DNA of 64,000 bases, taken from contig CM012953.1 of assembly GCA_000181795.3 (NCBI GenBank), positions 13,460,838 to 13,524,837 of the forward strand. Direction: 5' to 3'. The notes beneath the pieces are model-generated. The model had not been told where the DNA came from and made no database searches. It was given only the letters and a program-made list of their open reading frames with translations. This stretch comes from Trichinella spiralis. Its lineage: Eukaryota; Nematoda; Enoplea; Trichinellida; Trichinellidae. The position numbers were made by a program, and so were the translations under genes. Of this stretch, positions 1 through 64,000 are shown piece by piece (the first letter of the stretch is position 1; each line of letters opens with the position of its first letter).

Positions 1-811
1 ATCGCACAGCTGATTTTTTGGCTTTGTTTCTTTACGGTGGCACGCTTATGCTGGTAATTGTTTCTTCTAAAGTTTAATAACTGATTTAAAAGCAGAAAAT
101 AACATATTTAGATAATGGGCTGTTTTGTACATTTGTTATTTTTGGGTCAAGCTTTGACAATAATGCTAGTTTACATTTGGAGTAGACGAAATCCTCATGT
201 ACGATTAAACTTTTTTGGTTTGATTACATTTAACGCTCCATACTTGCCGTGGGTTTTATTTACGTTCTCCGTCATATTGGGTAGCTCTTTTATGGTCGAT
301 TTTGTTGGTGAGTAGTTTTCAGCAGTATATTTCATTTTTTGTTTTAAAATTTGTCGTTTTAGGTATCGCTTGCGGTCATTTTTATTATTTTATGGAAGAT
401 GTGTTTCCATATCAACCTGGAGGTTTCAAAGTGCTCATTACTCCAAGATTTCTGTATGTGCATTTGTAATTCATTATGTTTTAAAAAAATATTATAAACA
501 CTTATAAATTGAAACTCTCCAAATTTCTTTAAATAACTTTATTGAAGTACTGTTGTTATAAGGAAATGCAGGTATTCTCTGTTTTTCTCTGCTGATTTTT
601 TTGTGGTTGTAAAAGTATCAGATTTTGTCGTAAATTTGATTTTTAGAAAAAGAAAAGCCAATATATGAAAATTTTTCTGTTTCGCGTGAAAGCTGGTAAA
701 CTTAATTTTAGGAAACGTTTGTTCGACCGTAGGGAAGATATAGACTATCGTCCGTTGCCCGGCGTTGTGCAACCAGGTGGTTTCGATTGGTTTGAAAATG
801 TTGACGATTGA
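1..811 (+). CDS. Derlin-2-like ER membrane protein, 3' part, four exons
   Basis: Derlins are multipass ER-membrane rhomboid pseudoproteases that act in ER-associated degradation of misfolded proteins. The gene enters from outside the window. Exons I infer are 3-53 (ending TLML), 112-307, 363-453 and 712-811, all joined by GT-AG introns of 55-260 bases with consistent phase. The joined translation follows the Derlin-2 pattern: TADF near the start, then [19 protein letters not shown], a hydrophobic segment with [10 protein letters not shown], the stretch [17 protein letters not shown], and an acidic C-terminus ending FDWFENVDD. The family has a conserved WSRRNP and an EDVFP..PGG block, both present. 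The N-terminal transmembrane segments lie upstream of base 1. The next gene begins 266 bases after the stop on the same strand. Family assignment is firm; Derlin-2 versus Derlin-3 is less certain. Confidence 0.9.
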
Positions 812-1043
812 ATTAGTGGTGACGTTGACTATTTAAATTTAACTTTGTTTTATTGTAAAGTTGCTTCATTTGCTAAATTGGCCAAAATTTTATTTTATTA
901 CAAGCAGAAGTAAAATGTTTATCAATCAACAGTATTTGTTTGTTGATTATTTCTACCGGTGACTGGTGCTTGGTCCAGTTGGATATTTGTTCAATATTTA
1001 CAGTTGAGTTGACTTGATGAATGTGATTTGAAATAGAAATTTA

Positions 1044-1051
1044 TATTTCAG
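1044..1051 (+). promoter_or_regulatory. Candidate splice acceptor (possibly trans-splice) before the PRMT9-like gene
   Basis: The sequence tatttcag ends 26 bases before the PRMT9 ATG at 1078. No upstream exon of this gene is visible between the Derlin stop (811) and this site. It could receive a spliced leader or join a non-coding 5' exon; the sequence alone cannot decide. Confidence 0.4.
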
Positions 1052-1077
1052 GCTTTAATTTGAAAAATTTCGACAGA

Positions 1078-3336
1078 ATGGAGACGTTTTCATTGGCCAA
1101 AGCTAGAAAATATCAGGAAGCTGGCAATTATGGCGCCTCGATTGCGAATTACTTTTACATTTTGAAGAAAGAACCACATTTGGACAATGCTATCCAGCGA
1201 GAGTTTTTCACATGTTTTACCAGCTTTGTCCAACAGCTCGAAAGTCGAGGCATGTACCGGGATATAATGGAATATTTTGAAATGGCCGAACAGTGCTTTC
1301 CCAGGTCTAGTAAACTTTGCAAGCAGTTGGGTGAATTTTTGCTTCGTCATGAATTCTACGTTGAATCAGCTGGCTGGCTTTTGAGAGCATTGAGAATGGA
1401 ACCGAATTCTGCCGAAATACGCCATTTGTTGGGAAGCACAGGCGGCCATTTGTTCGAACGATGGCATTTTCGTATGCTGAACGATTTTCAACGTAACCAA
1501 GCTTATTGTAAAGCTATTCAATCTGTGGTTTGTAGTGACCATGGTCCAGTGAATTCGATGCTCGATCTCGGTTGTGGTACGGCAATTTGGAGCATGGTAG
1601 CTGCCCAGGCTGGTGTAGAACGGATCCACGCATGCGACAGCAATGTGGTGATGTACCACATTGCCAAGGAGACTTTGAAACGCAACGGTTTCCAGGACCG
1701 GGTTCAGGTAACGCACGCTCATTCGAGTGAATTAGATCTGCCTGAACCGGTAGACTTGGTTGTCTGCGAATTGATGGACGCCGGCTTTTACGGCGAAGGT
1801 ATTGTCGAAACATTGTACAACTGCTTTGACAAGTCGTTGGTCAACAATAGCGTGGATCGTCAATGTTTGATTCCAAAAGGAGCGGTCATATACGGGGCTT
1901 TGGTCGAATGCGAAGAAATCCGTCGCAGTCATGTTATCGAAGGGAAAGAAAAATTCGGCTTGGTGGCTAATTTGAATTTTGAAGTGAGGTCGAATTGTGC
2001 ATCGTTCATGCCCCCTGCATCAGAAGAAATATTCCAAGCCGTCGAGCCGTACGATTCTGTCATGATGCGCAAAGTGAAGGGCGGCTATCGGATGTTGTCG
2101 GAAACGTTTGTGGTCGACCAAATTGACTTGACCGACGTTGGTCAGTTGAAAGCTCGTTTGGATGGACAGGAACAGTTGATCGAGGTACGTTGCATTCAGT
2201 CTGGAAAGTTGGACGCCATAGTTTGCTGGTTTCGGGCCGAACTGACCGATGGAATCTACATCGACACTGGACCGGAAAACTGTACATCTTGGGAGCAAGC
2301 AATTTTTCCAGTCTCACTTGATTTACAGTGTAATAATAATTGGTGTGAGCTTGATCAGAAAGTTCTCATAAGCTGTCAGGTGAAAGGCAACGAACTTCGT
2401 TGCCGTGTTCTTCAAGCTGCCGAAGAATACCGCTACCAGATAGAGATCATACCAACGTCGAAATTGTCGATGCTCAACGATCTAGCATTGCTTCGAAGTT
2501 ATTGCAATTCGTTCAGCAAGTTGACAAACGACACCAACTTGGCATTGTTCGACATGAGCCACAATCCTTTGATCACCACTGCCGCTTGCAAACTGACGAA
2601 CATGGACGTCTGGTGCCGTGCCGACGCCCCACCCGACTGGGATACTTTCTTCGCCAAAGTGGTCGCCTGCAACGCTGAACAGCAATGTCGGATTCACTTC
2701 CTTGGTCGTGATTCAGCAACAAATGGTGGAATGGTAAAATTTGAACGTTTGATCTGCATGCCGGTTGAAACATCCGGTGTACTTGCGCCGGACGTGCTCG
2801 AAACTATCCTTTACAACCGCCTCACTCTGGAAATCGACCACGTCTTGCCAGAACAACTGCGCGTATTGGCGATGCTAGTATCCAGTGAAGAATTGTCCGA
2901 ATATTGTCGTGTGCTCGACGACACTCGTACGCTGGGCTTTTTCATAGCCGACCAAGTGAACGCGTTCCAATCCGACCATTTCGAAGATGTGGAACCAAGC
3001 ACGCTGTTCAAAACGGAACTGACCGAACGTTTCGAATTGTTCGGGCTGGATTTGCAGCAGTCGTTGGATCCGGAAAATTACAACTTGCCAGCCATGTGCG
3101 AGCAAACGGTGACAAAACAAGTGCGAATAAAGCGAGACGGTAAGCTGAATGCCGTGTTCTACTGGTTCCGAGGCGACTGTCCGAGTATCGATTGCTTGCT
3201 GTTCGACACGTCCGACGAAAATGGCCATTTTCGACTTGCCGGCTGCCTAGTGGAACCAAGACCAGTGTCCCGTGGAGAGATGTTGACCATCCGAGGGACT
3301 TTGGAAAGAAGTTCAATTTTCATAACGGTGGAATGA
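1078..3336 (+). CDS. PRMT9-like protein arginine methyltransferase with N-terminal TPR repeats
   Basis: PRMT9 symmetrically dimethylates arginine, in other animals chiefly on the splicing factor SF3B2. A single open exon encodes 752 residues, somewhat shorter than the roughly 845 of human PRMT9. I chose the ATG at 1078, which follows a splice-acceptor-like tatttcag; the frame is open for only six more codons upstream. Residues ~1-120 are helical TPR-like repeats. SAM-binding motif I (MLDLGCGTAIWSMV) is at ~161-174 and the acidic double-E loop (CELMDAGFYGEG) at ~230-241, with both glutamates kept. A TSWEQAIFPV stretch sits where PRMT9 has its THW-loop equivalent. The second, degenerate methyltransferase-like half typical of PRMT7/9 is present, and the extreme C-terminus (RGEMLTI...SSIFITVE) matches the PRMT9 end. 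It lies in tandem between the Derlin and the coiled-coil gene. Confidence 0.92.
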   Translation: METFSLAKARKYQEAGNYGASIANYFYILKKEPHLDNAIQREFFTCFTSFVQQLESRGMYRDIMEYFEMAEQCFPRSSKLCKQLGEFLLRHEFYVESAGWLLRALRMEPNSAEIRHLLGSTGGHLFERWHFRMLNDFQRNQAYCKAIQSVVCSDHGPVNSMLDLGCGTAIWSMVAAQAGVERIHACDSNVVMYHIAKETLKRNGFQDRVQVTHAHSSELDLPEPVDLVVCELMDAGFYGEGIVETLYNCFDKSLVNNSVDRQCLIPKGAVIYGALVECEEIRRSHVIEGKEKFGLVANLNFEVRSNCASFMPPASEEIFQAVEPYDSVMMRKVKGGYRMLSETFVVDQIDLTDVGQLKARLDGQEQLIEVRCIQSGKLDAIVCWFRAELTDGIYIDTGPENCTSWEQAIFPVSLDLQCNNNWCELDQKVLISCQVKGNELRCRVLQAAEEYRYQIEIIPTSKLSMLNDLALLRSYCNSFSKLTNDTNLALFDMSHNPLITTAACKLTNMDVWCRADAPPDWDTFFAKVVACNAEQQCRIHFLGRDSATNGGMVKFERLICMPVETSGVLAPDVLETILYNRLTLEIDHVLPEQLRVLAMLVSSEELSEYCRVLDDTRTLGFFIADQVNAFQSDHFEDVEPSTLFKTELTERFELFGLDLQQSLDPENYNLPAMCEQTVTKQVRIKRDGKLNAVFYWFRGDCPSIDCLLFDTSDENGHFRLAGCLVEPRPVSRGEMLTIRGTLERSSIFITVE

Positions 3337-3399
3337 AGAGAAGAAGAAGAAGAATGGTCGTGGCGGGAATACTTTTTTTTCTGTCGTGTATTGTGAAAG

Positions 3400-3405
3400 A
3401 ATAAA
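3400..3405 (+). terminator. Poly(A) signal AATAAA for the PRMT9-like gene
   Basis: A canonical AATAAA lies 64 bases after the stop codon, followed by a T-rich stretch. About 150 bases further on is the acceptor of the next gene. That poly(A)-to-acceptor spacing resembles the intercistronic spacing of trans-spliced nematode operons (inference). Confidence 0.6.
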
Positions 3406-3548
3406 ATATGTAAATTTCCGTTTTTTGTACTGTTGTTTTTTTTCGACTTGTTTTGCGAACTTTTTGCTTATTTTTTTTCTTTGATTGTTGTGCTTATTGT
3501 TCGATTCGAAAAACTTACTTTAGCAGTGTTGGTTTTGTCGTATTTGAA

Positions 3549-3555
3549 TTTTCAG
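3549..3555 (+). promoter_or_regulatory. Splice acceptor immediately before the coiled-coil gene start codon
   Basis: The run ttttcag ends two bases before the ATG at 3558. An AG this close to an initiation codon is typical of spliced-leader trans-splicing, though a distant non-coding first exon would look the same. Confidence 0.5.
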
Positions 3556-3557
3556 AA

Positions 3558-5058
3558 ATGAATGAATTGAAGAATCAAGCGTCGCAGCAGTGCAAAGAAC
3601 GGGCAGCATCTATTTTGGATAAGTGAGTTGTTGTTTTTCGAAGAATATTGTCAACGGATGTATTTTTTTATTTTCTGATAAGCATATATATATATATATA
3701 TATGTCTTTTTGACAGAGGTGACCAAAGTGGTGGAACAGTGAATGGTAAAAAAGACGGCGACTCTGCGCCGTCGTGTATGTTGGATGTTGTTGAAGAAAA
3801 TTTGTCCGAAGACAGTTTCGAATGGAATTTTATCTCAGAACGGTATGCAGGTTTGGTTCGGGAGAAATTCGATTCGGTTTTGGATATCGTGCAGCGCTAT
3901 TGTCAGATATCGAATTTTCAAGAACAACAGCAGACGGTGGATTTTGCCTGGCTCGAAGCGTTGTCGGTTCGAGATTTGCGCATGTTGGTCGAAAGTGAAA
4001 CGACCAAACGAATCGCTTCTGAGCGTACTGTGGAACAGCTGCAGCAACGATTGAGAATTATGCAAGACAAGTTGATTTCGATGGAAACATTTATCAGTGT
4101 CGATTTGAAAAGTCTCATTGAACAGATTGTCAAGTTGGTCGATTCGATGTGCCGCGAATTGACGACCAACGAAAGTAAACGTTCGACTTGGGCCCGTGGG
4201 ATGCAGGAACGTCTGGTCGAAGCTGTGGAATATTCGAAACTTTGCGAGCAGAGTATCGAAGTGAACGGCGAGCAAATTGCAGGTTTGCAAATATTGCGAG
4301 AACGATTACAGCAAAGTGAGCAACAACTGAAAGTGGATCTGGAAAATCAGGAGAGAACCGTTGCGCAGTTGAATCGCCAAAAAAGCGAATTTTGTTCCCA
4401 AATTGAAGCTCTGAAGTTGGAAAATGAACAATTGAAACACTGGCGCCAAAAGGGTGAAAAATTTCGACTTCAGTTGCGTGACAAAAAATTAGAAGTAGAA
4501 TCGTTGAATGAATGTTTGAAAAAATTGAAAGTGCAATTGATCGAAGCGAAAAAAGAGGAAAAAAATCTGGCGATGCAGTTGAGCCGTGCGGCTCAGATCC
4601 AGATGAATCAAAAATACGACGAATTTCAACGTCGCAAAGCGGAAGAAATTCACAATCTACAGTTGAAGTGGAAAAGTGAAATGGAAGAATTGGAAAAAAC
4701 CAACCGACGTTTGACGGAAGAACGTGACCAGGCGATCGAACGGATGGTCGAGTTGGACAATTTGTTCAAGGCGAAACGATCTGGAATTAGTGCCGAATTG
4801 CAGAAACGATTAATGGAAAAATTTCAACAAATTTTAAACGATGTCACAAGCATCACCGATGCGGATAATTTCCATTGTCCAGAAAAAATGTCCAGTCGAT
4901 TTCAGCCTTTGATCACCAGCTCACCGGTCAAAGGTACCAATTCGTTGACGGAAGAATTTTTCGAAAAAATGATCCATTTGCAATTGATCAAAACCCCACG
5001 ATATACAGCAGCAGCAGCAGGCAACAACGATACGAAGTCGTATGGAAATGTAACTTAA
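3558..5058 (+). CDS. Long coiled-coil protein, unidentified
   Basis: Two exons: 3558-3622 and 3717-5058, with an intron (GTGAGT...ACAG) that contains a TA dinucleotide run. The spliced product is about 468 residues. Residues ~1-90 are mixed, and from about residue 110 to 400 the protein is almost continuous heptad-rich coiled coil, full of Glu, Gln, Lys and Leu with many LEN/LK segments and no transmembrane region. The C-terminus has a non-coiled tail with ITSSPVKGT and a short alanine run. I do not recognise a family; centrosomal, cytoskeletal or Golgi tethering proteins often look like this, but no signature supports any of them. Codon use (TTG for Leu, many CGN) matches the neighbouring PRMT9-like gene. 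AATAAA signals follow at 5170 and 5248. Confidence 0.85.
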
Positions 5059-5169
5059 TTCAATCTATTCTTTATTCTGTATTCTTCTTTGTGAACGTTG
5101 ATTTTTTTTAGGATTTTGTTGTTGCGTTGAATTCGAATGATAATTCTCCCTCTCGAGCTGCTGGTGAAG

Positions 5170-5175
5170 AATAAA
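5170..5175 (+). terminator. Poly(A) signal AATAAA for the coiled-coil gene
   Basis: The first AATAAA is 112 bases past the stop codon; a second is at 5248-5253. Either could serve. Confidence 0.5.
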
Positions 5176-5253
5176 TTTTTTTTTGATTTTGCTTCTTATG
5201 AATTTTCTTTTTGCACGTGTAATTTCAATTGATGACAATTGTTGTGGAATAAA

Positions 5254-6267
5254 TCGAAACAACAATTCAATTCACATACTGTTTGTTGTTTACTTTTTCA
5301 TCTATTTTATTCTTCTTTGACAATTTCATTTGAATAATCAATCTTATCTTATCTTATCTTATGAAGATGATACTTTTAGAACAAATATTTAAATGAAAAC
5401 TGTTGACGTTTATCACATTGGAAGAGGAAAATTTGATAAATGAATAATGTGCTATATAGGTAAGCAAAATTTGGGAGGGAAAAGCAATTGGAAGCAGTTG
5501 GAGTTTTGGGAAAACAAAACATGCAATTTATTATGTACCATATTTAAATGCGTAAAATGATTTCATGATATGATATGATACACGTTAATCTTTGAAAACA
5601 TATTAGCATAACATATGTAAAATTTATATATAACAGCAATGTACTTTTTTTTTGTAATTGTCACTCGCAAGCATCAATAACAATAACAACAGTGAACAAC
5701 TGAAAATTCGTCACGTGAAAAGCAATTAAGCAAATTTAAAAAAGTTCATCAAGCGCAATTTTGTTGCTTGCTTTCAAAGTAGATGAGACGCAATTTTTTA
5801 ATGTCATTTTTATCTTCTGTGTGATAATTTAAATTTAATTGTAATTTCCACTTTTCACAAAAATAAAAAATTATCTGCCAGTGCAAGTTTTCACTGCACC
5901 CGAATTGCAGTAGTCAAGTTCTTGGTTTGTTTTGGAGAAAGGCAATTTTCAAAAATTGTCTTTTCTTCTTTGTTCAACTTTGGAGGTAGAATAAATTTAT
6001 TTAAAATGAGTAACATGAATTTTGCCAATAAATTTCTGTCATTTCAAGCATATAAAATTGCAAATAAATCATTATTGGCTGATAAAAATTAATTTTCAGA
6101 TAAATATCCATTCCACCAACATACATTCTATACATAATAGGAGAATATTTTTAAAATTCTATTGATAAAAAAAACATTTTTTGCAATTTACAATAATTTG
6201 GGCGATGCAAAAATTAAAATATGCCTTAAATTATTTACTGATTAAGGTAAATTGTGAAAGCGAGAAG
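5254..6267. other. AT-rich intergenic interval between convergent genes
   Basis: It lies between the 3' ends of the coiled-coil gene and the kinesin. Apart from a short (CTTAT)n run at 5341-5362 and AT-rich sequence, I see no gene or structured RNA in it. Confidence 0.5.
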
Positions 6268-9200
6268 CTAATCTTGCCGTGTACGTTTTCCAATCTGTGC
6301 TTCGTCTCCAGGCGGATAGCTGCGTTTATTGCAACCACAACCCTTTTCCCCTGTTTTATCATCGATCACATCATCTTGAAAAGCAACCGTTTTCCCGCTT
6401 CGACGACAATTCTGATCAACGGCTTGTAAAATTAATTAAATTTAAACAATAAATAAATTTAAAATCTTACATTCAACTTTGCTTCAGCTTCCATATCTGA
6501 CAACAGGCTATCAGTTGAACGTGATCGATTCATAAACTGGCCTTTAACATAATTAGCAGGTTTCGGAGGAGGCGATGGTGCACGACGACGTTGAGGAGGA
6601 GCATAGGCTGATGATGGTGGCCTGAAATTTCAATCCAATTTAAGAAAAAAGAAAATATATATACTGTTTTTTTAATAAAGTGGGGAAAAAATAGACCTTG
6701 CTGATTTCATTGCACTTCTGAATACACCTGCAGATCTCCAGGGAACTGTTCTCTGACCAGACGATACTGGCGTATTCATGTCAAAAACTTGTCTAACAGC
6801 CCGCAACTTTTCATCCTTCATACGCATCTGCGCGACCATTTCTTGTTCACGCTTTTTGGATGCTTCTCCCTAAAATGAAAACGTTTTCCCCAAAGTTTTT
6901 GCAACGGGCATCATTTTTACCTGGCCTTGGAGCATTTTAGCGTCTCGTTCAAAACGGTTCAGAGACATTTCCGCTTCAGCTAACCGACGCTTCACTGTGT
7001 TCAATTCGGTTTTCAATTGACAATTTTCTCGGTCTGATATATGCAATGCTTTGTTTGCCTCGTCTGAATCTTTTTTCAAATTCTCATAAGATAGCAAAAA
7101 CTTTTTCAACATGTCACCAAAAGTTGCGTCTAAAGAATATAATAAAAATAGCAAAACAAAACGAAATGCTATGCAAATGGAACCACACCCCGCTTTGCTT
7201 GCTCGGCCTGTGCTCGTGAGAATAACATTTCAAAGTGGCCTTTGAGTAGAATAAATTTTTGCCTGGCCGTTTCTGCACAATCGACGCTCAAATCAGTCAA
7301 CGGGAAAGGATCGAACGTAATGCCAGTGGCGCAATTCTGCTTTGCCCCACCATTTTCACTGATCTGCTTCAATATTGCAGCCGCACGACGACGCCCAGGA
7401 GTTAGACCTTCACCTTCGATTTGCACTGCCAAACTGCGAGGCACTTCAACTTCTTGTGTCATTTCAGCAAATTGCATCACTTGCTTCAAAATAATAAAAT
7501 AATACGATAAATAATATACAAATTGTAACAGATTTTCTCAAAAACATGCTTATTAGATTATCACATACCAAATTTTCATCATAATCAGCTGCAGCAGGAT
7601 TGACGCAAACTATCATGCGAACTTTTCCTTCACCATCAAAATAATTCTTGAACATATGCGTAAGACGTGAGTCACGATATGGTACCAACTAAATAACATC
7701 AAGATCAAACAGATATTCTTTCTCCAGTCACATTTATAGAAGAAAATAATACCGCATCACAGCCATTTTTTTGATTTTCTCGCAACTGTTGAATGCACTG
7801 ACGAAGTACCATCAATGAATTGTTAATACATCCTGTGCATTGATTGACTGATTAATAAAACAATGAAAAAAATCACAACATTATTATTATTATACCAGCT
7901 TCTCGAATCCTCTGTCCTATGTGGCCAGTTCGATTGCTGCGTTCACTGCCGGCCAAATCTACCAAAGATAACTGCGAAACCCAGATCTGATTTTTATCCT
8001 ATATTGAATATGCAAATGTTAAATTCGAATATTGAAAAAAAATCAAATAGTAATTTAAAGAAACTTTTACCTGTATAACGTCAGTTCCTGTAGAGTCTAG
8101 AGGAGCCTGGACAATGCGGATATTGAAAACACTGTGTGACCGACTGCTTTCAGTATTCAGAAGTGTGTGTGCAACACGACGTAACCTCTGGCCTAATTTT
8201 ATATAAATTAATAAATATCAAAATGATATATCAAACAAACAGATACAATCATACTCAAAAAATATGAATTATTAAAATTAAAAAATAATTTTACCACGAA
8301 CAAAAACGTCAAATGCTTCATCAGTGCTTTTAACCTCAACTTCGACCACACCATTAACGTACATATTTCTGTTCACATCTTCTCGAAGAATTTTGCTAAT
8401 TGGAGGTCTGCAAAACAAACAATTCATTTATAAAAAGCAAATTAAAAATTTTTTAAATATTTACTTGTTTTTATCAGTTTGCGTTTCGAGCAAATCGTAA
8501 ACATAATTGTTGTAAATTTCAATATATGATACAAAGACCGCATAGGCGTTGTCTTCATCAATTCCACGTACTTTGGAACGTTCCATGACTCTTGGACGAA
8601 GTTCCCAATCGGCCGTTCTGAACAATTTCGTGTATAGTAAAATTTATAAAAAAAAAATACTCTTCCAACATACTTTGGAGTTTGCAAAGGAGCCTTCAAA
8701 CCTGGTGTGGCCAACAGTTGAGGATCGCTTTCCAAAGCGGCCGCAGCTTCAGTTTGTACCATAAAACCATTCGTTTTATCAGGAATAAAAACCTAATTTT
8801 CACAAACCAAAAAAGTCACAAAATATTGAAAAATGTATTTTTTTCCTATTAATAAAACCGCTTACATGCTTTTTCGATTGATATTGACCAATGCTGTTGA
8901 ATATTACATCTAAACATCTAGGTAAAATGCCAATATCCATCGGATTGCCGGTCATTGTGTACGTCTTGCCAGAACCAGTTATGCCATACGTGAAAAGCAA
9001 GCCTTAAACAAAATTTTACTTAAAACACACAAAAATTTCGCTTTTTAAACTAACCATTTTTTCCTTGTAGCAGATCTTCCACTAACTCAAAAGCGACACG
9101 ATCAAAAACCATTTGTTGTGTAACGAATTCATCGAACACATAAGAAAAAGCGCACACTGTCTATATTGCATTAAAAAGAACAGATTTCAGAGTTGAATGA

Positions 9201-10246
9201 AACAACCAATTTTCATTTTTGAATTAACATCTTGCTTGAAATTTTGATAAATTCCTGATAAAGCGGAGAATGAAATCATTAACAAATAAGGAAAAACAAA
9301 AAAATGCTACCTTAAAACATTTTAATTTTATTATAATAATAATTTTATTTTTTTTCAATTTTAATATTAACTATTACAAAATATATCATGGAATTATTAT
9401 CGCAAACATAAAGTGCCTTTATTCTATCTTTACCTAAATTTAAAAATACAAATAACTCTTTATGATTTAACTTTCAGTTTAGGTATTAAAAATAATTTTT
9501 AGTCAACATCGAAATATTTATATCGCTGTTTCGTATTAGAACGTCAGAAACGAAAATATCTATTCAACATTATTCAGCAATGAAACAATAACGAGGTCAA
9601 TGTCAAACAAACATTGAAAACACAGAGCAAATTCGCTCTAGTTAAACTTTTCTTCGTTTCAGTCAAAAGTTTCAATTTGAATATTAAAGGTTAAAACTAA
9701 TTGCTCTTTTAAAAAAAAGATTTATAACAATTTAAAATGTTTAAATAATTCAGTTTATCGTTCAGTTTTAAAGAACAAATTCTCTTTATTTAAACTCCTA
9801 CATTCCCAATTTTGTTTATTGGTTCTCACTTCTTTAATAGGAGCAGATTCTGCTTGTGATTTCTGTGATAGTTGACTCAGGCGAATAGTATAATCATCAA
9901 TAGCCTGAACGCAGATTTCATTTTTCTCTTGATCAAGGATTGGGCGAATACGACAAAACACCTAAAATATTAAGTATTTTAAAAAATTCAAAAAATGCAA
10001 AACAAAATAACGTCAACCTCAACAGGATCCATTTGCAATTTTGACCGAACGCGTCCATTATAACGCATCACGCCTTTTGGTCGTCTTGGAGTTTGCCTAA
10101 TATAAATCCCATCAAAATGCATCACATTACATCATTCAAATTTCACACTCTCAACCATTTTTAATTCACACAATGTAAATAACATTCCATATAAATACTA
10201 AATTATTATAAAATAAACATAAAAGCAAAAAAACTTACAAATCCAT
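6268..10246 (-). CDS. Kinesin-6 of the MKLP1/KIF23/ZEN-4 type, about 17 exons
   Basis: This is the motor subunit of centralspindlin, which bundles midzone microtubules and is needed for cytokinesis. The start is ATG at 10246-10244, in an 8-base first coding exon (10239-10246). The motor follows in small exons with GT-AG introns: FCRIRPIL near the N-terminus, the P-loop [13 protein letters not shown] in the exon ending at 9002, [15 protein letters not shown], the switch I region [13 protein letters not shown], switch II DLAGSER, and [16 protein letters not shown]. The family-specific [11 protein letters not shown] neck block follows, then a coiled coil (~7085-6920) and a basic, proline-rich tail with [12 protein letters not shown]. 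An insert between [11 protein letters not shown] and SYIEIYNN is shorter than in human KIF23. The total is roughly 740-800 residues, as in ZEN-4. The last splice junction has a reading-frame conflict: with the GT-AG join 6471/6422 translation ends at 6366, whereas the KIF23-like tail frame runs to 6268. Confidence 0.93.
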
Positions 10247-11010
10247 TTCGATTTACGACCGTTTAATCTTAGCGCAATTCTCGTTTTGGCGGACAATACA
10301 GTAATCTTGTTATATGATACGCAAGATTTACAAACAATTCAAATTTAAAAAAAATATGTCATGTCTACGGCAAGTAATAAATGATAAACAGACATTTAAA
10401 ATAATTTATACATAAATGTAAACAAGTTAAAATATTAATTATTTAAATTATTTGTATATTTCAATTTATTAAATGCCAGTTTATTCATTCTTAACCTAGA
10501 AATTACTCAAGTTGATTTCAAGTGAAAATTAGGTTAGCATCCAATAAATGTTTATTTGCTTTATGAAGTTGTTTATAATGTGAAAATAAATTAAATAAAT
10601 AAAATTTTATGTAATTCTCATAGTGAAACCAAAACATAAAATATCAGTGAATATAAATTATTTAATTTTTTATTGTTTCATCGAATTATTTTTATTTAAA
10701 AACACCTGATAATTTGATTTTTTGCATTGAATTTGTAAATAATGCTACAATATGATAAAATTTTTAATTTAAACTAATTTCGAAACAACTTTTGCTCTCA
10801 AAGTGTGCAACGTATTTTAAAGTATTTAATGTATGCATATGCTGCACCCGCTTTATATTTTTTAATAAAACATGCTTTATAATTTCCAACAAATGAACTA
10901 TTTTATGTAAAAATAGATACAACTTTAAATAAAAACAAGATGCATTTTTTGTCAAGTAAATCTTCTGAAATTCAGTGTTAGCATTTTGTGTACTCATATA
11001 TATATACATA
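10247..11010. other. AT-rich intergenic DNA upstream of the kinesin
   Basis: It contains the presumed kinesin 5' UTR and promoter. I see no clear TATA box, CpG-rich island or gene. Confidence 0.4.
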
Positions 11011-11429
11011 TGTTACGCATAATGTTGAAAATTGCCTATTATTGATAATAGGCAAGCGTTTTCTTTTTTCTCGTGTACCCATTTGGGAATATTGTACACT
11101 GCAGTGCCCTCATGAAAGCAGTATACGGTGTTTATTTCTACAATTCATCACTGTTGAATATTAAACATATTGGCAGCAACCGTTACACAATACTATCATG
11201 ATATTAAGCTGCTGATGATATTTTGGGAAACCTAATCTGGTGAAACCGTTTGCCTCACTGAACACACTGATTTCTGCAGTTTTTTTTGCAAACTGTGCAA
11301 TGACCCTTAGTACTTAACTGCAGGAAATGTCCACCAACATACAGCGTGACTTGTAAGCCATTTTTTCAATATTAGGCAAATGCTTATTGCCTACTATCAA
11401 TAATAGGCAATTTTCAACATAAGCGTAAC
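11011..11429. mobile_element. MITE-like element with ~45-bp terminal inverted repeats
   Basis: The left end (tgttacgcataatgttgaaa onward, 11011-~11060) is repeated in inverted orientation at ~11380-11429, with only a few mismatches over about 45 bases. Each terminus contains a nested palindrome (ttgcctattattgataatag around 11032, partner at ~11391-11410). The element is flanked by TA on both sides, consistent with a TA target-site duplication. The ~320-base interior has no open frame. This is what a non-autonomous Tc1/mariner- or similar TA-targeting DNA transposon looks like; the superfamily is not determinable here. Confidence 0.8.
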
Positions 11430-11463
<34 letters not shown>

Positions 11464-14400
11464 ATATTTATTTATAAACAGCTTTTGTTTCTTTCTTTGT
11501 TTGCGTTAGATACGAATCTTGGTTTTAGGAATTTACGATAATCTCACTTTGTAAATATATTTAGTTGTGATTTTATACGCAGCTGTTTCCATCGTTGTTA
11601 TACTACAACAACATCAGGCAACCTTCTGAGTTGGTGAACGCTGGAACGGAGTTGCATATTCTTAACTTTACAGCCTTAGTTTGATTGTTTAAAGTTAATT
11701 TTTTGGTTAATTTTCTCATTACTTATTTAACTGTCAGGAGAAACTTACTATTTAAATATTTTTAATACTATATGTAGTAAATTCTTTTGACAAAATCCAT
11801 TATTTATTGCCTAAACTGTGATATTATTTCATAAATATATGATATATAATTTTGTGGCATATGTTTTGAGCTATGGCATTGCTGAAGGTGACAGGTCTGT
11901 TAATCATAGCTTGTTTTTGCTACAGGGACTAAACTAAAAGAAAAAGAACTCATAAAATAAAATAATTATACAAATTCATTAATCTTCAAAAAAATAAGAG
12001 CAAAAGATGTTGTAAATAACAATATTTTTATTCATTTAAGTGCTGCATTAATTTTGCTATATATTAATTATATATTTTGTTGATAAACACATTTCGTCTA
12101 TTTGCTGAATCATAGCATACTGCCGAAAATGTTTTATTTACTTAAACTGATAAAGGCCGAATTGCTGTAATTAGTAAAAGCAGTTTTGTTTAGTAATAAT
12201 TAAACGGACCAATAATCTATATTTTCTAATGATTTCGACGATAAATGTTCGGAATTGTGATTCATACTTTTAACACATGCTTTTCCAAATTTTAGCTATT
12301 GACATGAAGTATATATATTTGTTTATTTAGTGAATAGTAAATTTCATTAGTCATTTTGAAGAGTAAAGAGCTAAAATTTAAACAGTATAGTGCCTCTTTT
12401 ACAGTATAAATGAAATGAGCAATTAATTTGTTTTTATTAATTATTACCGTAAATAAGCATTACATTCGCATTCAACATTTATCAATAAATAATTTAATTT
12501 AAAAAATTTATTTGAAAATATCAGGAAAAATTTAAAAGTATTTTGATTTTCTGGAATACGTTAATTAGAAAATCTGAAGGCAAATCAGAATTAAGAAAAT
12601 AAAGAAAATAATTACTGATGCATATTTGAAAAGTCTAGATTGTAGAACAAGCTCATTGTTAAACAATAAAATCACTTCTGCTAACAATCAATAAATTCAG
12701 ACTTTGTTAGCATAAGCAAATAAAGTACTGTCAGAGTATTCTTTCAGTTAATTAAAAAAATTAGATCCTTTTCGCTGATTTTCTTGTTTAAGAAAAATTT
12801 CATTTATTATTAACGAACTAACCAACTAATTAACAGTTAAAGCAGAGAATTTTGCTTTTTCAGTGAATAAATATTGAAAACATAAAATCCTGTGCCTTAA
12901 ATAATGAGCATAAACAGAAGTAAAAAAACGGATCAAATTATAAGAAATTTTCGATCAGCTTAAAACAAATTTACTTTAAATGATAATAATAATGATAATA
13001 GCAAGCTTATGATCGAATTTATTTGTTGATTTACAATTGATTTTGAGAACAACTGTTAAATCAGAAATATGAATGTAATTAAAAAGAAATATACCGAAAG
13101 TAAGATAATTTTGATGCTTTACGAGTAAAATTCTTACTAAATTTGACATGATATTAGAAATTCATAATCAAAATCCATTGATATATAATACACGTTTATA
13201 TAGTTTATATTTTGAAATTAGATTTGCATTATTGTTTTCTTTTTTAAATTAACGACAACATAAATTGAAATATTATTATTATTTTAGCAAACAACAACTA
13301 AAAATTTGAAATTAACAATGGTATGTTTTGCAAATTGTAATAATTGCACTGATAGATTTGGTGAGACTTCAGATTAAAACATGGCGTGAATGTATCTTAA
13401 AATAATTACTGTAGGAAATTAGTTTTTAATTTTTTTAATATGAAAAGATGACAAATTATAAGATAAAAATTTATTTTTACGAAAATCCTTTTTTTAATAT
13501 TCAGTTTGCCAGTGCACATGTAGTGAATGTTTTTGCATGTCATACGGTAGTTTTGTATTTAAAATATGTCAAAAAATAAATAATTGTATTTATTTAAAAT
13601 AAAATGACAGCAGTTAATTTCACTTTTGTCGTAAAAGTGATTAGCAAATTTTTCATTGCTCTTATCATGAAGGCTGAACATAACTTGATCAAATTGAACT
13701 TTTGATTAACTTATTTCGAACAAGTTGAATAAACTCTAATCATGTTCTATTCTTATTAGCGCAAGATAATTAAAAAACAACTGTACAATTAAAAAATTAT
13801 CATTCTAACAGCTGATCAATGCAAAATTGTTGAAAATTTACTGAATTGTAGAAAAAATCAAAATATACAATTTGAACATGAATTGTAAAATTGTGACCGT
13901 TTCTATTGTATCATGTGATTCTGAAAATTTCGTTAATTCTGCTAAAAGTAAAATGAAATACACATTTAATAAATACAAGCAAATCTTTAAATATTTTTGA
14001 TTTATAAATTTATGACCTTATATACATTCATTAATTTTTATAAATAAAATGCAGATAGTCGTAATATAAAACAGCAAATTAAATAATTTGTTAATCGTTA
14101 TTCAATAAACATAATACAAATTTACATCGTAAGCAATATATAAAATTGAATCAGTGATCTAGTACTATTTTATGGATTTTAAACTTGAAAGCTCACGAAC
14201 TGCAACAATTTTTAAAATATTAATATCAGAGTATAATTTCCTTGGATTTATTCTGTAACCAAAGAAAGCGAACTAAAAACAACATTCTTAACTGTTTTTT
14301 TCATAATTCTTATAATAATGCGTAAATAATTAATGTATTTTGAAAAAGGAAAACAACTTTTAAAAATCCTTGCAGTATTTTTAAACTGAGAAGTTTATTT

Positions 14401-16200
14401 AATTTTATTTTAAAATATATTTAAAAAAAAGCAATAATAAATTTCATTAATGACTAAAAAGAAATGCAATAAAGTGCGACTGTTAACGACTGTTGTTTAA
14501 TTAAAAAAAGTTAGTTATGGTAACGGATTAATAACAACGTCAGCAAAGACGCCCTTTCTTCATGTCTGAAAATATATCACCAATAATAGTAACTGTTGAA
14601 CATTTGAAAATTTCATTAAAATTTTCATTTATTTCATTTAGCTTCATTTCACTTCAGAAAAAATGTTTTCAAAATTAACAAGACTGCAGTTGGTACTTTT
14701 TCAAATATAAATTAAATTAAATTAAATTAATTTCAAATTTGAATGCTTAAATTCTACTGTTTCATTTTTTGCCATCATTATTCAAAGCACATGGCAATTT
14801 CCCTCAGGATTTCGTTCTTGGCTGCTGCTATATCATAAAGCATAACTGACCATCCGTTCCAAATTTCAAAGAACACTAACTGCTGTTTATTTTATACATT
14901 TTGTAGCTGATTCATGCATTTTGTGCAAAAAATTTTCAATCTGTTCACTAATCAGAATCAAGAATGCAGTAATAAAAATTTATTCATTTATCTGCTTAAT
15001 TACACAAAACTATGCAAACACTTTTTTGTACGTAAACTGCTAAAATCAGATTTCAATTATTGCTAGGGTGAATACTATCTATGAATCTATGAATATCATC
15101 TCTTCATCATTAAATCTATATATTCAATCATGAGTATGAATCTAGAATATGAGTAATAAATTTTTGAGGAAATTTCTACGAATTTGTTTCATAAATCACA
15201 TCAATTAATTATTAAAATTAAAAGAAATGCTACGTTTGAATTCTTTTTTTTAATTATATTTCCACTGTGCATAAAGTTTTGATTTTTATTTTTTAAATGA
15301 CGTTCAAAAATTGTATATATTTCCAAAACCAGCTGAATTTGGCTTCCAGGTATAATATTTTAATTTTTTTTACTTTACAGCATACCATAATAATAAAACA
15401 TAAATTCTGATTATTATGCCATATATACTTATATACTTACATAAATATACTTTTAGAAATACTTGGTTTTAGATTGCTATTAATGATATAAAATAATAAG
15501 AAAGGCAATTATTTCTAAGCAATAGGCACTCGTTCCATTAAGATAAATAAGCATTCATTTCATTTGTCAAAAATGCAGCTTCTTATAATAATGAAGTATT
15601 ACAATATTTAAAAAAATTTTTCTAAATTTGTATACAGTATATGTCAGTTAAAAAATGTTTCTCGAAATTATATTCATCAGTATTCAATAACAAATAGCAG
15701 CACCACAAATTTAACAAAAACAATGTATTTTTAAAAGACATGTGTTTTTTGTGAACTGTTTTTAATATTGCGTGAGATTTTTGTAATTTCTCAATCAATT
15801 ATTTAATTTTTGTTTTATGAAAGTTATTTCTTTTCAGAAAGCAAAAATTTTGACCAATGAATCATTTATGCAATAAGCAATAAATTAGAAAACAATTGCA
15901 GTGTTTCCATTTAAATTTACAAAGCAGTTTTGAAATTTAATCTGGCAGAGCTTTCATCAAATCAAGCAAATTTACAAAGTATGACATTCAGCTATGAAAA
16001 GTGAAGTGCAACTTTGAATGAACAATACTATTGGGGTTGGGTTTATCGAATGAAAATCGATTTGAAATTGCGATTAGAGATAGTATACGCTTTACCTGAA
16101 ATATTTGCCAAGCAAAATTCTAGCATGTAGAAGAAGACTATTAAACTAATGCATTAATTGCAAGGTTATTTAGTAGAATTTGCTTTTCAACACAATAAAT
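11430..16200. other. Gene desert, very AT-rich
   Basis: No sustained open frame, splice-linked exons or RNA gene was found. The content is A/T-rich low-complexity sequence with short microsatellites such as (TA)n and TGTA repeats at 11431-11466. Confidence 0.5.
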
Positions 16201-16214
16201 TGTGCTTTCAATCA

Positions 16215-16680
16215 GGATGTTAATGACAGGCGGCCTCTTTGCAACGTTCGCTTGTACAAACATAAATTTGCACTATTGGTCATTTCTAAACAGTTTATTT
16301 ATTTCGAATAGCCGCTGACAAAATTAGCTGATTTTCAACAGCAACGGTAAATTGGTGAAGCTGGTTGGAAAAAGGCCGGCCAATGAGTGATATATGTTCA
16401 GCATTTAATAGGTTGGAAGTTTTGCACTTTACGCGCGAAAGCAATTGGTGGGCGTGGCATATTTCATTTTGCACACATGCACCGTGCCGGCAACCCAAAT
16501 TGACAAAAGTGCAAGCTGCCAGTTTGAAATGCTTACAGCTTTGAACGACATCAGTGGAGCATGAATTTTAGAATGACAAACGGACTCCCAGTGTCCGCTG
16601 AACGGGCAGTCTACGTCAAAAGCTATTCTGCCGCTTCATCGCCGCTAATAAAGTATATTTATTTTCTGAACAACAGCAAT
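16215..16680. other. GC-richer island 3' of the LMO gene
   Basis: This stretch is clearly richer in G+C and CpG than the surrounding desert (for example gccggccaatgag, ttggtgggcgtgg and cactttacgcgcg motifs). It contains no convincing coding frame. Candidates are the distal 3' UTR of the minus-strand LMO gene or a conserved regulatory element. Only a cross-species alignment could separate these. Confidence 0.35.
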
Positions 16681-16903
16681 ATAGAAAATTTACTTCTATT
16701 TTTTTTTTCTCCTCATCCTCCTCTTTTTCTCATCTTTAACCGGATGTGATAATGAAAATTTGAAAGAAGTAAAGGAAAAAATAAAATTAAAAAATTGAAC
16801 AAATTTGTACCAAATTGCAAAACAGACGCAATCAGCAGTAATAATAATAAAAGTAGAAATCTGCATTTAAAAATGGAATAATGGAAGCTGCTCAGTTATC
16901 ATG

Positions 16904-19900
16904 TCAGGCGGCTCTATCTTGTTCGGGCCTGCTTTCAAATTTTCGGCAGCTGTCTCGCTTCATTGTATTCAGCTTACTGGGCGGACATGTGGCCATCTGG
17001 GCCAGCACCATACGCTCTTTGAAATCATCCTCGCAAAGGATCCTGTTATTGTCGACGTCGAGATAGAATTTTTCCCCGACACAAAATCTGAACAATTTCA
17101 ATCAGAATACACATTAATTAAATGGAAGATTAAAAATAAAATAAATTATTATACCTGCAATGACAATCCTGACAGCCGAAGCATTCCAAATGATAAACAT
17201 TTTTACCAGCTCGCATGACCATCTCACATGCCGGTATATCTTTGGAACAAGCACTGCATTTTCCTTTCAAGCCGAAAACACGGAGATAATCAGTCTTGCA
17301 AAGAATCATATCCTTCTTAACAAACAACGACGAGCCGACTTGAGTTAACCGACAATTGCACATTGCACACTGAAAAATTATTCTACATTATCATCAATCA
17401 ACCAATCATTAATCGAATTAAATTGTAAAACAACAATTACACATTTTTTTAAAACAAAAATTATATCTTTTTAATGTAACATTCCATAGGCTTATATTTA
17501 TTATAATAATTCAATGCACCGAACTGCATGGAATTATTCTTTTTCGTAAGGTATTTTATTCGTAAAAGATCAACAATTTTCAATTATGCTTGAAAATAAA
17601 TAAAATTCAAATAAAACTAACAAACGATGAATAAATTTAAGAATTATTAAAAGTAACCAAAATCAAAATATAAAACAATTAATTGTAAAGTTATTCCCTT
17701 GTGCAAAAATTATAATAATAAGTATTATGAAACATGCAAGTCATTATCAGTAGCATTGTTAAATGTAAATGTTAAATGATGCTTGCTATCTATACAAGCA
17801 AAACATGCCAAGATAATTAACTACTTAGTGAATATTTCTTCAAATGCATAAATTGAAAAAAATAATTAATAAACAAATTACCTATTTATATTTAATTTTT
17901 AATATTTCCCGCGCAATTTATCCACTTTGCAATGAAACACTAAAACTCTCTCCCTTTCTCCATCTTATGTTGAGGCTAATTTAAGGCTTCCTTTCCTTTT
18001 TACAAATGAAATGTTAAATTAAAATTACGTCAAAGAATAGTTAATTAAATGTATATATGTATATATATTAAAACATTTCTCATCTGTAAATTTCATCTGA
18101 ATCATTACTAAGCAAATGTAGTCAGTCGTTTCAGTTTTACATAACTGTATACAATACGATATAATACAATACAGTAGTAGACAATTGGAGGAAATGTTCT
18201 TAAATTATATTATAAAATGAACAAGTAGAAAAGTACAGTCTTATTTCTGAGTAAAATTTTACTGCTTAATGGATAAAACTGCTTAAAATTTAATTAAATG
18301 CAGAAATACATGAAAATCAAATAGCTTTTAAAAGCTTAACTTTAAGCAACTTTCACTTTGCTTATTGACGTAAATATCAAGATAACTAAGAAGTAAAAAG
18401 TAGGATTTTCAAAATTGTCAGTAGACAAATGTGCATCTACAATTAGATATAACAGTGAAAATTAAAATAAAACACTTTTCACAATTAGAAAAGCTTTAAG
18501 TATGCAAAATTAAATGCATTGCCTGATTGGCTATTGAATTCACTATACCTTATCGAAGTACGAGTATAAAGAATCAAAAATGTCATTTTATGAAATTTTA
18601 AATCACCATAACATTTAAAATTACATTTGAATAGACTGCTAATGAAACAATTTCCATTTATTTCTGAAAAAAAAATATTCAAAAGAAATATTTCTTCTTG
18701 GCTATGTATATACTTTAAAGTTCAATTGTGTACATTCAAATGCCAACTTTTTCACCTTTTGAATATTCGACATATATTAACATTATAGAAAGGAAAAGAA
18801 ACTAAACTGGTTAATTTGTATTTGCATTCGTTTAAATAAAAATGCACTCCATTATGAAAGTTGCTTTAAATAACATCCTGGAAAAGATAGTTTGTGAATT
18901 AACAATGTTAATGCAACAATGCAGCTAATGCGTGTTGCTTAAAAAGTAGCCATTCAATGGCAAAACACGTAAAAAAGTAAATATTCAATATAAAATTTAT
19001 ATGAGCTAAATATTAGCATATTTTTTAGAGTAGAAAATTTTCTCAAAAACATTTGCTGCCAAACCAAAACTAAATATTACTTTTTAAAAATAAAAACACT
19101 GTAAGCTGCAGTAAAAATAGCAGCAACTCAATTTTCAAGTGAACCATCATCTTAATGAAAGTAATATTTACATATGTACTAACTACACTATGATAAAAAG
19201 ATGGAAATGGCAAAGAGGCTAATAGCAAAGGCAAATAATGCAAAATGTGCTGATCTTTAGACTAGAGCAAACTTCTAAATTAGTATGCCGGACTAGCAGA
19301 ATGCACCAATTAGCGACTGCTGGCTAGTTAAAGCATGGAAGTTCTCTGGCCGGCGGAATCACAATTAGGGCTTCTCTGTACTTTCTGAAAGAGATCATTA
19401 CTGAAGCTGTTCACTAGGCATGTCGTCATTCACTCGTTTTACAACAACCGTCACAAAAGATGCCGCATAAATATGCAAAACAATTTGAACCTTTAAACGG
19501 ACATTGTTGATATCATTATTGTCTGTGCATTATTGCTTTTTGTGCATTTTTGCAAGCAAAGATGATTCATTGCGTGGGAAAAAAACAAATACTAAATTGA
19601 CCCAAAAAATCTGATCTGCCGCTTTACCTAGGTCACATGGCTATAGCAGACAATCCTTGAATGTTGTTTTTTTCTATTACTTTTTCTCTAGTTAGTGCTT
19701 GCCTGAGAAAATTCACTGCTCTATTCAAAACAACAATAGCAGTAATATAAATTCTATAACACAAGTTATATAAATAGTAATTTTCCACTCTAGTGCATAA
19801 TTGTGTTCTTGTGAGAAAGTGAAATTTTCAAAGATAAATAAATGCAAGCATTCAAAAAATAGCTAATTATTATTGCACTAAACATTTAAAACATTAAAAG

Positions 19901-20091
19901 CTCATACTAAGAAGATGCATTAAAATAAAAAAACAGATGCATACTGTAAGACAGTTTTCGTGCCAGTATTTGTCGATAGCTTTGAGCAAGTAACGATCGA
20001 GAATTCGCTGGTCACAAGCTGCGCATTTGAACGGTTCCAAACTTTCCGCGTGACTTTGATCCAACGGACAACAGTTGCTGTTGGTTAGCAT
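16904..20091 (-). CDS. LIM-only transcription cofactor of the LMO1/2/3 (rhombotin) type
   Basis: LMO proteins are nuclear adaptors made of two LIM zinc-finger domains; they bridge LDB-type cofactors to DNA-binding factors during cell-fate specification. Exons are 19945-20091, 17155-17369 and 16904-17087, with GT-AG introns in matching phase, giving 181 residues. LIM1 reads [20 protein letters not shown] then HENC, with the partner fingers CAMCNCRL and [11 protein letters not shown]2 reads [20 protein letters not shown] then [14 protein letters not shown], and ends FCVGEKFY...[21 protein letters not shown] and the CxxC spacing match LMO1/2/3 rather than LMO4. There is no homeobox, so it is not a LIM-HD gene. 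The C-terminal ~40 residues are basic and not conserved. The first intron is 2.6 kb, longest in this gene, and the 5' flank is a desert, as is common for developmental regulators. Confidence 0.93.
17370..19944 (-). other. Large LMO intron with a GC-richer patch
   Basis: Most of the 2.6-kb intron is AT-rich. A patch at about 19200-19480 (including ctctggccggcggaatcac) stands out in base composition and is a candidate intronic enhancer. No coding exon was found in it. Confidence 0.35.
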
Positions 20092-20310
20092 TATTTTTTC
20101 AACAATTGAGATTCAAAAGAAAATTTGAATTAATAAATAAATAAAAACAATTCGCTTTGTTTCCGTTGTTTTGTAAACAAATCAAGCAGCTCAACGTGGA
20201 CTATTCGGCGTCTGCAGCAACTTCACCACTTCTGCTGCTGACCCTACTACGCTGGTGTCGCACGTTGTCCAAACAATCAACGCTGATTGGTCGCCTACAA
20301 GCAGCCAGTG
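20092..20310 (-). promoter_or_regulatory. Probable LMO promoter and 5' UTR
   Basis: The 200 bases upstream of the LMO ATG are much richer in G+C than the flanks and hold CTGCTGC-type runs. The sequence gattggtcg near 20284 reads as CCAAT-box GACCAAT on the gene's strand. No clear TATA box was seen. The role is inferred from position. Confidence 0.4.
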
Positions 20311-23300
20311 AATAATACCATTTATTTCAAAAGCAAGAATTTAAAATTTGTATTTTCAAAAATATACGTCATTTTATTAATAACTTTCAATTTGCAAAAT
20401 GCAGCTTTCTCACAAACACCGACCACTTGGCACTGCTGTCTTTGGAAATGAAATGCGGTTGAAATTCCAATTATTGGACAAAAAGAAACTAACTTTGACA
20501 CATAATAATACATGCATATCAAAAAATTCTGAACAGAAGCAAGTTTTTCTTTCCTCTCTCACTCACTTTTAGTTTTCCCTTCTAAATCATATTTCAAATT
20601 TTTATTTTTCATAATTTTTTACCATTTTCAAAATCAAATTACACAGATACACAGAATAATGAATGCATAAATACTTCATTTAAATTTAAAGCAGAAATTT
20701 CAAATTTAAACATAAACAGCAACAACACATTTGAAGAAATGTAAAGCAACTGCACAGTTTAAAATAATAATTTCAACTCATTTCAAAATTTCATTATGAA
20801 ATTTGAACAAATTCAATAAAATCACTTAGTTTCATAGCTCAGTACACCATAAATAAACAAGCTAATGTAATTTTATGCATGAATTCATTATTTGCTAATA
20901 TCGAATTAGATGATTAATGCAAATGAGAGAGATAAAAGCCTGTTGAAAGTATATGCACTTAAATTACTTATGAATCAAATAAATACTGCTGTTATTAGAG
21001 AATGATAACGAATTATAAAGTGAAATAGATTTATCATATTTATTGATAACATTTTCAATTGCATATTCTTACATGAACTGGAAAATGAATATGCTTTTAA
21101 GCTTAATTTATAATGGATGTATCATTTTAGAGAAAAAAACGAGAATTGTATAACTTTGACTGATGGTTAGCTGAACAAATATTGAAATTTCTACCATCTC
21201 AAATTAAACAATTGGTCAATGTTAATTTGATACAGGAAATTATTTATTGTTGCATTCTGAAAAAAGCAATTTTGCATTTGAGAAATGAATTCAGTTTTTA
21301 TTGGCACAATTAGAAATGAATCACACATGAGTGAAATGACAATTTATGAAAAAAAAGTAAGATAAAAATATATCAAAAGAGTTGTTCTAGATGCGGAAGC
21401 ATAAATTAATGTTGAAATTCTTCTAAACAATTATTCGAATTATTTTTATTAAATTTTGATAATTAAAATAAATTTATTATTATTCACTCTGGCAACACTG
21501 GATAGACGAGTGGATATTTTTCATTTCGAATGATCATCATAATCAATACTCATCGTTTGAAAATTTCACTGACTGTTTTTCTTGTCATTCAGCTTTCTTC
21601 AACTTTCCAAAGTAATTTGCATATTTATTATATTTTGCTTCAACAGATTATTACAAATGATATTCAAGTGATTTAATTTAAAAACATATAACAATGTCAA
21701 TATGAAGTTTACTTTTTACAAAAACAATTTCAAACCAGTGATTATCACAAGCATCTCCCCATACCACACCAAATGCCGCTTTTTTCAATATCAAATGTTG
21801 AACTGCAACAATTGCATTTATTTACTGATGGCAGAATTGAATTTAACGCGAAGCAAAATGGGGAAAAATTAATCTGCTATCAACAGTTGAATAAGGTTGA
21901 TTGAAAGATTATAAATTTTAAGGCAAATTTTAATTAAGCTGCTATTGCTGCACGTGTGAGAACATTGTTTCGAACAAATGCTACAGTTGAAATGAATTTC
22001 ACGTCGTTGTTTGTGCGGAAATTGTCTTGTTATAAATGTGATCAACATTTTCAATTTTCAATATTTTTATCATAAACGTTAGGCAATGTTGAAATTTCAT
22101 GAAAACTTTCAATATTTTATCTTCGTTTTATGTAATTGAATAAAGCAATAAATAGTCAATCATTTCAGATAATGATCGTTGAGATATTACTTAAATTAAA
22201 TGAAAAACAAGCTCAAACAGCACAACTCTAATTCATTATTTAATTTAATATTAAATTTTCAAATTTCAAAAGTAAAAAAATATTTATTATTCTATTTCTG
22301 CGCATACATCAACACTGCATACAAATATTTTTTGTAGCATGTACAAATTTACATGTACTGGTTAATGCTGCTAATAAGAATGAGTGAGTGATTTTTTCCC
22401 TTGGATATTTTTTTATTAAAAACAAAAAATCATATGCGCATTCATTTTAATTACGCAATAATTGAGAACTGTTCAAATTATAGTTAAATGAAATATTTGT
22501 TTCATATCTTAAGAGATTTCTATACGTTTTTATAAGATTGAATGGAAAATTTGCACTGTGTCGATGATATTTTTGTCAAAAACAATTTTCTATTTTGTTT
22601 TTTAGAAGATCAGCTGCGTTTAAATTACTGCTCATATTTATTTTTCTACTTTTAATAACTGTAAGAGTAAGTGCGTACGTTTTAGTAAAAATTTATTTAA
22701 AGTTGAATCAATTTATCACAAATATAATAGAAGTGTCATTACAATGAATTCATTTTATGCATAAAAGCAGTGTATGTAGGTTGTAGGTGAGCAATTTTCT
22801 TGATTATTAAATGTTCAGAAATTAATAACCCGAACTTTTTTACATTACCGCCATAATCACAAATATGAAGCCTGTATTGAACAGAAATTGCAATTTTATC
22901 CATTCATTATAATTGTCCAATATTGATAATTACAGTTGCTTTCAATTTAAAGAGATTAATTTTTCATTAAACATCATTACATGAAGTTAAACTAAATATT
23001 TTTTAATATTAAAAAATTAAAAGAAATTACACGATCATAATTATTGAGCTAAATTTCATAAAAGTATAATTTAATTATTAGTGATGGATTTTTTAATGAA
23101 ATTGTTCACAAAGTAGAAAGATGTTGCTGCTATATTCACAATCGAAGAATTATTGTAAAAAAAATCATGTGACGGAAAAAAAACTGGATATTTTTCCTCA
23201 TTATACGCCAGATTAGCTCGACTGAACAGTAATTTTGATTGGCAAAGGGTCAGCAGCATGCGTTCGACATGCGAATGGAGCATTTTCTTATGACAAAGGC

Positions 23301-26300
23301 ATCTGTACTAATTACCCACACCATTCCTTTATTAGCTTGCTCAATTATTCTGATCCATTATCTAGCCTTAAATAAAGAACGCCGTTCAGCCGAGTCAACC
23401 AATAAAAAAGCATTGTCCAGAAGTGAATTGGAATATAGTCGATTCACTGACCTGTAACATCACGGGTTACCATTTGCGCATGGGTCACTATTCATTTGAT
23501 TATGACAAAGTATTTTGGTATAGTGTGACCAGTTAAAGAGTTCAGAAACAGAATTTGTGTTTCAATTCAAAATAAGATATAGAGTTATTTTTTCAATAAA
23601 ACAGAAAAATATTAATATTGATTAAAGAAGAGCAACTTACCTTTTATAAAAAATAAATTGTAATATTAAAAAGTTGATTTTGATATATTTTTTGTATTTT
23701 CATTTTCAATAATATATATATATATATCTTGCTCAAGCATTTAAGCAAGGTAGTAAGTAAGTAAGCTTCTTTTCAAATGATTCTTCCCCTTTGTTATTTT
23801 TGTTTATTTGTTGATCAAGAAGAAGAAGAAGAAGAAAAGTTAATTAATAAATGCTCATGATGTTTATTTAACTTTGTCAGATCAAATATCTAGTCAGTTA
23901 TTTATGGTGAACAATCACGGCCAATAATTCACTTTCCAATAGTAATTATTAGTGAGGCAGTTCAATTTCAGCACTTAATTAGTCAGCTTGCTTTGCATTA
24001 CTTTTGTAATTAATGAAAATTTATATTATTGAAAAGGATATCACATCAACGCTGCACATGAGAAACATGCCAGGCAAATTGTATGCATGTTGAAGTTCAA
24101 CTGGTTGGTGATTATAAAACGTAAAATATAAAAAAAAGTATGTAAATTTAAATTCAAGCAATTTCACTTTTTATTATTGTATATAGAGATTAAGTGGAAA
24201 ATTGAAAGATTACCTCAGTGTTTCAAATCAACAAGTGTCAGTGTCAATGTTTGATCATTCAATTGAATGTAAATGAAATCAAATTTCAAAGGTGCTTTAT
24301 TATGGTATCGGAAACTGTATGCGTACAACAGTGAGCTTATCTTATGTGAAAGAAGGATAAATCGCCGCAAAAGGGAAATTGCTAATGCAAAAGCCTATTG
24401 CAGAAAATTATGCATTTAACGAACTGATTTCAATTTGCCAATGGCTTGATTACGAGGCGTTGACAATTGCTACTTCAATAAAAGCTCGGCGAATTGCTCA
24501 GCATAAGCTAGCAGCTAAAATAGCCAGTTGTAAGAGATTGCGAGCACAATTATGCTGGCAATCAGGGCATTTTGACCAATTTAATTTGACCGGAAACGAA
24601 AACGTCCAACGTTTTACTTACAATCCATTAGTTTAGACCTCTTTCATCACAATCCTGCTCGCTTGAGATACAACTATGAGAAACCCATAACTATATAGAT
24701 TCATCGACGACTGCTCACTTGACCAACTACTTACAATAGATCCATTAACCATATTATTTATTTACCTATCATTTGTTGAATTTGTTTTTTTCTTTCATTC
24801 TTCTTATAATTTTTATTATTATAATTATGATTATTATTATTATTATTAATTTTTCATAACATAATTTTAAAAATCTTTTCATTTTTACATAGTAATGCTA
24901 CTTCAGATTTCTTATTGTTATTTTCAGCCGATAATATTTATTCAATTGTTGTCTTGCAAATTTATTTTTAAATTATAAATATTAAATATTATTATTTTTT
25001 ACATCAATATTGAAAAATTATGTCATCCATTTATTCATACATTAATAATATTATTTCTATTTACATTAATATATTATACGTTTATATGAATTATATATTC
25101 TGATTGTTTACAAAAATTTTATTTTTAAAAATTCTAATTTTGCAAATTTTCTGTTAATCTTTAAATTTAATTTAATATTAAATAAAATATGCTTTTTAAT
25201 TAACAAAAGTTGGACATACAATTTTAAAATTTCAATAATGCATTCGAATTACTTTAAAGTTTTAACAAAATAAATTTATCATATGAATAAATATTTTTTG
25301 TTTTGTATATAGAAGATAAAATGGCAAAAGAAAAAGTAAAAGTTTTAATAATTCCAAAGTTAAATTTATCGCATTTTATAAAATTTATCATCTATTGATT
25401 TTGACTTCACTATTTAAAGTGAGTGTTGAAAATTAAAATCAAAACTACATAAAATTGGAGCAATGCAGGAATTTTTAAAATAATTTTTCCAAATCATAAA
25501 TGAACAAAACATTGATTTTGCTTTTTTATATACTTCGAAATGTTTCTTTAAATTATCCTAAAATATATGCCAAATATGTAATATTTCTTTTTTCATTTCT
25601 ACCACTATTTACTTTCTTTTATAGCAGATTCATTTTCAAGAATAAATTTCAAAAGTTTAAAATTCTTGAAAATTTGTTTAAACAGATTACCAATAATTAC
25701 GAGCATCATGTTATTTATTCAATTTATTATTATTACTATCATTACAATTAATTTGGATGTATTTATTTGTTTTAAACCTTTTAAAATACAACGTATATTC
25801 CCATTGTAATTAAGCTAGAAAATAAATGATTGTGAAAACCCCTTTTGCAAAAGAATTTGTCATTATGTATTTTTAATTGAAAATTTCAATGAAAATAGAG
25901 ACTTTACTTTGTTTTTTTCAGATGGTTTTATATTGAACTTTTTTTCTCACCCCTGTTATTTAATTAGTAAGTTAAGTGCATGTATTTTTTCGTTTCATTT
26001 TTATATTTCATCAATTTTTGAGTACAACTGATGATGATTATTTTTTTAATGTATTCATATATAAATATTGAGTGAATATTTTGAAATAATTGAATATTTA
26101 TTCAAAATCATTCATTCCAATCACAAATATATTGAAGTGCTTAAATTGAAATGCATTTTATGAAAAAAATTTCAAAACGATTCCATTTTACAGCCTTCTG
26201 TTGAAATTTGATTTTATTTGTCTGAAGAAATCAATAAAACCGTGTGCTTCCATTCTTCATTATCATGAGACAAGAAAGAACCTTTATTAGTATATTTGAA

Positions 26301-29300
26301 ATGTAAAATAATATTTTTTTAATTTCCAGATGCAAAAAATTAATTAAACTCACTTATATTTATTTCTATTAAAATGTTTGAAATTCAAAATGGGCAAGCA
26401 TGCAAATAATAATTAATGCGGACATTTGGAAAAACTTTGTTAACATACGTGAGAATGGAGATTATTTCAAAGATTAACAAGTTTAATATTTTTGCTTATA
26501 ATCAGCTTTACAATAAAACATACTTGAATTATTTGTTAATTAAGTTAAAAATAAATGGGTATTATAGAAGAAAACAGAAAACATTTCACACTGCGTGGGT
26601 TTATGTGCTTGCTATTTCTTTGCTTTATATATACATGCATATGTAATATACTTTTATTTCATTTCTCGTTCCAACAGCATTAATGCAAAATTCAATTTGA
26701 ACTTATTGATAAAAACTGTTCAATTGAATCAATAATTCATTAACAACATTTGAAATTAAACATCTGAAATCGAACGTTTAAATTTTTTTGTTCTACAGAG
26801 TGAGAGTTTTATTAAATGCTTTCTACAGTTTTAATATTAATCAACTAATATATTTCTTTAACAAAACTTATTTTCTCTTTTATTACTTTTATTCTAGCTT
26901 AGCTTAGTTTGTAAAAGCTGGCCAAGTAAAATTGGGCAGAAGGAAACTTCATTGCTGACGATTTTAATTTAACAAAAATCATTTTAATTTAAATTTACAG
27001 GTTAATTGAAATTAGTTGCTAACACTTTGTGAATAACAATTTGTTAAATAAATAAATAAATATATATATACAATGCGCTTTTCTAACTAACTTTTAATTT
27101 ACTGAATAGTCATAGCAACTTTAAAATTTAAAATGAATAATAAAAAACAGCCTTGCTTTAATTAAATTTCTCTGCTGATATTTTATTTATTAAAGTTAAT
27201 TATTTTACATTCAGTTAAATTAAAAGTTTTTACGAATTGCACAACAGTTGCACAAATTTGCATATGAAAGCTAAAACAGCTCTCGAATCTATTGAAAAAG
27301 TTGAAAATCTGATTACTAAAGTAAATTCAAATATGCATAATTATTTTCATAATCTGCTCTTTTATGAAGCTGATTAATTAAATTTCCATTTTTACTTGAA
27401 TTTAAAATTAAAACAAATTAACTGTTAAAAATTTAAATAAATTCTCTTACAGCTGTTGCGTAAATTTTGTCGAATTCACGAACAATAAATGCTATTCAAA
27501 TGGCATGCTCCATATTATATATGATCAATTCAGTACTTTGGAACAAGGAAATTTATTACATTAATGGTTTTATCATATTTATGAAAAAATTTTTATTCAT
27601 ACTTATTAAAACTTAATTTCATTTTTAATTTTAATAAAAACTCTTCGTGCATTTAATATGCTTTCATTTTATTAAAACTAGGCATGCATTGAAACAGATT
27701 GGTTTTTCATTGTTTGCTGGCTTAGAAGAATGAATCAACATAGCATCATATTGAATAATTAGCATAATAGAGAGAATTTTATTAATGGTCCTATTTTAAT
27801 AGTTCTAACTATCCATTGCTTTATGATTTTGTGTAAATTATTGGTATGATAAAAATAAAAAGGCTTTTTTTTCAATTTACACTGCTTACATTTCATTTCT
27901 GATCGCTATTAAAGGATGCAGAAAATGAATAAATGATACATGAAATACGTTGTCGTAAATATTATTAAACTTGAACTGTTCTAACAATCATGTGCTTCAA
28001 ATTCTAAGTTTATTAAATTGAATTTGTTTATATATTTTTAAGAAAAGGTTAAAAGTGACGTCATTCAGGTATTCATTAAAGCAAATCTATTTCAATTTGC
28101 AGTTTATGATATAACGTTTTATGTTTAATAATTATTTATTCTTATCTAATGAGCTTAACATTATGGGTGAGAATTTTTCAAACGATATTAATTAATTATT
28201 AAAAATTAGATATGTATTAGGTTAAAACCATATATTTTCCATGTATTTCTGGCAGTAATATGTTTAGAAAAATTATTATTTATTCTATGAAAATTAAAAT
28301 TTTAACTATACATCATAATTATTTCTTTAATTAGATGCACGTCTGACATAAAATGTTTCCATTGTCCATAAATAATGTCTTTGTTTTAATTTGCAAAAAT
28401 GCAATTCAAAAAGCCATTGCTTTCAGAGTATTTATTATTATTATTACTACTACGCAAACATATGCAACATTAATAATACATTAAATCATTCAAATAGCAG
28501 ATACATATGGAAATATTCATGAGATGAACTGAATTATTATAGCAGATCTATTATTTGTTATTCAATTTCCTTTTTATAATCATGCGAATATGTTTTATTT
28601 AAAAAATGAAAACAACTTCATCGTTTTTTAAAGTATTGAAAATGGAGAAAAATTTTAATAAATTCATTGTTAAAAATCGTGCACACACGACACTTTGAGA
28701 ACAACTCTTCTGACAGAAATGAAACTCGCAATTATTAGATAAAATTTATCTTTTCTCACTCTATTCAATTAATTGAATGCACCTATTTGGCATACATTTT
28801 TGTGATTGTTCTTGCTAGTGCATTTTCTAAATGGAAGAAAAATATGTAAATTAAAATTTTCAATTAATAAGCTGAATCTACAGCTCACATTCAATTTGTT
28901 ACATGATAATTTTATTCTTAAACGTTTTACTATTTATTTTGATGCACTATACCCTATAAAAGCTTTAAAAGACTGTGATAGTAATTGTTCAATATACACA
29001 ATTTGCATATTATAAATTCAAAGAACCATTTATTCATTTCATTTTTTTACAGAATAATTCTTCATTAAATTATTAATCGTTGATATTCTTATCGTTATAC
29101 GATCGAATATAAAAATTTATATATCTATATTTAATATAAGGCACATTTTAAATGTAGAGGTTGAAAATTAAATTTGCTTTTTTTCTCCCTTTTGAGGGTA
29201 ATTTTTTTAATGATGCATTTTATTGTTACTATAAATTAAAAGTCATTAAAATGTATGTATTTGTGCGCTGAAAAATTTCTCTTCAATGTTCACTACTAGA

Positions 29301-31093
29301 GTTATTTTTATAGAAATCATTTTCCTGTCTGCTTAACGATGTCTTGTTATAAGGCGTCGACCAAGCAACAATCTTGCTAATGGATAAGCGATAAATGTTC
29401 GTTAAATTAGGCACTTGTTCTGGCAATCAGTTATGAAATTCAAGACACAATATTTTTACTGATATTCATTGAAATGCTCAACTTGCCGCTGATTAGCTGA
29501 TATTTGAATACATAATATTCAAAGTTTAATACAGCAAGTTCAACTATGAAAAAAAATCTTGCAAAATAGTTCTGCATTAGCTGAAGATTTTCAATATTTT
29601 CGTGTTTTGAAATGAAATATATTTTCTACAGTCATCTTCTTCATTCCAACAAGGCACTGACACTGCTCAAATCAACTTTTAGTTACACATTAAACGAATA
29701 TACAATCTTATACAGATGTCACATGTCTGCATCTAAATTGACGCATCTGTATCAGTTACAACAATCATTTCAATTAATCAATGTACAGAAATAATAATAA
29801 TAATAGTAATGGAATGCTGCTTTTTTGCATTCTTTGCATCATTGGCTAATTTAAACAAAGAGCAGCACACTTTACCATGATCGACCAACTAAACAAGCTG
29901 CGCATAATTATGATAAAACTTGGCTTTTGATAAGCACTTTGATACTTATTTATTAGCATACTGACAGGCCAAGCATGCATTATTGCCAATCACGCTCGGT
30001 TAGTCATTTTTGCCAGATCATTTATATAAAAATTTTCATGGTCACCGGAGTTGATAGAAAAATGACTACGCCTTTAACTGATTGCAAAGATAATGAGCAC
30101 AAAAAAAATCAAAATAAATCACAAAGACTTGATTGCACGTTCATGTAGGCATAAAATGGGGATTGGTAATGCCAAAAGTGCACAGCAAGCCAATAATATT
30201 ATAGCCAACTAATTTCCGTGAAACGGCAATCAATATGAATAAAACCAACTCTAAAATTGGTGATTGCTTTTGAGATAGTAAAAAAGCAATTTCATATTCA
30301 CAATAGACTGAATTTTGCTTTACAAATTGCTTAATTTTTCAAAATTCACTAAATGAACTGTCACTTTTCTCATGCTAACATGTAATGCAACAAAAAGAAG
30401 CAATTCAACAATTTATTTATTTATTTTATTCCAAAGTCTGTCAGCTTCAAATTTAGCTGTAAATTAAAATTGGGTTAATTTACAAAATCATGATAACCAA
30501 TCACATCTGACAGTTGAACAAATATAAAGAAACAAGTGTAGCGTCCTATTTTACAATTTATACAATCTATTAGCTTTAAAGCTTATTAGATAGCTGTTTA
30601 AAATAAAGCCACTTAAAAAAGAATAAGTTCATAAAATTAAGCATAAAATATTTTTATTTTCAAAATTTTAAAACATTGTTTTATAACTTACAATGCTAAG
30701 GTTAAAAATTGAAAGACTGAAAAATAAATCATTTATAATGGATAAAAGGTTTAAAAGTTATATTTAAAATTTTAATGATCAAAGCTAATTTTCAGTTCAG
30801 TGTCTAAAATAGTATAAAGATTATTTTATTATGTCAAACAATTTAAAAACATATCATTGCGCAATCACCCCAAACATAATTGTAAGCAAGTGCTTCACTT
30901 ATCATTCAAACATAGCCGTTAAGCTAATTTACGTTAATTCATTAATATAAACTATATTCCAAAGTATTTTATAATTTTGACAACTTTTTTTAAATCACCT
31001 GATTTTTTTATAGTCCTTGCAAATCATTAACAGCTACATTGATGGATCATCATATTGCTAACCATTTGTTTTGATGGTTTGGTTTTTTCTTCG
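20311..31093. other. 11-kb gene desert between LMO and UBTD
   Basis: No supported gene. Short ORFs here have AT-biased random composition. Islands of higher G+C appear at ~23215-23470, ~24300-24640 and ~29320-30030; they may be regulatory. Minor simple repeats include a TA run and (GAA)n at ~23710-23840. Confidence 0.45.
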
Positions 31094-32867
31094 ATGGGGG
31101 CTTGCCTTGGCAGAGGTCATATATCAACCTATGCTGACGATTTAGAAAACACAAGTATGGAATTTAACACCTACCTCTTTCACTTTGATTTCTTTTAATT
31201 AAAAAAATTTTTTTACATTCATTACGTTTAAAGCAGCTTTAAACCAAACAAACAGCTGTATTGTTAATATATTCTGCACTGTTCATATTTATAAGAAATT
31301 TAGTAATAGTTAAATTTATTATAATATTTGATTAAAATTCTTTTGGAAGAACAAAAATACAATTAGTTAATAAACACAGAGCAAATTAATTTTTTTCCAT
31401 TGTTTCAATTTTGTTATAAATTGTAATTTTTTGATATTGACTTTCAATAATGCTCGTTTGTTATAAAGCAGTAATGTATGGGATAGAAGCATTTCAGGAA
31501 ATATATCTCCTGTTATGCGAGTTGTGTTATTCCGGAAGAATCTGTTCTTTAAGTTATTTTAATTTCTATTTCTATTCTATATTTTTTATTTATAGTTTTT
31601 ATAGGCACATATTTTAATGTATGGAAATAATTTTAGTTTAAAAGTGACATTTCATCAAACATCAATACTATTGTAGTTATTATTGGTAAGAGCAGACCGC
31701 TGATTCAAGAAAAGCCAAAATGGAAATCTGATATTCCTGTGACCATTAATGAAGTGGTCCTAAAACGGAAAGAATTCTGGGAAACAGCGCCAGCTTTCGA
31801 GGGTCGGAAAGAAATTTGGGATGCTCTGAAAGCAGCCGCTCTTCAATCTGAACAGGGTGACTTTGCTCTTGCGCAAGCTATTTTGGATGGAGCTTGCATT
31901 TCTTTGCCCGATGGTGAGCGTTTTTAATGTTGTGTCTTTAATTTGTAAACTGTGAAAATGTGCGTAAAATATTCAGTTTGCATAACGAGATTAAACTTTG
32001 ATAAATCGAGACTATACAGTATGAAATGTATTAATGATTTTCAGGTAGTTGAATGAAGTAAACAGTTTATGTTATTTTTTGTTTGTCAATATATGGCAAT
32101 TTATGATTTAAAAAATTTAATTGTAACGCTTTTTATCCTAACATGTTTTGTTTTCTGTTTGTTAGCTTTTGTAGTAGTAAGGTTTTTGTCGCTTTCATCA
32201 ATATTCACAAATGGAAATGGAAATTCATATGAAAATTGTCTATTATTTATTATGCTTGTATTTACATGTGTGAATTGAAATTATAGGTACACTTCGTGAG
32301 TGTTATGATGAATTAGGCAATCGTTATAAGATACCTTTGTACTGCCTTTCTTTTCCTAATAATTTGGTAGAAGAACGCGCACTGCCTTCTGAACCAAGCG
32401 ATGTGTCGGTTGACTGTGAAACAGTAGTAAACGAGGTGCAAACTTGCAGCATAAAATTACGCATTTCGTCTACCGGCAAAGACGTCCGATTATTGTTGAA
32501 AAGCACAGACTCTGTATTAAAAGCGAAAAATTTGTTGCATTCATTGATACCAGATTTACCTCCGCCGGAGAAGCAGCGTTGGTTTTTTGGTGGCAAGATG
32601 CTTCACGATCGTGCGCTTATTAAAAACTGTAAAATCCCGCCCATGTTTGTAATTCAAGTTGACGCATCTTGCAAAGAGAGGATTTCTCCCTTTGAGAAGA
32701 ATGCGACGAAAGATTGTGCTTTAAAATTAGGAAAATTTGTAAATGATTCTCAGCTAGATCCGAACTTACAGTTTACGGGAAAACTGCATGGCAAATGTGT
32801 TCCTGTGGTTGATCATTTGTCGCATAATCACAGCCGAGAGAATTTACCAACCCCCGTGGATTCTTGA
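31094..32867 (+). CDS. Ubiquitin domain-containing protein, UBTD1/2 family
   Basis: UBTD proteins are membrane-associated ubiquitin-like-domain adaptors that interact with E2/E3 enzymes. Exon 1 (31094-31154) begins MGACLGRG, matching the MGxCxGR start of UBTD1, where Gly2 would be myristoylated and Cys4 palmitoylated. The DC-UbP/UBTD2 N-terminal domain is in the exon ending 31913: KWKSDIPVT, then [20 protein letters not shown] and [14 protein letters not shown]. The final exon 32287-32867 continues [20 protein letters not shown] and has the C-terminal ubiquitin-like fold ([33 protein letters not shown]), followed by ~55 extra residues not seen in the human proteins. The link between exon 1 and the second block (from ~31690) is not resolved; a small middle exon near 31499-31522 would fix the phase but is speculative. 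Confidence 0.88.
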
Positions 32868-33136
32868 ACTGAGCTTTCCTGAACAAGAAAAGTACATTAG
32901 CATCATGATCTACGCGGTTTCCGAACGGGAGCTATGCAGAATGTAAAACTTTTACATTCTTCTAGCAAATGTGAATAGACTGTGTATTATTGTTACGTTG
33001 TTTTTTCTTTCTTTTCCTGAACTGTTGCAAAATCTCATTTCAGTTTATTTATTCATTCATTCTCAGGATAATTTCTGACTTTTTACAGTATAACAAACGG
33101 CGACAGTTTTGCCAAAGAAATTTCATTGTTGCGTAT

Positions 33137-33142
33137 AATAAA
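33137..33142 (+). terminator. Candidate poly(A) signal for UBTD
   Basis: AATAAA lies 270 bases after the stop codon on the same strand. Further AATAAA-like copies follow near 33184. Confidence 0.4.
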
Positions 33143-33249
33143 ATGGTATGACAAATTTTATTGTCATATCACATACTGTGATAATAATAAACTAGTTCTG
33201 TCAGTGGTTTTTGTTTAATTTTATTACAGAAAGTTGTTGTCAATGAGAA

Positions 33250-35214
33250 TTTAAACATCGGATAATCAAAATAATAGTACTTAATAAAGCAAAAATATAG
33301 CTATACAATCGTTTCAAATAATGAATAAAGAATAGATTAAAATTACCAACAAATGCAACTTGGACAGCACGCTGCTGTCTAGACAAAACAATAAGGAATG
33401 TTTTAGGTGGTAAATGTGTAAATTTGCATAATATCATTTCTCATTTTGGCGTTTTTAGTTATCATTTTTATTCACGCCATACAGCTTATTTTTCAATGAT
33501 ATCAGATTACTAGTGCAATTTTTATTCATTTATGAGGATTTATTTTTTCATTTTACACTGATTATATTTTTTGATATTGCTTATTACGGTATGTTCGTTT
33601 CATAAAGTATTTTATCAAAAGATACGTTTGGAATGTCTAATAGAAAGTAAGAAATCTTAAAGGTTTACTTTAAGCTAGTTGCTTTGTAATGAGAGAATCT
33701 GAATATTCAATATTGAAAATAATCATTAAATGACATGACAAACACAAACTAGCTGATGAATTCAGTAATTAGTTGCTCGCTTTTGCATTAAAAAGCCTTT
33801 CCAAATTGAAATTTTAGTTTAATGGTTTCTTCTTGACATTTTGTGAAAACAATTCAATATAATTAAAAAATTACACTGAAATACAATTACATATTTTCAA
33901 TAGTTTAATTAAAAATTAAAGAAAAATGGCAGATAATTTCAATTTAATTATGAATTTAAAATTAGCAGTCGTGCATTTTTACTCATTAATTTTTTTATTA
34001 AGCTATTTTATTAGTTGTTCAGTAAGTAATGCACATAGCTGAACCAAATTTGCATAGTGAATACGCAATTCATTCGCTTGTATGTTCAAATATTGAATTA
34101 TAGCTTCCATTTTCAGTTTTTCTTCTTTTCAATATTCTATTGCTTCTTTTGCTTTAAATTTTCATTCACTTTTTGTTCACAGCTTTTCGTGTTGTGCCTA
34201 TTCTATAAATTTTCATAAAAATGCTGCATTAAACATGCTGTTTAAAATGCTGAATAATTTTTCAATGATAATATAGCTTTAACTACAGATAAATTAGATC
34301 AGATATTTAAAATAATTTTTTAACATCTTATTAACATTTATTTACGTTGTTGCTTTTGTACGAATGTTATAAGGAATATGTCTTTTGAAATTGCATTATC
34401 AAAAGTCATTTAAAATTTAAATTGATTTGACTCTTTTGTTTCATAAATATTAGTTTTCTTTACAAAACTACTGACATAAACGGCATTAATCACAATTACA
34501 CCATATTTAATTTTTTTAATTGATTGATAATCTTATAACATAGCGACAATTACGTTTTATATATTTTAATTTGCCTTATCTTCATGGAATTTTTGAAAAA
34601 TAAGCAACTGATGAAATTATTTAGAGATTTTTTTCTAATTATTTAAAATTAGCCGTGCTTTTTCAATAACTACAGTATGACTCTTCTTATGGTTTAAAAT
34701 GTTCAGCAGAGCAAATTTTGAAAAATCAATTTCTTTATAGTTACTATATTAAATAAATATATATATAACAGAAAAGTATGTTTTTTATGTAAATCACAAG
34801 TAGTTTGAGAATTTTTTTTCACATGCGCAAAAAGGAATGGTTAAATATCATCCTGCAGTGCTTGAGTTAGTTTGGAAAATTTCGAAATTTTCAGGTCATT
34901 CTAAAATTAAAATTTATTATTCAAATCAGCAATAAAAACTGTTTGAGAATAATTTTCGACATTGAAAAGATATTACCACTGGACAAATGGTTATTACATT
35001 CTTTTAGCAAAATTACAATGAAAGTATCTAATATCTTAGTGGTTTGTCCTTACAAAAAAACCTTTTTTATTACAATTTTAACCTAAATTTATTTTATTTT
35101 TCTATTATATATTACCTGAATTTTTTAGAAATTGGGCTTGTGATGACCGTGAACTCTTTTTTTAACTCTTTAAAATTTTTTGTGTCAGTGGAACGCAGTC
35201 AGTGGTTATGAAAG
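33250..35214. other. AT-rich intergenic DNA
   Basis: I see no supported gene or structured element here. Confidence 0.4.
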
Positions 35215-35286
35215 ATGCAGGCAGATACTGCTACTTCTGCGATTTTTTTACCTGTTCAGGTCATTTTACCAAATAACTACCTTCAG
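35215..35286 (+). CDS. Possible coding exon, unidentified
   Basis: An ATG opens 24 codons (MQADTATSAIFLPVQVILPN plus four) that end exactly at a good donor, CAG|GTATGC. Composition is less AT-biased than its surroundings. I cannot name a family, and a phase-compatible connection to the next candidate exons was not established. Confidence 0.25.
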
Positions 35287-37088
35287 GTATGCATTGATGG
35301 TTTTTTAAATTAAATCATTTCCTTATTTTTTTAAATATCAAATTTCACTTTGAAATATTATCTATTTAAATATGCTGATGAACTGATGAAACGCGATGCA
35401 TAAAACAAATTGTTAGCTTTATTAACGAACTCTTTTATTTAAGAAAGTTGTTTTATATTGATATTCTACGAGATTAGCTAGCTGAAGTCAGAATTCAAAT
35501 AAGTTGAAATACTATGCATTAAATTGAATTTAAAGGAAATAAAATTCTTCTGGCCAAAGTGAATATTAATTTTTCATCTTATAATATTATTGCATTTTGG
35601 ATCATTTTTTGATGATGAAAAGATTGTAATGCAAGCAAAACTGAACATTAGATTAATTTGAACAGTTTATAAAATTAATTACATTCTTTAGATGTTCTGT
35701 GTTAACATTTACTTATATGTATATTTAACGTCGCATTTAATTTTTTAAATAAATTTTCATCATTCAATTTGCAAGATTTTTTTGAGATCTTCAACATTTC
35801 AGTATTGAATAGTCACAATACGCATATTGTATACGTACTCCTCAGGAATCTCTTATACTAGCGTTAATTACGTAAAGTTATGCGCATGTAACATTAATTA
35901 ATTAGACCATATTTTAATAGTATAAAGAGATGAAGAGAATTTTCTTAAAAATAATAAAAATTTGTATACTTACGTATTATAATTGAATGGTATTTAAAGT
36001 GGTTGTAGTGAATTTCAATAGCATGTGCTTCAGTAAGATTATTTATTCTTACTGAACGTAAATATTATCATGAATTTACATTTAGAATGTTCTCATTCAA
36101 AAATTGAATTACAACTGAACTTTAAATTATAATTTATGTTGCATTTCAAATACAAATGTGAAACATATTTCTATGTTAAACAAATAATTTCTATTTTGCA
36201 TCTTTTGTAACTTAGCTTTATGAATTAAAGTTTTTAAGTTTTTTATATAATAATTGTAGTAAAGAATTTCGCTTACTGTAAATGAAGATAAACAACTTTT
36301 TTGAATTTTAAAAATAAAAGATATATAAATAAGTCATGCTTGTATATTCAGTAATTTGCAAAATATATGCTATGAAAGTATAATTAGTATTTAATGTATG
36401 AAGCAAAAGTGGAAATGTTTTCCAGTACATTTATTGAAATGTGTTTAGTATTGATTTCATATGTTGTTGTGCATCGGATTGCAATATCTGTAGTTTGCAT
36501 TTTTTTTAATCAAGAACATTAAATACTGAAAAGAACATAAATTAGAGTTCACTTGAATGTTATATTTTTGCAAGCAGCTGTATTTGTTCTACAATTAAGA
36601 TAATTTATTCTAAACTCTCAATATAGCGTTTATTGATAATGTAATGATAAGTTTAAACGATTATTTTGATGCATTTGATCAGAGAATTAAATTGTACAAT
36701 AAGTGATGAGTTTTTTTTATTTTATTGTATTTTTTTCGTAACTATAAAGAATTTTATAGCTTTGTTTTGCAGACAATTTCAACGGTGGCACCAAATTGGT
36801 TTACGGTACATGTTTAATTAGAGAATAGAAGAAAAAACAATTGAACTAATTTTAATTTCTACGAAGTGACTGATTTGACGTTAATTTTCTTTTTTCTAGA
36901 CCGTTCCATTTAATTGTCCAAGCAATTTACTTTTTTGTATTACTTTTATTTTTCATCGTTGATTTTATCTGATATTTAATATGATCTTTGCACAGGAAAA
37001 TTGTAATTGCATTTTTTTAAGCTTTTATCATTTTTAAGCGGAAGAAATGAATTTCACTTGTTCATTCAACTTTGACATGATCGACAAG

Positions 37089-38891
37089 GTGGAAACTCAG
37101 TGACAGCTATTACAAGTGCATTAAATATTCTGGCAATCCTGAAGACGCCCACAACTTTGCTCAATGATTCATTGCTACGGTAAATTTGTTTTCTTTTCTT
37201 TTTACCTTTTTTCCATATTCTTGATAAATCTTTTTAATTTTTATTTTGAAATTATAAACATACTCAAGAATGATTATTAAACACGATGCATTAATTTTGA
37301 ATTTATTATAAAAATTTTCTTTTTAATCTACAATTTTTATTGATATATCATTTCATTTTAAGCGTTGTGCAGAATAACGAACTTTATGTGGTGTTGAGAA
37401 TAGCTGTGATAGAATTTGCTTTTTTCTCAGATTTCTGCATTGAATATTAATAAATTATTGTTTATTGTATTTTTGAAAAGGGGAATTAATTGCTCTTTTT
37501 TGCATTGTATTTTATTCAATTAATTAATTTATTCATTTAAGCATGACATGGAGAAATGTTGAAACTGCATGTATGGTTTACTCAAGCAACTTGACATATT
37601 CTTTTAAAATATATTAAATAAAGATGTAAATTTATTTTAATAATATCACTATATAACGTTTCATTACTAATATTAGTTTTAAAGTAACCATTTTACAATT
37701 AAAATTTAACCAATTACTACAGTTAATAAGTTATATATTAGAAAAAGATATTTTAAATGTTGAAATATAATATTATAAAATTAAAATCAACATAAACATT
37801 AATATCGTATTCATGCATTTTTTGAAAATGATGATACATTAAATATTCTGTTAATCAAACTTTATTTTTTTTCTATAAAAATGCATTGAAAAAGACTTAT
37901 TTTACAATTGAGAATAATAGAATAGTAATATTAGCTTGCAAATTTATGTTCTAAATTTCTAAAGATATTGAATTCACAATGCCAATTGATGCATATTTCA
38001 AAAACAAATTGATTATTATAAAACCTTATTGTAATTCTGAGTAACTTACGGAAATTTTGCATGAAATAAGGGTTGTCTTTGTGCTGTGTCTTGCATATTC
38101 ATATATATATATATGATGCAGCTACTTATAATTTGAAATGCTCTTTTAATTAATATTTACGTTCACGTTTTAATTATATGCTTGTATGTCACAATCTGCT
38201 GATGTCAGGAATATGAATCGAAACGAATTACAATTTAAACTTGAAATATTGATAAAAATTAATTTTCTTACTTACACTACTACATTGTTCTTCATATCTA
38301 TTTCAATAAGGAAAATTTTCACTTGACAAATAATAATTAATTTGCTTTTTTCTGCTTTTACACATTTCTTCTTGCGGATTAAATTCCTTTTTTATAATAT
38401 CTTTTAGTATTTTTTTTTGAATAAATTAAATTTTAATTCATTAATCACATTATGCTCTGCAATTACTCGACTAAATTTTTCTGTTGTTTTGAAGTGAACA
38501 GTTTCGATTGATAAGAATGTTTCATGGCAGAAATTTGAAGAACATACTGGGAAACTTTTTGCACAAGAAGATTAAACAGAACATTTTCACTTTTATTGAT
38601 CATGGATTTAAAAGTAGATGTAGATTTTTCATATCTATGTTCAGCATTCGTGAATTTTTACTCTCTAAATTCTCAAATTTCATAATTGTTGTTCAAAAAA
38701 TTTGCCTGCTTTCTTCTTCTTCTTCTTCTTCAAAGAAGTTTGCTGATCCAGCAATGCGAAGTGGGGGCGGATTTTGGCAAGGTGTTGTTTATTCAAACAC
38801 AACACGTTGTGAACAATGACGAACGTTGGAAGAATTTCACGCCAGGATCAATAATGAACGCAAATTTATTTCAATTTCAGTTTCAATTCAT
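37089..38891 (+). CDS. Two possible phase-compatible exons of an unidentified gene
   Basis: Block 37089-37179 reads GGNSVTAITSALNILAILKT and on to a donor GTAAAT. Block 38736-38891 follows a long pyrimidine tract ending CAAAG and reads LLIQQCEVGADFGKVLFIQT onward to GTAGGT. Joining them keeps one frame with no stop (split Arg codon), and codon use resembles the window's real genes. No domain is recognised. The first block lacks a good polypyrimidine tract upstream, so these may be chance open stretches or exons of a non-coding host transcript. Confidence 0.3.
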
Positions 38892-39186
38892 GTAGGTGAT
38901 TTGTAATTTGAAACATTCCCTATTCAATTTTTTGAAAGATTCACATGACATGGATGTTTCATTTACAAAGAAAAGAAGAGGCAGATTAAGATGACTAGTA
39001 TTCATTTGTTAAATTAATTTTTTTCAAAATATGTACATTTTCAATTGTAAAGTTGCACGAAATGAAAATTTTATTTGTTCATTTTTTTGTCAAAAATTCT
39101 AACACCTGCATTTTGAAGATTACTGTAAGTTGGGTATTCATCAACGTTGAGGTGATTGTTTTTTGAATGAAAATTGTATGGAATAG

Positions 39187-39372
39187 TTTGATGAAAATGA
39201 AACAAATGTGCGGATATATGCGAAACCACCTTCAGGGCAAGGCTGTGAACAGTCCTTGGAAAAAGCCGTATGGCAAGGTCGTGACCCAGACGTAGTTGAG
39301 GTCAATTTGAATTCGCCATTGTTTCTCAGTGTGACTAGAGTCCGTCGATCCGGACGTGGATTAGCATTTTGA
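39187..39372 (+). CDS. Possible terminal coding exon, unidentified
   Basis: After a TAG acceptor-like site, 61 codons stay open to TGA, including RIYAKPPSGQGCEQSLEKAV and a basic end (TRVRRSGRGLAF). Codon usage is like the PRMT9 and UBTD genes and unlike the AT-rich desert. It sits 1.2 kb before the miR-100 hairpin. It could end a gene that starts near 35-37 kb. I do not recognise the protein; the minus strand is also open here, which weakens the case. Confidence 0.35.
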   Translation, partial: FDENETNVRIYAKPPSGQGCEQSLEKAVWQGRDPDVVEVNLNSPLFLSVTRVRRSGRGLAF

Positions 39373-39829
39373 TCAGTGATTGTGAATGTGTAGTTTTGTT
39401 CAATGAATTTCATTTCCATTCAAATTGTCAAATCTATTTTCCGTTATATGACAGCTGTTGTGAATGGAATTCAAGTGATTTGCACAATTTGTTGTTGCTC
39501 TCGAGTTCGTACTAGTCTGTACCATGGTGATCTTTACGCTTTTCCGTGCCATTTTCCGGCATTTCTTTTTATTGCTGCTGTTGTTCAAATTTTATTTGTC
39601 GACTTTTTTTTTCAACCCCCCCCCCCAAATTATTCATCATCATCATCATCATCGTCTCAGACAACATGCCATCTATGCATGCAATGAACGATAAAGGAAA
39701 AATATGCTTGGAAGCAGCTTTTTCTTATGCTTCTTCTTTTTGGGTTTGTTTGACCAAAAAGTGAAAATTCTCCCATTCAACAGCCATGTTAAAGGTCAGA
39801 TTTAGCCGACACCGAAGCTCGTTTCTCTC

Positions 39830-40560
39830 CTCTCCATCCACTGCTTGGTGCTGGATGATGGGCATTTGGGGGGGGGGGGATATTGACCTTGATTGACTTG
39901 CCGTGTTGGGCATATTGTTGTTCGTTCGCCTTGGGTTATTGGGTCAATGCGTCTGGCGGGCGATCGATCGATCGACACTGGCCGATGGTCAGCAGCTGCT
40001 TGTTTACTTATAGTTGGAGCCAGGCACTGCCTGACTTGCTCTTATTTGCCCCAGACGGTCAGTGGCTGGACGCGGCCTGGTCATGCGGCAGGTTTGTTTA
40101 CCAGCTGCGCGGCATCTATTGGCCGCCTCCTTATTATTTATTGAACGCCAAACGCGAAAGCGTTCATTTCAGGCCATTCGGCGATGCTGGTCAGCGGCTC
40201 GGTTTTCTCTCTCTCTTCTCTTCTCTTCTCTTCTTTTCTGTTCATTCACATTCACATCCCCCCTTTGCTTGTTCATTTACATCTCTCGTTTTCTCTTGCT
40301 TTTCATTTTTTTTTCTCCATTTAATTTTTCTCAGACAATTTTCTCGAGTCCAAATATCGACCAGATCTCTTAAGGTATATTTTGGTGTTTCTCAGCCGAC
40401 CTGATCCAACTCTCGAATAGCAGCTTTTCTCTGTGCTTGTTCAACTTCATCCGGTGTCTTTCGTTTGCCAAAATATGCAATTTTATTAATTTTTCCCTTT
40501 TCATTTCCTTCTTCTATCTACTACATGTCGGTGACGGTTAAACTACGGCTGGCATTTTTT
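39830..40560 (+). promoter_or_regulatory. GC-rich region upstream of miR-100, candidate pri-miRNA promoter
   Basis: Base composition changes sharply from the AT-rich desert to a CpG-containing stretch with poly-G (39868-39879), an overlapping cgatcgatcgatcg run at ~39961, ctattggccgcc (CCAAT-type) and CT-rich tracts (40205-40235). It lies directly upstream of the miR-100 hairpin. The role is inferred from position and composition. Confidence 0.4.
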
Positions 40561-40611
40561 GTGCTGTGCTAGCGGAAGTGGGTTTGCCGGTGCGAGAGGA
40601 TCAATGCGTTG

Positions 40612-40697
40612 GCGCGACCGAGTCAACCCGTAGATCCGAACTTGTGTTCAGATTTTTGAGCATCACAAGCTCGTGTCTGGGGTGGACGCTGTCGTTG
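40612..40697 (+). ncRNA. mir-100: miR-100 precursor hairpin
   Basis: The 5' arm at 40625-40646 matches the 22-nt bilaterian miR-100 exactly (it begins AACCCGTAGATCC and ends CTTGTG). The 3' arm at ~40664-40686 (cacaagctcgtgtctggggt) pairs with it: ACTTGTG-CACAAG is perfect, the middle carries a small bulge, and the base is closed by GTCAACCC against GGGGTGGAC and further G-C pairs. The terminal loop is about 17 bases (ttcagatttttgagcat). miR-100 belongs to the miR-10/99/100 family, related to the C. elegans mir-51 family. In most bilaterians it is the first member of the miR-100/let-7/miR-125 cluster and is co-transcribed with the others, as here on the same strand. A strong 5' splice site (GTAAGTA) follows at 40734. 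Confidence 0.97.
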
Positions 40698-40733
40698 CCC
40701 AGTCAACTTTTCCACTTGCTTCCACCGGATACG

Positions 40734-40740
40734 GTAAGTA
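40734..40740 (+). promoter_or_regulatory. Strong 5' splice-site match after miR-100
   Basis: ACG|GTAAGTA matches the donor consensus at seven positions, 37 bases after the hairpin ends. It suggests that miR-100 lies in, or overlaps the end of, a host-transcript exon. Confidence 0.45.
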
Positions 40741-43420
40741 GGAAGTGAAACAAATTGAAAAAGACAACCGTCACCGCATGTTATTGGTACAAATAATTTC
40801 GCTTTTTGAAATATTTTTCGAATCGTCCGATTTGTTAATTTTTATAATTCTTTTTCCATCAAATTCGCCCACGATGGCATTAACAATTGGTGCCGGTCGG
40901 TGGCATGCTCGAATTTGCAGTTGTTGTGATCAAAGAGTGCCTGCAAATTGATTTGGCTTGTGGTCGGTCGTTTACTACTACTGCTGCGTGCGTTTTCTTT
41001 CAATTTTCCCACTGGCACGACCGACGCGTTTTGATGCGCCAGACGCTGCGTGGCGGGTTCGAAAAATCGATTCGCCCGTCTAGAAACGGGCCAATAAACA
41101 AAATTTAACAGCCCCAATTGCGCGTGGCTTGTCTGTCTGGCCGTCTGGCTAGCTAGCTAGCTTGTCTGGCTGGCTGGTCTACGTAAACAACGTGCTTCCT
41201 AGACAGAACAGGTGAACTTGTGACAAATGATGAACAATGATGCAAAAGATAGCATTTTCAAAAAATGTGTAAACATTCAAAAACACCAATACGTAAAATG
41301 TTGTCGAACAAATTGACCACAATTAATATAATATACATTTGTACATAATGTGAAATGGAATTTTATCAACGCTTGACACTACGCTTACGTTTTTCATTCC
41401 AATAAATTTTGCATCGGAGATCAAACAAAAAACTAGCTAGTAAAATCAATAATTTGCTTTTTGTAATGTGAGAAATGTTTAACGTGCACCAAGTGAAATG
41501 CAGTTGAGGGTGGTTTGTCAATTTTTTGAAAAAAAATTTTATCTTTCAACGTTAACTGAACCGGAAGTTGTTTTTTATTTTTCAATTTTATTAAAATTTT
41601 ATCCTTTTTTATTCATTTCTCAACAGATGCAAATCACAAGTTTCCTTCCGCAAATGAAAATGATAGAGAAATAAATATTGTTGATAAAAACGATTTATGC
41701 ACCATTTATTATTGTATGAAAAACTGAAAATCTTATAATTAAAAGTATTAATTAAATTTTTTTTACATTATAAACTTAAAATGAGACATTTTTCAATAGA
41801 ATGTGCTTTTTTATTAATTTATCGAAAGTAGTCTGAATATTTTTCGTACAATATTGAATGAGCATACTGTAAGTTTTAGAAATCATGTACGTTTTCCAAT
41901 TTGCAAAATTATTATTATTAAGTACAGTACTTTGCACATTTAGTTCGAAATTATCGATTGTAATATAATTTTTGAATTTAATTAAGAAAAAAAATGTTAC
42001 ATTAAATTGAATTTGTAAAGATTTTCTAGTTGAATGCTTTTTGATTTTTGTTTGAAAAAAATAAGCTTTGATTGATCAGATTTTCAGAAATTTTATCTTC
42101 AACAGTCAAGTGGGAGGAATGGAATGGATGACATTTATTGAAAAAAATAAAATAATGAAATAAAGAAAAGAAAAGAAAAATTTATTTTTCAGCTTGTTGT
42201 GTCATTTGGAATATAGTTGAACAAATTTTTAAATATTTGCATGTTTGAAATATTTTGAAATGTCAAAATTGTCATTTTTCAATGTTTTCAATGTTCAATT
42301 CAAATTTTCAATTTAAAATAATAATAATTTCTATTACCAAGCTGTTAAAATATGAAAAATTCTACAAACAGAAAAAAGGTTGGGGGTGGAAGCTGTGTTA
42401 GTAGTGAATAAATAATTTTTGGTTTTTATTATAGTCAAGAAAATGGATGAGTGAAAAGAATAGAATAGAATAGAATAAAATAAAATTTAGAAAAGCAATA
42501 AAGTATAGTATTATTTCGTTCGAAATGTCCCACACAAACACACACAAGGGGTTATTTATTGCATTAATTTTTCATAAATTTAAATTGTCACACAGAGCAG
42601 CAGACAGTGGAAAAATTTGTTTGTCATCCAACGCTGTTGCAACAACGGTTTTTTGTTAATGATTGGGAAATTTGCAAAGGGTTTTAAAATTTAAATAAAT
42701 TTCAATGGCGCGTCGTGTTTTTTTTGGTAAATATTTTTACTCCCCCTATTCATCACTGCGTACGTATGAACGAGTGTAAAAGTTTTGAGAAGAAGAAAGA
42801 AGGAAGTTGTCTTTATCACTTTGACAAAACAAATAAATAGAAAATGCGGAAGAGATGGAGAAAAGATTTTTTTCTTCCTTCCTTCCGTGTGCGTTTTTTG
42901 ATTCATTTAATTGAATGATCACATTTCTTCTTTCTTCCGCTACAGCTGCCATTCAATATGCAACAAATTATTCTCATTATGTACATCTAAATCTACAATT
43001 CTGTTTGTTCTTTTTGTATTTGTATACAAAAAATCTAAACTATAATTTATGTTTATTAATCATTATTTTATTTGTCGATAAATTTGTATAAAAATGAGAT
43101 TTTTCTTCAGAGAAGTATATAAATGGTTAGAATGAAGAGAGGCTTGAAGATGTTCAAGTGTAAGAGGAATTTCATCGGTAATCTATCTATCATTGACGGC
43201 AGATAAAAATCACCAACAAACTTGAAGAGTAATAAATACTTGAAGAAAAATGAACATTTTGCATGTAATGCTGTAAAGGTAATAATAATACACCTATAGT
43301 ACTGATGATGTAATAATAATAATAATTATTATTATTAGGGGTAATAGTAATAGTAGTAGTATTTAGTAACGGTGATGATGATGATGGTGGTGGTGGTGAT
43401 GTTGGTAGAAAAGTGTACAC
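40741..43420. other. Interval between miR-100 and the internal promoter
   Basis: The first 400 bases are GC-rich, with ctagctagctag and repeated ctggctggct motifs at ~41140-41180. The rest is AT-rich. No further microRNA hairpin or gene was recognised. Simple repeats begin to accumulate from 43270 (ATT/TAA and GGT/GAT runs). Confidence 0.4.
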
Positions 43421-43526
43421 AGAAAGCCGCTTTTACGGTCAGACGTCACGCAAGCGTCTGTCGGGTTCAATAAGCTATTTAAACAAAACTGCCTGACGAG
43501 CTGTGTAAAACGTCAAGCAGCTTCAG

Positions 43527-43534
43527 TATAAATA
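43527..43534 (+). promoter_or_regulatory. TATA-box candidate (TATAAATA) of an internal promoter
   Basis: TATAAATA lies 42 bases upstream of a GC-rich segment with an ATG in good context (gtcgccATGG). A CRE-like gacgtcac sits about 90 bases upstream of the TATA. The spacing fits a core promoter driving the short exon at 43576-43639 and the transcript that follows. Confidence 0.4.
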
Positions 43535-43575
43535 AAAAGAAGTGATTATAGAAATTTCGATTCGTCGCCGTCGCC

Positions 43576-43639
43576 ATGGGCGGATGCGGTCTGCTGGCGT
43601 CCAAAGTTTCCACTTTTAATCAGACATATCTGAACACAA
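43576..43639 (+). CDS. Short first-exon candidate encoding an MGGCG-type N-terminus
   Basis: The ATG in a strong initiation context opens MGGCGLLASKVSTFNQTYLN and meets a strong donor A|GTAAGAAG at 43640. An MG(x)C start is a classic myristoylation/palmitoylation signal, though 21 codons are too few to call a protein. Without splicing the frame continues through AAG repeats to a stop near 43730. It may be a real peptide-coding exon, or the first exon of a host RNA for let-7/miR-125 with incidental coding. I found no downstream coding partner. Confidence 0.3.
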
Positions 43640-44222
43640 GTAAGAAGAAGAAGAAAAAGATGCTTGGTTATTATTATTTTTTTTTTAATAATATTGCATT
43701 GATGAAAGCTTCACAGTGTGAAAAACTTGGAAACTGAAAAGAATAAGAAGAAATTATGGAAAAGACGAAATTCAAATTCATCACTTCTACTGATTATTTT
43801 ATTGTTATGGTTGTTGGTATTTTTTTTGTTCTTTTCCTGAATCATCATTTTTGAGAAAAGCAAAAAAAAGTAAGTGTAGAAATAATAAGAAAAATCAAGT
43901 ATTAAAATTTGAAAAAATAACACAAAAAAGAAGACAGACAGAATTTTTGCAGACGTAATTACCGGACGTCTGTAGAATTTGAAGAACGAACCTTGAAGGA
44001 AGTACTTGAGAAAAAAATATCCACATATATACATATGTGTATTCTTTGCAAAGACATGATGCCAAGTTCACACAAATCGAATTTAAAAAGCGGAAGCGTA
44101 ATTCTCGCTTAACGGTTGGCTTATTTTTCCACAAATGATTTATCAGACCGTGTGCACGACTAAGTGATTTGCGTTCCAGACATCGCATATGTTGTCTACG
44201 TTTGCACGTTCACATGACATTG

Positions 44223-44223
<1 letters not shown>

Positions 44224-44264
<41 letters not shown>
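44224..44264. repeat. (TA)n microsatellite, ~41 bases
   Basis: A perfect alternating TA tract. A similar tract lies at ~47742-47771. Confidence 0.9.
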
Positions 44265-44266
<2 letters not shown>

Positions 44267-47200
44267 GACTGAGTGTGTATGGGTATGTCTATCTGTCTTC
44301 TTGACCGTTGCGTATATACTTATACATCCGTCTGAAGTCATGGTAAGTGTTATTTTGGTTGCTTTTTTCCCATTTGAAACAGATTTCAAAAAATTGAAAT
44401 TAGCAACATAATTAGCAATCACAACTGTTGTATGTATGATTTAAAACTTTTTCATGACACTGAAATTTGATTCATTTCTTAATCAATACGATGGTGTTAT
44501 TTCATCTTTTATGCAAATGAAAAGTTAAAATTAAAATCAAAGCAAAATTGAAAAATTTGAAAAAATAAGCAAGTGAAAGAATCCGGTTAGAAAAAAGTGT
44601 AAAATTATAGATCAGAAGTAGCGGCTAAATAGAAAAAAGGGGCAGAATTTGTTTTTTGAATAGAATGCGGAAGTAAATTTCTACAGTATGATTCAATTCT
44701 TTTTTTTTTTTTGAAATTCCATTTTGATATTTTATTTCAATTAAGAAAACAGTTTATTTGATCTTTTCAACGAAGATAAAAGGCAATTGTTGTTGTTGTT
44801 GTTATTTTTGTTTTAAATTTAATTTTTTATAATAATAATAATAATAGTATTGTTGTTGTTTTATATTGATGAGGAAATTGAAAATTTGTTTTACAATTTT
44901 GAAAGAATTTCAACTTGAACAGAGTTAGAAGAAAAAGAAAAAAAATCGTCCTGTCTCGTTTCACCTCATTGATTTGCGTATTCATCATTATCATCATCAT
45001 CATCAGCGTTGCCGTCGACGTCGTCGCTTGCCCTTGACATCATCCAAAAGGCGGAAGTAAGTCTGTCATCGGTGGATGAGAGTGTGTTTGTTTATTTTTT
45101 TTATGAAAATAACATTTTACGTAATATTTTTTGTCAAAAAATTAAAATATTTTTTAAAATATTCTTTCAGTGATTTATATATTTGAAGAAGAAAAAAAAT
45201 ATTTGGTAATTTTCTATTTTTTTTCTTTTGTAAATATTCCCATCGATATACAATTATTAGAACGGTTGATTGGAGGTGGTATTAATTAATGAGGCCTCTT
45301 CTGAGGGGTAGTTGACTTGCAGGTTCCATTCTACAACTGGCACGACCATGTCAATTAATTTATACAACCAATTCACGAAAGACCTTGATTGGGGAGTTGA
45401 AAAAAAAACGTTTAATTTAATTGTAAATTAACCTTCTTCTTTTTTCCCTAGTTTTGAAGCTTTATAATTGTCAATTTCCTTTTTGCTTCCTTTTGTTGTT
45501 GTGAAAAATAATGAATAGATTGCGTATTGTACAAATTTCAAACTGTAAACCGTAAAATGTTATTGATGTATTATTTTTCTTAATTTCATAAAATAGGGCT
45601 TAAATTTTAAAATGAAAAATAAAAAAGATGACGTTGTCTAATTTTGTATTTTTTACATGACCTAGTTTGTGAAAATTGAAATTGTTCGGCTATGATGTTG
45701 CAAAATGTGTTACTTAACGGTTCAATTGGTTTCGACGTTGTTTGAATTCGAAAGCAAAAAATTTTTCGTGCCACATCACGAAAAATAAAACAAACTCACA
45801 GATTTGTTCGTAATATGAAATATTTTAATTTTTTTTATTAATAATTGTGAAAATTGTTTTTTTTTGACATTGTTAGAAAAAGATTTTTTTTACCATAAAA
45901 TGAATAATAAGATTGATTGATTGGTCAGTTTTGAAAAGGTGAAGAAAGATGGATGGATAGATCTACAGTAGAATGTAAATTGAAAACAACCCGGAAGCTT
46001 TTTGTTTATAAAAATTATATTATCTATCATTCAGTGCAGTGTTGAAATGCATCTTATGTGATGGGCGTTTTCGACTATTTTGATGTTGATTTTTCTTGTT
46101 ATTATTGTTGTGTACATATTTATGCATAAAGTGGTGAAACTGTACGTTTATTTATTCTTGAATTCCATTGATTTCATTTTGATATTTCAGATGTGTAGTA
46201 TTTTATTGTTGTTTTTGAAATCATTTATAATAATAATAATCGATGAATTATTTTATTGAAAAGGTAAGAAATGATAAAATATTTCTTATTTTTAATTACT
46301 GATTTCAAATTTCACGTTTTATTATAAGTAGTCGAGTATGAATTTTCTGTAATTCATACAATGATATACGTTGCTTTACTTGTACGTGTATGTGTGTGTC
46401 TGTCTGTGTGTGTGGTCGTTTGTACAGTCATCAATAATTGCCATTGGATAGTGGAAATCAATCAAAAAGTAACATAAGTTCTATATATTATGCGGTACTT
46501 TTTCATCTTTGCTCAATTTGCATTCTTCTACGACGTGCTTTCATGTAAAAAATGACCAATGAATTCTTTTTCCAGTGATGATGAATCAGCTATTTTTTTT
46601 GTTTGAAAATTTATTTTTTAAATTGTCTGCTTTGTCAATAATAGAACCAACTTTTGAACTTCCTTTTTTTTTCTTACTGAAATTGAACTGGAAATCTTTA
46701 TTTTTTGAAATTGATTTTTAACCAGATTCTAATTTTGAGAAATGTAAAAATAAATGAATTATCCATAATTTTTTCTTTAATTAAAAAAAATTGAAAAGTA
46801 TAATATTTAATTTTATTTCGATTACAATCATTGATTAGAAATCAATTTAAAAAAATTTTTTGTACTATTACACTACTGTTATGAAAATTGGTCACCTTTT
46901 GTGTGTGCAGTGTAGTGTAGTGTAATAAGATATATCGCTGACAAGGAAGGAAGAAAAAAAATATATATATATTTCAATGCTATTATATGATGAAGGAAAA
47001 AATTAGAATCAGTTTTATGTACATGAAAAGTGACTGGCACGCTTTGACACGTAAGCGATAATGATATCATCGAAAAAATTTATCTTTTGTTCTTTTTATT
47101 TCATTCCACTTCCGCAAACGTTTTATTATTATTATTATTATGATCAGCATTAACATTTGTTAGATATATTGATCTGATAAGAATATAATATATGGAAAAA

Positions 47201-47740
47201 TAATAATTGTGTTTTTCGTTACTACTGTTATTATTTTTATTTTTAAATTTATACATTTCCCTGTTCACTTTCAGTGCTTTTTTTCCGTTACATCTTGTAT
47301 ATAAATATATTAATTTTTGTTCCCTAATATTTTCTTTTTTTCATCAGATATTCTTTTATTACTATTCGAGTGCTGGAAAGCAGATTTATCTAAACAGTGG
47401 CAAAGTAGCAATTTTATATTTTTAAATAACTAACGATCTGTGAGAATATAGTGTGCGTGTGTGTGATGTTGCTTTTTTTTCATTTCCCACTTTACATATA
47501 TTTATTTTATTTGGTCGATAATATCCACTTTAAGAAACCTTAACGGTAGTAAATAACGAAAATTACACATTTTCCTTGTCATTGAAATCAATAATATAAT
47601 ACAAAGAATTATTTAAATTTTAGTTCAAAAAGAAAACAATAGAAAGGTAACTATTATTCAATTTTACCATCTGTTACAATTGTTGTTGTTGCTGATAAAC
47701 GGAAAAAAATTCATAAAATCTGTGGTCGTTGCTTGGAAAC

Positions 47741-47776
<36 letters not shown>

Positions 47777-49360
47777 TTTTGGTGTTATTGTTTTATATAT
47801 TTTGATAGTTGAAGAGAAGAAAAGAAAAAGGAATGAATATTTATTACTTCATCAATAGCAGTATCGCAGATCAGTGTTCTCATAAATTTCTACAGTGATG
47901 CTATTGTGAATATGATGGTAAAAAGAAAATTTCCATTCCTTCTTCTATTCATCCATTGTCTTCCACTTGTATTTATTTAAATTTCACGGCGTCAGTTGTT
48001 TACCAGACTGTCTAGTGTTGTCGTCAGACAATGTTCTAGCTAACATTAAGCTTCAAATCTGTTTTTTTAATGTTTTTCACTAACTTGAATTATGAATTAT
48101 CATACAAATTGAAATTCATTTTATTTTTTCAAGATAATAAGGAAAAATGGAGAATTTATGTTGTTCTCTTTTTGAGACATGAATGAGTTTTGCATTCCAG
48201 TGTTGTTGGGGCGTTGGCGTTTGTTTTTTTTTTACCGCATGATTGTGTTGTATTTTATTATAAAAACCTTCGGTCGTTGAAGTTGAGACGGTGCGCAACA
48301 TTTTGCAGACAGACAGTTCAGAAATTTCCAGACACAAAGCCACTCTCAGACAGCAATAAAAGCAAGCATCTATATAACTATGCAGACAGAGACGTTGTTG
48401 AAAATAAAGCAGAAGAGCACATAGAAGAAGAAAATTTATATAAATACTATTTCATCATCATCATCATCATCATCGTTGCTGTTGCTGAAGTTGCTGTTGC
48501 TGCTGCTACTGCTCTATGCAATCTTTCCAGTTTGCTGTTTTATTTTTCTATTTTAGTAAGTTTTCAAGTATTATATATATATATATAAACTGTTATATGA
48601 ATAGTAGGGAGAAAGGCACATTTTTCATCCAAATTTATACAACTATTTTGTTAAACCTTTATTTAAATGTATCGTTCACAAGTCACTTGTGACGTCGATA
48701 TATAATAATATTCAGTTTTGCAAACAAAAATTGTCTGTCTATCGTGTAATATATAGCATATACTAGCTCTGACTGACTGAAGGAACGAGAGAATAGTTTT
48801 TCCTCATTTTTTAAGCAACCAACCAGCGTCTACATTCGCTCTCCCTCTCGGTTTGGCTAAATATAGTCGAAATGGGAATGGGCGGTTCGTAGTGGCCATT
48901 TCGTCCAATCAAAACGCTTCGACAAAACAGCCAGTCGAACGAACATTCGGCCAAAAAAAATTTGAATAGTAAAAAACGTTTTGACGTAGCCATTAGCAGG
49001 ATGCAGTTGGTGTATTCTATTCGTGCTTTTCGTTGCTCTTGCTCTCTCGCTCTCTCTTTCAGTCAGTCAGTCAGTCAGTCAGTCATTCACCATGTCGTTC
49101 GTTCGGTTGTGCGCTGTGCGTTCAGTTCTGTCCAATCAGTCAGTCTATACAACTGACTCTACGTTGATGCTACTACGGCTAGATTGGAAGAACAAGAGGA
49201 ACAAATTTTCCCCAAGCGCAGATGTTTCTACACATATCTGTATATTGAAGAATGATTAATTATTATTTTCAGACAGTGGTTGATTGGTAGGTATAATTTA
49301 TAATTTTTATAAATTAATTTTTCATTCATTTCAGAGTCTGTTCTGTTCTGTTCTGAATTC
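44265..49360. other. Simple-repeat-rich interval upstream of let-7
   Basis: No coding gene supported. There are many microsatellites: (TTG)n and (ATA)n at ~44789-44850, (CAT)n at ~44985-45003 and ~48453-48475, and (CAGT)n at ~49061-49086. A GC-richer segment at ~48830-49260 with ctccctctcggtttgg and a CCAAT motif (cgtccaatc) may be upstream regulatory DNA for let-7. A short composition-distinct patch at 45270-45390 could be another element. Confidence 0.4.
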
Positions 49361-49369
49361 ATCGTTCAC

Positions 49370-49378
49370 TATATAAAG
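49370..49378 (+). promoter_or_regulatory. TATA box candidate for let-7
   Basis: TATATAAAG lies 96 bases before the mature let-7 start, inside a GC-mixed segment. Initiator-like TCAG sequences occur about 30-40 bases downstream (gccatcagcag, gccatcagttg). It would place a transcription start just 5' of the let-7 hairpin base. Confidence 0.5.
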
Positions 49379-49452
49379 CCGTCTGTCTATTCGAATGCCA
49401 TCAGCAGTAGCCATCAGTTGTGTGTATTGTTTTTTTTTTCTTATTCGTTGAA

Positions 49453-49559
49453 GCGTCGTTCTGTCTGAGGTAGTAGGTTGTATAGTTGAGTTGAACAAAG
49501 CAACAGGCTTCCCAATTGTTGCTTTTACAACTAATACAGCCTGCTAGCTTAGACAGCGC
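49453..49559 (+). ncRNA. let-7: let-7 precursor hairpin
   Basis: The 5' arm at 49466-49487 matches the invariant 22-nt let-7 (TGAGGTAGTAGGTTGTATAG plus TT). The 3' arm at ~49529-49552 (aactaatacagcctgctagc) pairs along almost its whole length, with G-U pairs and one bulge. The lower stem is CTGTC against GACAG and then GCG against CGC. In the large loop a second stem AAAGCAAC/GTTGCTTT folds back, a feature of many let-7 precursors. let-7 silences heterochronic and proliferation targets, and its processing is often blocked post-transcriptionally by LIN28 binding in the loop. It is plus-strand, 8.8 kb after miR-100 and 2.1 kb before miR-125. A donor site GTAAGA follows at 49724. Confidence 0.98.
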
Positions 49560-49723
49560 CACGCAAATTTCTACAAACTACTACTACTACTGCTACTGCT
49601 ATTACTACGCCTGTCCAATAAATTGAACAACGACAAAACAGACAGACAGACAGACGGACGGAAAATATTTCGAAATATATTCAACTTTAACCACGTTGAA
49701 AAATAAATAAAATATAAAAATAG

Positions 49724-49729
49724 GTAAGA
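49724..49729 (+). promoter_or_regulatory. 5' splice-site match after let-7
   Basis: TAG|GTAAGA lies 165 bases after the let-7 hairpin. It would end a first exon that contains the hairpin if transcription starts at the nearby TATA box. Confidence 0.4.
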
Positions 49730-49739
49730 AAAGAAAAGA

Positions 49740-50806
49740 AAAAATTTTAATAATTTAATTTTTATCGTGTCAAATAATACTTGACCAAAAGAAAAAGAAA
49801 AAAAAGCGAGACGCCGCCAAATGCCATCACCGACGCAAACGTTGCCACATAATGTGCTACCGATGAATCATTTATTGGTAAACCAGACAGCCAGCCAGTC
49901 AGTCAGTCGTGTGTCTGTCTGTCTGGTTTCATTGAAAATGAAATGGGGCGTACGTCGTAGACATAGATAGTAGTAGTAATAGTAGTGGGTAGGTAGGCAT
50001 GTGTTGGTGGTGGTGGTGGTGGTGGTGTTGGTGGTGTGTGTGTGTGTGTGGTTATTGTCGTTAGTTGAAAAGGAAATGATAATGGATTTTTTTTAAAGAA
50101 AAAATAAATCTCATTTATTTTAAATTTTATATAAAAAATTGTTTTAGAAACAAGAAAAAGGTTTATATAAGAAGAAGCATGTTCAAAAGTAGTGGTAGTA
50201 GTAGCAGGTGTTGTTGTATGGTAGTAGGAATGTAATAATAGTATGGCAAATCAGTCAATTAGCTGGCTGGCTAGCCAGACAGACAGACAACCGCGCCCAT
50301 GGTTGAAAAGAAAAGTAATAGCATCATCGTCGAGTAGTAATAGAGAAGCAGAGAAAACGCAGTCGTGTCACCGACGTCAATTGCAGACGTTGATTATGCG
50401 CGTTGGTGTTTTTATTATAGTCTGTTGAAAAAAAAATTTTTCTTTTTCCTTATTTTCCAATATTTAAACGAAAACGATTTATTATATAATATTCAAAATG
50501 AATATATATAATAATTGAATATGATGTGCTATATTAAAGGGGGAAAAAATCTACTTGCAAAGACAGACACAGTAGAGAATAATAATAGTAATACATTTAT
50601 TTTAATAGTGCTGCTGCTGCTGCACAAGAGGAGTTGGGGCAAGAAAGGATCACTTCCGTGCCGACGGCAAACTCTGATTGGCCAACGGAACAGCCGGCAG
50701 TCAGTCAGCTGACTAGACGCGACGGCATTGACGTCGTCGAATCGAGACGGTTCATTCGTTTCAGTTGGCACATTTGAACGCATAACGCGAGGTGGTGTGG
50801 TATTTT

Positions 50807-50840
<34 letters not shown>

Positions 50841-51580
50841 TTATCGATACGTCTGTCTTTCTTTATTATTCATTTAAAATTAACTTTTTATTTAATATAT
50901 TTTTGATGTTGTTATATTCAATTTCTGTTTTTACATAGTGAAGCTTTTATTCTTCATTTGCATATTTTAATATATATACATTATAGAGGGATAAATGGAA
51001 AATGTATAATTTGGAATAAATAAAATATGCATATAGTAGTTAGTAGTAGTAGTAAGAGCAACGATGATTGTCTTTGGGCTAATTTTCTTGTCCAAAAGTT
51101 GTACTTTTGCCGACCGACCGACCGACCGACCGGTAAATATAAGACTTGACTAAAAATCATTGATAAATTGACGCGCATTGCCTTTTGCAGGCAGGCATCA
51201 TTTGTCATTTTATTTTCAGACGGCCACTACTACTACTGCTACTACTACTACTACTACTACTACTACTATTACTGCTGCTATTACTACTATTATTACTATT
51301 ATTATTTTTATTATTGGTGACGTGGACTTCTTTTTGCAACCAACTTCCGCCTTTTGCGAAGAAAATCTAGTAATAGTTAGTCATCACCATCATCATCATC
51401 ATTATTATAATTATAGTCAGTCAGTACTGTTGTTGTTGTTGTTGTCTGCTGTGCGCGCCAAGTCGGTGGTTTTTATACTGTTTTGTTTGTTTGTTTGTTT
51501 ATAATTTTTGTTTTTAGCCGAAAACAAACGAACCACAAGAGAGAGAAAAGAAGAATATGTGATGAAAATATTCTTCACTT
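49740..51580. other. let-7 to miR-125 spacer, rich in simple repeats
   Basis: Contains (GGT)n at ~50008-50036, (CT)n at ~50805-50838, (CCGA)n at ~51110-51132, (CTA/ATT)n at ~51225-51315, (CAT)n at ~51383-51402, (TTG)n at ~51428-51444 and (GTTT)n at ~51482-51502. Open frames through these repeats encode homopolymer-like protein and are not genes. A GC-rich block at ~50640-50800 may be regulatory. Confidence 0.5.
51225..51315. repeat. (CTA/CTG/ATT)n trinucleotide microsatellite
   Basis: About 90 bases of interrupted ACT, GCT and ATT units. It opens long Thr- or Leu-rich frames in two frames, a repeat artefact. Confidence 0.85.
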
Positions 51581-51587
51581 ACGTCGT

Positions 51588-51661
51588 TCACCTGTTCCCT
51601 GAGACCCAAACTTGTGAAAGTGTTTCAATGTCTCATAGGTTTGGGGTTCAGGAGCTGGTGC
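51588..51661 (+). ncRNA. mir-125: miR-125 / lin-4 precursor hairpin
   Basis: The 5' arm at 51596-51617 (TCCCTGAGACCCAAACTTGT plus GA) equals bilaterian miR-125 except for A instead of T at position 13; the seed is intact. The 3' arm at ~51633-51652 (tcataggtttggggttcagg) pairs over nearly the entire length with G-U pairs. CACC (51589-51592) pairs with GGTG (51657-51660) at the base. The loop is about 15 bases. lin-4/miR-125 represses lin-28 and lin-14-type heterochronic targets. Compared with C. elegans lin-4, this 3' half is far closer to arthropod and vertebrate miR-125. It is the third member of the cluster, on the same strand. A strong GTAAGT lies at 51710. Confidence 0.97.
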
Positions 51662-51709
51662 CGATTGCATTCAACACTGCAGACTTTCATATTTTTTTTT
51701 CGTTGCTTT

Positions 51710-51715
51710 GTAAGT
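51710..51715 (+). promoter_or_regulatory. 5' splice-site match after miR-125
   Basis: TTT|GTAAGT lies 49 bases after the miR-125 hairpin, followed by a (TTTG)n run. It parallels the donor sites downstream of miR-100 and let-7. Confidence 0.35.
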
Positions 51716-51739
51716 TTGTTTGTTTGTTTGTTTGTGTTG

Positions 51740-54700
51740 AATTTTTATTTTAAATTCATTTCACCCGTATGCGGGCGTGGTGTGGTGGTTTGTTTCTGCT
51801 TCACACAACTGATGTGGCATGTTGTGTTGTGATGAGCAGCTTGCGGCAAGGTTATGTGCCCTACGTGTTATTCAAATGTCCATGTATAACACGTGCGCGC
51901 ACGTCAAAACAGAGAATAAAGTGCGTTTGGAAAATTAAATGCATGCCTATCGGTCGGTCGGTTGGTTGGTTGGTTGATGATGATGATGATGAAAAATCGA
52001 ACACAGCCTTTCGACGTATGTTGTGTGGAAAATATTTTTATTCCTTCTGTTTCTTTCTTTCTTCAACGTATCTTTTAAAAATGCAATTTCAATCAACGTC
52101 ATCGATATCCAATTGAATTCAAATCGCCCCCGCCCACGCGCAAAAAACTGACCAACCTGTGATGATGGTCAACTTTTCGTTGATTGGTTGATTTATATCA
52201 ATTTGAAAAAAATTAAGAAGAAAAGTAGTGTGTGTACATCATCAGAGAAGAAAGAAAATCAAAAATACACACACGCACGCACGGATTCTTTAATTTCTCC
52301 ACTCGAAACTATTCAATCAATTATAATATATGTTCTTCAATTGTCGTCTAGCCTATATGAGAGAACCCGCCCGACCGACCGGCTGGCCGCCTGTCTGTCT
52401 GTCTGTCTGTCTCAACGTCTGGAAACAAAGTGGTTCAACAAATTGTGTTGTCAACGTTTGCTCTTCTCTGGCATATGATTTCCTTTTTCTTTTCACAATT
52501 TGAATTTCAATCTCTTCTGCTTATTACAATTTCATTAACGCCGCAATTTGTGATAATTTTTTTGCATACATTAAAAAAATGGAAGACTGAAAATTTGAAA
52601 AATTCGTTGCTCCTATTATTATTATTATTGCAAATATTATTATCCATTCTTGAAAAACAAATTCAATTGAAAAAAACAATTATTTCTTGAAAGATAAAAT
52701 TGTTTTATAACAACATAAAAAGCAGCACCCCCACCCACAAAAAAATTCTCTGTTCGTGATGAAAAAAACGAAATCACTGATCTTGTTCAAGCGCATGTGA
52801 ATCCATCCATCCGCCCATCTGTCTCAGTTTACCTTAATTTTGCACATCATAAATATGTACATATTTATCTGACTGATTACGTCATAACAGAATTACTACA
52901 GTTCAAGAGATATTAATTTTATAGAAAAAAAATTCTGTAATTTTTCTTCTTCATCAAACCTCTTCTACCTTAGCTGGATCAATAATTTTCAATGTTGAAC
53001 TAGTTGGATACTTTTGTTTTTATTATTATTGATTGCAATAAATTATTAAAAAAGTTGAGAACTTTAAAAAAATTTTTTTTATTCCTTCACGATATTGTTC
53101 CCTTTATTGACACAACTTACCGTATAAATAATTGTCAAGTATTATTAACAGTTGATATTTAATCAAAGAAGAAAAAAAAGTTTTGATATGTTCAATTTAT
53201 TTATTTATCCATAATATTATCTCTGTTGTTTTAAATTTTATTATTTTGAAAATTGAATATATTATTTTTTCTGATGATAATTTTATCAAGTAACAATTGA
53301 AAGAAAAAGAGCAGTTATTTTCTTTTCCAACAGCAACGAGTTTGCAGTGAGCATTTTTGTTCTTGGTCGCAGTTTGCAGAAACAACAACAACAGCCCGAG
53401 AAAAGAAAATCCATTTTCACCAAACCCTGAGAAGAAGCCCTGAGAGAAAAGAAAAGTCTTCTCCATCGGTGATCGTTTTTTTTCCTCTTCAACAGAAGAA
53501 TTCTGTTCATATAAATAAAATTAATAATCAAATTATTCAACTGCTCTTTTTTTGTTTTTTCAAGCATTTGTTTGTTTATTCGGTCAAGTGAGAAATATGA
53601 ATATCAAGAAATATTCTTTTGTCGTTTAAAAGTAAAATTAGAACAAACAGAGGGGGAGAGGGGGAAGGGGAATTTGTAGAAATGGCGCAAGTGGCGAGAG
53701 AGAGAGAGAGAAAAGAAAATGGTCGATCAGAGAGCGTGTTTCTCACTCCATTATTTCAGTCTGTCGCGGCAATCTTCTTTTACACCAAATAACATGCTTT
53801 CAACAGCTGCAGAACGTCAATAATCGACTGTTTGCCCGGAATGTGCAGACGTCGAGTCTAGACAACTTTCACTGCTGCGTCTGCCTTTCACTTCTCCCCC
53901 TTTGCACCCCCACCCCGTCACCCCATCCCTCCCCCCAGCGCAACTCTTTCCAAAGAAAAGCATTTATTTTTCAATTTTATATTTAGCACGCATATATATA
54001 TATATACATATAGCGGCTCGCCATTTTGAAAAAGAAAATTACCCAACACTGCTCTAAATTCTAACCATTGCAATGATTGCTTTGGAATTTCATACTTCTT
54101 TTCCGACTGACCATACGTATAATTAATTAATTTATTTATTTATTTTGCATAATTATTTTTTTGTTAAGAATCAACTTATTTGTTTGGGTGCATACAGTAC
54201 AGTATTGAGGAAGAAAAAAAACGTGCATTTGGTAAAACAAAAAATGACAATACTCTGCAATAAAATCAACTTGTCAATGTAACAAATGTGATAAAAGAAA
54301 AAGACGGCGCAAGTTTGCGTTTTATTCTCAACGGCATTAATTATTAAAATCATACTGAAAAAATTGCATTTCACTTTTTCAGTCGAACAAAATTAAAATC
54401 GCTTCATCGGTCGCAATGTTAACTTTTGCATTAAAAATACATTATTATTATTATTATTATTATTAGAAAAACAATCATAACACAATTTACTGAAAATCCA
54501 ATTTTTCAAAAAATTAATAATATGGTAAAATTATTTTTTAAAATTCATGTTCTTCATTTATTGAAAATATATAAAAATCAAAACAAATATATTCAAATGA
54601 TATTCGTTTAACAACAAATGATAAATTTATAAAATTGTCGCAAAGTATTATTATGTGCAATTTATGTATCAAATAATGTAAATATTAAACGCAACCGGCA

Positions 54701-54959
54701 TGAAAAGGTCACCTTGTTTATTAAGTTAAATAAATATATTCTGCTGAAAATACCACAAATTCGAGAGAAAACTTCGAAACAGATGTGGATTTGTGATGCG
54801 GAATCAAAATCATTCAAAATTTGATGCATTCACACGCAGAGATTTTCATTATCTAGAAACTTTATGAAAGCAAATTTATTTAAATTCATTTCTTTTGCTC
54901 AAGCAAAATTAATTAAGTAAAAAACCATCGGCACTACAAAGTAGCTAAATGTCGGTTTC
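51740..54959. other. Interval from miR-125 to the eIF4E gene
   Basis: No gene supported. Simple repeats include (TTGG) and (GAT)n at ~51965-51990, (GTCT)n at ~52391-52412 and (GA)n at 53696-53711. A pyrimidine-rich CpG-poor patch is at ~53880-53940. It probably contains the 3' end of the host transcript. Confidence 0.4.
53696..53711. repeat. (GA)n microsatellite
   Basis: Sixteen bases of perfect GA dinucleotides inside a purine-rich stretch starting at ~53650. It could bind GAGA-type factors, but nothing else supports that. Confidence 0.7.
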
Positions 54960-56525
54960 TTATTCCAAGTGTCGTTCGAATTTAACATAGCTGGCTGAGT
55001 CCAACAAGCTGTGCATCATGTAGCTAAATTATCACAGCTTCAATACGGAATATAATTAATTTGAATATAGAAATTACCCTATTTCACGATTTTCGTCACT
55101 GTCGGCATTTGCAGTCCACAAGCATACTTTGTGACCTTTCGAACGAACGTTGACTGCAACACCACAAATTTCTGCACCCAAACCGCTGAATTGTTCACCA
55201 AGTACAGCCATCACTAAATCTAACCAACATTCATCTAAAACTCTCCCTTCTTCTGAGCGATCAATACGAATTATCCATCGACCACCATTTTTATTACGAG
55301 GGTCTTCCCACATCGGACGCACCCCTTCTTTGAAATAGTAAAAATCACTATTGTTTGGAAGAGAGCTGGCCTTCTGTATAAAATTGTACAGACTAAAATG
55401 ATCAAAGTTAATAATATTCTTATTACAATTATACAAAAAAGAAAAATATACGCCCAAAAGTCTTCTACTGTATTGAATGATGCAACTTCCTTCAAACGGT
55501 CTTCCCAACTTATTTTACGATCATTTGTGAGGTACCACAGTACCCAAGTATGCTGCAGAGGATGTTTCACCATGTCTGTCAAAGAAAAGTTGTAAAGACT
55601 TTCAATGCCACTCTCCTCTTCTTCGAAGCCATTTTCCGAATTTGTAAAACGCTCATCGTACAACTAAATTTCAATTTTTCAATTATAAAACTGCTTAAAT
55701 CTTCACAACAATCAATGCAAATTCATTTCTTATTTAAAAAATTATAAACTATCAAAAAAATATGCAAATACAGACGTATCAACGAGGGGTATTTCAATTT
55801 TCACAAATTAATTGACAATTATTATCATTATTATGAATGCTGCTTTATTAACAATTTTCACTTTACTTATTCAGTGTTTAATGTCAGTTTGAAATTTTAA
55901 ATGCTATGCTTTTTCGTCGTAAAGTTCAGAAATCAATTAATGGAATAAAGCCAATCAAAGTGAAATACTTAAAATGAAAAATCTTATTTCTGTTAGTTAA
56001 AACATCTAAAAATAAAAAATACAGTTTCCATGACAAAAGAAAACAAAGCACTGACTCCACTACCTCATCAATGTAATACATAAGGTTCTGCAATAAAAAT
56101 AACTGATATTTGATTCGTCTTTTCAAAGTATAAATGATCAAACTCACCAATATATATATATAATTATTAAATACAAAATTAACACTTTAATAAAATATTT
56201 CATATACTTTCATATTATCTTACTGCTTATTATTGTTCATTATTATTATTACTATTACATGAGCATCGTGCTGTCTATTCTATTATATACTACTTATTAA
56301 TTTTATTAACTGCTCACTTTCACAAAATTTTTTTTTAATTAAAAATAAAACAATACTTGAAAATGTTTAAAAACAGTTCAAAATAAACTGTTTGTTTTCT
56401 AAATCTGTATAAAAAATACTGCTTAAACGAGCAAAAGGTAAATTATAATGTTTTACCTGGTCTAAAAAATATTCAGGGTCGGAAACAGATTCCAAACTAT
56501 CATCAGAGGAATGCACAATTTCCAT
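54960..56525 (-). CDS. eIF4E-family cap-binding protein, five exons
   Basis: eIF4E binds the mRNA 5' cap and recruits eIF4G for translation initiation. Exons are 56457-56525, 56064-56087 (a 24-base micro-exon), 55452-55663, 55078-55392 and a candidate last exon 54960-55008. All junctions are GT-AG and in phase, giving 222 residues. The core is clear: HPLQHTWVLWYLTNDRKISW (cap-stacking Trp equivalent), TVEDFWALYNFIQ (dorsal eIF4G-binding Trp), MWEDPRNKNGGRW (second cap Trp and Glu), and the phosphate-binding stretch VNVRSKGHKV. The N-terminus is acidic and non-conserved. The C-terminus is odd: after DENREIG it ends in about 15 residues with no IGYQSH block, so it is about 20 residues short. 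The last exon may be wrong, or the gene may be a divergent paralogue. The canonical aromatic pattern favours eIF4E over 4EHP. Confidence 0.88.
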
Positions 56526-58960
56526 CACCAGGAAAATAGATAAAACAAATTTTTCTTCTTTCCTAGATAAAAAATAAGAAAAACAATCAACATCACATTA
56601 TCATATAACTGCTATGCATGAGCTACAAGTGCATGAAATCTAAGTAAAACCCATATGAGTTACCATGAATACAAAAACAGTGAATCGAATACTAATAGTC
56701 ATAATAAAACAATTTAAATAATGAAAAACGCGACTAAACACAAATAAGAAAAAGCGTGACAGTACAGTTTTCAAATAAAAGGAACAACTTAAAGTAAACA
56801 ACTTGAAATAGACCAAGGAAGTCATGTGACTCTTATCTCTCGTATATATAAAGAAATAATGCTATATTATAAAAATATAAATAATGCTTATTAATACATG
56901 TTAAGTAAAACGCATAAACTTTCCTTGAAAAAAGGCATAAAAGAAATACAGAGAAAGTAAAAGCTGAATATAATGTGGTTTTGCCATACTGTATTTTGAT
57001 TTTCAAGTTCAACTACATAACTTCATAGCATGCAATTTTTGAAGTTTAAAATTTTTTAAACTTTAAATCTTTTATGTCTGATTGGTTAAAATTTCAAAGT
57101 ATTTTACTTTACTTTGATCCTTGATCATCATTTATTCCTCATCCTTTTATTACTTACGCGAAAATTAAACTTCAAAAACACATGCAAGTAAAACAAAATA
57201 TTTTTATAAAATTTTTGCATAAAGATTTTACCTAAATTTAACTTGTATAAAATAGAAATACTTTCTCAAAATAATTATTCGGAAGTAAATTTATGCAAAA
57301 TCAATATAGCGGTTAAAATTACAAAGTGTATGTACTGCTTATCAGAACATTTGTCTTTAAAATTACGTGGCTAAAATTTAAATCAGTGCAAAAAATACAT
57401 GCAGTTTTATTTCGAAAAGTATATTTTATTTATTCTAGCTTAATTTGGGTGAAATTTCATTCTAAAAATGTTTGTCATTCTTAGCCTTTTTATCAACAGT
57501 TCATATACAAGTTTGCATATTAAATATGTATTTCAGTGCTTCTCGTTCTATAATAGATCTTTTTGTATGACAAACTTTACGTCTATAATGTATGTCGTGG
57601 GGGTAGATTCAGGCATACTCTGCTAGCTGACCAGGATTGTCTCTCGTTTGCTCAATTTTCGCATCAATCTTTCTCATAGTATTACCAGAGAACAGAAGCT
57701 TTATGAAGCAAGTACACGACAAGAGCATCATTCACAAAGCATGCTCTAGCCACGTACTTCCCTGTCCCACTTCTGGGAAACTTGATGGATTTACTAAAAA
57801 GATTTACTTCGAAAACAAAGGATTTTAAGACATAATGTGTAATAGTGAAAATTTCATTTAATAGTAAATAGAAAACTTTAGCATAACTTCTGCTTTTGCG
57901 TTAACAAAAATTAGTTACACATTCCAAAGTAAATATACTTAAGCCCCACGTTTAACTTCTTTACATTTGCTCAATCTTTATGTATATATTTTCAAGCAAA
58001 AAATTAAAAGAGATGTTTTACATTATATAACAATACGTAGCAATCTTTCAGGTTTCTTTGCAGTTTAATTGAAGGCATACAGCTTTAAAAATAATGCTAA
58101 TACATAATAAAACAATACATTATCAACAGCTAAAACTGATCAGCTTAAATTTGGAATGAAAACTATTGAATGCTAGCACTGAAATATTTTTTCTAATTTT
58201 TGTTTGGCTGTTCTCTTCAAATTTTTCTTGTTTGCAATCAAAGTAAAATTTCATTTTTATCTTCACAAAATTTTTTTCTCCCTCTTTGATCAGTGTCTTT
58301 GCGTTTCTTTCTCGGTTCTATTTAAATAAAAAAATATAAATCTGGAATTTCATTTACAAATAAAATTTGTTCATGCATTTTGTGTAATTGTGCAAAAATG
58401 AAGTTAAAGTTTTGTGCCATGGAAACAATGAATGGCTGCATTGCATGCTCTTCTTTTAATTACATCGAAACTTTAATACACGTGAACTTTAGAGAAAACA
58501 AGAAAAGCTCTTTCGACAGCATTTTACTCAAAAACATTTTCAGACAGCGTAAATTTTCACTTTTAGCTCACAGACAGCATATTCCTTTCAGTTACTAAAC
58601 ATAAAAATTTACCGAGCAGTTTCAAGCTTGTTGAAAAGCAGCTTTGCTATTCAGTGGACGAAAAATTATTCAAAATGACAAATTAAGTTCTCAATTTATG
58701 AAAACTTATAAGTCTATAATCAAAGAGTACATGTGTTATTACTTGAAAATTTTCAAATCTAGCTCTGCATCATTTTGTTTAGCATGAAACTGTGGCTTTA
58801 TATCTCAAATGTCATCCTACTCTAACGGTTTTCGAATTGCATAGATTGAAAGCACTGACTTATTTATGAAATGACGTCATCCAAATAATTATATCATTTG
58901 AATTTTGTTAAATAACTATAGAGTTTATATTATTATAAAAATAAATATATATTATCAGCA
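56526..58960. other. AT-rich flank upstream of the eIF4E gene
   Basis: The first 300 bases may hold the eIF4E promoter or non-coding 5' exons. A GC-richer fragment at ~57590-57830 contains an open stretch of about 60 codons with no recognisable domain. Otherwise nothing was found. Confidence 0.35.
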
Positions 58961-58974
58961 AATTATGATAATAA

Positions 58975-59110
58975 TAAAAAGCTCATGTTCATTTGCATGT
59001 TGATCTTTTAGTGCCGTGCTATTAGTTGACTTTTGTTTATAATTATAATAATTATGTGCGACGTCGAATAGACGGCGTTATTCCTTTGTATAGCAGAACA
59101 ATTGCATAAA
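58975..59110 (+). repeat. Dispersed repeat, copy 1
   Basis: It begins aaaaagctcatgttcatttg and has a diverged partner at 61645-61765 in the same orientation. The shared blocks include the gccgtg(c/t)t..ttagtt(g/a)a segment and a cagcacaacagttgcat-like 3' part. Confidence 0.6.
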
Positions 59111-59667
59111 AACAGTTAAAAATACATTGATGCATTTATTCGACAAACATCAAATGACATAATGATTTCGATCACGTCATTCCATAAATAGGCCTGTAAT
59201 TCGAAAAAGTAACAAGGTAAGTGAGCTGCAGGATTTGTACATTTTTATAACATTTTAATGCAATAACATTCAATTATAAAAAAGATAAATATTAATAAAT
59301 AAAACTAATCGTAATTAATAAAAAGGCCATTTCGAAGAGAATGCAATCAAATAAGCATTTGCATTATTTTATAGAAATTCTAAAAAGCATGTAAACCAGT
59401 CTTATTTTCAAAGCACGCAGATTTAAACACATTTATAATTTACTGAAATTTTGCTTTACAGCTCTATAATAATATATTCTTTTGCTTAGAAATTTGTAAA
59501 TTTCAATAATCTCACTAGTTCTGAAAACAATTTTCACCATTATTACACATGATACTGCACGACTTTAATGCATGTTGATTGTAATGACAACCTAATAGAA
59601 CAAAGCAATGCAGTAAATGACCGGAGAGCTTTCTCACAATCAAGATTTACTTGAGCCATTTAACATT

Positions 59668-59725
59668 TCAAAAAAACATAACATTATTCAACGATGTCAA
59701 AAAAACATAACATTATTCAACGATA
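59668..59725. repeat. Two perfect-to-near-perfect 29-bp tandem units
   Basis: Units 59668-59696 and 59697-59725 share tcaaaaaaacataacattat and the following ttcaacgat, differing only at the last base. A degenerate third unit (tcaataaaattcaacaat) follows. Confidence 0.85.
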
Positions 59726-59899
59726 TCAATAAAATTCAACAATATCAATATCACAATAAATATATAAACAGTGAGCAGTGAAACACGGCAAAGGAGTATA
59801 TTACAAAAGTATCACGTTACAGGTAAAGTATCAATTCAGGTGTAAATTTGTTTGCAGTTTTTCAAGCAATTGTTAATGCAGTTTAAAAATGCACTGCAA

Positions 59900-60780
59900 A
59901 TGATCAGATGATTTTCATTTATATTGTAGAACCTATATAGCACTGCACCAGGTCGTCGTTACGTCCATATGGGAAACCGCAGAGGTCTGTGGTTGTGCAA
60001 ACGAAGTAGACGCCTCTTAATGAGGCAAGTTTCGAAATGAATATCACTTCATGATAACCCAATTCTCCATATCAGCTTCCTCTTTCAAAAGAAATATTTG
60101 TTTGTGTTTTTTTAATTCTTTAAAACCAATATCCTTTAATAAAACGAAGCATCTGCAGTATGTCGGCTGTTGACTTGCCACAGGATACATACAGCATTCC
60201 GCTATCAATTTTTCATGACCATTGAATGACACGACTGATGCTCATAAGACTTCCAGCATTTCTTATTCCAGTGTTCTCAATTTGTCAATTTCTTTTTCAG
60301 AATCTTCATTTCCAAAAATCTCTTCTAATACTTCTTGATGCTATTTTAAAAATATTTTTCTCTAGTTCTATTCCTTATGAGGCATTCTCTTCACAGAAAT
60401 AGTGAAAATCTTGTTATGATACTTTAACTTAGGCAGAGCCACATATGTAGTGACAAATTTCAACCAACGACCATTGCGACCAGCATAAACTTCCACTTTC
60501 TGTCGTTGCTTCAGAGGCACTTTGCTTTTATACAAACAAAAAGCCAATCATGAAGATTGGCCAATGAAATGTCACCTTGACGAGCAATTTCTGGAATTGC
60601 CTTCTAATTCTGACGTACACGTGTGGCTTTCGATTGTCATTGGTCAAGTATTTTAATAATTTATCAAGCGCCATCTGGTTGTTTAGTACGAAATTGAGAG
60701 ACCTAATGTTCACTTTATTGCATTTTGCAGTGTTTACTTCAAAAGCGTAAAAAAGATCTGTTTTCACTGTTTCCCAGAGG
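59900..60780 (-). mobile_element. Degenerate retroelement-like relic, minus-strand copy
   Basis: Read on the minus strand, 60620 to 60250 matches the plus-strand copy at ~63007-63430: a shared cgtcagaatt start, a CCAAT-type attggccaat, a TATA-like tataaaagca at ~60528-60537, then weakly coding sequence with a short GNED motif. Several stops interrupt it. A promoter followed by gag-like coding fits an LTR-retrotransposon relic. The family is not determined. Confidence 0.5.
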
Positions 60781-61644
60781 ATTCTTATGAAATTACCAGA
60801 ACTTTTGGAATTTCAATACAGAATTCTTTTAACTTATAATTATTAATAACTAATTATACGTATAATGGATACAATATTTAATGCGTCGTTAGTCAAATTT
60901 TTTTGCAATTCTGATAACTTTTGAAGTTGAATTTTTAATAATGTAGAACTTAAAAGCAATATTTTTATAAAGTATAAATATTTCTAAATCATTATATAAG
61001 GAATTTTTTCAAATTTCAAAAAATAATAAATATGTAATTTTAAGGTTATAAAAACTGGATATGAAAATGCATAATTTTAGAAATGTGAAAGTCAATCAAA
61101 GTAAGTTTTCCGTTAAATCACTGTCTTTAAAAAACAGCATCGTTTTGCATGTTTTTAAGACGTTCAGTAAAATAACGTGAACTCTGTTGAAGCGGCAAAT
61201 GCTCATTTCATTCCATTCTCTTCAGAAGGGTTATTTTGAAAAGAATCCAACTTAATTGTCACTTTCAGTTCACATAAAACATCTTCATTTAAATTACTAA
61301 GCATGACATTGCACTAAGCAATTTTTAGGTTGTTTAAAAAAACTTGCGCTCACTGGCTGATCAAATACAGTTCTCAAAACAGAAAAAAATATTCATTTTT
61401 TAATTAGAAATATAATGTGCTACAGTGTTATAAAACTTTACAAGTTGTACATCGCACTTATTTGTTTTTATCCATAGCATCAAATTTTATTCTAATTTCA
61501 TTATGATCTCATGGTTTTCAATTGCAGCTTTTGCTTTATCGAATTGATGAGCTTGAAACTACTAATTTATTTATATCACATGAATGTTGTTGAATAAATG
61601 AAGAATTTATGTGATGTGCCTGATGAGTAAATTATGCTGACAAT

Positions 61645-61765
61645 AAAAAGCTCATGTTCATTTGCATATAGTTCTTTTATTGCCGTGTTGTTAGTTAATT
61701 ATAATTTCTTGTGGTGATAAAAAATCAGTGTTATTTCCTTGCACAGCACAACAGTTGCATATGAA
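61645..61765 (+). repeat. Dispersed repeat, copy 2
   Basis: Diverged partner of 58975-59110: aaaaagctcatgttcatttg is shared exactly at the start, then scattered substitutions and small indels. Confidence 0.6.
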
Positions 61766-61949
61766 CAATGAAAAAATAAATTGTTATTTAATAAATTTCA
61801 GCTCATTGTGATCCCTGCTTTCTTTTTTTTATGTCTTTTTTACAATTGCAATAAAACAGTCAATGAAAAAACAAATTTTTAAAAATTATAAAACAGAGAC
61901 GTGAAAGTGACTGGCTAAATGCCATGGTAAACATATTGCAACTTCCGCA

Positions 61950-62115
61950 TTTTAAACCAATCGGCGGTAATCAATAACTACCCGCCGGCAATTGTTGAAA
62001 TGTTGCACTGATCGCAGAAAATTATAGCAACACTTCCGGGTATGATGCGAACAAAATCAGAATTTGTCTGAAAATTCTGCAATCTGGCGCAACCAGTATT
62101 ATCTTGTCCAGAAAA
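61950..62115 (+). repeat. Diverged copy of the sequence preceding the plus-strand relic
   Basis: The block caacacttccgggtatgatg ... tctggcgcaaccag, ~62028-62097, resembles 62818-62895 (acaattccgggaaat ... tctggcgcaacag). Both run in the same orientation. It could be another promoter/LTR remnant. Confidence 0.5.
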
Positions 62116-62817
62116 TGTAAGCAATTGTTAGCGTGAATGTGAATTTTGATAATCAAATCAAGTAATGAATTAACAAATCAAATAATCAAATAACAAATCA
62201 AGATATTAAAGCACAACAAAGTGGCTGTGATATAATAGAAGTAAACCCTCCATCTACCCATTAATTTTTTTTACATTGCCAGGTTTTTTACTCTTTTCCC
62301 ATATATTTCTTATGCCATATTTTTAATAATGTTTTTTTAAGCGCAACACTGAAACTCACAAAAAATGTTTACTAAAAACTTTGCGCATTCATCACAGTCA
62401 GTGTATGGTAGTGAAGTTCAATGTGTTACAGAGCAGTAGTATTTGCTGTCGAATCAGTTGCAAATTTCAAAATTGCCTAATAGGATTGAGCTTGTAATTT
62501 GCTGATCTTTTTCTAAAATTACACAGAAAATTTTTATTTTTAAATGTTAGTTTCTTATTGTCAACTGTTTTAACTGACAACAGTATAAAAAAGCATTTCT
62601 TTTTATTATTCAGCTTACACACTTCTAATTAATTAAATTAATTAATTAAAGTTAAAAATGGTTGTCAAGGTTGGAAAATTTTCATTTTAAGCTAATGCTA
62701 TACATTAACCTTGCTCTATGTTCAACATTTAAAAAACTTTTTCAAAAGAATTCTTAGATTAGCTAATTTGCTTCGTCTCTGTGTTACTTTGAGTTTCCTT
62801 TCAAACAACAAAATCTT

Positions 62818-64000
62818 AGCAACAATTCCGGGAAATAAAGAATTTTATGTAAAAAATCTACAGTCTGGCGCAACAGTGCTAAATTATCCCGAAAAGCAGA
62901 CAACGTTGGCGTATATGCAGTTGTTGAAAGTTAAAACAAAAGAAAAAATAAAAGACAAGAGAAAGGTAGAAGTAGCAATTTCAAGGAAATATTTTGACCA
63001 ATGAAACGTCAGAATTGAATAATCATTCCAGGAAATGCTTGTCAAAGTGACATTTCATTTGCTGAACATTACTATTGGCTGATAGCATGTATAAAAGCAG
63101 GGCGCATTTGAAGCTCACGCAGAAGCGCAGGCGGATGGCGTTCAGACTGGTTGTTGCTTCGCAACCGCTAGTTTTAATAGGCCATTTGTCATGCAGTGTT
63201 TAAAAATAAAATTGGACCACACAAGATAGATAAAAGAAATTCTGCTGTTTCTGTGGAAAGTGTATAACTGCTTCAACTTTGAAATGGATTTGTACGTTAT
63301 TTGATATATTTCAAAAAAGTATAATAAAAGGAAGAATTAACTTCATGAACATATTAAAAAGGTTTTTGGCAATGAAGATCTCGAATAAGAAATCAGCAAC
63401 ATAAGGACACTGGCAGCTGAACACTTGAAATTCAGTTTATTGCAGAAGAAGAAAAAGAAATTGCAATATAATATGGAACCAGGAAGTTATAAATTATGCC
63501 CTATTTCAGAATAGGTGAATTTCATATTCCCATTTATGAGAAGGAAATTCTAATATATTCAACTTTGTTTTAATTGGATGGATGAAATTAAAATTGAACT
63601 ATAAATGAACGGTCAAGAAACAATGTTGATTTCTTTCATATGATCAGCAGGCGTCTACTGCTTCTGGAAAGTCACATAATTCTGTGGTTTTCATATTTAT
63701 GATCCCATCGACGATTTGAAAGGAAAGGTTAAAAAGTTCTCTAAAATCTGCACAGCAGCATCATCATCAACTTTGATCCATTCAATACCACAACGTTTCA
63801 AACACTCGATTCTGAGTTCCTGTGTGAACGTGAATTGCTAAGAGTCAGAACTACTCTTGAAATTGAAAATAATGTAGAAGCCATTGTCAAGGCAACGTCA
63901 GCAATTTAAAAGAATGAAGAAAACAGTCAAGAAATAAGCAACGAATATGGAACTGCAGGGACCATGCCTGCACAAGGCCACAGCTGTTCCTTCAATGGAC
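62818..64000 (+). mobile_element. Degenerate retroelement-like relic, plus-strand copy, truncated by window end
   Basis: Matches the minus-strand relic at 59.9-60.8 kb in inverted orientation through the segments cgtcagaattg (63008), gtgacatttcatt (63040), tataaaagca (~63091) and tttttggcaatgaaga (63362). Frames are interrupted by stops. Near 63970 a degenerate Cys/His-rich stretch may be the remnant of a gag zinc knuckle. The copy continues beyond the window. Confidence 0.5.

Follow-up and report, generated by a model that had tools for sequence, protein, structure and literature searches.

The worm in which lin-4 and let-7 were discovered is a species with both genes unlinked. C. elegans let-7, lin-4 and the mir-51 family belong to the same families as the microRNAs described here for Trichinella, and an excerpt of PMC3353893 describes the cluster arrangement as 'not observed in worms', whereas the Trichinella cluster is complete. 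The Drosophila let-7-Complex contains the same three families as the Trichinella locus, in the same order and strand, and in the nematode Brugia let-7 and miR-100 are linked, as in Trichinella (excerpt of PMC3282659). Within the 64,000 nt stretch of T. spiralis DNA analysed (the window), mir-100, let-7 and mir-125 follow each other on the + strand in the canonical bilaterian order, shared by flies and humans, with the mature sequences starting where a preliminary description of this DNA had placed them (40625, 49466 and 51596), and with 5p start-to-start distances of 8,841 bases (mir-100 to let-7) and 2,130 bases (let-7 to mir-125). The locus, explained as a whole, is very probably the bilaterian mir-100/let-7/mir-125 cluster, kept complete in the clade-I nematode Trichinella (Table 1), and the 8.8-kb gap between mir-100 and let-7 is no argument against a cluster.

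All three microRNAs have been sequenced from T. spiralis (PMC3212509, Table 1), which supplies the small-RNA evidence that the preliminary description had asked for, and let-7 and miR-100 are also given for T. spiralis in an excerpt of PMC7445429. Comparison with the 35 T. spiralis sequences printed in PMC3212509 (Tables 1–2) showed identity for 3/3 of these families, while none of the other 32/35 sequences was found in the window at ≤3 mismatches. The single base at which miR-125 differs from the ancestral form is the same base in the sequenced tsp-miR-125. Since the mature RNAs are identical to sequenced T. spiralis miRNAs, the earlier guess of a nematode host was right, and expression has already been published; the host is also supported by the upstream UBTD1 frame, which matches Trichinella pseudospiralis UBTD1 at 97% across 98% of the query, and by the thymidylate synthase of the assembly, which is identical to PDB 5by6.

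Table 1. Features of the mir-100/let-7/mir-125 locus and its neighbours (positions in the window)
Feature	Position	Strand	Remarks
UBTD1 (ubiquitin domain-containing protein 1) exon open frame, upstream neighbour	32274..32864	+	Pfam UBD + ubiquitin
pre-mir-100 hairpin	40614..40698	+	fold −35.2 kcal/mol; Rfam mir-10 46.4 bits, E 5.9e-9, cut-off 47.5
mature miR-100, 5′ arm	40625..40647	+	23 nt identical to sequenced tsp-miR-100
pre-let-7 hairpin	49460..49557	+	fold −47.7 kcal/mol; Rfam let-7 48.1 bits, E 1.7e-7, cut-off 53.5
mature let-7, 5′ arm	49466..49487	+	22 nt identical to sequenced tsp-let-7
pre-mir-125 hairpin	51587..51664	+	fold −36.2 kcal/mol; Rfam lin-4 14.2 bits, cut-off 40
mature miR-125 / lin-4 family, 5′ arm	51596..51617	+	22 nt identical to sequenced tsp-miR-125
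eIF4E-like exon within open frame, downstream neighbour	55274..55663	−	Pfam IF4E, 6.7e-11

Each of the hairpins predicted in the preliminary description folded, with tight ends, better than 200/200 dinucleotide shuffles (z −3.47 for mir-100, −7.51 for let-7 and −4.85 for mir-125; 0/200 shuffles as good in each case), with mir-100 being weaker when looser ends were used (z −2.46, 1/200 shuffles equal or better). A hairpin scan of 36–56 kb (996 windows per strand) yielded 8 windows on the + strand and 3 on the − strand under the limits; the two best + windows were mir-125 and let-7, and mir-100 was recovered only as an antisense window at the step size used. Windows with let-7 in the 5′ arm folded at −45 to −50 kcal/mol. 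PMC3212509 prints let-7 in a 3′ arm, but this placement was rejected, as the two upstream windows gave −11.9 kcal/mol with at least 15 let-7 bases unpaired. UG and CNNC processing motifs showed no consistent pattern.

Searching the whole window with Rfam at gathering thresholds gave no matches, all three precursors being under the curated cut-offs, while at E-value thresholds let-7 (RF00027) and mir-10 (RF00104) were clear, though below gathering cut-offs. At the mir-125 locus the lin-4 model (RF00052) and the mir-125 model (14.0 bits) scored lower than unrelated models, and RF00052 had no match genome-wide at E 10. The mir-125 precursor is not assigned to RF00052, and it is the mature RNA alone that is placed in the miR-125/lin-4 family. 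Because the hairpins are near-palindromic, miRNA models were also matched on the opposite strand of let-7 (37.1 bits) and of mir-100 (30 bits), at lower scores; the true strand of each is given by the sequenced mature RNAs.

Each mature sequence (for miR-100, its first 22 nt) had its locus as the sole match found at ≤3 mismatches in the 53.1 Mb genome, in a search that omitted repeats and very common words, with exact chance matches expected at ~1e-5 or fewer per mature word over the whole genome. A backward-read let-7 control pattern had 2 genome matches at ≤3 mismatches, versus 1 for let-7. Based on these single matches, the cluster members are the genome's orthologues and not stray paralogues; the genome contains other mir-10-family relatives elsewhere, which are miR-993-like and mir-10-like. 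C. elegans shows that these families are able to separate (excerpt of PMC3353893), but dispersal of the three microRNAs followed by their reunion is extremely improbable, since no evidence for such chance co-location was found, and the probability that three genes, each present once, would land by chance in the same 11 kb is ~1.7e-7, with strand and order not yet counted. Likewise, the sequence comes from one assembly, which would allow for an assembly error or for contaminating host or arthropod DNA, but this is very improbable: the window has 0 N, and thus the cluster interior is without a scaffold gap, while the neighbouring UBTD1 is that of Trichinella and miR-125 carries at its unusual position the base known from T. 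spiralis.

The published read counts in adults, newborn larvae and muscle larvae were 3028/35995/541 for miR-100, 25573/1067/5554 for let-7 and 745/10/414 for miR-125 (PMC3212509), which gives miR-100/let-7 ratios of 0.12, 33.7 and 0.10, respectively. In that study, qRT-PCR agreed with the miR-100 counts and disagreed with the low let-7 count in newborn larvae, and miR-125 was absent from the validated miRNAs; for adults and muscle larvae, its text describes miR-100 and let-7 as 'almost identical', although its table lists 3028 v. 25573 and 541 v. 5554. We lean towards let-7 and miR-125, which are 2.1 kb apart, sharing a transcript, with miR-100, 8.8 kb upstream, under at least partly separate control. 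Drosha and Dicer would release the hairpins from non-coding transcripts, and developmental-timing mRNAs may be repressed by the mature products.

A single long primary transcript containing all three microRNAs, similar to that of Drosophila and with stage differences arising from later processing or stability, is a possibility that we rate below even. It is consistent with the shared strand and canonical order, and with the coding content of the region, as 144 open frames of ≥38 aa were present inside 40614–51664, and 0/8 of those of ≥100 aa lying wholly inside it had a Pfam match above cut-off. The raw GC skew of the + strand was positive in 10/10 1-kb bins from 42001 to 52000 (3 being <0.04) and negative from 52001, and this sign change is compatible with a + strand transcription unit, but the bin containing mir-100 (40001) had a negative skew of −0.065. 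The members of the Drosophila let-7-Complex are reported to be co-transcribed, yet differ in processing (PMC9247461), whereas the T. spiralis stage counts are not parallel, and the swing in the miR-100/let-7 ratio exceeds what is expected from simple co-expression. Furthermore, the 39–52.5 kb region contained 2 strong donor-like words versus ~1.6 expected by chance, and therefore no exon chain is defined. The cluster might tentatively be seen as halfway to break-up, being complete and ordered, yet with its expression already divided between a miR-100 unit of early larvae and a later let-7/miR-125 unit. If true, this would represent a stepwise route from an ancestral single transcript to the unlinked Caenorhabditis genes, in which regulation separates before position.

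The genome contains a LIN-41/TRIM71 orthologue, and lin-41/TRIM71 is a putative let-7 target. Directly 3′ of the lin-41 stop, a let-7 duplex of −23.2 kcal/mol with a bulged seed is predicted, an energy attained by 1/200 shuffled microRNAs and by none of 200 and 100 shuffled downstream sequences; the 200-shuffle comparison used a finer scan step for the real sequence than for the shuffles, and the repeat with 100 shuffles used an equal step (best shuffle −22.1 kcal/mol). Canonical 6- or 7-mer sites for any of the three miRNAs were absent from the 1,497 bases searched at lin-41. The search for LIN-28 found only two cold-shock-domain regions (both scored), one Y-box-like and one CARHSP1-like, although introns could hide LIN-28, and a CCHC check on one contig of the cold-shock candidates marked none. 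The PRMT9 protein search gave 12 distant matches, the best named being from Soboliphyme baturini (31%); taken alone, this would have suggested a host other than Trichinella, but UBTD1 and thymidylate synthase decided the matter. The cytochrome oxidase profile PF00115 gave no match. Doubled TTAGGC, TTAGG, TTAGGG, TTTAGGG and TTGCA had 0 matches at the ends of 15 contigs, with most contig starts being N, and the commonest hexamers listed for the far ends of three large contigs were not telomere-like.

Human mir-100/let-7/mir-125 clusters are wider still, and thus the Trichinella spacing alone is unremarkable. The statement in the preliminary description that the mir-100/let-7 gap is far larger than in Drosophila is correct, as a 991-bp deletion spans all three Drosophila members (PMC9247461, section 16), versus 11 kb in Trichinella. 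The mir-100 and let-7 genes of the centipede Strigamia are linked within 1 kb, with mir-125 not found according to an excerpt of PMC4244043, whereas Trichinella has all three. Similarly, Brugia let-7 and miR-100 are ≤2 kb apart, with mir-125 not identified in the excerpt of PMC3282659, in contrast to the 8.8 kb and the mir-125 of Trichinella; Brugia does have lin-4 (PMC4019659, Table 4, in excerpt). We found no published report of complete mir-100/let-7/mir-125 linkage in a nematode. Two nematode surveys used a 2-kb cluster limit (excerpts of PMC3282659 and PMC4019659), and since the 8.8-kb gap exceeds this limit and the precursors fall below Rfam cut-offs, a complete nematode cluster may have gone unnoticed because of such detection limits. 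The preliminary description was right that this window informs on the nematode ancestor, but Brugia already keeps the let-7/miR-100 pair, and it is the third member that Trichinella adds. From the Trichinella triple, the Brugia pair and the arthropods, we infer linkage of all three genes in the ancestor of nematodes, and miR-125/lin-4 may have departed from the let-7 neighbourhood first in other nematode lines, with miR-100 following later. When the complete clade-I cluster is set beside the pair in Brugia and the triple in arthropods, the break-up falls within the Nematoda, and its order becomes testable.

The preliminary description had placed an intact mir-100/let-7/mir-125 cluster in the window, and a check of the window sequence showed its positions to be exactly right for all three mature words, which lie on the plus strand. 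The proposed hairpins were borne out by folding, with each tight hairpin beating all of its 200 shuffles, and with looser flanks mir-100 was the weakest (z -2.46, 1/200 shuffles as good). The gaps between the cluster members are 8.8 and 2.1 kb. Searching the 53.1 Mb genome returned a single match with ≤3 mismatches for each mature word (using the first 22 nt of miR-100), with about 1e-5 or fewer exact chance matches expected genome-wide per word; the control patterns, read backwards, gave two matches for let-7 and none for miR-100 and miR-125. An 11-nt perfect inverted repeat (40529-40539 and 40766-40776, arms 226 nt apart) lies either side of the mir-100 hairpin, and may be due to chance.

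Tight hairpins of the cluster members, with folding energies compared with shuffled sequences
Hairpin	Position	Strand	Mature start	Fold (kcal/mol)	Shuffles as good
mir-100	40614-40698	+	40625	-35.2	0/200
let-7	49460-49557	+	49466	-47.7	0/200
mir-125	51587-51664	+	51596	-36.2	0/200

All three published T. spiralis mature sequences match the window over their full length without mismatches. The preliminary description had noted a one-base difference in one of the three, and this base, at which miR-125 departs from its ancestral form, is also present in the published T. spiralis sequence. The main-text tables of PMC3212509 print 15 of 21 conserved and 20 of 213 novel miRNAs, and the remaining 32 of these 35 sequences had no match with ≤3 mismatches anywhere in the window. 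Both let-7 and miR-100 are listed again for T. spiralis in PMC7445429, the main text of which mentions neither miR-125 nor lin-4. PMC3212509 assigns let-7 to the 3′ arm, a placement we rejected; this entry looks like an annotation slip, since let-7 lies in the 5′ arm of the window hairpin, and the two upstream windows folded both failed to support a 3′ placement. Elsewhere in the genome, a mir-10-family hairpin (L029, G000:C1:5826401-5826480) carries the published tsp-miR-993 sequence in its 3′ arm, and a weak mir-10-like hairpin (L031, G000:C3:2341955-2342028; 21.7 bits, E 0.319) could be mir-10 itself.

Wholly inside 40614-51664 there are 144 open frames of ≥38 aa; the eight of ≥100 aa and two beside the interval were scanned, and in none of these ten did a Pfam domain pass the cut-off, the best E values being 0.0032 and 0.095. 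The cluster hairpins therefore most likely derive from non-coding transcripts, from which all three would be cut, although the interval may hold short exons. Published counts in adults, newborn larvae and muscle larvae were 3028, 35995 and 541 for miR-100, 25573, 1067 and 5554 for let-7, and 745, 10 and 414 for miR-125 (PMC3212509), from which we computed miR-100/let-7 ratios of 0.12, 33.7 and 0.10. In the same study qRT-PCR agreed with the miR-100 counts but not with the newborn-larval count of let-7; the five conserved miRNAs chosen for validation did not include miR-125, and the paper's text conflicts with its table on adults and muscle larvae. Given these ratios and this mixed record, we lean towards miR-100 being controlled separately, at least in part, over the more tentative reading of one transcript for all, with the differences arising later.

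An orthologue of LIN-41/TRIM71 is encoded on C3, the third chromosome-sized contig, with its NHL region closest to TRIM71 structures. The 1,497 bases past its stop codon contain no canonical 6- or 7-mer sites for let-7, miR-125 or miR-100. One let-7 duplex near the stop (-23.2 kcal/mol) has a seed with one bulged base, and was matched at a coarser step by 0/200 shuffled sequences (mean -16.6) and 1/200 shuffled microRNAs, and at equal step by 0/100 shuffled sequences. The lin-41 gene of C. elegans also has non-canonical let-7 sites. The predicted bulged-seed site is no more than suggestive of lin-41 being a let-7 target, assuming that the mRNA 3′ end includes it. Let-7 is usually blocked by LIN-28; a search of the genome found only two regions with a cold-shock domain (L051 and L052), neither LIN-28-like by eye, and introns could hide the gene.

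Thymidylate synthase from the assembly was identical at 283/283 aligned chain residues to PDB 5by6 (entered only as 'Thymidylate synthase'), which we take to be the T. spiralis enzyme; the query had ten surplus residues from roughly placed exon ends. The UBTD1 gene, ~7.8 kb upstream of mir-100, showed 97% identity to a protein cluster with T. pseudospiralis as its representative; against Trichuris muris the identity was 49%. PRMT9 occupies a single 769-codon open frame (1027-3333); searched as a protein, it had Soboliphyme (31%) as its best named hit and none named as Trichinella, and the gene models of Trichinella may be fused or cut at this locus. Three of the 14 contigs are chromosome-sized (19.96, 17.53 and 15.35 Mb), and passages of PMC13334664 give three chromosomes for each of 12 Trichinella species and genomes of 55.3–65.7 Mb, slightly above our total. 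Taken with the thymidylate synthase and UBTD1 matches, this makes the source T. spiralis or a very close species. Contig C3 opens (L004) with a GC-rich 62-base unit starting at bases 1, 63 and 125, and doubled TTAGGC is absent from its first 3,000 bases.

None of the three hairpins is called by Rfam at curated cut-offs: the let-7 and mir-10 models score slightly below these, and the lin-4 model gives 14.2 bits at mir-125 and no matches in a genome-wide search. As described in passages of the respective papers, microRNA annotation in PMC13334664 used Infernal with default parameters against Rfam, and two nematode surveys used a 2 kb cluster limit (PMC3282659; PMC4019659). Such cut-offs and limits may have caused the cluster to be overlooked. 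Our search of titles, abstract openings and selected passages found no report of a complete cluster in a nematode, although one may be in print.

Passages of PMC4244043 describe the cluster as present in almost all bilaterians, and of PMC3353893 its clustered organisation as 'not observed in worms'; in Brugia, let-7 and mir-100b are reported together, with mir-125 not identified, in the part of PMC3282659 consulted. With Trichinella analysed directly and other nematodes taken from the literature, the simplest history is a nematode ancestor with an intact cluster, followed by stepwise loss. Trichinella (clade I) shares the triple with vertebrates and insects; in Brugia (clade III) let-7 and miR-100 form a pair, and Caenorhabditis has neither triple nor pair in the cited literature.
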